From Rubrivivax sp. (GTDB taxonomy: Bacteria > Pseudomonadota > Gammaproteobacteria > Burkholderiales > Burkholderiaceae_C), in assembly GCA_004210455.1 (NCBI GenBank), contig SEFA01000041.1, forward strand, positions 1 to 55,054: 55,054 bases of DNA, in the 5' to 3' direction. This document shows positions 1 to 55,054 of this stretch, one piece after another. The stretch's first letter is position 1. Every line of letters starts with the position of its first letter. The notes under the pieces are model-generated. The model was given only the letters and a program-made list of their open reading frames with translations. It made no database searches and had not been told where the DNA came from. The translations under genes were made by a program, and so were the position numbers.

Positions 1-159
1 CATCTAAGGTTTCCACCAATGTGAAAGCTTTTTCCAAATTGGAAACTTGTGGCTCCACTTCGCCCGCCCCGCCAGGGTGGACTCCTGGCGGGGCGGGCGA
101 AGTGGAGCCACAAGTTTCCAATTTGGAAAAAGCTTTCACATTGGTGGAAACCTTAGATG
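1..159. repeat. Perfect 76-bp inverted repeat at the window edge
   Basis: Bases 1-76 are the exact reverse complement of 84-159, with a 7-base loop (77-83). Each arm carries the operator-like palindrome (31-45 and 115-129) and a weaker related dyad (10-26 and 134-150). Perfect arms of this length beginning at base 1 are typical of a fold-back join at a contig end. A genuine cruciform upstream of the regulator gene is the alternative. The right arm, next to the gene, is the copy more likely to be real. Confidence 0.9.
115..129. promoter_or_regulatory. Putative operator, 15-bp palindrome upstream of the XRE-cupin gene
   Basis: The sequence TTTCCAATTTGGAAA is a perfect 7+1+7 dyad. The same palindrome, read on the other strand, occurs at 2543-2557 between the transporter and oxidoreductase genes. 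A second, imperfect dyad (TTTC...GGAAA, 134-150) follows at about two helical turns. Repetition at two promoters of one locus points to the XRE-cupin protein as the binder, with autoregulation. This is inference from site position only. Confidence 0.6.
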
Positions 160-248
160 CCATGGCGCAAAGCGTCAACTCAGGGTGATCGCGGTGGTCC
201 GCCGGGGAGGCCTTGCTAAGATCGAAGCACTGTCTGCTTCCCTCGACC

Positions 249-983
249 ATGGCCATCGATTCGAACCTTCCTGGTGACCACATCCGCAGCGTGCGACGCC
301 GCCTGGGCCTGACGCTCAGCGACGTGAGCGGCCGGACCGGCCTGGCGGTGTCGACGCTTTCCAAACTGGAAAAGGGCAACATGTCCCTGTCCTACGACAA
401 GCTGATGCTGCTGAGCAAAGGCCTGGGCGTGGACATGGCGGAGCTGCTGGCCGACGTGCCCGGCTCGCGTGCCGCGCCGGGCGGCGGCGGGCGTCGCATC
501 GTGGAGCGCGCCGGGGAAGGGCAGCAGGTGGTGACGGAGAGCTACCAGCAGCTCTACCTCGCGACGGAGCTGCTGAACAAGCGTGTCACGCCGCTGATCG
601 CCGAGGTCAACGCGCGCACGCTGGAGGAGTTCAAGGCCGAGTTCGGCGATCTCATCCGCCATCCCGGCGAGGAGTTCGCGTATGTGCTCGAGGGCGAGAT
701 CGCCTTCCACTGCGAGCTGTATGCGCCGGTGGTGCTGAAGACCGGCGATTCGATCTACTTCGACAGCGAGATGGGACACGCCTACCTGAAGGCGTCGGAC
801 GCGCGCTGCCGCGTCCTGGCGACCTGCGCGCCGCGCAGCAGCGGCACCCCGGACGGCTTCAGCCAGCATTTCATCGACGTCTCGCGGCGTCTGCAGGAAC
901 CAGCGCCTGCGGCTTCGGGGAAGGTCGCGAAGCCCTCGGCTCCGAAGGCTGCGGCCGCGAAGCCGCGCGGTTCGAAGCGCTGA
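249..983 (+). CDS. XRE-family regulator with C-terminal cupin domain
   Basis: This 244-residue protein has an N-terminal helix-turn-helix (about residues 9-65, with the S-x-L-S-K-L-E-K-G recognition segment) and a C-terminal cupin-like beta barrel (about 125-200, with the H-P-G-E-E-F-Y-V-L-E-G-E core). It ends in an Ala/Lys/Pro-rich tail. The family consists of small-molecule-sensing repressors, often of amino-acid or polyamine catabolism. I chose the ATG at 249 because the HTH begins soon after it; a TTG at 213 in the same frame sits only three bases behind a GGGGAG and would add 12 residues. The gene converges on the peptide transporter. The shared palindrome at 115-129 and 2543-2557 suggests that it controls itself and the neighbouring D-amino-acid peptide genes. 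Confidence 0.88.
   Translation: MAIDSNLPGDHIRSVRRRLGLTLSDVSGRTGLAVSTLSKLEKGNMSLSYDKLMLLSKGLGVDMAELLADVPGSRAAPGGGGRRIVERAGEGQQVVTESYQQLYLATELLNKRVTPLIAEVNARTLEEFKAEFGDLIRHPGEEFAYVLEGEIAFHCELYAPVVLKTGDSIYFDSEMGHAYLKASDARCRVLATCAPRSSGTPDGFSQHFIDVSRRLQEPAPAASGKVAKPSAPKAAAAKPRGSKR
358..372. promoter_or_regulatory. Operator-like 14/15 match inside the regulator gene
   Basis: TTTCCAAACTGGAAA differs from the palindrome at 2543-2557 by one base and lies in the codons of the recognition helix (S-K-L-E-K). It may be a genuine intragenic roadblock site or simply the codons of a conserved protein motif. Confidence 0.25.
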
Positions 984-995
984 ACCTTTCTTACT

Positions 996-1019
996 CCCTC
1001 TCCCGCTTGCGGGAGAGGG
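996..1019. terminator. Hairpin between convergent genes, REP-like
   Basis: An 11-bp stem (996-1006 with 1009-1019, CCCTCTCCCGC/GCGGGAGAGGG) has a two-base nominal loop and sits between the regulator stop and the transporter stop. There is no T-tract on either side. It may serve as a bidirectional terminator. The sequence also looks like the G-rich/C-rich repeats dispersed in many proteobacterial genomes. Confidence 0.5.
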
Positions 1020-1050
1020 CAGGGGTGAGGGCCAGAGGCGGTGGAAGTGC

Positions 1051-2457
1051 TCAAGCCTCCAACTTCTTGAGCATCGGCGTCAATGCCAGCAGTGCGAGCG
1101 CCGACGTCGTCGCGAGCGCCGCCAGCAGCACGAAGAACCCTGCCGGTCCTAGCCACTCCCACGCGCGCCCGACCACCCCCGACAGCAGATTCCCTGCGAA
1201 GGCCGCGAGGAACCAAGCGGCGATGACCGTCGCGCCCATGCCCGACGGCGCGAGCCGCGCGAACAGCCCCAGGCCGACCGGCAGGATGTACAGCTCGCCG
1301 ATCGTGTAGACCGCGAAGAACACCACCAGCAACAGCCCGCTGACCGGCTTGCCATCGGACATCGCGGCCATCGCCGCCAGCAGCAGATAAGCCGTGGCGA
1401 CGCCGGCCGCGCCGATCGCCATCTTCCGGACCGGTGCGGGTTCTCGCCCCTTCACGGCGGCGCGCCGCCACGCGCGGATCAGCAGCGGCGTGAACAGGAA
1501 GACGAACAGCGGGTTGAGCGACTGCACCCAGGTCACCGGGATCGCGAAGCCGAACGCGTGCAGGTCGACGCTCGTGTCCGCCCACAGCGCCAGCGTGTTG
1601 CCGCTGTGCGCGTAGGCACTGCGGAACACCATCACCGACAAGGCCACCAGCAGCAGTGGCACGACGATCGCGGCGGCGCCGGGCTTGCGCCGCGCGTTGC
1701 CGTCGACCGACCCCATGGCGGTCGTCGAGCCGGCGAAGCCGGCCGCATCGGGGCTTGCGGCATTGGCGGCGCGCGCGGAGGTTTCGCGCAGACGGTCTTG
1801 CGGCAGGTGTCGCCCTCCGAGCAGATAGATGCCGAGGCCCACGCACATGCCGACGCCCGCGGCCCCGAAGCCCCAGTGCCAGCCGTAGACCTCGCCGAGC
1901 GTGCCGCAGACCAGCGGTGCGATCAGCCCGCCGAGGTTCACGCCGACGTAGTAGACGTTGTAGGCGCCGCCGCGGCGCGGATCGTCCTCGGCGTAAAGGT
2001 CGCCGACCTGGCTCGGCAGGTTGGGCAGGAACAGGCCGTTGCCCAGCGCGATCAGCACGAGGCTCGGATAGAACAGCGCCTCCCAGCTGAGCGCGAAATG
2101 CCCGACCGCCATCAGGCTGCCGCCGATCACGATCGCGAGTCGCCGCCCCAGCCAGCGGTCGGCGAGATAGCCGCCGGCGATCGGCGTCAGGAAGACGCCG
2201 CCGGTGTACAGCCCGTAGACCAGCGAGGCGTCGGCCTGCGTGAAGTGCAGCTGCTTGGTCATGTAATAGACCAGCAGCGCGCTCATCCCGTAGAAGGAGA
2301 AGCGCTCCCACATCTCGGTCAGGAACAGCACGGTGAGCCCGCGCGGCTGGCCGAACCACGTGGCGCGCGAGGCCGTCATGGACGGGTGGACGCCGGCATG
2401 GGCGGCGGCATCGGCGGTGTCGGGGATGGTGCTGGGGGTGTTCATGGTGGCGCTCAT
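1051..2457 (-). CDS. POT/PTR-family proton-dependent oligopeptide transporter
   Basis: This 468-residue integral membrane protein has the MFS-type layout expected of POT carriers. The first transmembrane helix contains the E-x-x-E-R proton-coupling motif (E-M-W-E-R, followed by F-S-F-Y-G-M), and the loop that follows carries the G-x-x-x-D-R-x-x-G-R-R signature. The family imports di- and tripeptides with protons. It diverges from the FAD oxidoreductase and dipeptide epimerase genes across a promoter region with a perfect operator palindrome, so the likely cargo is dipeptides that those enzymes process. The first ATG (2457) is used; an ATG at 2445 is possible. Confidence 0.9.
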   Translation of the reverse strand: MSATMNTPSTIPDTADAAAHAGVHPSMTASRATWFGQPRGLTVLFLTEMWERFSFYGMSALLVYYMTKQLHFTQADASLVYGLYTGGVFLTPIAGGYLADRWLGRRLAIVIGGSLMAVGHFALSWEALFYPSLVLIALGNGLFLPNLPSQVGDLYAEDDPRRGGAYNVYYVGVNLGGLIAPLVCGTLGEVYGWHWGFGAAGVGMCVGLGIYLLGGRHLPQDRLRETSARAANAASPDAAGFAGSTTAMGSVDGNARRKPGAAAIVVPLLLVALSVMVFRSAYAHSGNTLALWADTSVDLHAFGFAIPVTWVQSLNPLFVFLFTPLLIRAWRRAAVKGREPAPVRKMAIGAAGVATAYLLLAAMAAMSDGKPVSGLLLVVFFAVYTIGELYILPVGLGLFARLAPSGMGATVIAAWFLAAFAGNLLSGVVGRAWEWLGPAGFFVLLAALATTSALALLALTPMLKKLEA

Positions 2458-2542
2458 CGTCGCGGTCCCTCCGGCGGAAGTTCTGCGGGTCTTCCCGTGT
2501 CAAACAAGGTTGTGCATCGAGTTGTCCGGATGGTAGAGTTAT

Positions 2543-2557
2543 TTTCCAAATTGGAAA
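2543..2557. promoter_or_regulatory. Putative operator in the transporter/oxidoreductase divergent promoter
   Basis: TTTCCAAATTGGAAA is a perfect 15-bp dyad ending 13 bases before the oxidoreductase ATG and 86 bases from the transporter start. It is the same palindrome found upstream of the XRE-cupin gene. A site here could control both divergent units. Confidence 0.65.
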
Positions 2558-2570
2558 GTAGCTAAAAACC

Positions 2571-3722
2571 ATGAGTGAGACGACCGCCCGCAGCGTGGAT
2601 TGCCTGGTGATCGGGGCCGGCATCGCCGGGGCGTCGATCGCGGCGAACCTCGCGCCGCACCTGACGGTGGCCGTGCTCGAAGCGGAGGCGCACGCCGGGT
2701 ATCACACCACCGGCCGCTCCGCGGCGCTGTACTCGGCGCTCTACGGGAACGCGCCGGTGCGCGCCCTGACGCGGGCCAGCCGACCGTTCTTCGACCGGCC
2801 GCCGGCCGGTTTCGCCGAGGTGCCGCTGCTGCGGGCGCGTGACACGCTCTATCTGATCGGCGCCGGGCAGCAGGCCATCGCCGACCGCTTCGCCGCGGAC
2901 GAGGACGTGCGCGCGCACACGCGGCGCCTGGAGCCGGACGAGGTGATCCGGCGCATCGGGATCCTGCGACGCGAGCGGATCGAAGGCGCCTTGCTCGACG
3001 ACACGTCCGCGGACATCGATGTCGACGCGCTGCATCAGGGTTTCCTGCGCCTGGCGCGCGCCGGCGGCGTGCGGGTGCACCTGGGGGCGTCGCTGCGCGA
3101 GCTGGTGCGCGAGAAGGCGGGCTGGCTCGCCCGCACCGACAGCTTCTGCCTGCGCGCGCCGCTGGTGATCAACGCGGCCGGCGCCTGGGCGGATGCGGTC
3201 GCGCAGATGGCCGGCGTCGCGCCCTTGCCGCTGCAGCCGCTGCGGCGCACGGCGGCGCTGATCGACGTGCCGGCCGGCGTCACCGCCGCGGAGGCCGCCG
3301 ACTGGCCGGCGGTCATCGCCATCGACGAGAGCCACTACTTCAAGCCCGATGCGGGCCTGCTGCTGATCTCCCCGGCGGACGAGACGCCGAGCCCGCCCTG
3401 CGACGCGCAGCCCGAGGAACTGGACGTGGCCATCGCCGTCGACCGTTTCGAAACGCTCAGCGGCCAGCGCGTGGCGCGCGTGCGGCATCGCTGGGCGGGG
3501 CTGCGCGTGTTCAGTCCCGACCGCACGCCCGTCGCGGGCTTCGATGCGACGGCGCCGGGATTCTTCTGGTGCGCGGGGCAGGGCGGCTACGGCATCCAGA
3601 CCGCCCCCGCGCTGGCGCGGGCGGCCGCGGCGCTCGCGCTCGGCCAGGACCTGCCCGACGACATCGCCGACGCGGGCGTCCACGCCCGGGACCTCTCCCC
3701 CCGGCGTTTCCGCAACGCCTGA
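2571..3722 (+). CDS. FAD-dependent oxidoreductase, D-amino-acid oxidase (DAO) family
   Basis: This 383-residue protein opens with a Rossmann dinucleotide-binding motif (V-I-G-A-G-I-A-G-A-S, about residues 14-23) and the acidic residue ending the second strand (V-L-E-A-E). It continues with the substrate domain typical of glycine/D-amino-acid oxidases and sarcosine-oxidase-like enzymes, and ends with the family's G-G-Y-G-I-Q-T-A-P segment. The predicted role is oxidative deamination of a D- or N-substituted amino acid, or of an amino acid within a small peptide; the true substrate cannot be read from sequence. It is followed after 24 bases by the dipeptide epimerase, as in an operon. No strong ribosome binding site precedes the ATG. 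Confidence 0.85.
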   Translation: MSETTARSVDCLVIGAGIAGASIAANLAPHLTVAVLEAEAHAGYHTTGRSAALYSALYGNAPVRALTRASRPFFDRPPAGFAEVPLLRARDTLYLIGAGQQAIADRFAADEDVRAHTRRLEPDEVIRRIGILRRERIEGALLDDTSADIDVDALHQGFLRLARAGGVRVHLGASLRELVREKAGWLARTDSFCLRAPLVINAAGAWADAVAQMAGVAPLPLQPLRRTAALIDVPAGVTAAEAADWPAVIAIDESHYFKPDAGLLLISPADETPSPPCDAQPEELDVAIAVDRFETLSGQRVARVRHRWAGLRVFSPDRTPVAGFDATAPGFFWCAGQGGYGIQTAPALARAAAALALGQDLPDDIADAGVHARDLSPRRFRNA

Positions 3723-3746
3723 CCCTTCCTGCCGAGTTCCTCTCCC

Positions 3747-4736
3747 ATGCCCCGCTTCCAACTGTCCACCCATGTCGAGCAGCTCGCGCTGCGCGAGCCC
3801 TTCGTCATCTCCGGCTACCGGTTCACCGAGATGCCTGCGATGCGCGTCGTCCTGCGGGACGGCCCGTTCGAAGGACGCGGCGAGGCTGCCGGCGTCTATT
3901 ACCTGAACGATCGCCCGGCGGACATGCCGGCGCAACTCGAAGCGGTCCGCGACGCGATCGAGGGCGGCATCGGCCGCGAGGCGCTGCGGCACCTGCTGCC
4001 GCCCGGTGGCGCGCGCAACGCGGTCGACTGCGCGCTGTGGGCGCTCGAAGCCCGGCGCACCGGCCAGGCCGTGTGGCAGATGGCCGAGCTCGGCGAGCCG
4101 CGCCCGCTGACCACGACCATCACGCTCGGCGCCGACGAGCCCGGCGCAATGGCGACGAGGGCACTGGCGCTCAGCGGCATGAGGGCGCTCAAGCTGAAGC
4201 TCACCGGCGATACCGATGCCGACATCGCGCGGGTTCAGGCGGTGCGCGCGGCGCGACCCGACGTCTGGCTGAGCGTCGACGCCAACCAGGGCTTCACGCC
4301 GGTCACCATCGAAGCCTTGCTGCCGGTGCTGGTCGCCTGCGACGTCAGCCTCGTCGAACAGCCGTTCGCGCGCGGCCGCGAGGCCGACATGGCGCTCGTC
4401 GACTTCCCCATGCCGACGGCGGCGGACGAGAGCTGCCTGACGCTCGACGAACTGGAAGCCTTGCCGGGTCGCTTCGACGTGCTCAACATCAAGCTCGACA
4501 AATGCGGCGGACTGACCGAAGGGCTGCTGATGGCGCACCGGGCACGCGTGCTCAAGCTCGGCGTGATGGTCGGCAACATGGGCGGCACCAGCCTGGCGAT
4601 GGCGCCCGCGATGCTGGTCGGCCAGCTGTGCGACATCGTCGACCTCGACGGGCCGACGATCCTGGTGCAGGACGTCGTGCCGGGCGTGACGTACGGCGAG
4701 GGGAAGGTGGACTGCCCGGTGGCGGTGTGGGGTTAG
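3747..4736 (+). CDS. Dipeptide epimerase (enolase superfamily, L-Ala-D/L-Glu epimerase-like)
   Basis: This 329-residue enzyme shows the muconate-lactonizing-subgroup active site: the K-x-K pair (L-K-L-K-L-T-G), metal ligands in V-D-A-N-Q-G-F, E-Q-P-F and A-D-E-S, and the second catalytic lysine in K-L-D-K-C-G-G. Near the C terminus lies a D-x-D motif (V-D-L-D-G-P). In known dipeptide epimerases that motif binds the peptide's alpha-amino group, which favours dipeptides over acylamino acids or muconates. It would interconvert the second residue of a dipeptide between L and D forms, for instance in murein peptide recycling. Its stop overlaps the convergent downstream gene by four bases. Confidence 0.87.
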   Translation: MPRFQLSTHVEQLALREPFVISGYRFTEMPAMRVVLRDGPFEGRGEAAGVYYLNDRPADMPAQLEAVRDAIEGGIGREALRHLLPPGGARNAVDCALWALEARRTGQAVWQMAELGEPRPLTTTITLGADEPGAMATRALALSGMRALKLKLTGDTDADIARVQAVRAARPDVWLSVDANQGFTPVTIEALLPVLVACDVSLVEQPFARGREADMALVDFPMPTAADESCLTLDELEALPGRFDVLNIKLDKCGGLTEGLLMAHRARVLKLGVMVGNMGGTSLAMAPAMLVGQLCDIVDLDGPTILVQDVVPGVTYGEGKVDCPVAVWG

Positions 4737-5227
4737 GTCGCGTCCGCCATTCGCTCGAACCGCATCACCCAATTGGTTTCCCACGTCGTCCCGCCGTCCG
4801 CGGAGAACGCCTGCTCCCAGCGCGGCTCGTCCGGATGGCGCTTGTCCCAGGTGAAGCGGACCTTGATGTCGCGGCCGTCCAGCACGTCGTCGGCGAAGAA
4901 CAGTCCGATCGGGCCGTCGAAACGGCCCTTCACCGGCACGTCCAGCGCGTGCGGCGCGCGGCCGTCCAGCCACCAGATCGCCCACAGCCCGCTCTGCGGA
5001 TCGAAAGAACGCAGCGCCACCGCGCGATAGCGGCCTTCCGGCAGATCCAGTTCGTTGTCCTCGATGTTGCCGAGGCCGCCGAGGATCGGTCGCGTGGTGC
5101 AACGGCCCTCGAACGTGGTCCAGTCCTCGCAGCCGCTGAGGCGGCGATTCAGCCGGCGGTGATGGATGGTGAAGCTGCCGAATTCGAAGTCGAAGTCATC
5201 GGCGCCTGAAGAGGAGGGCGTGTGCAT
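4733..5227 (-). CDS. Conserved small protein, DUF1579-like
   Basis: This 164-residue soluble protein has a pattern seen in DUF1579/lipocalin-like proteins: E-D-W-T-T-F-E-G near residue 35, a repeated beta-strand pattern, and a W-x-x-x-F-S-x-D-G-G-x-T-W-E motif near the end. It has no signal peptide and no recognisable catalytic residues. The start is the ATG at 5227, preceded by GAGG six bases upstream; longer frames add low-quality sequence. It lies between the epimerase and the M14 peptidase and may belong to the same peptide-utilisation locus. Function unknown. Confidence 0.75.
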   Translation of the reverse strand: MHTPSSSGADDFDFEFGSFTIHHRRLNRRLSGCEDWTTFEGRCTTRPILGGLGNIEDNELDLPEGRYRAVALRSFDPQSGLWAIWWLDGRAPHALDVPVKGRFDGPIGLFFADDVLDGRDIKVRFTWDKRHPDEPRWEQAFSADGGTTWETNWVMRFERMADAT

Positions 5228-5341
5228 GGGTGGCCTCGGGTCGGGTGGTCGACCTGGCCAGTCTCCACGCGCGGCTGCCCAGTTCTGGCAGCAGCGCCAG
5301 TGCCGGACGGCGACGCCCGGCACCGCGAGAGGCGCCGTCGT

Positions 5342-6265
5342 TCAGGGCCGGTGAGCGAGGGCGAAGTCCAACGCCGCGCGCACCGCGACCACCTGTGCCT
5401 CCACGCATTCCTCGGGATTCGTCCGCGGACTGTCGGGATACACCTCGGTGGTCGTCGTGAACGGCGCCCGCGTCACGCACGCGCACAGGCCGGAGTTGCG
5501 AACGGGGAACTCGATGACGCCGCGCGCGCTCAGCGGCGCGCCGATGATGCGGCCGTCGGCATCGGGCGGCGCGATGTGGGTGACCTGCTCGACCGCGCGG
5601 ATGATCGCTTCCTGGAAGTCCAGCCGCGTCGTCTCGCTGTCGCCGACGAGGTAGAAGCCGTCGGGCACCGATTCGGGCGCCAGCGGCTGGCCGTCGCGCG
5701 AGGCCTTGGCCAGCCGGAATTCGGTGACGTCGGTGTCCGTCGTCTCGTGCAGGTCGATGTGCAGCAGGAACCGTCCCGCGTACGGCGCGAGCAGCTCGAT
5801 CAGCGCCGAGGACTCCGCAGCCTCGCGGCTCGCGCCGAAGTTCCGGTTGGGATCGACCGCGTGGTAGTTCCAGCGGCACACGCGCTCGTAGGCCCACGGG
5901 CTCACGCAGGGCGCGACCAGGAGGTTCACGCGATCGGCGAAGGACACCGCGTGTTCCTCCGCGAAACGGAGCGCGCCCAGCACCCCGCTGGTCTCATAGC
6001 CGTGGACGCCGCCCGTGACCAGCGCCACCGGGCGCGCCGGATCCCACGCGCGGCTCTTCAACGCGAGCAGCGGATAGACATCGTCGCCGTAGGTCAGCTG
6101 TCCGTAGCGGACGACGTCGAAGCGGTCGGCCAGCGCCTCGACGCGCGTGACCACGTCGTCCTGGTAGCGCCGGGACACGACTTGGCGCTCGCGCCAGGCG
6201 GTGCGTTCCGCGTCACCCCAGGGGACGCCGGGAATGCCGATGGGATAGAAGTGCGCTGCGCTCAT
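5342..6265 (-). CDS. M14-family zinc carboxypeptidase-like protein
   Basis: This 307-residue protein has the M14 zinc site: H-G-Y-E as the H-x-x-E pair (near residue 85), the third ligand in H-I-D-L-H-E-T, and a candidate catalytic glutamate in T-T-E-V-Y-P-D. The segment D-P-N-R-N-F matches the substrate-carboxylate-binding N-R motif. There is no signal peptide, so it is probably cytoplasmic. The ATG at 6265 has GGAG upstream; the longer frame adds 13 unlikely residues. With the peptide importer and epimerase nearby, a role in hydrolysing imported peptides or amidated amino acids is plausible but inferred. Confidence 0.8.
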   Translation of the reverse strand: MSAAHFYPIGIPGVPWGDAERTAWRERQVVSRRYQDDVVTRVEALADRFDVVRYGQLTYGDDVYPLLALKSRAWDPARPVALVTGGVHGYETSGVLGALRFAEEHAVSFADRVNLLVAPCVSPWAYERVCRWNYHAVDPNRNFGASREAAESSALIELLAPYAGRFLLHIDLHETTDTDVTEFRLAKASRDGQPLAPESVPDGFYLVGDSETTRLDFQEAIIRAVEQVTHIAPPDADGRIIGAPLSARGVIEFPVRNSGLCACVTRAPFTTTTEVYPDSPRTNPEECVEAQVVAVRAALDFALAHRP

Positions 6266-6378
6266 GAATGCTCCGAAGCATTTGCCGAACCCGGGGAGGG
6301 TCATCCAGTCGACGAGTGTCTCCCATCCATGGCAGTCGACTATCCTGATCCGGCATTGTTCAATCAGGAGCGGCTCGC

Positions 6379-7368
6379 ATGAAGACCACCAAGCTGGGCA
6401 ACACGGGACTGGAGGTCTCGCGGCTGTGCCTGGGATGCATGACCTTCGGGGCGGCGGACGTCGGCAATCACAGCTGGACGCTGGACCTCGACGCTTCCCG
6501 TGCGATCTTCCGCCGCGCGGTCGAGCACGGCATCACCTTCTTCGACACCGCCAACAGCTATTCCGGCGGCACCTCCGAGCAGATGGTGGGCGTGCTGCTC
6601 AAGGAGATGACGCGGCGCGAGGACGTCGTGCTCGCGACCAAGATGTACTTCCCTTACGAGACGCCGGAGGGCGTCAAGCATCGCCGCGGACTGTCGCGCA
6701 AGCAGGTGCTCGCCGAGATCGACGCGAGCCTGGCGCGCCTGGGCACCGACTACGTCGACCTGCTGCAGATCCACCGCTGGGACCCCGGCACGCCGATCGA
6801 GGAGACCATGGGCGCGCTGAACGACGTGGTGCGCTCGGGCCGGGCGCGTTACCTCGGCGCTTCGTCGATGTATGCGTGGCAGTTCGCGAAGGCGCAGGAG
6901 GTCGCGCGCCGCAACGGCTGGACGCCGTTCGTGAGCATGCAGAACCACCTCAACCTGCTGTACCGCGAGGAAGAGCGCGAGATGATTCCGCTGTGCGCGG
7001 ACCAGGGCGTGGGGTTGATCCCGTGGAGCCCGATGGCACGGGGCCGTCTGACCCGCCCGGCGGACGAAGCCACGCCACGGCTGCGGACCGACGACGTCGG
7101 CAAGCGGCTTTACGACAAATCGGGCGATCAGGACCGCCCGGTCATCCAGGCGGTGCAGGACCTCGCGGCGAAACGCGGCGCGAAGATGGCGCAGATCGCC
7201 CTGGCGTGGGTACTCGCGAAGCCGGAGGTCACGGCGCCCATCATCGGCGCGTCGAAGATCGAGCAGCTGGACGACGCCGTCGGCGCGCTGGAGCTCGCGT
7301 TGGCCGACGACGAGATCGTCGCGTTGGAAGCCCCCTACCTGCCGCACGCGATCAGCGGACACGAGTAA
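6379..7368 (+). CDS. Aldo/keto reductase
   Basis: This 329-residue NADPH-dependent oxidoreductase of the AKR fold has a full catalytic tetrad: Asp and Tyr in F-F-D-T-A-N-S-Y, Lys in A-T-K-M-Y-F, and His in L-L-Q-I-H-R-W. The N-terminal L-G-N-T-G-L-E-V-S segment and the V-G-L-I-P-W-S-P-M-A-R-G segment are typical of the YajO/IolS-like subgroup. The substrate is unknown. A clear AGGAG precedes the ATG. It diverges from the M14 gene and ends before a separate two-component gene. Confidence 0.9.
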   Translation: MKTTKLGNTGLEVSRLCLGCMTFGAADVGNHSWTLDLDASRAIFRRAVEHGITFFDTANSYSGGTSEQMVGVLLKEMTRREDVVLATKMYFPYETPEGVKHRRGLSRKQVLAEIDASLARLGTDYVDLLQIHRWDPGTPIEETMGALNDVVRSGRARYLGASSMYAWQFAKAQEVARRNGWTPFVSMQNHLNLLYREEEREMIPLCADQGVGLIPWSPMARGRLTRPADEATPRLRTDDVGKRLYDKSGDQDRPVIQAVQDLAAKRGAKMAQIALAWVLAKPEVTAPIIGASKIEQLDDAVGALELALADDEIVALEAPYLPHAISGHE

Positions 7369-7468
7369 CTCCGGGTCGCATCACCGGCGGGTTGCGCTAC
7401 CCTTCGGTTTCGGACCAGGTCGCCCACGGTCGGTGGCGGCGCGAGAGAGTCCCTCGAGGAACAACGGA

Positions 7469-8635
7469 ATGGATGCCGCACAGGAGGCACAGGGGAGGCG
7501 CACGATCCTGCTCGTCGACGACGAGGCGGCGCATCGCTATGCGCTGCGTCGCCGACTTGAGCTGGCCGGATTCGCCGTCATCGAGGCGCCGGACGGCACC
7601 GAGGCGCTCCGGCAGGCGGGGGCGGGCGGGGAGACCGGCGACGCCGGCGATGCGGTCATCGACGCGATCATCCTCGACGTCATGCTGCCCGACATCAGCG
7701 GCTTCGAGGTCTGCCGCCAGTTGCGCGCGTCGGCGTCGACCGCGTCGGTCCCCATCATCCATGTCTCCGGCATCCATGTCGCGGATCGGGACCTGGTCCA
7801 CGGGCTCGAAAGCGGCGCGGACGCCTACCTCACGCGGCCGGTCGAAGAGGACGTGCTGATCGCCAACCTGCATGCGCTGTTGCGGCGGCGCGACGTGCTG
7901 CGCGGGCTGTCCGACGAACTGGACCAGAAGCGGCTCGACGAGGAACGCGCGCGCGACCTGTTCCTCGCGATCCTCGGTCACGACCTGCGCAATCCGCTGG
8001 ACGCGATCTCGATGAGCAGCCAGTTGCTGGCCAAGGCGCCGCCGTCCGTCGATCTGACGCAGAAGCTGACCTCCCGCATCACGGCGGCGTCGCGACGCAT
8101 GACGCACATGCTCGACGACATCCAGGACTACGCCCGCAGCCGGCTCGGCGCCGACCTGCTGCTGCGGCGCACGCCGCAGCGCCTGGGGGCGCTGGCGTCC
8201 GCGGCGATCGACGAGGCGCGCGGCGCCAATCCCGGCCTGGTGATCGAACTGGTGCGGCAGTCTCCTGAGGACGGCTTGTGGGACGGCGAACGGCTCTCCC
8301 GCGTCATCGCCAACCTGCTGCGCAACGCCGTGCAGCACGGCGCCGAAGGTCGACCGATCGTCGTGAGGACGGGCGGTCACGCGGACCTGCGGACCCTGTC
8401 GGTCCGCAACGAAGGCCGGGCGATCCCGGACGAGGTGCGGCGCAGCCTCTTCGAACCGATGGTCCAGCGGACCACCGACGCGCCGGCTGCGAGCAACATG
8501 GGCCTGGGGCTCTTCGTGTGCCGCACCCTCGTGGAGGCGCACGGCGGACGCATCGCCGTCGAGACCGGCGAGGCAGGCACCGAGTTCCGCATCACCCTGC
8601 CGATGGTCGCGCCGGAAAAGCAGACGGCGCCCTGA
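7469..8635 (+). CDS. Hybrid receiver-histidine kinase, single protein
   Basis: This 388-residue protein has an N-terminal receiver domain (about residues 11-140, phospho-acceptor Asp near 70 in I-I-L-D-V-M-L-P-D) followed by a HisKA dimerisation domain (H-box G-H-D-L-R-N-P-L-D, His near 171) and an HATPase domain (N-box N-L-L-R-N-A-V-Q-H-G, G2-box G-L-G-L-F-V-C). It has no transmembrane segment and no PAS domain, so it is probably a cytosolic relay rather than a primary sensor. The usual receiver lysine of the K-P motif is replaced by arginine (L-T-R-P-V, near 123). GAGGA precedes the ATG. No dedicated partner regulator is adjacent. Confidence 0.88.
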   Translation: MDAAQEAQGRRTILLVDDEAAHRYALRRRLELAGFAVIEAPDGTEALRQAGAGGETGDAGDAVIDAIILDVMLPDISGFEVCRQLRASASTASVPIIHVSGIHVADRDLVHGLESGADAYLTRPVEEDVLIANLHALLRRRDVLRGLSDELDQKRLDEERARDLFLAILGHDLRNPLDAISMSSQLLAKAPPSVDLTQKLTSRITAASRRMTHMLDDIQDYARSRLGADLLLRRTPQRLGALASAAIDEARGANPGLVIELVRQSPEDGLWDGERLSRVIANLLRNAVQHGAEGRPIVVRTGGHADLRTLSVRNEGRAIPDEVRRSLFEPMVQRTTDAPAASNMGLGLFVCRTLVEAHGGRIAVETGEAGTEFRITLPMVAPEKQTAP

Positions 8636-8656
8636 CTTGCGTCGAGGGCGCCGTCT
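8622..8656. terminator. Bidirectional intrinsic terminator
   Basis: A perfect 12-bp stem pairs 8622-8633 (AGACGGCGCCCT) with 8645-8656. It is followed by TTGT on the plus strand and by GCTTTTCC on the minus strand. The kinase stop codon lies within it. It can serve both the kinase and the convergent cold-shock gene. Confidence 0.75.
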
Positions 8657-8714
8657 TGTCGTCATCGATGACGGGCATCGAGGACCGCGCGCCGCCGAGG
8701 CGGCGCGACGTCGA

Positions 8715-8927
8715 TCAGATCGTGCGGATGTTCGAAGCCTGCAGGCCCTTCGGGCCTTCCTTGGTTTCGAACTCGACCTTGGCGCCTTCGGCCAGGGTGC
8801 GGAAGCCGCCGTTGTTCTTGATTTCGCTGTGGTGGGCGAAGAGGTCCTTGGAGCCGTCGGTCGGGGTGATGAAGCCGAAGCCCTTGTCGTCGCTGAACCA
8901 CTTCACGGTGCCGGTCTGAGTCGTCAT
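8715..8927 (-). CDS. CspA-family cold-shock protein
   Basis: This 70-residue single OB-fold RNA/DNA chaperone has both nucleic-acid-binding motifs intact: RNP1 (K-G-F-G-F-I) and RNP2 (L-F-A-H-H-S). The W-F near residue 10 and the C-terminal [10 protein letters not shown] are family-typical. An AAAGGAA ribosome binding site precedes the ATG. The leader upstream is long (over 200 bases to the next gene), as is usual for temperature-responsive csp mRNAs, and contains a small hairpin at 9078-9099. Confidence 0.95.
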
Positions 8928-9077
8928 GGTGTTTCCTTTTGGAATGAATGAACAGGAGAACCCGGCGCGCTGATGCGGGCCGGGACAGAAACACTCAAGA
9001 ACTTGCAGCGGGGGGGTGTTGCTGAAGCAGTCCGCTCGCGCGAGGGGCCCGGAGAAGGCCGGCGGCGGCTGCAGTAG

Positions 9078-9099
9078 AAGACCTCTGAAGAAAGGTCTT
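9078..9099 (-). promoter_or_regulatory. Stem-loop upstream of the cold-shock gene
   Basis: AAGACCT (9078-9084) pairs with AGGTCTT (9093-9099) around an eight-base loop, about 150 bases upstream of the csp start. It may be part of the structured 5' leader or a promoter-proximal operator. The two cannot be separated by eye. Confidence 0.3.
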
Positions 9100-9155
9100 G
9101 TGCGAATCTATCCGGCTAATGTAGCACGAATGGGCCCCTCCGAGGGCCCGTGTTC

Positions 9156-10166
9156 TCACTTCGACGCTTGATGGTCGCTGACGTGCTCGCTGAAGTGGTC
9201 GTTGACGTAGGGCATCGGGATCCAGCGATAGCCCTTGCCGTCGGCCTGCAGATGACCCACGCCCGGGAAGGCGACGTGGTCGCCGGCGACCCAGTAGCGG
9301 CCCTTCAGCGCATCGGCGAACGCCTGCTTGCGCGTGGCCGCCGCCGCCTTCGGATCGACGTCGAAGGCGACCGTCACGTCGGGTCTCGGGAGTTGGACAT
9401 CGGCCACGTGGAGCAGGTCGCCCCAGAAGACCAGCTTTTCGCCCTGGCTCTCCAGCACATAGAAGCTGTGGCCCGGCGTATGACCGGGCGCCGGCAGCGA
9501 GCGGATGCCGGGAAAGAGCGCGGTCCCGCCGCTGAAGGTTTTCACGCGGCCGGCATCGACGTAGGGCTGCACCTTCGCCGCGGCCTGGTCGAAGTAGACC
9601 TTCAGCGCCTGCGGCGCGCGGTCCCGCTGGCCGGCGCCCAGCCAGTAGTCGAGCTCCTTGCGCTCCAGGTGAAGCGTCGCGTTCGGGAACACCAGGCGCG
9701 ACCCGTCCATCAGGCCGCCGGTGTGGTCGGTGTGGATGTGGGTGATGAGGATGTCGGTGATCTGCTCAGGCGCGTAGCCGGCGCCCTTGAGACTCGCGCT
9801 GATCTTGTTCAGCCTGGGGCCGTAGAGCTCGCCGGTGCCGGCGTCGATCATCACCAGCCGGTCGCCGGCCTTGATCAGGAAGGCGTTGATCGAGGCTTCG
9901 ACCTCGGTGCCCTGGTAGGTGCTGGCGAGGCGCGACGCGACCTCGTCGGCGCTGATGCCCTTCAACACCTGCTGCGCCGGGATGGGCAACGTGCCGTCCG
10001 ACAGCGCGATCACTTCGAACGCGCCGATCTTGAAGTGCTGGTAGCCCGCCTGGAGGTGGCTGAGCTTGGGGGCGTCGGCGGCGCCCTCCGCATGGACGGC
10101 CGGCGCCACGGCGGCAAAGGCGGCGGCGATCGCCAGGGTCAGGGTGAGGAGAGAGCGATTCATCAT
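9156..10166 (-). CDS. Exported metallo-beta-lactamase-fold hydrolase
   Basis: This 336-residue protein has a Sec signal peptide (hydrophobic stretch in the first 26 residues, cleavage near A-V-H-A). The MBL-fold zinc motif is H-I-H-T-D-H, with later ligands in P-G-H-T-P-G-H and F-W-G-D. The layout resembles periplasmic MBL hydrolases and lactonase-like enzymes; beta-lactam or homoserine-lactone substrates are possible but cannot be claimed. Its start (ATGATG) overlaps the stop of the GST gene by four bases, so the pair is probably translationally coupled. Confidence 0.88.
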   Translation of the reverse strand: MMNRSLLTLTLAIAAAFAAVAPAVHAEGAADAPKLSHLQAGYQHFKIGAFEVIALSDGTLPIPAQQVLKGISADEVASRLASTYQGTEVEASINAFLIKAGDRLVMIDAGTGELYGPRLNKISASLKGAGYAPEQITDILITHIHTDHTGGLMDGSRLVFPNATLHLERKELDYWLGAGQRDRAPQALKVYFDQAAAKVQPYVDAGRVKTFSGGTALFPGIRSLPAPGHTPGHSFYVLESQGEKLVFWGDLLHVADVQLPRPDVTVAFDVDPKAAAATRKQAFADALKGRYWVAGDHVAFPGVGHLQADGKGYRWIPMPYVNDHFSEHVSDHQASK

Positions 10167-10918
10167 GGTTGCGTGGTGGGTGTGGACGGTGTGGACGATG
10201 TGGTCGGTGAGGACCGTGTGGACGGTGCGGTGGTCGGAAGACCGTGGGTGAACAGGCTGGCGCGCGTCTGCGCGTCGGTGTCCTGCTTGAAGTCGAAGCG
10301 CGCCGGCAGCGCGGCGACGCGTTGCGCGGCGGGACGCTCGTTGATCTCGTGGAAGAGCCGCGCGACGTTCGGATACCGCGACCAGGCGTCCTGGCCGAGC
10401 AGGTACTGCAGCCCGCGGCACCAGCCCCACAGGGCCATGTCCACGATCGAGTACTCGGCGCCGGTCAGGTAGCGGCGCGTGGCCAGGCGCGCCTCGACGA
10501 TGGCCCAGTGCCGATCCGCCCCGAAGCGGTAGCGATGCGCGCCGTAGGCCTCGTCGGCCGGAGCGTAGTGGGTGAAGTGGATCGCCTGACCGGTGAACGG
10601 GCCGATGCCCGAGGCGATGAACATCAGCCAGGACAGCAGCTCCGCCTGGCCGGCCTCGGACGGATCGCCGTTGAAACGCCCGGTCCTGCGGGCGAGGTGC
10701 AGCAGGATCGCCGAGCTATCAAAGATCGCGATGCCTTGATCCACGAGGGCGGGCACCTTGCCGTTCGGATTGACGGCGCGGAAGGCGTCGCCGTGCTGCT
10801 CGCCCCTGGCGATGTCGACGGGCAGAAGCCGGTAGTCAAGACCGCTTTCCTCCAGGAATAATGCGACCTTCGACGGATTCGGTGTCGGGTGGTAGTAGAA
10901 ATCGATGCTGGACGACAT
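10163..10918 (-). CDS. Glutathione S-transferase family protein
   Basis: This 251-residue protein has an N-terminal thioredoxin-fold domain (about residues 3-80, with N-G-K-V-P-A-L-V and the D-S-S-A-I glutathione-binding segment) and a helical C-terminal domain. After the usual GST end it continues with a Thr/Ser/Pro-rich tail of about 25 residues, encoded by a short GTGTGGAC-type repeat. The start is the ATG at 10918 with GGAG upstream. It is cotranscribed with the MBL hydrolase and divergent from a LysR gene that could regulate both. Confidence 0.88.
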   Translation of the reverse strand: MSSSIDFYYHPTPNPSKVALFLEESGLDYRLLPVDIARGEQHGDAFRAVNPNGKVPALVDQGIAIFDSSAILLHLARRTGRFNGDPSEAGQAELLSWLMFIASGIGPFTGQAIHFTHYAPADEAYGAHRYRFGADRHWAIVEARLATRRYLTGAEYSIVDMALWGWCRGLQYLLGQDAWSRYPNVARLFHEINERPAAQRVAALPARFDFKQDTDAQTRASLFTHGLPTTAPSTRSSPTTSSTPSTPTTQP

Positions 10919-11016
10919 GAACACTCCGGAGTGGTTCTGGCTTCAAGGGAAGCGAAGCGTAGGACCGGAGAGGCCTCGGGTGTGAGTCGTCAGAGTCGAT
11001 GGGAGGTATCGGAATC

Positions 11017-11919
11017 GTGGATATGAGACGTTCGGATCTGCATCTGCTGATCTCGCTGGACACGCTGCTCGACGAGCTCAACGTGACGCGGGCCGCGCAG
11101 CGCATGCACATCAGCCAGCCGACCTTGTCGGGGCATCTGGCCAAGCTGCGCGAGCTGTTCCAGGACCCGCTGCTGGTGCCGTCGGAGACCGGCCGCGGCA
11201 TGGTGGCGACGGAGCGCGCGCTGGCCTTGCGGCCCGCGCTGGCGCAGGCGCTCTCGCAGTTGCGCGAGGCGGTCGCGCAGCCCCACGACTTCGATCCGGC
11301 GACGTCGGCGCGGACCTTCACCGTGGCGGCCAACGACAGTGTGTTCACCATCCTGGCGCTGGACGTGATGGCCGAGGTGATGCGCCACGGCAATCCCGAT
11401 CTGAAGATGGCCGTCGTGCCGGCCTACGACACCGGGCTGGTCGAGCGCATGGCGCGCGGCGAGGTCGATCTGTTCCTCGGCGACATCGACAAGGTGCCGG
11501 AATCGTTGAAGGCGAGGTTCCTGCTGAGCGCCGACTTCGCGTTGGCGCAGCGCCGCGGTCATCCGCGCGGGCGCAGACCGCCGAAGCTCGATGAATACTG
11601 CGATCTCGGCCACGTCATCGTGTCCGCGAGGGGCGAGTTCTCATCGCCCGTCGACGAGGTGCTGGCCAAGCTCGGCCGGCACCGCCGCGTCACCGCGGCG
11701 GTGCCCAGCTACAACCAGGTCGCGCTGGTGCTGTCGCAGACGGACCTCGTCACGACGCTGCCGCGACAGCTGCTGCAGCGCTACGAGTCCTTCGTCGAGC
11801 TGCTCGAACTCCCCTTCGAGCTGGCGCCGTTCCGGCTCGCGATGGCGTGGCACCCGCGATCGCAGAACGACGCCGGCGGGAAGTGGCTGCGCGATTGCTT
11901 CACTGCGGCCGGTAAGTGA
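11017..11919 (+). CDS. LysR-family transcriptional regulator
   Basis: This protein of about 300 residues has an N-terminal winged HTH (N-V-T-R-A-A-Q-R-M-H-I-S-Q-P-T-L-S-G-H-L) and a substrate-binding domain resembling NodD/LeuO-type LysR proteins. A GGGAGG at 11001-11006 best supports the GTG at 11017; an ATG at 11023 is an alternative. It is divergent from the GST-MBL pair, the usual arrangement for a LysR regulator and its target. Its 3' end overlaps the convergent M28 gene by 20 bases. Confidence 0.9.
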   Translation: MDMRRSDLHLLISLDTLLDELNVTRAAQRMHISQPTLSGHLAKLRELFQDPLLVPSETGRGMVATERALALRPALAQALSQLREAVAQPHDFDPATSARTFTVAANDSVFTILALDVMAEVMRHGNPDLKMAVVPAYDTGLVERMARGEVDLFLGDIDKVPESLKARFLLSADFALAQRRGHPRGRRPPKLDEYCDLGHVIVSARGEFSSPVDEVLAKLGRHRRVTAAVPSYNQVALVLSQTDLVTTLPRQLLQRYESFVELLELPFELAPFRLAMAWHPRSQNDAGGKWLRDCFTAAGK

Positions 11920-13486
11920 CCTTCAGCTGATAGTTCCCCGCCGAGTACCCGTACACCAGCACGTACACGTCGCCGTTGGCCGTCATGGCCACGGTGCAGG
12001 TCTCGGCAGCCGACGAGCCGTTGGAGCGGCAGGTGTAGGTCGACGTCGTCGGCACCGCGCTCTTGCGGACGTAGAGGTCGATGTCGCCGGTGCCGGTCGT
12101 GCTCGCGGCGAGGCTGCCGCCGTTGGCGACCTTGAACGGGCCGAAGCTCTTGCTCGCGCCGCGCGCCAGGCTGCCGCTGAAGTTCTCCGTCTTGTCCGTC
12201 GGCGGCGGCGTGCCGGGGCCGTCGCTGCCGAGTTCCACCGCATACGCCGCGGCCATGCGCGCGAACTTCAGCGCGTGGTCGGCCTGGCTGCCCATGTTGG
12301 CGTAGGTGTCGTTGGCCGTGTGGATGTACGGGTTGTCCGCGCTGAAACTCGACTCGAAGGGCATGCTCGCGAAAAAGCCCTTGGCGTTCCACGACGCATG
12401 GTCCGAGCAGGCGTAGCCGCAACGGTCCGTCCCCACGCGCAGCGTCGGCAGGTAGGTCGCGATCACGTTCGTCAGGAAGGTGTTCTGCGCGCTGTCGGTG
12501 TAGTCGGTGAAGATGTAGATGTCGTTGGCCGCGCCCTTGTAGTTGGTCATGTCCAGCTGCAGCACGCCCACCACGTTGGTGTTGGCCGCGGCGAAGCTGT
12601 TGGCGATCTCCTGCGAGCCGCGCAGGCCGACTTCCTCGGCCGCATAGGCCATCAGCTTGATGGTCCGCCGCGGCTTGTAGTTCGCCTGCACCAGCGCGCG
12701 CAGGACCTCGGTCAGGCTGGCCACGCCGGAGGCGTCGTCGTCGGCGCCCGGTGCGCGCATGGTCTCGCCCGAGCCGCCCGACTGGTTGATCGAATCCAGG
12801 TGCGCGCCCATCACGACCACTTCGCTGCCGTTGTCGCTGCCCTGGATCGTCGCGATCACCGACTTCTGCGCCCAGCCCGAATGGGTGAACTGCTCGACGG
12901 TGATGTCGCTGCGTCCGGCGCCCAGCGTCGTCCACTTCTGCTTGAGCCAGTTGGACGCGGCGACGCCGCTCGTGCTCGTGTAATAGCGGTTGATGTTGGC
13001 CGACAGGTCCACGATGGTCTGGCCGATGTTGCTGGCCTGCATCTGCGACAGGATGGGCGTCACGACGGCCTGCTGGTCGATCGTGTAGCTGGGTCGCGTC
13101 GCGACCAGCGCGGCGGCCAGCTGCTGCGAGGCGAGCGGCGTGCTGTGACGCTGCAGCGAGGCCAGGCCGGCTTCGCGGCTCGGGTGGTACATGTAGCCGC
13201 CGCAGCGGCGCAGCTCCTCGTGGATCGAGTGGCTCAGCGAGGCGAGCACGTCCTCGTCGACCTCGACCAGATGGATGCCCTCTGGCCTGGCGGCGAAGGA
13301 CTGCGCCGACGCGTCCTGCGCGGCGTCGGCCTTGACGCTGGCCACGGCGCGCGCGGCCGGACGGTGCTTCTGCAACTGGGTCAGCGCGGCGTCGCCGAGG
13401 CTGATCCAGACCTTGTCGCCCGCGTAGGCGGGGGTGAGCGCGGCCAGGCCGACGCACACCGCGGTGATGGTGAGGAATGAACGCAT
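11900..13486 (-). CDS. Secreted M28 aminopeptidase with PPC domain
   Basis: This 528-residue protein starts with a Sec signal peptide (ending about P-A-Y-A, residue 22), followed by a pro-region. The M28 catalytic domain has the co-catalytic zinc ligands in order: G-A-H-L-D-S, G-A-D-D-D-A-S-G, A-E-E-V-G, L-D-M-T and H-T-A-N-D-T. It resembles Vibrio/Aeromonas leucyl aminopeptidases. A C-terminal pre-peptidase (PPC) domain (about 430-525) follows a Gly/Pro linker and is usually removed after export. It lies on the same strand as the M4 protease upstream, so the two may act together to degrade extracellular protein. Confidence 0.93.
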   Translation of the reverse strand: MRSFLTITAVCVGLAALTPAYAGDKVWISLGDAALTQLQKHRPAARAVASVKADAAQDASAQSFAARPEGIHLVEVDEDVLASLSHSIHEELRRCGGYMYHPSREAGLASLQRHSTPLASQQLAAALVATRPSYTIDQQAVVTPILSQMQASNIGQTIVDLSANINRYYTSTSGVAASNWLKQKWTTLGAGRSDITVEQFTHSGWAQKSVIATIQGSDNGSEVVVMGAHLDSINQSGGSGETMRAPGADDDASGVASLTEVLRALVQANYKPRRTIKLMAYAAEEVGLRGSQEIANSFAAANTNVVGVLQLDMTNYKGAANDIYIFTDYTDSAQNTFLTNVIATYLPTLRVGTDRCGYACSDHASWNAKGFFASMPFESSFSADNPYIHTANDTYANMGSQADHALKFARMAAAYAVELGSDGPGTPPPTDKTENFSGSLARGASKSFGPFKVANGGSLAASTTGTGDIDLYVRKSAVPTTSTYTCRSNGSSAAETCTVAMTANGDVYVLVYGYSAGNYQLKVTYRPQ

Positions 13487-13523
13487 GGGTGTTCTCTCCG
13501 GAATCGTTCCAGGAATGGCGAAG

Positions 13524-13552
13524 CCGGCGCGCCGCGCGGGGCGGCGCGCCGG
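13524..13552. terminator. GC-rich hairpin between the two secreted-protease genes
   Basis: A perfect 12-bp stem (13524-13535 with 13541-13552) closes a five-base loop. It lies 28 bases past the M4 stop, and no T-tract follows on the minus strand. It may stabilise the upstream mRNA or reduce read-through into the M28 gene. Confidence 0.5.
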
Positions 13553-13579
13553 ATCGATCAGACGGGGGTCAGCCGATGA

Positions 13580-15809
<2,230 letters not shown>

Positions 15810-17495
15810 ATGACCGCCATGGAGACCCGTCGCCCGCGCACGCATGACGTCGACAACCAGGTCGACGAACTCAACGACTACTCGCTGCTCGAGACCGATC
15901 CAGCGTTGCAGGAGGCGCTCGCGCGCGTCGGTGCCGAGGCCTTCATGCCCGGCCTGAGCGCGTATGCCGAGGAGCTCGGTCGCGCAGAGACTTTCGCCGT
16001 CGCCGAGCGCATCAACCGCGTCACACCGGTGCTGGACAGCTTCGACAAGCGCGGCCGGCGCATCGATCGGGTCGAGTTCGACGCCGGCTGGCATCAACTG
16101 CTGACGATGTACCGGCAGGCGGATCTGGTCGCCATGCCGTTCCGCGACGAGCGCCCCGGCCGGTGGACCGCGTGGGCCGCGGGCTTCTACCTGCACGGGC
16201 AGGTCGAGGCCGGCACGCTCTGCCCCGCGACGATGACGCAGGCGAGCATCCCCGTCCTGCGCCGCGAGCCGCAGTTATGGGATGCGCTGCGCGAACAGCT
16301 CTTCAGCACGGAGTACGACGGGCGGGACCTGCCCCTCGCGCAGAAGCGCTCGATCTGGCTCGGCATGGGGATGACGGAGAAGCAGGGCGGTTCCGACGTG
16401 CGCGCCAACACGACCCGCGCCGAGCCGGTCGCGCACGCCGGCAGTGGCAGCGGCGGCGGTCGCGGCGGCGAGTACCGGATCACGGGACACAAGTGGTTCT
16501 TCTCGGCGCCGATGTGCGACGCACACCTGGTCGTCGCCAAGACGCCCGACGGCGCGCCGGGCTGCTTCTTCGTGCCGCGCTGGCGGCCCGACGGGACAAA
16601 GAACGCCGTCGACGTGCAGCGACTGAAGGACAAGGTCGGGAACCGCAGCAACAGCAGCTCCGAGGTCGAGTTCCAGGACGCCTACGGCGTGCTGATGGGG
16701 GAGGAGGGCCGAGGCATCCCGACCATCATCGAGATGGCCACCTACACGCGGCTGAACTGCGTCGTCGGCAGCGCCGCGATGCTGCGGCAGGCGCTGGTCC
16801 AGGCGTTGCATTACACGCGGCATCGCCGGGCTTTCGGCAAGCGGCTCGTGGAACAGCCGCTGATGCGCGCGGTGCTCGCCGACCTCGCGCTTGAGAGCGA
16901 GGCCGCGATGCAGCTGAGTCTTCGCCTGGCGCACGCGTTCGAGCACCAGGACGATCCGCGCGAGCGCACCTGGATGCGGCTGGTCACGCCCGTGGCGAAG
17001 TTCTGGGTCTGCAAGCGCGCGGTGGAGCTCACTGGCGAGGCCATGGAAGTCCTGGGGGGCAACGGCTACATCGATGACGGCATCATGGGCCGGCTGTATC
17101 GCGAAGCCCCCGTCAATTCGATCTGGGAAGGCTCGGGCAATGTGATGTGCCTGGACGTGATGCGCGCCGTCGCACGCGATCCGCAGGCCTTCCTGGCGTT
17201 GCTGGACGGCTTCGAGGGGGACCTTGGCGAGGACCGGGCGTCGCGTGCCGGACTCGATGCGCTGCGCGGGCTGCTCTCGACGCCGCCCGATCAGCAGGAA
17301 GCGCTCGGCCGTCGTCTGGCGTGCCGGTTGGTGCTGCTCGCGCAGGCGGCGCTGCTGCGCCGGCATTCACCCGGGTCCCTCGCCGAGGCGTTCATCGCCA
17401 GCCGGTTCGATCCGCAATGGGGCGCCGTCGCCGGGGCGCTCGACACGCGCGGCCTCGACGTCGACAGCCTGTTGCAGAGAGCCTTCCCCGCGTGA
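15810..17495 (+). CDS. aidB: AidB-like acyl-CoA dehydrogenase
   Basis: This 561-residue flavoprotein has the acyl-CoA dehydrogenase fold with features of the AidB branch: extra N-terminal length, M-T-E-K-Q-G-G-S-D-V-R for flavin/substrate contact, and I-W-E-G-S-G-N-V-M-C-L-D-V near the C-terminal part. AidB in E. coli belongs to the adaptive response to alkylating agents and binds DNA. Whether this copy does either cannot be read here, and a fatty-acyl role is possible. The ATG at 15810 has AGGAG seven bases upstream. Tex follows after 51 bases. Confidence 0.85.
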   Translation: MTAMETRRPRTHDVDNQVDELNDYSLLETDPALQEALARVGAEAFMPGLSAYAEELGRAETFAVAERINRVTPVLDSFDKRGRRIDRVEFDAGWHQLLTMYRQADLVAMPFRDERPGRWTAWAAGFYLHGQVEAGTLCPATMTQASIPVLRREPQLWDALREQLFSTEYDGRDLPLAQKRSIWLGMGMTEKQGGSDVRANTTRAEPVAHAGSGSGGGRGGEYRITGHKWFFSAPMCDAHLVVAKTPDGAPGCFFVPRWRPDGTKNAVDVQRLKDKVGNRSNSSSEVEFQDAYGVLMGEEGRGIPTIIEMATYTRLNCVVGSAAMLRQALVQALHYTRHRRAFGKRLVEQPLMRAVLADLALESEAAMQLSLRLAHAFEHQDDPRERTWMRLVTPVAKFWVCKRAVELTGEAMEVLGGNGYIDDGIMGRLYREAPVNSIWEGSGNVMCLDVMRAVARDPQAFLALLDGFEGDLGEDRASRAGLDALRGLLSTPPDQQEALGRRLACRLVLLAQAALLRRHSPGSLAEAFIASRFDPQWGAVAGALDTRGLDVDSLLQRAFPA

Positions 17496-17546
17496 CCTAA
17501 ACTTGCCCGCTTTCGTTGCTCTCTGGGCCCTGGGCCCGTCGCTGTT

Positions 17547-19886
17547 TTGGACAAGATCCTGCTTCAGATTGCCGCCGAACTGAAGGTTCGCCCGGCTCAG
17601 GTCAACGCCGCGGTCACGCTGCTCGACGGCGGTGCCACCGTCCCGTTCATCGCCCGCTACCGCAAGGAGGCCACCGACGGCCTCGATGACATCCAGCTGC
17701 GCGAACTCGAGGCCCGCCTGGGCTATCTGCGCGAGCTCGAGGACCGGCGCGAGGCGGTGCTCAAGAGCATCGAGGAGCAAGGCAAGCTCACGCCCGAACT
17801 CGCCGCCGCCATCGCCGCCGCGCCGACCAAGCAGGAGCTGGAAGACCTCTACCTGCCGTACAAGCAGAAGCGCCGCACCAAGGGCCTCATCGCCCGCGAG
17901 GCCGGCCTGGAGCCGCTCGCCGACAAGCTGTTCGCCGATCCGACGCTCGATCCGATGGCGGAAGCCGGCGCCTTCCTCAACCCCGACGCCGGCTTCGCCG
18001 ATGCCTTCGCGGTGCTGGACGGCGTGCGCGACCTGCTGTCCGAGCGCTGGGCCGAAGACGCCCTGCTCATCGGCAAGCTGCGCGAGTGGCTGTGGGAGGA
18101 GGGCCTCTTCAAGTCCAAGCTGATGGACGGCAAGGACGAGAACCATCCCGACATTGCCAAGTTCCGCGACTACTTCGACTACGCCGAACCGATCCGCACC
18201 GTGCCCTCGCACCGCGCGCTGGCCGTCTTCCGCGGTCGCACCCAGGAGTTCCTCGACGCCAAGTTGGCGCTCGACGAGGAAGTCGTCCTCGGCCAGCCCT
18301 CGCTCGCCGAAGGCCGCATCGCGCGCCACCTCGGCTGGAGTCACGGCAAGCGCGCCGGCGACGAGCTGATCCGCAAGACCGTCGCCTGGACCTGGAAGGT
18401 CAAGCTCTCGCTCAGCCTGGAGCGCGACCTTTTCGGGCGCCTGCGCGAAGAGGCCGAGAAGATCGCCACCAAGGTCTTCGCCGAGAACCTGCGCGACCTG
18501 CTGCTGGCCGCGCCGGCCGGCAAGCGCGTCGTCATGGGCCTGGATCCGGGCATCCGCACCGGCGTGAAGGTGGCGGTCGTCAGCGACACCGGCCGCGTGC
18601 TGGACACCTCGACCGTCTATCCGCATGAGCCCAAGCGCGACTGGGAAGGTTCGATCCACACGCTGGGCCGCCTCTGCGCCACGCACGGCGTCAACCTCAT
18701 CGCCATCGGCAACGGGACGGCCTCGCGCGAGACCGACAAGCTCGCCGCCGACCTCATCAAGCGCATCCAGGCGATGGCGCCGGAGACCGTCATCGACAAG
18801 GTCGTCGTCAGCGAAGCCGGCGCCTCGGTGTACTCGGCGTCCGAATTCGCCTCGAAGGAACTGCCCGATCTGGACGTGTCGCTGCGCGGCGCCGTGTCCA
18901 TCGCCCGTCGCCTCCAGGATCCGCTGGCGGAGCTGGTGAAGATCGATCCCAAGTCCATCGGTGTCGGCCAGTACCAGCACGACGTCAACCAGAGCGAGCT
19001 CGCCCGCACGCTGGACACCGTCGTCGAGGACTGCGTGAACTCGGTCGGCGTCGACCTGAATACCGCGTCCGCGCCGCTGCTGTCGCGCGTGTCGGGCCTG
19101 TCGACGACCGTCGCGAATGCCATCGTCCGCTGGCGCGATGCCAACGGCGCGTTCCGCAACCGCAAGCAATTGCTGGACGTCACCGGCCTCGGCCCGAAGA
19201 CCTTCGAGCAGGCGGCGGGATTCCTGCGCATCCGTGACGGCGACAACCCGCTGGACGTCAGCGGCGTCCACCCGGAAACCTATCCGGTCATCGAGCGCAT
19301 CCTGGCGCAGGTCCAGCGGCCGATCGCCGACGTCATGGGCAAGTCCGACGTGATCCGCGCGCTGAAGCCGGAGGCTTTCGCGGACGAGCGTTTCGGTGCG
19401 ATCACCGTCAAGGACATCCTTGGCGAACTGGAGAAGCCGGGCCGCGATCCGCGGCCGGACTTCAAGGTCGCGCGCTTCAACGAAGGCGTCGAGGACCTCA
19501 AGGATCTGAAGGAGGGCATGGTGCTGGAAGGCACGGTGTCCAACGTCGCGCAGTTCGGTGCCTTCGTCGACCTGGGCGTCCATCAGGACGGCCTGATCCA
19601 CGTCAGCCAGCTGGCGAACAAGTTCGTCAACGATGCCCGCGAGGTCGTCAAGACCGGCGACATCGTCAAGGTGAAGGTGCTGGAGGTCGACCTGGCCCGC
19701 AAGCGCATCTCGCTGACGATGAAGCTTGACGCCCAGGCGCCGCGGGGTGGCTCCAAGCCGGACAACAGCTTCCGTCCTGCGGGCCGCAACGAGCGTCAGG
19801 GCGGTGCTCGCCCGTCCGGCGCGCGTGACGCCCAGCCGGCTGGCGGCAACGCGATGGCGGCGGCCTTCGCCAAGCTCAAGCGCTGA
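17547..19886 (+). CDS. tex: Tex-family RNA-binding transcription accessory protein
   Basis: This 779-residue protein has the full Tex domain order: N-terminal helical Tex domain ([21 protein letters not shown]), YqgF-like RNase H fold ([12 protein letters not shown]), helix-hairpin-helix ([20 protein letters not shown]) and a C-terminal S1 domain (about 650-725). A Gly/Arg/Ala-rich tail follows. The start appears to be a TTG, since homologous sequence begins right there and no ATG lies upstream in frame. No good ribosome binding site precedes it. Confidence 0.95.
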
Positions 19887-19918
19887 CTTGGCGGGCGCCT
19901 CGATGCCTCGGATCGGGG

Positions 19919-20007
19919 CGACCGCAGCCCCTTTTCGGAAGTATTAGGAGGAATTCGTTACCCGGGAGGGTAACGAAGGGGGACATGGAGAAAAGGGGCT
20001 GCGGTCG
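19919..20007. repeat. Nested inverted repeat, 18-bp outer and 10-bp inner stems
   Basis: An outer perfect stem pairs 19919-19936 with 19990-20007. Inside it, TTCGTTACCC (19954-19963) pairs with GGGTAACGAA (19968-19977) around a GGGA loop, which fits the stable GNRA class. Between the arms lies an AGGAGG. It could be a structured RNA or attenuator, a strong terminator for tex, or a small fold-back mobile element; no clear target duplication flanks it. Confidence 0.6.
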
Positions 20008-20145
20008 ACCTGATCGTGCTCGGTCATCGCCGTCCACGGCACCGGATCGCATTTGATCCCACATTTTTCGCGGCTGGTCGCACCTGAGGTGTCAGGACGG
20101 TCGGCGTGCGGCTACGCTGCGCGCCGTTCACAGTTCAAGACAAAA

Positions 20146-20170
20146 GTCGACATGACAAGCGCATGTCGAC
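20146..20170. promoter_or_regulatory. Dyad in the leader of the TonB-dependent receptor gene
   Basis: GTCGACATG (20146-20154) and CATGTCGAC (20162-20170) are perfectly inverted around seven bases. The dyad ends 21 bases before the TTG start, just upstream of the ribosome binding site. It could be a repressor operator or an mRNA hairpin controlling translation. Confidence 0.45.
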
Positions 20171-20191
20171 ACGAATCCTCGGGAGTGCCCT

Positions 20192-22390
20192 TTGAAGACC
20201 CACGCCATCGCCAGGGCTTGCGCCCTCGTCTGTCTGTCCGCGTTCGCGCCTGCGACGATCGTTCTCGCGCAGGAGGCGCCGCCCGGGATGGGCGGTGAGC
20301 CGACGTCGGGCAAGCGGCTGGATCGGGTGGAGATCAGTGGCCGCAATACGGATTCGGAGCTGCGTCGTCGCGCGCCGGTCGCCAAGCAGATCTACGGCCG
20401 CGACGAGCTCGACAAGTATGGCGATACGAGCGTGGCCGACGTGCTCAAGCGCCTGCCCGGCGTCAACGTGTCCGACGGTGCGCCCCGCATGCGCGGTCTG
20501 GGGTCGGGCTACACGCTGATTTTGATCAACGGTGACCCTGCGCCTCCTGGCTTCAAGCTGGACCAGCTGGACCCGGCGCAGGTCGAGCGCATCGAGCTCA
20601 CCAAGGGCCCCAGCGCCGACCAGAGCGCGCAGGCCGTCGCCGGCGCGATCAACATCATCCTCAAGGAAGCGCCGAAGATGTCCCAGCGCGACCTGCGCGT
20701 CGGGGCGGGCTACAACATCAACCACCCGGTGCCGTCCGCCACCTTCACCTACGGCGAACGTTTCGGGCCGGTCTCGGTGTCGGTGCCGCTGTCGGCGTTC
20801 CAGTGGCTGCAGGAGATGAAGTCCACGACCGAGCGCAGCGCCACCGATGTGGACGGCGATCCCGTCGTCGCCATGCAGCACGGGAAGATGCGCAACTGGG
20901 GCCACGGCTTCAACTCGGCGCCGCGCGCGACCTGGAAGCTCAGCGACGACGAGACGGTGTCGCTGATCGGCTTCGCGCAGAAGGGTTACTGGAACAACTC
21001 GGTGCGGCTGACCCAGGACGCGGTCTACAGCGACGGCACGCGACTGGACGACAACGCCGACAACCAGGGCACCTGGCAGATGCTGCGCGCCAACCTGGCG
21101 TGGAACAACCGCTTCAGCGAGACGCAGAAGTGGGAGCTCAAGGCCGGTGTGCAGGACGCGAAGAACCACATCGAGAACCGGACGCGTCCGGTCGACGATC
21201 CGGTGGAGGCGCTGCTCGACAGCCGCGACCGCAGCCTGACGCAGGCCGGCAAGTACAGCCACATCCTCGGCGAGGAGCACACCTTGACCGTCGGGTGGGA
21301 CTTCGAGTTCCGCAAGCGCGACGAGATCCGCAACACGCTGGTCGGCGGCGAGGAGCAGCTCCCCGGCCTGAACGGCGAGAACTTCGGCGCGCGCATCCGC
21401 CGCCAGGCCTACTTCATCCAGGACGAGTGGGAGATCACGCCGCAGTGGTCGACCTATTTCGGTCTGCGTCACGAGCAGATCGTGACGACGAGCCGAGGCG
21501 TCGGCACCGACGCGCGCAACAGCTCCAGCGTGCTGTCGCCGCTCTGGCACCTGACCTACAAGCTGGATCCGAAGGGCCGCGACATGATCCGCGCCAGCAT
21601 CACCCGCAGCTACAAGGCGCCGGAGTTGACGCAGATGCTGGGTCGCTACACGCTCAACAGCAAGTTCCAGAAGCCGGACGGCACCAACGACGAGTTCAAT
21701 CCGGACCGCGTCGGCAATCCGTCGCTGAAGCCGGAGCTGGCCACGGGCGTGGACGTGTCCTACGAGAAGTACCTCACCGGCGGCAGCCTCTTCAGCCTCG
21801 GCGTCTTCCATCGCAACATCAGCCAGTTGATCCGCAACGTCGTCACGCTGGACGCGCCCACCGCGCTCGTGCCGTTCCCCCGCTACGTGATCCGTCCAAT
21901 GAACTTCTCCAGCGCCACCACCAGCGGCATCGAGATGGAATTGAAGGGCCGCGCCGGCGAGCTGTTCCCTTCGCTGTTCGAGCCCAAGCTGCCGTTGAAC
22001 CTGCGCAGCTCGGTGAGTTTCTACCGCTCGCGCGTGAAGGCCGTGGACGGGCCGGACAACCGGCTGGACCAGCAGCAGCCCTGGACCGCCAACCTCGGCT
22101 TCGACTACCGCTTCAGCAGCGTGCCGGTCACCACCGGCGCCAACCTCAACTACACGCCGGTCTACACGGTCCGCCAGACCGATCGGCAGAGCGTCGAGTA
22201 CTCGCGCAACCGCGGGCTGGACGTTTTCGCCCAGTGGATGGTCAGCCCCAAGACCTCGGTGCGCTTCTCGGCCAATAATCTGTTCCCGCTCGACGCCCGG
22301 GCAGAGACCCAGTTGCCCGGTGACCAGTTCTACGCTACCGGCCGCGGTCTGAAGCCGTGGTTCCAGTTGAACCTGGAAATGAAGCTCTGA
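20192..22390 (+). CDS. TonB-dependent outer-membrane receptor
   Basis: This 732-residue protein has a signal peptide (ending near V-L-A-Q, residue 27), a plug domain (about 45-165, with L-K-R-L-P-G-V-N-V, V-E-R-I-E-L-T-K-G-P-S and A-V-A-G-A-I-N-I-I-L-K) and a beta-barrel. It ends in E-M-K-L rather than the usual aromatic residue. The start is a TTG, supported by GGGAG upstream and the signal peptide. Ligand unknown: no siderophore or cobalamin genes are adjacent, and a carbohydrate or peptide ligand is equally possible. The phospholipase gene follows. Confidence 0.92.
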   Translation: MKTHAIARACALVCLSAFAPATIVLAQEAPPGMGGEPTSGKRLDRVEISGRNTDSELRRRAPVAKQIYGRDELDKYGDTSVADVLKRLPGVNVSDGAPRMRGLGSGYTLILINGDPAPPGFKLDQLDPAQVERIELTKGPSADQSAQAVAGAINIILKEAPKMSQRDLRVGAGYNINHPVPSATFTYGERFGPVSVSVPLSAFQWLQEMKSTTERSATDVDGDPVVAMQHGKMRNWGHGFNSAPRATWKLSDDETVSLIGFAQKGYWNNSVRLTQDAVYSDGTRLDDNADNQGTWQMLRANLAWNNRFSETQKWELKAGVQDAKNHIENRTRPVDDPVEALLDSRDRSLTQAGKYSHILGEEHTLTVGWDFEFRKRDEIRNTLVGGEEQLPGLNGENFGARIRRQAYFIQDEWEITPQWSTYFGLRHEQIVTTSRGVGTDARNSSSVLSPLWHLTYKLDPKGRDMIRASITRSYKAPELTQMLGRYTLNSKFQKPDGTNDEFNPDRVGNPSLKPELATGVDVSYEKYLTGGSLFSLGVFHRNISQLIRNVVTLDAPTALVPFPRYVIRPMNFSSATTSGIEMELKGRAGELFPSLFEPKLPLNLRSSVSFYRSRVKAVDGPDNRLDQQQPWTANLGFDYRFSSVPVTTGANLNYTPVYTVRQTDRQSVEYSRNRGLDVFAQWMVSPKTSVRFSANNLFPLDARAETQLPGDQFYATGRGLKPWFQLNLEMKL

Positions 22391-22457
22391 TTCCCTCCGT
22401 CGGAATCGAGGGATCGGCCGCGTCGGGCGCCTCCGTTTTGAAAGGACGACCCGCCCG

Positions 22458-23540
22458 ATGCAGGCCTTGCAGATCCTCGCCGGACCCCGTGCGCGCCAAC
22501 GGCTGCGCGACCACGGCCTGCGCGCCGCCGACGTGCGCGTCGTGCCCGGCGCCGCCGGCGGCCCGAAAGGGCTGGTGCTCAGCGCGCTCGACGCGCATCT
22601 CTTCGGCGAGTTCCTGCCGTCGGGCGGCCAGGAGGTCCATCTGCTGGGGGCCTCCATCGGCGCCTGGCGCATGGCCACCGCCTGCCTGACCCGCGACGCC
22701 GCGCAGGCGGACGTCGAGTTCCAGCGCCTTGCCCACGATTACGCCCATCAGGACTACGACTCGGAGCCGGGCAAGCGGCCGACCGCGGCCACCGTCTCGC
22801 GCGCGTTCGCCGGGAAGCTCGGTGAGATCTTCGGCGGACGCGAGGCGGAGGTGCTGTCGCATCCGCAGTTCCGCCTGCATGTGTTCACCTCGCGCGGCAA
22901 GCATGTGCTGGGGCGGGAAGGGCGCCTGCGCACGCCGCTCGGCTACCTCGGCGCGTTCGCGACCAACGCCATGTCGCGACGCGCGATGGGCGCCTGGCTG
23001 GAGCGGGTCGTGTTCTCCGACAAGCGTTCGCCGCTGCCGATGCCGCTGGCCGACTACCGCAGCCGGCAAGTGGCGCTTGACGCCGGCAATCTCAAGCCCA
23101 GCATCCTGGCCAGTTGCTCCATTCCGTTCTGGCTGCAGGCCGTGCACGACATCGAAGGCGCCCCCGCCGGCGCCTACTGGGACGGCGGCATCACCGACTA
23201 CCACCTGCACCTGAACTATGCCGCGATGGTCGGCGACGGCATCGCGCTCTATCCGCACTTCCAGGCCAGCGTCGTGCCGGGTTGGCTGGACAAGGCGCTC
23301 AAGCACCGGCATCGGACCAGCGCCTTCCTCGACAACGTCGTGCTGCTCACGCCCAACCCCGAGTGGGTGAAGACGCTGCCCAACGGCAAGCTGCCCGATC
23401 GCAACGACTTCCAGCGTTATCTGAACGACGTCCCCGGCCGCGCCCGCGACTGGCTGCGCGCCGTCCGCGAGGGCGAGCGGCTGCGGGACGAGTTCCGCGA
23501 GGCCTGCGCCCGGCCCACCCTCGACATCCAGGCGCTCTGA
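22458..23540 (+). CDS. Patatin-like phospholipase
   Basis: This 360-residue protein has the patatin catalytic pieces: a glycine-rich oxyanion segment (G-A-A-G-G-P-K-G, about residues 31-38), the nucleophile elbow G-A-S-I-G (64-68) and a D-G-G-I motif (about 235) supplying the catalytic aspartate. No signal peptide is visible. It probably hydrolyses acyl esters of lipids. Its 3' end overlaps the -35 region of the thrS promoter. Confidence 0.85.
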   Translation: MQALQILAGPRARQRLRDHGLRAADVRVVPGAAGGPKGLVLSALDAHLFGEFLPSGGQEVHLLGASIGAWRMATACLTRDAAQADVEFQRLAHDYAHQDYDSEPGKRPTAATVSRAFAGKLGEIFGGREAEVLSHPQFRLHVFTSRGKHVLGREGRLRTPLGYLGAFATNAMSRRAMGAWLERVVFSDKRSPLPMPLADYRSRQVALDAGNLKPSILASCSIPFWLQAVHDIEGAPAGAYWDGGITDYHLHLNYAAMVGDGIALYPHFQASVVPGWLDKALKHRHRTSAFLDNVVLLTPNPEWVKTLPNGKLPDRNDFQRYLNDVPGRARDWLRAVREGERLRDEFREACARPTLDIQAL

Positions 23541-23548
23541 GCTACACT
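23521..23548 (+). promoter_or_regulatory. Predicted sigma-70 promoter of the thrS operon
   Basis: TCGACA (23521-23526) and TACACT (23543-23548) are separated by 16 bases and resemble -35 and -10 boxes. Transcription would begin near 23555, giving a leader of about 190 bases. The -35 element lies in the last codons of the phospholipase gene. Confidence 0.55.
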
Positions 23549-23592
23549 GGACGCCTCATTTTCTTTTTCCAACAAGGACCGGGAAAGGCGAC

Positions 23593-23637
23593 ATGGTTAT
23601 GACACCGCGGACTACCCCCTCCACTGCGAAGGTTTGA
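23593..23637 (+). CDS. Threonine-rich leader peptide of thrS
   Basis: This 14-residue ORF reads [14 protein letters not shown] and then TGA, with threonine at positions 4, 7, 8 and 11. A good ribosome binding site (AAAGG) lies seven bases upstream. It sits between the predicted promoter and a strong intrinsic terminator ahead of threonyl-tRNA synthetase. That is the arrangement of a leader peptide whose control codons sense charged tRNA-Thr. It is too short for ordinary gene finding. Confidence 0.75.
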
Positions 23638-23723
23638 GCGACCGCGGCTCGTCACGTCTTTCATCAGCTGTCCGGAAAAAGTCAGCACCCCAGAAAAAGC
23701 GCGGCACGTGGTCGCGCTTTTTT
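23638..23723 (+). promoter_or_regulatory. Transcription attenuator of thrS: antiterminator and terminator
   Basis: The terminator is a 10-bp stem (AAAAAGCGCG 23694-23703 with CGCGCTTTTT 23713-23722) followed by T-rich sequence. Bases 23638-23646, immediately after the leader stop codon, can instead pair over 9 bp (one G-U) with 23707-23715, which removes part of the terminator's 3' arm. A ribosome finishing the leader would cover 23638-23646 and allow termination. One stalled at Thr codons would leave it free and give read-through. Confidence 0.7.
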
Positions 23724-23743
23724 GTTTTCTGGAGTTCCCTCTC

Positions 23744-25669
23744 ATGTCCCACATCTCCATCCAATTGCCCGACGGCTCCAAGCGCGAGTTTCCGCAGCCG
23801 GTGACCGTCGCCGAAGTCGCGGCCTCCATCGGCACGGGCCTGGCGAAGGCGGCGCTCGCCGGCCGCGTCGGCTCGGGCGACGCCGCCAAGGTCGTCGACA
23901 CCAGCTTCCTCATCGACAAGGACACGCAGCTGGCCATCGTCACGGACAAGGATCCGGACGGGCTGGACGTCATCCGCCATTCGACGGCCCACCTGCTGGC
24001 CTACGCCGTCAAGGAACTGTTCCCCGATGCGCAGGTCACGATCGGCCCGGTCATCGAGAACGGCTTCTATTACGACTTCTCGTACAAGCGTCCGTTCACG
24101 CCGGAAGACCTGGCGGCGATCGAAGCCAAGATGGGCGAGCTCGCGAAGAAGGACGAGAAGGTCACGCGCTCGGTGCTGCCGCGCGATGAAGCCGTCGAGT
24201 ACTTCAAGGGCATCGGCGAGGCCTACAAGGCCGAGATCATCGCCAGCATCCCGGCGGACCAGGACGTCTCGCTGTACGCCGAGGGCGGCTTCACCGACCT
24301 GTGTCGCGGCCCGCACGTGCCGTCGACGGGCAAGCTGAAGTTCTTCAAGCTGATGAAGGTGGCCGGCGCGTACTGGCGCGGCGACCATCGCAACGAGCAG
24401 CTGCAGCGCATCTACGGCACGGCCTGGGCGACCAAGGACGACCTCGCGAACTACCTGCGCATGCTGGAGGAAGCGGAGAAGCGCGACCACCGCAAGCTCG
24501 GCAAGGACCTGGAGCTGTTCCACATCGACGAGCACGCGCCGGGCGTCGTGTTCTGGCATCCCAAGGGCTGGACGATCTGGCAGGAGGTCGAGCAGTACAT
24601 GCGCCGCGTGTACCGCGACAACGGCTACCAGGAGGTGAAGGGCCCGCAGCTGCTGGACAAGACGCTGTGGGAGGCCACGGGCCACTGGGACAAGTACCGC
24701 GACAACATGTTCACGACGGAGTCGGAGAAGCGTGATTACGCGCTCAAGCCGATGAACTGTCCCGGCCACATCCTGATCTTCAAGCACGGCATCAAGAGCT
24801 ACCGTGACCTGCCGCTGCGCTTCGGCGAATTCGGCCAGTGCCATCGCAACGAGCCGACCGGCGGTCTGCACGGGATCATGCGCGTGCGCGGCTTCACGCA
24901 GGACGACGGCCACATCTTCTGCACGGAAGACCAGATCCTGGCCGAGTGCGTCGCCTACACGGCCCTGTTGCAGAAGGTCTACAAGGACTTCGGCTTCGAC
25001 AACATCATCTACAAGGTCGCGACGCGCCCCGACGCCCGGATCGGTTCCGACGAGGTGTGGGACAAGGCCGAGTTCGCGCTGATGGAGTCGCTGCGCGCCT
25101 CCGGCGTCGAATTCATCATCGCCCCGGGCGACGGCGCCTTCTACGGTCCGAAGATCGAATACACGCTCAAGGACGCCATCGGCCGCCAGTGGCAGTGCGG
25201 CACGATGCAGGTCGACTTCTCGATGCCCGCGCGCCTGGGCGCCGAGTACGTCGGCGAGGACGGCGAACGCCACACGCCCGTGATGCTGCACCGCGCGATC
25301 GTCGGCAGCCTGGAGCGTTTCATCGGCATCTTGATCGAGCAGCACGCCGGCGCGCTGCCGGTCTGGCTGGCGCCGACGCAGGTGGTTGTCGCCAATATCA
25401 CCGACGCCCAATCGGACTACGTTTCCAGCATTGTGAAAACGCTGCAAAAACAAGGGGTTAGGGTTCAGGCAGATTTGCGCAACGAGAAAATCACGTATAA
25501 AATCCGCGAGCATTCGCTGCAAAAGGTGCCGTTCATCCTCGTCGTCGGCGACAAGGAAAAGGCGAACGGCGCCGTCGCAGTGCGCGCCCGAGGCAACCAG
25601 GATCTGGGCGTGATGTCGCTGGAGGACTTCGTTTCGAAGCTCTCGACCGCCATCGCGGACAAGGCCTGA
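23744..25669 (+). CDS. thrS: Threonyl-tRNA synthetase
   Basis: This 641-residue class II synthetase has an N-terminal TGS domain (about 1-62), an editing domain ([10 protein letters not shown] near 75 and C-R-G-P-H-V near 188), a catalytic core with the zinc cysteine in M-N-C-P-G-H, the motif 2 region ([10 protein letters not shown]), motif 3 ([12 protein letters not shown]) and a C-terminal anticodon-binding domain. It charges tRNA-Thr. The ATG at 23744 has GGAG upstream. It is first in the operon with infC and follows the predicted attenuator. Confidence 0.98.
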
Positions 25670-25738
25670 GTCGGGCGCTTTTTGCGTTGTACTGATCATT
25701 AACGGACCCTTGCCAAGGCCCGCCTAAAGGTAACCACC

Positions 25739-26284
25739 ATCGCTACTTTTGCTGACCGTCGTGCGATTCCGGAGCGCAAGCACCGCCTGAATCGCGAAAT
25801 CATCGCTTCTGAAGTCCGTCTCAATGGCCCCGAGAACGAGCCGATCGGCATCGTCTCGATCCAGGAAGCGCTCCGGATGGCCGGTGACCTGGACGTCGAC
25901 CTGGTTGAAATTGCCGCCACCGCAGTCCCCCCGGTCTGCCGCTTGATGGACTACGGCAAGTTCAAGTACCAGGAGCAGAAGCGCGCCGCGGAAGCCAAGT
26001 CCAAGCAGAAGGTCATCGAGGTCAAGGAAGTCAAGTTCCGTCCGGGCACGGACGAAGGCGACTACCAGATCAAGATGCGCAACCTGCGCCGCTTCATCGC
26101 GGAGGACGGCGACAAGGGCAAGGTCACGCTGCGCTACCGCGGCCGCGAGATCACCCACCAGGACATCGGCATGCGCATGCTGGAACGCATCCGCGATGAG
26201 TTGTCCGACGTGGCGGTGGTCGAGCACATGCCCAAGCTCGAAGGCCGTCAGATGATCATGGTGCTGGCGCCGAAGAAGCGCTGA
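25739..26284 (+). CDS. infC: Translation initiation factor IF-3, ATC start
   Basis: This 181-residue factor prevents premature subunit joining and checks start-codon pairing. The N-terminal domain (R-L-N-R-E-I near residue 20, G-I-V-S-I-Q-E-A-L) and C-terminal domain ([22 protein letters not shown]) are complete. The frame has no ATG, GTG or TTG upstream of these residues. An ATC at 25739 lies eight bases after AAAGG, and an in-frame stop lies at 25700. Non-canonical start codons are a known IF-3 autoregulation device. Starting at the ATG at 25877 would delete the N-terminal domain. Confidence 0.93.
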
Positions 26285-26303
26285 GCATCTGAGAGAATGC
26301 CGG

Positions 26304-26360
26304 CGGGGCCGATGAGGCCCCGTCTCAATTTCAGCCCGTCGATCTGGTCGTCGGCGGGCT
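26304..26360 (+). promoter_or_regulatory. Two hairpins between infC and rpmI
   Basis: CGGGGCC (26304-26310) pairs with GGCCCCG (26316-26322). A second 10-bp stem (26333-26342 with 26351-26360, one G-U) follows. The position matches the place where ribosomal protein L20 regulates rpmI-rplT in enterobacteria, but I cannot show a binding site. Confidence 0.4.
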
Positions 26361-26437
26361 TATTAGTCTCCTGCAGGCCGGTCAAGTACCGCGGTCACCC
26401 GCGGTCGCCTGGAGGGACGCCCATAGAAGGAGCAGTC

Positions 26438-26641
26438 ATGCCCAAGATGAAGACCAAGAGCAGCGCGAAAAAGCGTTTTCGCGTTCGTCCGGGTGGTACC
26501 GTCAAGCGCGGTCAGGCGTTCAAGCGCCACATCCTGACCAAGAAGACCACGAAGAACAAGCGCCAGCTCCGCGGCGCCACGACCGTGCATGAGACCAACA
26601 TGGGCCACATCGCTTCGATGCTGCCCTTCGCTGGTCTGTAA
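26438..26641 (+). CDS. rpmI: 50S ribosomal protein L35
   Basis: This 67-residue basic protein of the large subunit has the typical [14 protein letters not shown] start and the H-I-L-T-K-K-T-x-K-x-K-R-x-L-R core. A strong AGAAGGAG precedes the ATG. It sits 26 bases before rplT in the conserved infC-rpmI-rplT cluster. Confidence 0.97.
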
Positions 26642-26667
26642 TCCAGCAGTAGACAAGGAGATACAAC

Positions 26668-27024
26668 ATGCCTCGCGTCAAACGTGGTGTAACCGCACGT
26701 GCTCGTCACAAGAAGGTCCTGGCTCTGGCCAAGGGCTTCCGTGGTCGTCGCAAGAACGTCTTCCGCATCGCCAAGCAGGCGGTGATGAAGGCGGGCCAGT
26801 ACGCCTACCGTGACCGCCGTGCCAAGAAGCGCGTGTTCCGCCAGCTGTGGATTGCCCGTATCAACGCGGCAAGCCGTGGCCTGGGTCTGAGCTACAGCAA
26901 GTTCGTGGCCGGTCTGAAGAAGGCCGAGATCGACATCGACCGCAAGGTCCTGGCCGACCTCGCCGTCAACGACCCTGCTGGTTTCGCCAGCATCTTCGCC
27001 AAGGTGAAGGCCGCTCTGGCTTGA
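26668..27024 (+). CDS. rplT: 50S ribosomal protein L20
   Basis: This 118-residue protein is a primary assembly protein of the 50S subunit with a basic N-terminal extension ([16 protein letters not shown]) and a globular C-terminal domain. L20 represses its own operon in several bacteria. AAGGAG precedes the ATG. An intrinsic terminator follows 75 bases downstream. Confidence 0.98.
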
Positions 27025-27098
27025 TAGCCATGGTCCACCCGCCGGTGCTCGCCGGCGGGCGGACTGGCCGCTCCGGTCCTGCCGGGGCTGCCCTTTTC

Positions 27099-27130
27099 AA
27101 AGGCCGACACCCCGGTGTTCGGCCTTTTTT
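27099..27130 (+). terminator. Intrinsic terminator between rplT and pheS
   Basis: AAAGGCCGACACC pairs with GGTGTTCGGCCTTT (one bulged base) and is followed by six Ts, a strong terminator inside a conserved cluster. An additional GC-rich stem (CCCGCCGG/CCGGCGGG) lies just upstream, around 27040-27062. Read-through or a downstream promoter must supply pheST. No Phe-rich leader ORF with its own stop was found. Confidence 0.75.
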
Positions 27131-27230
27131 CATTCCGGCGCAAGGGTGCGTGATGGTGCGATGTTCGCCATCCCACCGCTGCGCCATCCGACTTCCGCCA
27201 ACGCCGCCGACGCCCCGTCGACGCCCCGCG

Positions 27231-28268
27231 ATGAACGACCTCGATCAATTGCTGCACCAGGCGACCGGCGAATTCGCCGCCGCCACGACTCCCGCCGACC
27301 TGGAGAACGCCAAGGCGCGTTTCCTGGGCAAGACCGGCCAGGTCACCGAGCTGATGAAGGGCATGGCCAGCCTGCCCGTCGAGGAGAAGAAGACCCGCGG
27401 CGCTCAGATCAACCAGCTCAAGCAGGGCATCGAGGCGGCACTGACCGCGCGCCGTCAGGCGCTGGCGGACGCGGAACTCGAACTGCAGCTGAAGGCCGAG
27501 GCGCTGGACGTCACGCTGCCCGGCCGTCAGCGCGGCACCGGCGGCCTGCACCCGATCACGCGTGCGATGGAGCGCATCGAGGCGATCTTCGGCTCCATGG
27601 GTTTCGACGTCGCCGACGGCCCCGAGATCGAGAACGACTGGTTCAACTTCACCGCGCTCAACACGCCGGAAGATCACCCGGCGCGTTCGATGCACGACAC
27701 CTTCTACATCGAAGGGGGTCATGTCTTGCGCACGCACACCAGCCCGATGCAGATACGCTACGCGGTGCAGCACGTGAAGAAGCATCGCGCCGCCATCGAT
27801 GCCGGCCAGCCGATGCCCGAGATCCGCGTGATCGCGCCGGGTCGCACCTACCGCGTCGACAGCGACGCGACGCATTCGCCGATGTTCCACCAGGTCGAAG
27901 GCCTGTGGGTGGGAGAGAACATCAGCTTCAAGGACCTGAAGTCCGTCTACGTGAACTTCATGCAGCAGTTCTTCGAGACGACGGACATGGAGATCCGTTT
28001 CCGTCCGAGCTATTTCCCGTTCACCGAGCCCAGCGCCGAGATCGACATGATGTTCGGCTCCGGACCGCTGAAGGGCCGCTGGCTGGAAGTGTCCGGCTCC
28101 GGCCAGGTGCATCCGCAGGTGATCCGCAACATGGGCCTCGATCCCGAGCGCTACATCGGCTTCGCTTTCGGCTCCGGCATCGACCGCCTGGCCATGCTGC
28201 GCTACGGCGTCAGCGACCTGCGTCTGTTCTTCGACGGCGACCTGCGCTTCCTGTCGCAGTTCAAGTAA
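27231..28268 (+). CDS. pheS: Phenylalanyl-tRNA synthetase alpha subunit
   Basis: This 345-residue class II catalytic subunit has an N-terminal coiled coil (about 1-90) and a core with H-P-I-T-R near 107, D-T-F-Y-I, the motif 2 arginine ([12 protein letters not shown]) and motif 3 ([13 protein letters not shown]). It forms a heterotetramer with PheT. I chose the ATG at 27231. The frame stays open further upstream through the terminator, but those residues do not look like PheS. Confidence 0.97.
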
Positions 28269-28307
28269 TTCGAGCCCCCGGTCGCCTAGAGAGCAAGAGA
28301 GAACCCC

Positions 28308-30722
28308 ATGCAATTCCCTGAGTCCTGGCTGCGGGCCTTCTGCAACCCCGCGCTGAACACCCAAGAACTGGCCGAGCTGCTGACCATGTCCGGCCTGGAA
28401 GTGGAAGAGCTGCGCCCGGTGGCGCCGCCGTTCCACGGCATCGTCGTGGCCGAGATCGTCGAGGCCGTGCAGCATCCGGACGCCGACCGCCTGCGCGTCT
28501 GCAGGGTCGACGCCGGTGGTCCGGAGCTGCTGCAGATCGTCTGCGGCGCGCCGAACGCGCGCGTCGGGATCCGCGTGCCGCTGGCCACCATCGGCGCCGA
28601 ACTGCCCCCGGGCGAGGACGGCAAGCCGTTCAAGATCGGCAAGGGCAAGCTGCGCGGCGTCGAGAGCTTCGGCATGCTGTGCTCGGCCCGCGAGCTGAAG
28701 CTGGCGGAAGACCACGGCGGTCTACTGGAGCTGGCCGCCGACGCGCCCGTCGGCGAGGACATCCGCAAGCACCTGAACCTGGACGACACGCTGTTCACGC
28801 TGAAGCTGACGCCGAACCTGGCGCATGCGCTGAGCGTCTACGGCGTCGCGCGTGAGGTGTCCGCGCTGACCGGCGCACCGCTGCTGGCGCCGGAGATCAA
28901 GCCGGCCGCCGTCGCCACCGAGGCAAGGCTGCCGGTGCGCGTCGACGCCGCGGACCTGTGCGGCCGCTTCTCCGGACGCGTGATCCGCAACGTCGACACG
29001 ACCGCGAAGACGCCGCAGTGGATGGTCGACCGCCTGGCCCGCTGCGGCCAGCGTTCGGTGTCGCCGCTGGTGGACATCTCGAACTACGTCATGTTCGAGC
29101 TGGGCCGCCCGTCCCACATCTTCGATCTCGACAAGATCCACGGCGAGCTGATCGTCCGGTGGGGCAAGCCGGGTGAACAGCTCAAGCTGCTGAACGGCAA
29201 CACGATCGAAGTCGATGCGAACGTCGGCGTGATCGCCGATCGCGAACAGGTCGAATCGCTGGCCGGCATCATGGGCGGCGACGCCACCGCCGTGTCCGAC
29301 GACACGAAGAACATCTACGTCGAAGCCGCGTTCTGGTGGCCGAAGGCGGTGATGGGACGCTCGCGCCGCTTCAACTTCTCGACCGACGCGGGCCACCGCT
29401 TCGAGCGCGGCGTGGATCCTGCCGGCACCGTCGACCACATCGAACGCATCACGCAACTGATCCAGTCGATCTGCGGCGGTGACGCCGGACCGATGGACGA
29501 CCAGACCACGCAGTTGCCCGAGCGCCAGCCCGTCGCATTGCGCGTCGATCGCGCCGCCAAGGTCATCGGCATGCCGGTGACGCAGGCCGACTGCGAAGGC
29601 GTGTTCCAGCGCCTGGGCCTGGCATTCACCTCGGCGCCCAGCGTGATCACGGTGACGCCGCCGACCTTCCGCTTCGACATCCAGATCGAGGAAGACCTGA
29701 TCGAGGAAGTCATCCGCGTGCTGGGCTACCCGAAGCTGCCGTCGACGCCGCCGCTGGCGCCGGTGGTTGGCAAGGTGGGCTCGGAATCGCGCCGCGCGAC
29801 GCACGCCCTGCGCCATGCGATGGCCGGCCTCGGCTACTTCGAGACGATCAACTTCAGCTTCGTCGAGGCGCGCTGGGAGCAGGAGCTCGCCGGCAACGCC
29901 AACCCGATCCAGCTGCTGAATCCGATCGCCGCGCCGCTGGCGGTGATGCGCACCTCGCTGATGGGCTCGCTGGTGCAGACGCTGCGCAACAACCTGGCGC
30001 GCAAGTCGCCGCGCGTGCGCGTGTTCGAGATCGGCCGCGTCTTCCTGCGCGACGCATCGGTGCAGGAAAGCGACACCACCATCGCCGGCATCGCGCAGCC
30101 GATGCGGCTGTCCGGCCTGGCCTGGGGCCCCGCGGACCAGCAGCAATGGGCGCAGAAGGATCGCGCGGTCGACTTCTTCGACGTGAAGGGCGACCTCGAG
30201 GCGTTGTTCGCGCCACGCGTGCTGAGCTTCGAGGCGGCCGACCACCCCGCGCTGCATCCGGGCCGCAGCGCCCGCGTGCTGCTGGACGGGCAGGCCATCG
30301 GCGTGGTCGGCGAGCTGCACCCGAAGTGGCGCCAGGGCTACGAGTTGCCCAGCGCGCCCATCCTGTTCGAGCTGTCGCTGGACGCCGTGCTGGCGCGAAC
30401 GCTGCCGCAGGGTCAGGGCGTGCCCCGCCTGCAGGCGGTGCAACGCGATCTGGCGCTGATCGTCAATGAGCAGGTCACCTATGACTCCCTCATCCGGGCG
30501 ATCGAATCCAGCGGCGAAGCCCTGGTACGCTCTGCGCGTTTGTTCGACGTCTTCAAACCGGCGCAGCCGACGGCGGAACTGAAGGCCGGCGAACGCAGCC
30601 TGGCCGTGCGCCTGTCGCTGCTCGATGACGAGAACACGCTGACCGACGAGCGCATCGAACAGGCGGTGGCGAAGGTGGTGGCGCAGCTGGGCGAACGTCT
30701 CGGCGCGCGCCTGCGAGGCTGA
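28308..30722 (+). CDS. pheT: Phenylalanyl-tRNA synthetase beta subunit
   Basis: This 804-residue subunit has the expected domains in order: an N-terminal tRNA-binding OB-fold (about 40-150), B3/B4 editing (about 210-390), B5 (about 400-480), a catalytic-like core, and a C-terminal ferredoxin-fold anticodon-binding domain (about 710-803). It starts 39 bases after pheS and is followed after 17 bases by ihfA. Confidence 0.97.
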
Positions 30723-30739
30723 GGGAGGGGAGGACACCC

Positions 30740-31105
30740 ATGAGTGATGACGATCTGAAGGAGCAGGCGCGCGTGCTGCTCGGCAGCCTGGAGACGCCCA
30801 CGCTGACCAAGGCCGAGCTGGCGGAACTGCTGTTCGACAAGCTCGGCCTGAACAAGCGCGAGTCCAAGGACATGGTCGAGGCCTTCTTCGACATCATTCA
30901 TCAGAGCCTCTCCAGCGGCCGCGAAGTGAAGCTCTCGGGCTTCGGCAACTTCAACATCCGGCGCAAGGCGCCGAGACCCGGCCGCAACCCGCGTACCGGC
31001 GAAGCGATCCCGATTGCGGCCCGCAACGTCGTGACGTTTCATGCCAGTCACAAATTGAAAGAAGCCGTCCAAGGCAACACGCCTTCGACAGGTGACTTCG
31101 AGTAG
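30740..31105 (+). CDS. ihfA: Integration host factor alpha subunit
   Basis: This 121-residue DNA-bending protein of the HU/IHF family has the dimerisation helices (T-K-A-E-L-A-E-L-L) and the beta-arm G-F-G-N-F ... [14 protein letters not shown] with the intercalating proline. About 18 residues precede the usual IHF start and a short acidic tail follows the core. Linkage to pheT is conserved in proteobacteria. GGGAGG lies upstream of the ATG. Confidence 0.95.
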
Positions 31106-31145
31106 AGTCTGACCCTCCCTGCCGCTGCCGGAGCCGCTGATTCCC

Positions 31146-31616
31146 ATGGACGTCCAGCTTCCCGCCATCCCTGCCAAGCGCTACTTCACCATCGGTGAGG
31201 TGAGCGAGCTGTGCGGCGTGAAGCCCTACGTGCTCCGCTATTGGGAACAGGAGTTCACGCAGCTCAAGCCGATGAAACGGCGGGGCAACCGACGCTATTA
31301 CCAGCACCACGAAGTGCTGCTGATCCGGCGCATCCGCGATCTGCTCTACGACCAGGGCTTCACGATCAGCGGCGCGCGCAATCAGTTGATCGATTCGACG
31401 CACACGGCGACCAACGCGCAGGAGTTCCGCGCGGAAGCGCTGGCGTCCGCGCAGCTCGATGTCTATCGCCATGCCGGAGACCATCGTGAAGCGTCGCGCG
31501 CGCTGGCCGCGGACGTCGCATACAGCGCGGCGCACACGACGGTGTCGCTCGAGAAGCTCACGCTGGAACAGGTCCGGGACGAATTGCTGGCGATTCGAGA
31601 GAGTCTTCTTGCCTGA
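31146..31616 (+). CDS. MerR-family transcriptional regulator
   Basis: This 156-residue protein has an N-terminal winged HTH (Y-F-T-I-G-E-V-S-E-L-C-G-V-K-P-Y-V-L-R-Y-W-E) and an L-K-P-M-K-R-R-G-N-R-R-Y-Y wing, followed by a helical region with no metal-binding cysteine cluster. It is the small regulator regularly found after ihfA in beta- and gammaproteobacteria; its role is not known to me. Its stop overlaps the predicted -35 of the tRNA-Pro promoter. Confidence 0.9.
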   Translation: MDVQLPAIPAKRYFTIGEVSELCGVKPYVLRYWEQEFTQLKPMKRRGNRRYYQHHEVLLIRRIRDLLYDQGFTISGARNQLIDSTHTATNAQEFRAEALASAQLDVYRHAGDHREASRALAADVAYSAAHTTVSLEKLTLEQVRDELLAIRESLLA

Positions 31617-31636
31617 GGGCAGAAATTGCGTATAGA
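31609..31636 (+). promoter_or_regulatory. Predicted promoter of tRNA-Pro
   Basis: TTGCCT (31609-31614) and TATAGA (31631-31636) are spaced by 16 bases, with the tRNA starting 15 bases after the -10 box. This is a plausible sigma-70 promoter. Confidence 0.6.
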
Positions 31637-31649
31637 ATCACAGGCTTAG

Positions 31650-31727
<78 letters not shown>

Positions 31728-31740
31728 TTTATAAGAAGAA

Positions 31741-32985
31741 TCAGGAAGCCCGGTATCGAAAGATGCCGGGCTTTTTGCTTTCCGGGCTGAGTGGACCGAG
31801 CCCCATCCACGGACGCAGCGCGTTGATGCGCATCGCCAGCAACGCGGCGAGCAGGCAGCCCAGCGTGGTGATGGCGACCACGGCGGTGGCCTCGATGGCG
31901 AGCGGCCACTGACGTGGTGCGAGCAGATGTCCCGCGATGACCGTCACCGTCTGGTGGACCAGGTAGAAGGGGAACACGGCCAGCGTCAGCCAGCGCAGCA
32001 GCGGCGAATCGCGATCGGCCAGCCACTGGCGGCCGAATCCCAGCGCCGCCACGATCGGCAGCCATTGCTTGCCCGCGTTGAGCGCGCGCAAGGCCATCAA
32101 CAGCCACTGGGGGAAGTCATCGCCCTGGGCGAGGCGCCACTGGTCCGTGAGCGTCTGCGAGAGCAGTTGCACCACCACGAAGCCGACGAGCGCGATCCAG
32201 CGCAGACGCCGGGCGGTTTCCCACGCGCCGTGACGGTCCTCGCGGTCGCCATAGAGCGCGAAGCCCAGCAGGAACACCGCGAAGTAGACGCCATGCTGGT
32301 ACCAGTCGTGGGTCAGGTCGTGCGTGGCGGGGAAGCGGTCCAGCAGGTGCTGGCGCAGGATCGCGAACCCGAGCCACGGCACCCACAACAGGCGCCCGCC
32401 GCCCACGACGCCGCGCCAGCCCGGATGCGAGAAGAAGTGGCGCACGAGACCCAATCGCAGCGCCAGCAGCACGATCAGGGTGTAGGTCCAGAGGTAGGGC
32501 AGGAACCAGAGGTGATTCCAGGTCGGGAGCTTGAGACACTCGTCGCCGCGGCAGAAGCCGTGATAGGCCTGGAAGTAGAGCTTCAGGAAATCGCCGTAGC
32601 TGCCGGCGTAGTGAAGCTTCTCGACGACCTCCAGATAAGCCTGGGGCGGGACGATCACCGTCATGCCGAGCAGCAGCGGCAGCAGCAGCCGTTTGCTGCG
32701 CATGGCGATCAGTCCTTGGGTCCCGTCGACGCGCGCCGCCATCAACGCGGTCGCCGCGCCGGAGATCAGGAAGAGCAGCGACATGCGCCAAGGGTTCAGC
32801 CACAGCATCCAGGATTCGAGCGCGGGGATGAGTCGCGGCGACTTCACGTGCCAGTCCCAGCTCACATAGAACATGCCCGAGTGATAGAGGATCAGCAGGC
32901 CGAAGGCGAGCACGCGGAGCCAGTCCAGCTCGGTCAGGCGGAAGGCCGGAGTCGCGCCGCGCGGGGGGAGGGAAGTGGTGTTCAT
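31741..32985 (-). CDS. Acyltransferase family 3 membrane protein (OpgC-like)
   Basis: This 414-residue polytopic protein has about ten hydrophobic helices. Its start ([22 protein letters not shown]) is characteristic of acyltransferase-3 enzymes; the histidine in the first helix is the family's conserved active-site residue. Members transfer acyl groups to sugars, glucans or lipids of the envelope. The acceptor is unknown. The ATG at 32985 is preferred over longer frames that add Arg/Ala-rich sequence. The C-terminal codons form the tRNA-Pro terminator on the opposite strand. Confidence 0.85.
31746..31776 (+). terminator. Intrinsic terminator of tRNA-Pro
   Basis: An 11-bp stem (31747-31757 with 31762-31772, one G-U) with a GAAA loop is followed by TTTT. 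It lies inside the final codons of the convergent acyltransferase gene, so the same DNA encodes its last residues on the other strand. Confidence 0.85.
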
Positions 32986-33163
32986 GACGCGCAGCTTCGT
33001 CTCGAACGGCGCTCCTGCCGAGGGAATGTGACGAACCGCCCCCGCCCGGTGGCGACCCGCCCCGTCCCAGGGGCCGCTCGCGCGGGGGCGGAGCGCGGCA
33101 AGAGCGCGGCGAGGGCGCAGCGAGAGCGCGGCGAGAGCGGACACGCGCCTACACTGCGCCGCC

Positions 33164-34087
33164 ATGACCGAGGACAAGTGGCTGGGGATCTATCTGAAGC
33201 GGCGGCGGTGGGTCGAGCGCGCGATCTGGAGCGCGCTGCTGCTCGGCTCGGCGCTGGCGAACACGATCACGACGAACCTGGACATCCGCCGCGCCGGACT
33301 GCGCTTCGACGCCTGGGAACCGGCGGTCTGGGAGTTCTCCAGCGCGCTCGTCTGGATGGTGCTGATCCCGTGGATCGTCCGCGCGGCGGATGCCAAGCCG
33401 CTGCGCTGGGGCGTGCTGAGGCGGCATCTGCCCTGGCACGTGCTGTTCGCGCTCCTCACCAGCCTGGCGCATGTGCTGGGCATGGTGGCGCTGCGCAAGC
33501 TGGCGTATGCGATGCAGGACGCGGTCTACGACTTCGGGAACTGGCCGGTCGAGTTGTTCTATGAAGCGGTGAAGGACGTCCGCAGCTACGCCTTCATCCT
33601 GGTGGTCGTCGGGTCGTACCGGCTCTTCGTGTGGCGGTGGCAGGGCGAGGCAAGCCTGCTGGCGGATCCGCCTGAGCCCGCGCCTTCGCCTTCGCCTTCG
33701 CCGTCGCCGTCGCCGTCGCCGGCCGAGCCCTCGCCCGCGCCGCTGGCGCCCGCGTCCGCGCTGCCCGAGCGGCTCCTCGTGAAGAAGCTAGGCAAGGAAT
33801 TCCTGCTGCCGGTGGACGAGATCGAGTGGGTGCAGGCCTGCGGCAACTACGTCAACCTGCGCCGCCAGCAGCACGACTACCCGCTGCGCAGCAGCCTGGG
33901 CGCCTTCGAGCAACGCCTGGATCCGGCCACGTTCGTGCGCGTGCACCGCGGCTATCTCGTACGGCTGAGCCTGATCGAAGCCATCGAGCCGACCGAGGCC
34001 GGCGATGCCCACCTGCGACTGCGCGACGGCAGCCGGGTGCCCTGCAGTCGCACCTATCTGGAGCGACTGCGACAGCGTCTTGTCTGA
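33164..34087 (+). CDS. Membrane-anchored LytTR-family DNA-binding regulator
   Basis: This 307-residue protein has an N-terminal membrane region with four hydrophobic segments (about residues 20-160). A flexible linker rich in Ser-Pro repeats (about 171-190) joins it to a C-terminal LytTR DNA-binding domain (about 205-305, with W-V-Q-A-C-G-N-Y-V-N-L and F-V-R-V-H-R-G-Y-L-V). The linker is encoded by six hexanucleotide units. Such proteins couple a membrane signal to transcription without a phosphorelay. The target and signal are unknown. It precedes the MCE operon by 63 bases and diverges from the acyltransferase. Confidence 0.88.
   Translation: MTEDKWLGIYLKRRRWVERAIWSALLLGSALANTITTNLDIRRAGLRFDAWEPAVWEFSSALVWMVLIPWIVRAADAKPLRWGVLRRHLPWHVLFALLTSLAHVLGMVALRKLAYAMQDAVYDFGNWPVELFYEAVKDVRSYAFILVVVGSYRLFVWRWQGEASLLADPPEPAPSPSPSPSPSPSPAEPSPAPLAPASALPERLLVKKLGKEFLLPVDEIEWVQACGNYVNLRRQQHDYPLRSSLGAFEQRLDPATFVRVHRGYLVRLSLIEAIEPTEAGDAHLRLRDGSRVPCSRTYLERLRQRLV
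33683..33718 (+). repeat. Hexanucleotide tandem repeat CC(T/G)TCG, six units
   Basis: Three CCTTCG and three CCGTCG units encode the alternating Pro-Ser linker of the LytTR regulator. The unit is a multiple of three, so unit gain or loss would change linker length without a frameshift. Confidence 0.85.
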
Positions 34088-34150
34088 CGGGGCGAACTCC
34101 TGTCCGCCGGGTTCACCGGAGCGTCTTCGCCCGGCTATGCTCTGACCCCA

Positions 34151-35317
34151 ATGGACGCCCCTCTGGAACCCCGCGACGTCGCCGACCCGTCAGACCCGTC
34201 ACCGCGCCTGCTGCGCTCGACCGGGGAGGGCGGACGCCTGCAGGCGCGGCTGGAGGGCGACTGGACGCTGCTGGCGCTGCGCGAGCGCGTCGAGGCGCTG
34301 CGCGGCGAGCTCGGCGACGTGCCGACCGCCAACGTGGCCTGGGACCTGAGCGCCGTGCGCCGCCTCGACCCGACCGGCGCGCTGCTGTTGTGGCAGGCCT
34401 GGGGCCGGCGTCAGCCGGAAGAGCTGCGCTGGCCGCCGGCGCCGATGGCGGACATGTTCCAGGCGCTGTTCGCCCGGCTGGGCAGCAAGCAGGGCAAGCC
34501 GGCCAAGCCGCCGCGCAGGCAGAACGTGCGCCAGTTCGGCCAGGGCCTGCTCAACCTGGCCAGCCACCTGCTCGACGCCACCGCGCTGCTCGGGCAGGTG
34601 ACGCGCGACCTCGGCACGCTGATCCGCCATCCCAACCTGATCGCGTGGAAGGACATCTCGGCCCACATCTACCGCAGCGGCGCGCAGGCGCTGGGCATCA
34701 CGGCGCTGGTGGGCGTGCTGGTCGGCATCACGCTGTCCTACCTGACCGCCAAGCAGCTCCAGAGTTACGGCGCCGACATCTACGTCATCAACATCCTCGG
34801 CATCAGCGTCTGGCGCGAACTGGGACCGTTGCTCGCGGCGATCCTGGTGGCCGGACGCAGCGGCTCGGCGATGACGGCGCAGCTCGGCGTGATGCGGGTG
34901 ACGCAGGAACTGGACGCGCTGTCGGTGATGGGGATCTCCCACACCATCCGGCTGGTAGTGCCCAAGATGGTGGCCCTGGCACTCTCGTTGCCCCTGGTGA
35001 TGACCTGGACCAGCAGCATGGTGCTGCTGGGCGGCATGCTCGCCGCGCGGGCGACGCTGGGGCTGGACTACATCCAGTTCCTGCAGGGCCTGCCGGCCGC
35101 GGTGCCGGTGGCCAACCTGTGGCTGGGACTGGCCAAATCGGCGGTGTTCGGGCTCATGATCGCGTTCGTGGCCTGCCATTTCGGGCTGCGGATCAAGCCG
35201 AACAGCGAAAGCCTCGGGACCGGCACCACCGATTCGGTGGTGAGCGCGATCACCGTGGTCATCATCGTGGACGCGATCTTCGCGGTGATGTTCTCTGACC
35301 TGGGGATCAAGGGATGA
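34151..35317 (+). CDS. mlaE: MCE-type lipid ABC transporter permease with N-terminal STAS domain (MlaE-like)
   Basis: This 388-residue protein has an N-terminal STAS-like domain (about residues 20-110) fused to an MlaE permease domain (about 125-385, with Y-V-I-N-I-L-G-I-S-V-W-R-E-L-G-P-L-L and A-G-R-S-G-S-A-M-T-A-Q-L-G). In E. coli the STAS part is the separate protein MlaB. The permease would move phospholipids across the inner membrane with the ATPase next door. Its stop overlaps the ATPase start by four bases. Confidence 0.9.
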   Translation: MDAPLEPRDVADPSDPSPRLLRSTGEGGRLQARLEGDWTLLALRERVEALRGELGDVPTANVAWDLSAVRRLDPTGALLLWQAWGRRQPEELRWPPAPMADMFQALFARLGSKQGKPAKPPRRQNVRQFGQGLLNLASHLLDATALLGQVTRDLGTLIRHPNLIAWKDISAHIYRSGAQALGITALVGVLVGITLSYLTAKQLQSYGADIYVINILGISVWRELGPLLAAILVAGRSGSAMTAQLGVMRVTQELDALSVMGISHTIRLVVPKMVALALSLPLVMTWTSSMVLLGGMLAARATLGLDYIQFLQGLPAAVPVANLWLGLAKSAVFGLMIAFVACHFGLRIKPNSESLGTGTTDSVVSAITVVIIVDAIFAVMFSDLGIKG

Positions 35318-36180
35318 GCGGTTGCATGGATCCGACCTCGGCGGAAGCCACCGGGGAACTGAACGTCCAGCCGGGTGATCCGGTGATCGAGGTGCGCCAC
35401 GTCGGCACGGTGCTCGGCGGCGTGCGCATCCACAAGGACCTGAGCCTGGAAGTCACTGCCGGCGAGGTGGTGGGCATCATCGGCGGCTCGGGCAGCGGCA
35501 AGACGACGCTGCTGCGCCTGATGCTCGGCCTGGAACGTCCCACCGAAGGCGAGGTGCTGGTCTTCGGCCACAAGCTCGGCAACTGCGAGGCGAACGACCT
35601 CGCGCAGGTGCGGCACCGCTGGGGCGTGCTGTTCCAGCAGGGCGCGCTGTTCTCGGCGCTGTCGGTGTTCGACAACGTCGCGCTGCCGCTGCGCGAGCTC
35701 AAGAGCCTGCCCAAGGATCTGATCGCCGAGCTGGTCATGACCAAGCTGCAGCAGGTCGGTCTCAAGGCCGAGGACGGCATCAAGATGCCGGCGGAACTGT
35801 CGGGCGGCATGATCAAGCGCGTGTCGCTGGCGCGCTCGCTGATCATGGATCCGCAGCTGCTGTTCCTGGACGAGCCGACGGCGGGTCTCGATCCGGCGAG
35901 TTCGAAGAATTTCGTGCAGCTGATCGAGAGCCTCCGGCGCGAGATGGCGCTGACGGTGGTGATGGTCACCCACGACGTGGACACGCTGTTCGCGATCGCG
36001 GACCGCGTGGCGGTGCTGGCGGACCAGCACCTGATCGCGCACGGGCCGCTGGAACTGGTGGTGAAGCAGAAGCATCCGTTCATCCGCAACTTCTTCCTCG
36101 GCCACGCGGACCGCTGCGCGGCGGACAACTTGCGCAGCTACCGCGACGCGCTGCAGCACCGCGACGAGATGCCCGCCTGA
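35314..36180 (+). CDS. mlaF: MCE-type lipid ABC transporter ATPase (MlaF-like)
   Basis: This 288-residue ATPase is complete: Walker A G-G-S-G-S-G-K-T-T, Q-loop L-F-Q-Q-G-A-L-F, signature L-S-G-G-M-I-K-R, Walker B L-L-F-L-D-E-P and H-loop T-H-D. It energises the MlaE-like permease. The M-x-K-R-V-x-L-A-R signature extension is typical of MlaF. It starts within the permease stop, so translation is coupled. Confidence 0.93.
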   Translation: MSGCMDPTSAEATGELNVQPGDPVIEVRHVGTVLGGVRIHKDLSLEVTAGEVVGIIGGSGSGKTTLLRLMLGLERPTEGEVLVFGHKLGNCEANDLAQVRHRWGVLFQQGALFSALSVFDNVALPLRELKSLPKDLIAELVMTKLQQVGLKAEDGIKMPAELSGGMIKRVSLARSLIMDPQLLFLDEPTAGLDPASSKNFVQLIESLRREMALTVVMVTHDVDTLFAIADRVAVLADQHLIAHGPLELVVKQKHPFIRNFFLGHADRCAADNLRSYRDALQHRDEMPA

Positions 36181-36259
36181 GCGGGCGCCGCCGTCGACGG
36201 CCTGTTCCGGCGGCAGACGACGACCAACGACAACCTACAACAAGGATTCGGGCGAGCAC

Positions 36260-37222
36260 ATGGAAAACAAGGCACATGCATTGGCCACGGGCCTCTTCGT
36301 GCTGCTGCTCGGGGCGGCGCTGGTGGCGGTCATCCTGTGGTTCCGCGACGACCGCGGCGACACGCAGACCTTCACCGTGGTGACCGCTTCGGGTGTGCCG
36401 GGCCTCAACGTCAAGGCCCCGGTGAAGCTGCGCGGCGTGCAGGTCGGCAAGGTCGACACCATCCGCTTCGATCCGGCACAGCCCAAGCAGATCCTGGTGG
36501 GGATCGAGGTCGACGCCGAGGCGCCGATCGCGCCCGGTACCGTCGCCAAGCTGGGCTACCAGGGCATCACCGGTCTGTCGTTCATCGACCTGTATGACGG
36601 GCAGGATCCGGCGGACCCGAAGTTGAGCGTGCTGGAGACGCGGCGCATCCAGCTCTCGCCGGGCTTCCTCGACCAGTTGCAGGACGCGGGGCCCAAACTC
36701 GCCGCAGGCGCGCTGGCGACGATGGACCGCATCCAGAAGGTCCTCAGCGACAGCAACCAGCAGCAGGTGAGCCAGACGCTGGCGCAGTTGAACGAGGCTT
36801 CCGCCGGATTGAACGAACTGGTCAAGGAACTCCGGCCCACGGCGCAGGCGCTGCCGGGCCTGGTGAAGCACACCGACGGCCTCGTGGTCGCGGGTCGGAA
36901 CACGCTGGGCAACGTCGACACGCTGGCGAAGCAGGGCGGCGAACTCGTCGACGAATACAAGGGCAAGGCCGCCGCGATCGATCAGTTGGGCGACGCCGCG
37001 GTGCAGATGCAGCGCACGCTGCGGCGCGTGGAACTGTCCCTCGTCGGTTCGGCCGACAAGCCGCGTCAGCGCGCGGTGCTGGATGATCTGTCGGCGGCGG
37101 CGCGCGCCCTCGAGCGCGCGGCGCAGAACATCGGCGACCAGCCGCAGAGCCTGATCCTCGGCCCCACGCCCGGCGCGCCCGGCCCCGGTGAAACCGGCTT
37201 CGAGGCGGGAGCGAAGAAATGA
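36260..37222 (+). CDS. mlaD: MCE-domain periplasmic lipid-binding protein (MlaD-like)
   Basis: This 320-residue protein has one N-terminal transmembrane anchor (about residues 9-26), an MCE domain (about 38-118, with V-P-G-L-N-V-K-A-P-V-K-L-R-G-V-Q-V-G-K-V) and a long helical C-terminal region. The latter is longer than in E. coli MlaD and closer to PqiB/YebT-type or mycobacterial MCE proteins. It would form a hexameric lipid channel on the permease. Its stop overlaps the lipoprotein start by four bases. Confidence 0.92.
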   Translation: MENKAHALATGLFVLLLGAALVAVILWFRDDRGDTQTFTVVTASGVPGLNVKAPVKLRGVQVGKVDTIRFDPAQPKQILVGIEVDAEAPIAPGTVAKLGYQGITGLSFIDLYDGQDPADPKLSVLETRRIQLSPGFLDQLQDAGPKLAAGALATMDRIQKVLSDSNQQQVSQTLAQLNEASAGLNELVKELRPTAQALPGLVKHTDGLVVAGRNTLGNVDTLAKQGGELVDEYKGKAAAIDQLGDAAVQMQRTLRRVELSLVGSADKPRQRAVLDDLSAAARALERAAQNIGDQPQSLILGPTPGAPGPGETGFEAGAKK

Positions 37223-37851
37223 ACGACCACATCGAACTTCCAAGGACCGGCGGCAGGCGCCGCGCGGCGCTGCTCGGCGGACTGGCGCTCGCAGCGATGC
37301 TCAGCGCCTGCGGCAGCCGCCCGCCGCCACCCACGCAGATGGACCTCGGCCCGGCTCCGGCGTGGCCGCAGCAGGCGCCGCTGGCCAAGCGTGTCGAGCT
37401 CCAGGCGGTCACCGCGGCGGAGACGCTGCAAGGCACGGGCATCGCGTACCGCCTCGCCGATTCCGATCCCTATGCGCGGCGCGTCTACCGCGACTCGCGC
37501 TGGGCCGCGCCGCTGCCGGTGCTCGTCGGGTCGCGGATGCGTCAGCAGATCGCCCGCGCACCAGTGGCCGCTGGCGCCGATCCCCAGGTGGTCATCGGCG
37601 TGACGCTGGAGCTCGAAGAGAGCCTCCAGAACTTCTCCAGCGCCTCGCGCAGCGACGTTCAGGTCAGGGTGATGGCGACCGCCGAGGACGGCACCCAGCG
37701 TGCGTTCGACCGGTCGGAGCCCGCCGGGGCGAGCGCCGAGGGCGCGGTGAAGGCGACGGCGGCGGCGGTCGATGCGCTCGGGCCGGAGATCGCGGCGTGG
37801 GCGGCCACCTTGTCGCCGCGAGTGCCGCAGCCGGGGCGCGGTCGACGTTGA
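37219..37851 (+). CDS. ABC-type transport auxiliary lipoprotein (PqiC/DUF330-like)
   Basis: This 210-residue protein has a signal peptide with a lipobox (M-L-S-A-C, cysteine near residue 31) and a body of the PqiC-like fold. In PqiABC a lipoprotein of this type sits at the outer membrane end of the MCE tunnel. No mlaC-like soluble carrier follows, so this exporter may use the lipoprotein instead. It ends the operon; the next gene converges 21 bases away. Confidence 0.85.
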   Translation: MNDHIELPRTGGRRRAALLGGLALAAMLSACGSRPPPPTQMDLGPAPAWPQQAPLAKRVELQAVTAAETLQGTGIAYRLADSDPYARRVYRDSRWAAPLPVLVGSRMRQQIARAPVAAGADPQVVIGVTLELEESLQNFSSASRSDVQVRVMATAEDGTQRAFDRSEPAGASAEGAVKATAAAVDALGPEIAAWAATLSPRVPQPGRGRR

Positions 37852-37872
37852 AGCGTCTGCGGCGGCGCGGCG

Positions 37873-38730
37873 TCAGTGCGACGCCGCGATCCCGCCGCCC
37901 ATGCGCTGCTGGCGCTGGCGCAGGAAGGCCTCGGCCATGCTGGATTCGGGCTGCAGGCGCTGCCCGATGTAGAGCTCCTGACGGCGCTCGGTGATCTGCG
38001 CGCGCAAGCGGTTGGCCATGATGCCGAGCGGATCCAGGCCGCGCTTCTCGGCGCGCTCGATCGACTCGCCCAGCTCATGCATCGTGTGGTTCTTCAGCAG
38101 CGCCAGGTGGGCCTGGACGACGCGCAGCCGTCCCTGCACCGAGCGCTCCGCACTGCGCAGCCATTCCATGACCGCGTCCGCGTCGCCGCCGCGCACCTTG
38201 ACCATGCTTTCGCCGGCGGCCAGCAGCAGGGCTTCGAGGCGATCGCGGTCGCAGGCCTCGTAGGCCTCGTTGACCTCGGCCATCTTGCGTTCGCGGTGCA
38301 TCCGCTGGGCGTCGTCCGGCGCGAGGTCCGGATGCAGCCGCTTCGCGGCGCGGCGGTAGAGGGTCTTCAGCGGCGGCGGACCGACCTGCACCAGACCGCC
38401 TTCAGGCTCGGCCGGCAGCGGCGCGCCGGCCGGCAGCACGGGCAGAAGCGGCATCGTCGTGGCACGGGGCGACTCGGGCGCGCGGGCATCGAGGCCGTTG
38501 CGCGCCAGCGCGTCGTGCAGGTAGCGCATCGCGCAGTAGAGCTGCGATTCCAGCGCGTCCAGCTCCATGTACAGCGGGCCCAGCGCGGCAACGTAGCGGT
38601 CGACGAAACGCTGCATGCGCTGGCGGCAGTCCGCGTACTCGGTTTCCTGCGACGCCAGGTAGCGCTGGAGCTCGGCCAACTGCTCGCGGCGGCGTTCGAA
38701 TTCGCGCGGCGTGATGGCCTGGCTGAGCAT
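37873..38730 (-). CDS. J-domain (DnaJ-like) protein
   Basis: This 285-residue protein has a central J-domain segment (T-L-Y-R-R-A-A-K-R-L-H-P-D-L-A, H-P-D near residue 156) followed by a helix with N-E-A-Y-E-A. Its N-terminal coiled-coil region (about 1-75) and helical C terminus lack the Gly/Phe and zinc-finger regions of DnaJ, so it is a class C co-chaperone that would stimulate an Hsp70 ATPase. Client unknown. I chose the ATG at 38730; the upstream codons in frame are unconvincing. Confidence 0.82.
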   Translation of the reverse strand: MLSQAITPREFERRREQLAELQRYLASQETEYADCRQRMQRFVDRYVAALGPLYMELDALESQLYCAMRYLHDALARNGLDARAPESPRATTMPLLPVLPAGAPLPAEPEGGLVQVGPPPLKTLYRRAAKRLHPDLAPDDAQRMHRERKMAEVNEAYEACDRDRLEALLLAAGESMVKVRGGDADAVMEWLRSAERSVQGRLRVVQAHLALLKNHTMHELGESIERAEKRGLDPLGIMANRLRAQITERRQELYIGQRLQPESSMAEAFLRQRQQRMGGGIAASH

Positions 38731-38802
38731 GTTGAGTGGAATCCCTGGATGTTCTGTTATTGACTGCCGATTCTGCCGTGTGCGCATGTCCCTTCAAAGC
38801 CC

Positions 38803-38828
38803 AAACAGCCCCTCCCGGGGCTGTTTTT
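38803..38828. terminator. Intrinsic terminator downstream of the pyrophosphatase gene
   Basis: AAACAGCCCC (38803-38812) pairs with GGGGCTGTTT (38817-38826) around a TCCC loop. T-runs lie on both strands, stronger on the plus side. It is placed to end the minus-strand hppA transcript before the J-domain gene. Confidence 0.7.
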
Positions 38829-38910
38829 CTCAGCGTTTTCACCGAGGACCGGGCGAGCGTCGCCCAGTCGGTGCGATCGTCTCTTGCCGGTCTGGGCCAT
38901 TCAGCGCGGT

Positions 38911-41118
<2,208 letters not shown>

Positions 41119-41494
41119 AAGGTTGTCTCCTCTCGCTGATTCTTTGATCCGTGAGACGGTTCCATCCAGCGGGCGCCGGGCCTGCGCGCACGCAACAGCA
41201 ACAGTCCGTCGAACGATGCTAAGCCCGTGAATAGTGCATGGCATGAGCGTTTACCAGCGGATCGACGGGGTTTGCAAGGCGGGTGTCAGGCTTTGCAGGG
41301 GCGAGCGGCAGGGGCGGGCAACAACTGGCCCCGGGCATGTCGTGTGCCTCACCCCGTAGCCTTTACAGGCGCCTGGAGCACGGCGCCCGAAGCCGGCGGA
41401 GCCGGTGCCCCTCGCCGCTCACAGTCTTCGCTTCGCTCAGGGTTCGCTTCGAGGGGCACCGGCTCCGCCGGCTTCTCCGGACCGGGGACCGCCG
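41119..41494. other. Intergenic region between hppA and the citrate-synthase gene
   Basis: This holds the hppA promoter (not localised) and a long inverted repeat (41389-41475) behind the citrate-synthase gene. No gene is supported here. Confidence 0.65.
41389..41475. repeat. 26-bp perfect inverted repeat downstream of the citrate-synthase gene
   Basis: Bases 41389-41414 are the exact reverse complement of 41450-41475, with a 35-base loop containing a TTCGCTTCGCT motif. It lies 19 bases past the stop of the minus-strand gene. No T-tract follows, so it may be a dispersed repeat or an mRNA 3'-end structure. Confidence 0.75.
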
Positions 41495-42712
41495 TCAGCG
41501 CTTGCGACGCTCCTTGCGAGGATCGATGGGCCGTGCGGCGCTCGGGCCGATGTAACGGCCGCGCGGCCGGATCACGGAATCGATGGCGAGCTGCTCCATG
41601 CTGTGGGCCAGCAGACCGACGCTGCGCGCAATCGCGAAGATCGCGAAGCCCGCGTCCGGCGGCAGCTTGTAACGCGCGACGAGCGCGGCCAGCGCCACGT
41701 CCATCGACGGCGGCAGGCCGGTGAGCGCGACGACGCGCTCGATCAGGCGTGCGATCGCAGCGGGCGGCTTGAAGTCCGCCATCAGCGACGCGGCGCGCGG
41801 ATCGCCGTCCGGATAGATGTGATGGCCGAATCCGGGCAGCGGCATCGCGGAGGCCAGGTAGCGGTCGACGACGACATCCGCACCGTCGCGCTCGACCTCG
41901 TCGAACAACGTGCGCACGCGTCCCGAGGCGTCGCCGTGCAGCGGGCCGGAGAAAGTGGTCAACCCCGCCAGCAGGCAGGCCGGCAGCGAGGCGCCGGTGG
42001 AGGCGGTGATGCGGGCGGAGAAGGCCGAGCTGGTGATCTCATGGTCAGCCGCCAGCACCAGCGTCTTGCGCAGCAGCGCGGCCACCGCGCGCGGCTGACC
42101 CCAGCCGCGTGCGAGGCGCTCGTGCAGCGGCAAGGTCTCTTCGTCGGTGGCGCCGAAGGCGACGGCCAGACGGCCGACCAGCGCCGACGCTTCGTCGATC
42201 AACACGCGAGGCATGCGGCCGCGCGTCGAATGCCCGGTGGCGGTGAGCGCCGCCAGTTCCGCGAACGCGCGGACGCGGCCGCCCGGCAGCGCGGCGACGA
42301 CCTCCAGCGCCGCGCGCGACGGCGAGCCCGATGCGACCGCGGGACTTGGAAAGGCCGGGGTCGTCTCGGCATTCCACAACAGCCGCGCCGCGTCCTCCAG
42401 CGTCGCGGTTGCGGCCAGCTCGACGACGTCGACGCCGCGGTAGAACGGACGTCCGCCCGAGAACGTCGAGACCGCCGTCGGAATGCTGGGTTCGGCGCCG
42501 AAGAGCGTCGTGGCGGCGAGCGTCTCGCGCGAGCGTCCCGTCTCCTTGCGCCGCACCAGCGCCTTCACGTCCTCGGCGCGGTACAGGCTGCGACGCGAGT
42601 CCTGCGGATCGGGCTCCACGCCGATGCGCCCGCGACTCACGTAGGCGTAGATCGTCTGCGCTCGCACCCCGAGCGCGTCGCGTGCTTCATCCAGCGTCAT
42701 CCAGGCGGCCAT
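41495..42712 (-). CDS. Citrate-synthase-family enzyme with N-terminal helix-turn-helix
   Basis: This 405-residue protein begins with an excisionase/MerR-like HTH (about residues 5-55: T-L-D-E-A-R-D-A-L-G-V-R-A-Q-T-I-Y-A-Y-V-S-R-G-R-I). It continues as a citrate-synthase fold with all three catalytic positions present: His in G-P-L-H-G-D-A, His in P-G-F-G-H-H-I-Y, and Asp in S-M-D-V-A-L. It may make or cleave citrate or a methylcitrate-like product, or sense such ligands and bind DNA. It diverges from a Bug-type binding protein gene, and two ATTGA-N-TCAAT dyads lie between them. ATG 42712 is used; 42700 is possible. Confidence 0.85.
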   Translation of the reverse strand: MAAWMTLDEARDALGVRAQTIYAYVSRGRIGVEPDPQDSRRSLYRAEDVKALVRRKETGRSRETLAATTLFGAEPSIPTAVSTFSGGRPFYRGVDVVELAATATLEDAARLLWNAETTPAFPSPAVASGSPSRAALEVVAALPGGRVRAFAELAALTATGHSTRGRMPRVLIDEASALVGRLAVAFGATDEETLPLHERLARGWGQPRAVAALLRKTLVLAADHEITSSAFSARITASTGASLPACLLAGLTTFSGPLHGDASGRVRTLFDEVERDGADVVVDRYLASAMPLPGFGHHIYPDGDPRAASLMADFKPPAAIARLIERVVALTGLPPSMDVALAALVARYKLPPDAGFAIFAIARSVGLLAHSMEQLAIDSVIRPRGRYIGPSAARPIDPRKERRKR

Positions 42713-42735
42713 CGGGTCGTCGTCTCGCTCAGCGT

Positions 42736-42751
42736 CATTGATGCGTCAATG
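42736..42751. promoter_or_regulatory. Putative operator near the citrate-synthase start
   Basis: CATTGA-TGCG-TCAATG is a perfect dyad 23 bases upstream of the HTH-citrate synthase ATG. It shares the ATTGA/TCAAT half-sites with 42855-42871. Confidence 0.5.
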
Positions 42752-42854
42752 TATTCGTCAACATTCAGCTTGTCCATGCATCGACCATCGCCCCAGGTTT
42801 ACCGATTCATTTGGGCTAATCGGGCAATGAATCGGTCGCCGATGCTTCAGATTG

Positions 42855-42871
42855 ATATTGATCGTCAATAT
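42855..42871. promoter_or_regulatory. Putative operator upstream of the Bug-protein gene
   Basis: ATATTGA-TCG-TCAATAT is a perfect 7-3-7 dyad in an AT-rich island. It shares half-sites with 42736-42751. The pair probably binds one regulator of the divergent genes. Confidence 0.55.
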
Positions 42872-42978
42872 TGACCCTGCATGTCGCCGCTGCCAGCATG
42901 AGCCCACGCGACATCGACGGAGTCCGACCAGAAGCCTCCGCGATGCCGGCCCTCATGCCCCTTCATGGAGACAACCGC

Positions 42979-43986
42979 ATGAACCGCATCCACCGCTTCC
43001 AGCCCGCCCGACACCGGACCGCGCTCGCCCTTGTCGGCGCCGCCGCCTTCGCCTTCCTCGGGTCTTCCGCCGCCTCCGATGCGCTCGCACAGGGCGAGGC
43101 TTTCCCGTCCAAGGCGATCACGATCGTGGTCGGTTCCAGCCCCGGCAGCACCACCGACGGCCTGGCGCGCGCCATCGGCGCGGAGATCACCGCCGCGACC
43201 AAGGTGCCGGTGATCGTCGAGAACAAGGCCGGCGCCAGCGGTGGCATCGCCGCGCAGGCGGTGGCCCGCTCGGCCGCCGACGGCTACACGCTGTTCATCA
43301 CGACCAACACGACGCAGGCCGCCAACCCGCACCTGTTCCGCAAACTCGCGTACGACCCGGTGAAGGACTTCGCCCCCGTCGGCGCGCTGGTGAAGGGCTA
43401 CCTGCTGCTGGTGACGAATCCGCGCATCCCGGCACGCAACGTGACCGAGCTCAGCGCGATCGCGAAGAAGCAGCAGCTCACTTTCGGCGCGGGCAGTTCG
43501 TCGGCCCGCGTGGCGGCGGAACTGTTCCAGCAGATGACGCAGACGCAGCTGACCTATGTGCCGTACAAGGCCAACCCGCAGGCGATGGTCGACCTGGTCG
43601 GCGGTCAGGTCGACCTGATGATCGTGGACCTGACCACCAGCCTGCCGCAGGTGAAGGCCGGCAAGCTCAAGGCGCTGGGCGTCAGCAGCCCCAAGCGTTC
43701 GCCGCTGGTGCCGGACCTGCCGACCATCGCCGAAGCGGGGCTGCCCGGCTACGAGATCAGCTACTGGAACGCGGTCTACGCGCCCGCGGGCACGCCGGCG
43801 CCCGTGGTCGAGCGCATCAACGCGCTGATGCAGAAGGCGATGACCGCGGAGCCGGTGAAGCGCTTCGTCGAGCAGAACGGCATGGAGCCCTTCACGTCGA
43901 CGCCGGCGGAGCTCGCCAGCTTCCAGGCCGCCGAATACAAGCGCTGGGGCGCCGTCATCAAGACGGCCGGCATCCAGCCTGAATGA
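42979..43986 (+). CDS. Bug-family (TctC-like) periplasmic solute-binding protein
   Basis: This 335-residue protein has a signal peptide (ending near D-A-L-A-Q, residue 38) and the tripartite-tricarboxylate receptor fold: F-P-S-K-A-I-T-I-V-V near the start, then G-S-T-T-D-G-L-A-R and V-V-E-N-K-A-G-A-S-G-G-I-A-A-Q. These receptors are greatly expanded in Burkholderiales and bind carboxylates and many other ligands. No TctA/TctB membrane genes are adjacent. GGAG precedes the ATG. It runs in the same direction as the hydroxyacid dehydrogenase. Confidence 0.92.
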   Translation: MNRIHRFQPARHRTALALVGAAAFAFLGSSAASDALAQGEAFPSKAITIVVGSSPGSTTDGLARAIGAEITAATKVPVIVENKAGASGGIAAQAVARSAADGYTLFITTNTTQAANPHLFRKLAYDPVKDFAPVGALVKGYLLLVTNPRIPARNVTELSAIAKKQQLTFGAGSSSARVAAELFQQMTQTQLTYVPYKANPQAMVDLVGGQVDLMIVDLTTSLPQVKAGKLKALGVSSPKRSPLVPDLPTIAEAGLPGYEISYWNAVYAPAGTPAPVVERINALMQKAMTAEPVKRFVEQNGMEPFTSTPAELASFQAAEYKRWGAVIKTAGIQPE

Positions 43987-44071
43987 CACCCGATGAGCTC
44001 ATCCGATGAGTCCGAAGAACTCGGTGAGCTCGAGCGACACCTTTCCGATCCTTCCTGAAGTAGAGAGCGCC

Positions 44072-45025
44072 ATGAAGCCGAACATCCTGCAACTCAACCC
44101 CATCCTCGTGCCTGCGATCAACGCGGAGCTGGACGCGCTGTACACGATGCACCGGCTCTACGAGCAGGCCGATCCGGACGCCTATCTCGCGACGCACGGC
44201 GCGACGCTGCGCGGCGTGATCACCGGCGGGCACACCGGCATCTCGCGCGCGATGATGGAACGGCTGCCGGCGCTGGAGGTCGTCGCGGTGAACGGCGTCG
44301 GCACGGACGCCGTGGACATCGCGTACGCCCGCTCGCGCGGGCTGCCGGTGACCGGCACCTTCGGCGCGCTGACCGAGGACGTCGCGGACATGGCGCTGGC
44401 GCTGCTGCTGGCGACGGCGCGCCATGTCGCCTCGGTGGACCGCTTCGTGCGCGGCGGCCTGTGGCCCAAGTTCCCGCAGCCGAACGCGATCCCGCTGGCG
44501 CGTCGCGTGAGCGGGATGCGCGTGGGCATCGTGGGTCTGGGGCGCGTGGGGCGCGCGGTGGCGGAACGCGTCGGGGCCTTCGGCTGCCCGGTGCGCTACA
44601 CCGACCTGAAGGAGATCGCCGGCGTGCCGTGGGCCTTCGAGTCCGATCTCGTGCAGTTGGCCCGCGACAGCGACGCGCTGATCGTCTGCGCCGCCGCGGA
44701 CAGGGCCCGCGACCTGATCGACGCCCCGGTGCTGGACGCGATCGGGCCGCGCGGCTTCCTGATCAACGTCGCGCGCGGACGCCTGGTGAAGGAATCCGAC
44801 CTCGTGAAGGCGCTGCAGGAGAAGCGCATCGCCGGCGCGGGACTGGACGTCTTCGCCGACGAGCCCAACGTGCCGCCGGCGCTGCTGGACCTCGACAACG
44901 TCGTGCTGCAGGCGCATCGCGCCAGCGCGACCGAGGAAACCCGCGCCGCGATGGGCCGGATGGTGCTGGAGAGCCTGGCGCAGGCGCTGGCCGGCCAAAG
45001 GCCGGCGCACAGCCTGACGACTTGA
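44072..45025 (+). CDS. D-isomer-specific 2-hydroxyacid dehydrogenase
   Basis: This 317-residue NAD(P)-dependent enzyme has a Rossmann motif (V-G-I-V-G-L-G-R-V-G-R) and the catalytic Arg (I-N-V-A-R-G), Glu (D-V-F-A-D-E-P) and His (Q-A-H-R-A-S). It would reduce a 2-oxoacid such as glyoxylate or hydroxypyruvate, or work in reverse. The ATG at 44072 with AGAGAG upstream is preferred; a longer frame adds 22 residues. It ends three bases from the convergent lipoprotein gene. With the Bug protein and citrate-synthase homologue it suggests a carboxylate-utilisation unit. Confidence 0.9.
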   Translation: MKPNILQLNPILVPAINAELDALYTMHRLYEQADPDAYLATHGATLRGVITGGHTGISRAMMERLPALEVVAVNGVGTDAVDIAYARSRGLPVTGTFGALTEDVADMALALLLATARHVASVDRFVRGGLWPKFPQPNAIPLARRVSGMRVGIVGLGRVGRAVAERVGAFGCPVRYTDLKEIAGVPWAFESDLVQLARDSDALIVCAAADRARDLIDAPVLDAIGPRGFLINVARGRLVKESDLVKALQEKRIAGAGLDVFADEPNVPPALLDLDNVVLQAHRASATEETRAAMGRMVLESLAQALAGQRPAHSLTT

Positions 45026-45028
45026 TCT

Positions 45029-48000
45029 TCAGGGCTGGAAGGCGGTGACCATCACCGCGTTGCCGCTGGTCATGGCCAGTTGGCCGTTCGACAGCACGGC
45101 GACGCCTTCCACGGTGTTCAGGTTGGCGGGCAGCCAGCCGGGCATCGTGCGGCGGCTGTTGTCGCTGGCCAGCACCTTCTCCAGCCAGCCGTCGGTGCGC
45201 AGGCGCAGCACGCCATAGTTGGCGGCGATGTAGAGCTCGCCGCTGACCGGATCCAGCGCCAGGCCCATTGGCGCCCACGCGCAGTTCGCGCCCAGGGGGC
45301 CGTCCACGTCGCAGTAGGAGCCGTTGGCCCGTCCGGCGATCGTCGTGACAACGCCGGCGGGCGTGATCTTGCGGATCCTGGCGTTGCCGTAATCCGAGAC
45401 ATAGACGGTGCCGTCCGGCGCGGCGGTCAGGTGGCTCGGGAAGTTGAAGTAGGCGCCGTTGCCCGTGCCGTCCTGGAAGTTGGGATAGCCGCCGATGCCG
45501 GCGATCGTCGAGACGACGCCCGCCGGTGTGATCTTGCGGATCGCGTGGTTGAAGTCGGCCACGTAGACGTTGCGCGCGGCGTCGACCGCCACGCCCAGCG
45601 GCGAGTAGAAACGCGCCTGCGCCGCCGGGCCGTTGGCGTAGCCCATCGTGCCTTCCTCGCCGGCCAGCACGCTCTGCGTGCCGTCGGGCGCGACCTTGCG
45701 GATCACGTTCATGAACGAGTCGGCGACGTACACGTTCTCCTGGTCGTCCACCGCCACGCCGCCCAGGCGCGGGATGGACCGCAGGTAGGGCGTCGTGCCG
45801 TAGATCTGCACCGAATTGCTGGAGAACACCGCCAGCGTCGTGACCTGGCCGCTGGGCGAGATCTTGCGCAGCGCGTGGTTCATGCCGTCGGCGACGTAGA
45901 TCGCGCCGCTCGGACCTTGCGCGATGCCCGAGGTGCCCCAGAACGCGGCCGCATTGGCGGCGCCGTCGATCCGCGCGAAGGCGGGCGGTGTGCCGGCGAT
46001 CGTGGTGAGCGAGAAGTCGGCGTTGATGCGCTGGATGACGTTCTGATAGGCGTCGGCGACGACCACCGTGCCGTCCGGCGCCACCGCGATCGCGCGCAGG
46101 CGGCCGGCCGACAGCACCGGCAGGGTGCTCACCAGGCCCGCGGGCGTGATCTTGCGGATTTTCCCGTCGTCCTGCAGCACGAGGACCGTGCCGTCCGCGG
46201 CGACCGCGATGTCGCGGATCCAGGTGAAATCGGCGGCGGCGCCCTGGCCGTCCGTCGTCTGGTACGGCAGCCCGTTGTAGACCCGGCCGGCGACGGTGGT
46301 GACCGTGCCGTTGGCGCTGACCTTGCGGATGCGGTTCGATTCCGCGACGTAGAGCGCGCCGGCGGCGTCGTAGCCGATGCTGTACGTCCCGTTGAAGGTG
46401 GCGGCGATGCCCTGGCCGTCGGCGCCGTTGCCGGCGTACGCGTTGAGCACGCCTGCAAGGTAGGTAACGGTGCCGTCGGTCTCGAGGCGGCGGATCACGC
46501 TCGATCCCGCGAATGCCAGCGCGCCGTCGGCCGCGCGCGCCACGCCACCGATCGCCAGGTCGACGCCGACGGGCGTCGTGGTCCAGTTGGTCGGGTTCAG
46601 GAGGGTGCCGTCGGCAGAGACGCGCTGCAGCCCGCCGCAGGTCATGAACAGATCGAGCGCGCCGTTGTCGTACGGCGCGAGGTAGGCGCTGGTGTCGTCC
46701 CCCCAGACGCCGCAATTGTCGTAGCGCAGCTTGACTGTCGAGACGACGCCCTGCGGCGTCAGCTTGCGCACGGCGGAGTTGCCCGCGTCACCGATGAACA
46801 GGTTGCCCGCGGCGTCGAACGCCAGGCGGTTGGGCGATCTGAACCGGGCCTGCAGCGCGGGACCGTCGACGCGGGTCTCGCTGACGCTTTCCCCGGCCAG
46901 TTGCTTGAGTACCTGGCGCGGTCCGACGCTGATCGTGCCGGTGGCGCTGGAGGTGAGGCCGTATTGGTTCTTGACCGTCAGGGTCACCGTGTAGGTGCCC
47001 GTCGCCGGGAAGGTGTGGATCACGCCGCCGTAAGTGGTGGAGGCCGGGGAGCCGTCCCCGAAATCCCAGCGGTAATCGAAGACGACGTTGCTCGGGTTGG
47101 TGTTGTCGCCGGTCACGTTGCCGGACAGGTAGACGGACGCGCTGGCTTCGCCGGGCTTCACCGATGTCTGGGAGACGGACAAGGTCAGTCCCGACGGCAC
47201 GGTGGGCTCCTGCACGGTCACCGAGAAGGTCGCGACCGCGGTGGCGCCGGTGGTGTTGCGTCGGGTGGCCTTCACCTCGTAGGTGCCCGTCTTCTTGAAC
47301 GAGACGTAGTTGTACGTGGGGGAAATCGACGCGAAGGCTTGGCCGTCCACCTCCAGCGAGACGCTCTCGCCGGCCTCGAGCGCGGGCGAGACAGTGACCG
47401 GCGCGCCGTTTTGCAGGTAGACCAGCGCCGGTGCGGAGATGCTCAGCGTCGGCGCGTCGGTGGAGACGTTGACGGTCGTGCTGGCGCGGCGCTTGATGCC
47501 GTTGTCATAGGTGGCGACCACCGAGATGGTGTACTGCCCCTTGGCCGCGTAGGCGAGCTGGGGATTGGCGCCTTGCGCGGTACGCCCGTCGCCGAAGTCC
47601 CAGTCGAACTGCACGGGGGTGAGCGAGAGGCTGGACGCCCACACCGTGACGGGCTGCCCGACGGAGTAGACGCCGGCATTGGCGGCCTGGACGCTCAGGC
47701 CGTCGGGGCTTTCCACGACGACGAAGGTCGAGGCCTCCGCGCGCTTGCCCGCAGCATCCGTCACCGTGAGCAGCACCGAGTAGCGCGACGCCGAGGCGAA
47801 GGCGTGATCGACGACTGCGCCGGCCGCGGCGCCGCCGAGGGTGACGCCGTCGCCGAAGGCCCACTGGTAGGTGTAGGGGGCCGTGCCACCGGTGGCGGCG
47901 CTGGTGAACTTGATCGAGCCGCCGGTCACCGTCGCGGCGGGTGCCACGCCGGAGATGGTCACGCCCAGCGGCACCGGCGGCGGTGTGCCGTTCGCGCCTG

Positions 48001-48115
48001 CGTCGGACCCACCGCCGCCGCCACCGCCACCGCATGCGGCAAGCGCCATCATGAGTACGACAGCCAGCAGTCGCGCCGCCCAGGCGGGCGCGCGCAAGAT
48101 ATTCATCCCGAGCAT
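45029..48115 (-). CDS. Large lipoprotein with PKD domains and NHL repeats
   Basis: This 1028-residue protein has a lipoprotein signal (M-A-L-A-A-C) followed by a run of glycines. Three or more PKD-like domains follow (W-A-F-G-D-G, W-D-F-G-D-G, W-D-F-G-D-G-S), and then a long series of NHL-type beta-propeller repeats, each with an R-K-x-x-P-x-G-x-V-x-T-x-A-G pattern and V-Y-V-A-D/S linkers. The region after about residue 500 is nearly all NHL. It is probably surface- or periplasm-exposed and binding in function, not catalytic. The ATG at 48115 has GGGAG upstream. Confidence 0.87.
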
Positions 48116-48380
48116 GGTCAACTCCCTCGCAGGCGCGCATCCGGCGCCGAATCTGTCTTGTTTGTTTCCCGCGTGTGACGAATTTGGCACATCGCGGCGG
48201 GCCGGATTCTGCACGAGCGGCGCCGCGAAACTCTCCGGCCGATGGGGGATGTCGGCCCCGCGAACGCGGGGGGGCAGGGCCGTCGTCAGGCCGGTATCAG
48301 GGGAACCTCTAGAATCGCGTTTTCTCCGGATTCCTCCGGATTGCCCCGGAATTCCCCCGCATCCACCGCTGTCCACCACC

Positions 48381-48920
48381 ATGAGCCTGCACAAAGTCAC
48401 CCCCGGCGCGAAGGCGCCCGAGCAGTTCAACGTCGTCATCGAGATCCCGATGAACGCCGACCCGATCAAGTACGAGGTCGACAAGGAAAGCGGCGCGCTG
48501 TTCGTCGACCGCTTCATGACGACGGCGATGCACTATCCGTGCAACTACGGCTACGTGCCGCAGACGCTGGCCGACGACGGCGATCCGGTCGACGTGCTGG
48601 TGATCACGCCCTTCCCGCTGACGCCCGGCGTGGTCGTCACCTGCCGCGCCATCGGCGTGCTGCAGATGGACGACGAAGCCGGCGGCGATGCCAAGCTGCT
48701 GGCCGTGCCCACCACCAAGATCCTGCCGATCTACGAGCACTGGACCAAGCCCGAGGACATCAACCAGATGCGCCTGAAGGCGATTCAGCACTTCTTCGAG
48801 CACTACAAGGACCTCGAAGCGGGCAAGTGGGTGAAGGTCAAGGGCTGGGAAGGCCCGGAACAGGCCAAGAAGGAAATCACCGACGGCATGGCCAACTACG
48901 CGAAGGCGCAGCAAGGCTGA
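48381..48920 (+). CDS. ppa: Soluble inorganic pyrophosphatase
   Basis: This 179-residue family I enzyme hydrolyses pyrophosphate in the cytoplasm. The active-site residues are present: E-I-P near residue 21, K-Y-E-V-D-K, and [10 protein letters not shown] with the metal-binding aspartates. The genome thus carries both this and the membrane HppA. The leader contains a repeated TCCGGATT motif (48326-48342). Confidence 0.96.
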
Positions 48921-48956
48921 GCGACGAGGCCTCCCAGGGAGGTCTGAAGGACAAGG

Positions 48957-48982
48957 ACAAGGCGCCCCGAGGGGCGCCTTGT
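48957..48982. terminator. Intrinsic terminator after ppa
   Basis: ACAAGGCGCCCC pairs perfectly with GGGGCGCCTTGT (48971-48982) and is followed by CGTTTCTT. It sits between ppa and the convergent DUF482 gene. Confidence 0.7.
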
Positions 48983-49035
48983 CGTTTCTTGCTCCGATAC
49001 GCTCACCGCGCCATCCGGGCCGCCGTCTTCAAACT

Positions 49036-50283
49036 TCAAACGACGGCGTCATCCGGCGGTATCGCCTTGAACGGCTGGTGTCGTTCCAGTTCGTCGATGT
49101 ACTCGTTCATCGCCTCGCCCTCCTGGGTGAGGAAGTCCGCCACTGCCTCGCGGAACTGCGGGTGCGCGAGCCAGTGCGCCGAGTGGGTCGCCACCGGCAT
49201 CAACCCGCGCGCCATCTTGTGCTCGCCTTGCGCGCCGCCTTCGAAGCGGCGCCAGCCGTTCTCCAGGCACCACGCCAGCGGCTGGTAATAGCAGGCGTCG
49301 AAGTGCAGGTTGGGGATGTAGCGCGTCGAGCCCCAGTAGCGCCCGTAGGCCGCGCGCTGCGATTCGTCGATCGCCACCAGCGAGGCGGCCACGCGTTCGC
49401 CCGCCGCGTCCCGCGCGACGAACATCAGCCAGTGTTCCGGCATGTCCGCCGCCATCCGTGCGAAGAAGTCGCGCGTCAGGTAGGGCTTGTTGCGGTGCGC
49501 GAGGTAGGTCAGCGTGTAGCACTCGTAGAAGAAGTCCCAGTCCTCGGCGGTGATCGCCGCGCCGCGCAGCGGCTCGAAGCGGATGCCCGCCTCGACGACC
49601 TTGCGCCGCTCCTGCTGGATCTTCTTGCGCTTCTCCCGCTGCAGCGTCGCGAGGTAGTCGGCGAAAGGGCGCGGCACGCCATCGCCGGTCCAGTGGAACT
49701 GCACCTGCTGCCGCGCGAGCCAGTCGTCGCCGGTGAGCGCGCGCTGGTCCTGGTCGTCGCCGAACAGCACATGCACGGAGGAAAGCTCCGAGCGCGCCGT
49801 CAGGGCCCGCAAGGCCTTCACCAGCCACGCGCGCGCGGCGTCGTCCTTCGCCAGCAGGCGGCTGCCGGGCACCGGCGTGAACGGCACGGCCACCAGCAGC
49901 TTCGGGTAGTACGCGAGCCCGTGCCGCTGATAGGCATCGGCCCAGGCCCAGTCGAACACGTACTCGCCATACGAGTGGCCCTTGAGGTAGGCCGGACAGG
50001 CGGCGATCAGTTCGTCGCCGTCCCACACGCTGAGGAACTGCGCCTGCCAGCCCTTCTTCGGCACTGCGGAACCCGACGCGTGCATCGCGCTCAGGTACTC
50101 GAGCTTCATGAACGGCGACGGCAGCGGCGAGGCGGCGAGCAGCGCGTTCCATTGATCGCGGGGCAGCGCGGCGGGGTCGTCGTCGACGCGGATCAGCGGC
50201 TGGGCGCTGTCATGCACGGGCTCGCGCCCGTGTGCGAACTCGGACGCGTCAGCGGCGGGGGAAGGCGAGGGTGGGGCGGTCAT
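49036..50283 (-). CDS. GNAT/FemAB-like acyltransferase, DUF482 family
   Basis: This 415-residue cytoplasmic protein of the DUF482 family (often annotated as peptidoglycan-biosynthesis-like or GNAT) has the typical opening W-N-A-L-L-A-A-S-P-L-P-S-P-F-M-K-L-E-Y-L. It continues with R-E-K-R-K-K-I-Q-Q-E-R-R-K-V and G-G-A-Q-G-E-H-K-M-A-R-G near the C terminus. The true substrate is not established. I chose the ATG at 50283; the upstream frame starts at a TTG. It is divergent from nadE across 58 bases. Confidence 0.85.
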   Translation of the reverse strand: MTAPPSPSPAADASEFAHGREPVHDSAQPLIRVDDDPAALPRDQWNALLAASPLPSPFMKLEYLSAMHASGSAVPKKGWQAQFLSVWDGDELIAACPAYLKGHSYGEYVFDWAWADAYQRHGLAYYPKLLVAVPFTPVPGSRLLAKDDAARAWLVKALRALTARSELSSVHVLFGDDQDQRALTGDDWLARQQVQFHWTGDGVPRPFADYLATLQREKRKKIQQERRKVVEAGIRFEPLRGAAITAEDWDFFYECYTLTYLAHRNKPYLTRDFFARMAADMPEHWLMFVARDAAGERVAASLVAIDESQRAAYGRYWGSTRYIPNLHFDACYYQPLAWCLENGWRRFEGGAQGEHKMARGLMPVATHSAHWLAHPQFREAVADFLTQEGEAMNEYIDELERHQPFKAIPPDDAVV

Positions 50284-50341
50284 GCGCGGCAAATCTTAGG
50301 CGCAAGCTCAATCCCTTCGCTTTGATGGCAGGATGCTTGCC

Positions 50342-52423
<2,082 letters not shown>

Positions 52424-52490
52424 TGCGACGGATCGGGCGATGCCTCCCTTCTCCGATGGCGGGCGTTCAATTGAAACGATCCGTGCTTAA

Positions 52491-52874
<384 letters not shown>

Positions 52875-52905
52875 CCGCGCGGCCCCGACGGGGCCAGAAA
52901 CAAGG

Positions 52906-52936
52906 AAGGGCGGGCGCCGGTCGGCGTGCGCCCTTT
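52906..52936 (+). terminator. Probable terminator after glnB
   Basis: AGGGCG...GCGCCC forms a stem with a two-base internal mismatch, closed around GGTC and followed by TTTG. A smaller GGCCCC-GAC-GGGGCC hairpin lies just upstream (52881-52895). Confidence 0.55.
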
Positions 52937-52984
52937 GTCATTCAGGCGCTCAGTCAGACGCCCGTTCAAGCTTCAGCCGCGGCG

Positions 52985-53362
52985 TCAGCGCAGGTGTTGC
53001 CAGAGGGCCGCCGCCCAGATGCCGCCCGCCAGCACCAGCGACAGCAGCACGGCGGCGCTCGCGATGTCCTTGGCGCGCTTGCTGAGGTCGTGCAGCTCGA
53101 ACGACACGCGGTCGACGACCGCCTCCACCGCCGAGTTCAGCAGCTCCACGATCAGCACCAGGATCAGCGAGCCGGCCAGCAGCGCGACCTGCACCCAGTC
53201 CCGTCCGAGCCAGAAGGCCAGCGGAAGGCCGATGATCGTCAGCCAGGTCTCCTGGCGGAAGGCGCTCTCGCCGCGGTAGGCGGCGCGCAGGCCGTCCCAG
53301 GAATAGCCAGCAGCGTGCAGGATGCGATCCAGGCCGGTGCGGCCCTTGTGGGGGTTGCTCAT
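52985..53362 (-). CDS. dgkA: Diacylglycerol kinase
   Basis: This 125-residue inner-membrane enzyme has three hydrophobic helices and the family motifs A-Y-R-G-E-S-A-F-R-Q-E and E-L-L-N-S-A-V-E-A-V-V-D-R. It phosphorylates diacylglycerol released during osmoregulated-glucan and LPS decoration. The four 9-bp ATCGTCGCA-type repeats (53360-53395) begin at its start codon. Confidence 0.95.
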   Translation of the reverse strand: MSNPHKGRTGLDRILHAAGYSWDGLRAAYRGESAFRQETWLTIIGLPLAFWLGRDWVQVALLAGSLILVLIVELLNSAVEAVVDRVSFELHDLSKRAKDIASAAVLLSLVLAGGIWAAALWQHLR

Positions 53363-53395
53363 CGTCGCAATCGTCGCAATCGCCGAGATCGTCGA
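53360..53395. repeat. Four 9-bp tandem repeat units between RDD and dgkA genes
   Basis: The units are ATCGTCGCA twice, ATCGCCGAG and ATCGTCGAA, lying between the RDD stop and the dgkA start and overlapping the first bases of dgkA. Confidence 0.7.
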
Positions 53396-53414
53396 AATCG
53401 GCGCAGAGGGGAGG

Positions 53415-53966
53415 TCAGGAGTCTGCCGGCAACGCGGTCGCCTTCTTCGCGCGGGGCGGCGGCAATTGCGTGATCAGGCGGGTGCCGCAGATCACGTCGT
53501 GCAGGAACTGCCGCTGCGGGTGCAGCCGTGCCAGCAGCAGGTAGCCGGCGATGCCGGCGAACATCGTGCCGAAGATCGCCCCGGTGCTGTGGTCCAGGCC
53601 CAGCGCATGCACGCTGGCCAGGGCCGGCAGGAACCACAGCCAGGCGGCGAGATAACGTGCCGTGGCCCGGGCCTGCGTGAGCGTCCGCCCCTGGGCGTCG
53701 ACGACGCGCAGGTGCCAGGCCCGCATGGCCACGGTCTGGCCGCCACGCGACCAGAACCAGATGAAATAGATGCCCAGCACCAGGAACAGGAAGGCCTGCA
53801 GGCCGTGTTGCCCGACCAGCGCGTTGCGCTGCTGGGTGAGCGTCGAGTAGAGCCAGCCGGCGATGAAAACGACGCCGAACAGGACGACGCCCTCATAGAT
53901 GAAGGCGGCGAGGCGGCGCATCAGGCCCGGCGGAGGGATGTCGCCGGCAACGGGTGCGGAGGTCAT
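53415..53966 (-). CDS. RDD-family membrane protein
   Basis: This 183-residue protein has three or four hydrophobic helices and the RDD signature pieces G-L-M-R-R-L-A-A-F-I-Y-E near the start, R-G-G-Q-T-V-A-M-R-A-W-H-L-R-V, and H-D-V-I-C-G-T-R-L at the end. The function of the family is mostly unknown, with some members linked to ion exchange. It follows the DUF3106 gene by nine bases, as in many Burkholderiales. Confidence 0.9.
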   Translation of the reverse strand: MTSAPVAGDIPPPGLMRRLAAFIYEGVVLFGVVFIAGWLYSTLTQQRNALVGQHGLQAFLFLVLGIYFIWFWSRGGQTVAMRAWHLRVVDAQGRTLTQARATARYLAAWLWFLPALASVHALGLDHSTGAIFGTMFAGIAGYLLLARLHPQRQFLHDVICGTRLITQLPPPRAKKATALPADS

Positions 53967-53975
53967 CCGGCCAGT

Positions 53976-54833
53976 TTAGCGGCTGGCGGCATCGCGTCGG
54001 GGGAGCAGCGTGTCCGGGTCGAGCTTCGCGTCGCTCGGCGAGCGGATCGGCCGGCCGCGCGCGGCGCTGGCGCCGGCCAGCGGCGGCTGGGCGCGCTGCG
54101 TCATCAGCACCGTGGTCGCGCCCGGTTGGGCCTGGACAATGGTGGGGCCGGTCGTTGCCGTCAGCGGTGTGCGTTGGATGGGCGCTTTCGCCCGCGTGGG
54201 CGCGGCGGGCACGTCGCGACCCGCGGCGGAGGCCTTTTCCGCTGCGCGCTCCACCAGGCGCTGGCGCTTCTCCGGGGGCAGCGCCTGATAGGCGTCCCAC
54301 TTCTCGCGCATGCGCGCTTCCTGCTCGGGCGCACGGAGCTCGTTCGCGTGCTGGTAGCCGATGCGGGCGCGCTGGCGTTCCGCCGGCGACATCCGCGTCC
54401 ACTCGACCATGCGTTCTCGCAGGCGCTGCTGATGCTCCACCGGCAGGGTCGGGTAACGGGCGGCGATCTCCAGCCACTTGCCCTTGCGGGCACCGTCGAG
54501 CTGGTCCCATTCCTTGGACAACGGGGCCAGCGCTTCCTTCTGGGACGCGCTGAGCGAAGCCCAGTTCTGGCTGCTGGTCAGCGCGCCCGGCGTGGTCGTC
54601 GGCGCCACCGGTCTCGGGGGCGACGAGGCGTGCGGCGCGGCTGTCGCGAGGCGGCCGTCGAGCGGCGCGGAGGCGGACGTGTCCTGCGCCGAGGCGGTTG
54701 CGGCTCCCCACGCCAGCGCGCCGCAGGCGGCCACCAGGCTCAGGCGGCGCACCCAGCCGCGCGAGGCGGCACGATCAGGGAAAACGATGGGATCTCCCGC
54801 TGCGAGCGGGAGCGGGCGGAAGGAACTGACCAC
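53976..54833 (-). CDS. DUF3106 family exported protein
   Basis: This protein of about 285 residues has a signal-type segment (W-V-R-R-L-S-L-V-A-A-C-G-A-L-A-W, then A-T-A-S-A-Q) preceded by about 28 residues if the GTG at 54833 is the start (GAGG upstream). A GTG 27 codons later would leave only the signal peptide and is a real alternative, because a hairpin (54794-54812) lies in the first part. The mature region is helical and repeats W-x-x-L-P-x-E-K-R/Q patterns typical of DUF3106. Function unknown. Confidence 0.75.
   Translation of the reverse strand: MVSSFRPLPLAAGDPIVFPDRAASRGWVRRLSLVAACGALAWGAATASAQDTSASAPLDGRLATAAPHASSPPRPVAPTTTPGALTSSQNWASLSASQKEALAPLSKEWDQLDGARKGKWLEIAARYPTLPVEHQQRLRERMVEWTRMSPAERQRARIGYQHANELRAPEQEARMREKWDAYQALPPEKRQRLVERAAEKASAAGRDVPAAPTRAKAPIQRTPLTATTGPTIVQAQPGATTVLMTQRAQPPLAGASAARGRPIRSPSDAKLDPDTLLPRRDAASR
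54794..54812. promoter_or_regulatory. Hairpin near the DUF3106 start
   Basis: CTCCCGCT (54794-54801) pairs with AGCGGGAG (54805-54812) around GCG. It falls either in the first codons or in a leader, depending on the true start. Confidence 0.4.
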
Positions 54834-55054
54834 GCACCGCCTCACTGCGACGATTTGGCTTCGTCGGACTTCTCGCCGTCGGCGGCGGCACCCTGGCACT
54901 GGGCGGCGGCGAGAAGACCCCGCGCTGGAGAAAGGCCGCCACGCTGCTGCCGCTGGCGCTGCTGCTGGGTGGCCTGCTGCTGATCCAGCACAGCCAGTGG
55001 TACGAACAGATCCGCAGCGCGGCCGAACTCGACACCGAGATGCTTTCCAAGCCG
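54830..55054 (+). pseudogene. Partial DUF3619-like reading frame, cut by the window edge
   Basis: On the plus strand the frame is open from 54830 and reads G-G-G-T-L-A-L-G-G-G-E-K, a membrane helix (A-A-T-L-L-P-L-A-L-L-L-G-G-L-L-L-I) and then E-L-D-T-E-M-L-S-K-P. This resembles the middle of DUF3619 proteins. It has no start codon, no N-terminal domain, and runs opposite to DUF3106 and RDD, with which DUF3619 is normally co-oriented. A 9-bp inverted repeat (54869-54877, 54908-54916) marks the possible join. It may be an assembly chimera or a real inversion. Confidence 0.5.
54842..54877 (-). pseudogene. C-terminal tail of a minus-strand upstream gene, possibly DUF3619
   Basis: On the minus strand a frame ends D-G-E-K-S-D-E-A-K-S-S-Q then TGA (54842-54844), nine bases before the DUF3106 GTG. 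This is where a DUF3619 gene would be expected to end. The rest of that gene is not readable on this strand. Tentative. Confidence 0.35.

Follow-up and report, generated by a model that had tools for sequence, protein, structure and literature searches.

A putative threonine-sensing leader-peptide attenuator upstream of thrS in Rubrivivax and other Burkholderiales

The region upstream of the threonyl-tRNA synthetase gene (thrS) in a Rubrivivax genome very probably encodes a ribosome-mediated transcription attenuator, which would sense charged tRNA-Thr as a ribosome translates a short threonine-rich leader. This reading draws on the layout of a 55,054-nucleotide stretch of DNA (the window, from a genome of 6.3 Mb), on comparison with thrS loci from other bacteria, and on computed RNA folds with a ribosome placed at successive leader codons. 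All coordinates are window positions on the forward strand.

Layout of the thrS leader region

Read 5′ to 3′, the region holds a promoter-like pair, a Shine–Dalgarno (SD) sequence, two ATGs, a stop codon, a 55-base spacer, a terminator, a T-rich tract, and the ribosome-binding site and ATG of thrS. The promoter-like pair, already named by a sequence-only reading of the window, is present at 23521–23548 (−35 TCGACA, 16-nt spacing, −10 TACACT; 9 of 12 consensus matches); it overlaps the 3′ end of the upstream patatin-like ORF and is the only such pair in 23300–24000 (50 shuffles averaged 0.0). Its GAGCTACACT is also found at loci L002, L004, L005 and L007. Downstream, an SD-like GGGAAAGG (23581–23588), recognized from sequence and comparison, precedes candidate ATGs at 23593 and 23599 and a TGA stop at 23635–23637. 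The sequence-only reading had begun a 14-codon ORF at the first ATG; its SD and four Thr codons (ACA, ACT, ACC and ACT) hold up, but the start does not. Of 16 same-genus loci only 4 keep the ATG at 23593, as do 20 of the 111 MTP-type leaders (the set is defined below). The conserved leader is therefore 23599–23637, 12 codons and the TGA stop, with an MTPRT start at the second ATG in 15 of the 16 same-genus loci.

The strong intrinsic terminator that had been proposed was likewise found, as a 13-pair stem (23693–23705/23711–23723) followed by a T-rich tract, together spanning 23693–23728; three terminator-like matches, this one among them, occur in 23300–24000 (shuffle average, 0.9). The terminator thus lies between the leader ORF and the putative regulated gene (23744–25669; ribosome-binding site GGAG at 23731–23734), which we take to be thrS from its sequence and gene order, and whose product matches the leader's Thr codons, as is expected of attenuators. 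The predicted fold of 23560–23760 is no more stable than those of shuffled sequences (z = −1.27; 21 of 200 shuffles as good), so fold stability alone is no evidence.

Two segments could pair in alternative ways. Region 1 (23583–23610), comprising the SD, the start codon and the first codons, is predicted to pair with region 2 when the leader is ribosome-free (23583–23590 with 23655–23662, 23600–23603 with 23651–23654, and 23605–23610 with 23642–23647). Region 2 (23638–23662), directly 3′ of the leader stop, shows complementarity to two partners, the leader start and the terminator. A 9-bp alternative pairing pointed out by the earlier reading does exist, with one G-U pair: its 5′ strand (23638–23646) begins right after the leader stop, and its 3′ strand (23707–23715) is made up of the terminator loop and the start of the 3′ arm.

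Conservation of the leader ORF and terminator

To assess conservation, we sampled 138 Burkholderiales thrS loci (sets of 30 and 28, plus 80 chosen among the further matches listed, better matches first). Absence of a conserved leader ORF had been set beforehand as a refuting outcome; this outcome did not arise, since Thr-rich leaders recur in relatives whose flanking sequences have changed. In the window's family (family f1), 25 of 26 loci have a leader starting with MTPRT; across the order, MTP-type starts were found in 41 of the 138 loci, from eight families, and other families have other Thr-rich leaders (for example, MFRTSTTTQS, MSFRTTTTGTLNLG, MFKRTTTTRISR, MPRTHTTTGHFSRRG, MVPPTTTLGAFTA and MQVKHAVPAARTPTRTTTWSLSQLPR), such that leader sequence varies among families while Thr-richness is retained. 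The single family f1 exception, a same-genus locus (L016), has a thrS-proximal hairpin without a leader ORF, with short repeated units upstream instead.

The terminator recurs as well: by our scoring, 106 of the 138 loci (66 genera, 30 families) have a terminator-type hairpin no more than 250 nt 5′ of thrS, and 103 have one within 120 nt; in two (L031 and L048) the best-scoring hairpin is upstream of the leader. Taking one hairpin-bearing locus per genus, the only count that reduces relatedness, an ORF with at least three Thr was found in 35 of the 66 genera (50 shuffled sets: mean 3.3, maximum 9) and one with at least four in 23 (mean 0.8, maximum 3), with Arg (22) and Val (16) ranking next to Thr by the three-residue count; 31 of the 66 failed the three-Thr count. 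Mini-ORFs with at least four Thr numbered 208 on both strands of 654 kb (the window plus 80 motif-selected loci named below), and those followed by a terminator-type hairpin fell 84 times at the leader (overlapping starts counted) and once elsewhere. Outside the order, we considered 28 thrS loci that ranked high in similarity among 113 thrS matches; in the 27 that were readable, a Thr-rich ORF and a terminator never occurred together (hairpin in six, ORF with at least three Thr in three). By richness and conservation, then, the predicted leader is a short ORF rich in codons cognate to the gene that follows, and its translation is predicted.

Such a hairpin could instead be constitutive, ending for instance a tRNA-Val or patatin-like transcript from upstream, with the ORF incidental and thrS served by another promoter. 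At 75 of the 138 loci, thrS is indeed preceded by a tRNA-Val(GAC) gene in the same orientation (median distance from its end to thrS, 139 bases; tRNA-Asp in two more), and a number of loci have the hairpin without a Thr-rich ORF, as this explanation would have it. However, no upstream tRNA gene was found at any of the 26 family f1 loci, yet the MTPRT leader is kept there in all but one, and in the window only 15 nt separate the T tract from the thrS start codon. Thr enrichment, together with the synonymous codon change and the ribosome-position switch described below, would also be unexpected of a constitutive terminator, which we consider very unlikely.

The start of the leader includes an 18-base motif (GTTATGACACCGCGRACT) that occurs once in the genome of the window, also when two mismatches are allowed. 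It was present in 128 of 200 family genomes (98 of 141 genera), where the reversed pattern was found in none, and in 3 of 274 genomes sampled from the class, all three from family f1. For 80 loci named among the matches listed for the 18-mer scan (119 rows), thrS lies within 900 bases of the motif in 77; the other three are L200 (43 bases after the motif), L197 (347 bases) and L147, a deltaproteobacterial metagenome-assembled genome (MAG) whose match looks like chance. We examined 30 family genomes in which the exact 18-mer is missing: a ATGACACCG leader was present in 11, most of the others listed have no Thr-rich ORF, and L308 has an MTPRT leader that uses another codon. A few of the 77 thrS-linked loci, all of them from MAGs, carry titles of other groups (for example L146, Alphaproteobacteria, and L213, Chitinophaga); with both the leader and thrS present, they are probably misnamed or misbinned. 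At two further loci (L317 and L319), ThrS is 53–54% identical to that of the window (200-residue query) and an MTPRTS leader is still upstream, an arrangement that replacement or divergence of the synthetase gene alone, with the leader retained, would produce.

Codon usage was examined in 111 leaders selected by ATGACACCG or the 18-mer (39 of the 41 order loci and 72 of the 80 named loci), leaving out duplicates, loci without a scored terminator and leaders longer than 25 codons. The first three codons are constant in this set because of the selection. Codon 6, which was not a selection criterion, is Thr in 86 of the 111 leaders and uses all four Thr codons (33, 19, 18 and 16 leaders), and codon 7 is Thr in at least 61; only two Thr were found in 9 leaders.

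This pattern bears on the idea that the conserved stretch is a non-coding operator, which ThrS binds as a tRNA-Thr mimic to repress expression as in E. coli. In one large group, the leader-start stretch is indeed conserved at the nucleotide level, as an operator might be, and the autoregulation of E. coli ThrS, familiar as background, is mentioned in an excerpt of PMC2965389. Against an operator, other families keep the Thr codons while their nucleotides differ, all four Thr codons are in use at codon 6, and some of the nucleotide conservation can be put down to pairing with region 2; we regard this explanation as improbable, to the same degree as a constitutive terminator.

ACA and ACT account for none of the 79 Thr codons in the window's thrS, pheT and patatin-like gene, so these could be slow codons; three of the window leader's four Thr codons are of these two kinds. 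Rare cognate codons are a feature of other leaders, and here pairing constrains this stretch as well. Least likely of all, the leader might sense slow translation of other kinds, with Thr codons just one way of slowing the ribosome, as the possibly slow ACA and ACT codons, the leaders with two Thr only and the common Pro and Arg neighbours would allow, but across many families no residue is as enriched as Thr, and the leader precedes thrS.

Coevolution of pairing segments and ribosome-dependent folding

If the alternative pairings matter, segments from one genome should pair better with each other than with those of another, and we scored the loss of pairing when segments were exchanged between genomes. 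For regions 1 and 2, own segments beat swapped ones (z = −5.4; −3.9 for the SD part and −4.5 for the start part), and the same held when region 2 was scored against the terminator's 5′ arm and loop (z = −3.4); control combinations gave −1.4 (region 1 with the 5′ arm), 0.4 (variable part of the ORF with the 5′ arm) and +2.3 (variable part of the ORF with region 2). The antiterminator of the sequence-only reading, in which region 2 takes up the loop and the 3′ arm, suits the window but shows no order-wide signal (z = −0.5), and coevolution points to the 5′ arm instead. Within the genus, one change does fit the 3′-arm pairing (a single event, judged by eye), with GCGACC/GGTCGC in the window and its two nearest kin and GCGGCC/GGCCGC in other species. 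A hexamer, CGAACT or CGGACT, encoding Arg-Thr in the leader frame in many families, occurs in the 250 nt before thrS at 65 of the 138 loci, and pairing with region 2 explains its recurrence only in part.

In the window, two structures are predicted for the ribosome-free RNA: the terminator, and a long hairpin of regions 1 and 2 that takes in the SD and the first codons of the leader. For RNA extending to 23730, the minimum-energy fold with a ribosome whose A site is at codon 5 becomes the antiterminator (23638–23646 with 23707–23715) with further pairs, and returns to the terminator with the A site at codon 6; the ensemble probability of the 9-bp antiterminator is 0.58 and 0.25 in these two states. 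Terminator probability in the same RNA is 1.00 both ribosome-free and with the ribosome at the stop codon, and 0.47, 0.42, 0.75 and 0.29 with the A site at codons 2, 5, 6 and 9, respectively; for RNA ending at 23723, stalls at these codons give 0.64, 0.76, 0.69 and 0.15.

For transcripts still being made, we computed the probability that the 5′ arm of the terminator is held by upstream RNA while the 3′ arm is absent (the nascent measure). In the window this was 0.28 ribosome-free, 0.76 with a stall at codon 5 and 0.81 at the stop, so the nascent measure alone fails to separate stall from stop here, two states that differ in the full-length RNA to 23730. Across 58 representatives (a greedy reduction of the 111-leader set), the ribosome-free, stalled and stop values were 0.48, 0.88 and 0.62, compared with 0.68, 0.76 and 0.69 when region 2 was shuffled. 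Similar values were obtained for 26 further loci (0.50, 0.85 and 0.65, versus 0.68, 0.73 and 0.67 shuffled), comprising two near copies of the window and 24 loci with other leaders, which were chosen for at least three Thr and represent 23 different leaders, some of them near copies. Among these 24, with related loci retained, stalled values exceeded both ribosome-free values (Wilcoxon P = 7 × 10−5) and stop values (P = 4 × 10−4). The same measure for E. coli thrL was 0.43, 1.0 and 0.0.

In full-length RNA, terminator probability over the 111 loci was 0.99 ribosome-free, 0.88 stalled and 0.99 at the stop, falling below 0.5 when stalled in 12 loci only; among the 58 representatives it did so in 8, versus 1.7% of shuffles. 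Because the terminator stays at 0.88 in the stalled state, the switch would need to act kinetically. The equilibrium probability of the terminator is a weak test, however, since it remains 1.0 even for E. coli thrL. By computation, the leader RNAs offer the mutually exclusive pairings, dependent on ribosome position, that characterize attenuators.

Proposed mechanism, reach and relation to known systems

The attenuator we propose would work as follows. When Thr-tRNA is plentiful, the leader ribosome would reach the stop codon at 23635 and cover region 2, allowing the terminator to form; after ribosome release, region 2 would close over the leader SD and start, a state that should also favour termination. 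When Thr-tRNA is scarce, the ribosome would stall on the Thr codons and cover region 1, so that region 2 could engage the terminator; RNA polymerase, escaping termination, would read into thrS and, at least partly, into infC-rpmI-rplT. The earlier suggestion of ribosome-mediated attenuation at thrS is thus favoured by comparison and computation, but its extension to the whole thrS-infC-rpmI-rplT transcript is less sure: for Cupriavidus metallidurans, PMC9045368 lists separate start sites for infC and for rpmI, so the attenuator may govern the operon only in part.

In the same source, a start site listed for thrS in C. metallidurans bears the locus tag Rmet_R0015 (PMC9045368), taken to be an RNA gene. 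The many loci with an upstream tRNA-Val gene suggest a joint tRNA-Val–thrS transcript. More tentatively, and with distinctly less confidence than in the attenuator itself, we propose that ThrS supply in most of Burkholderiales may be under ancestral leader-peptide attenuation instead of an E. coli-type protein operator, and that leaders drifted while the Thr codons and the logic of regions 1, 2 and 3 were kept. In the many families where the attenuator lies behind tRNA-Val, a single promoter might then drive tRNA-Val at a constant level and thrS under threonine control. If so, threonine-tRNA charging would set ThrS supply across much of a large bacterial order, perhaps partly setting the supply of IF3, L35 and L20 as well, by way of a defined set of RNA elements absent from Rfam.

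Expression of thrS is known to be controlled through RNA elsewhere. At the E. coli thrS operator, ThrS binds a tRNA-like RNA and blocks translation, with no leader peptide; the same gene is controlled, whereas the window has a predicted leader peptide. In the T-box leaders of Firmicutes thrS, tRNA binds the RNA directly, and they too sense charged tRNA-Thr upstream of thrS with a terminator; no T-box was among the Rfam matches in the window. At the gathering score, Rfam gave one match over the whole window, a tRNA, and at E values up to 10 it gave four in 23500–23800, all unrelated. If the proposed attenuator is real, one gene would have different RNA controls by lineage: a leader peptide here, a protein operator in E. 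coli and a T-box in Firmicutes.

Leader peptides of this kind are also familiar. E. coli pheM, located after rplT, is the leader-peptide attenuator of pheST and senses Phe; its target is likewise an aminoacyl-tRNA synthetase operon, and it lies in the gene neighbourhood of thrS. Between rplT and pheS, the window has a terminator-like hairpin with a T tract (27099–27131); no Phe-rich leader ORF was found there by eye, unlike the pheM arrangement. E. coli thrL of thrABC shares with the window a Thr-rich leader peptide, an intrinsic terminator and, in the same computation, a ribosome-position switch, but precedes threonine biosynthesis genes and has Ile codons in its leader as well; Rfam gave no Thr-leader match in the window. 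Among the papers listed by literature searches, we recognized none describing a thrS leader peptide in these bacteria, and an earlier prediction may be contained in Lopatovskaya et al. 2010 (pmid 20198868), reportedly a survey titled on aminoacyl-tRNA biosynthesis operons and amino acid operons.

The closest precedent comes from an actinobacterium, Streptomyces lividans, in which a thrL leader peptide before thrS was called a threonine-dependent attenuator by the authors, according to the part of the report drawn on here (PMC8079986). As in the window, Thr codons lie in a leader peptide before thrS; the S. lividans peptide (MKRVRPFLETTPGFVPAR), as given in that part, has only two Thr, its hairpin is without a U-rich tract and its transcript has a leaderless start, and by eye we saw no sequence likeness between it and the window leader. 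The predicted device upstream of thrS in the window is classical ribosome-mediated attenuation, and a leader peptide before thrS was known already, from S. lividans (PMC8079986).
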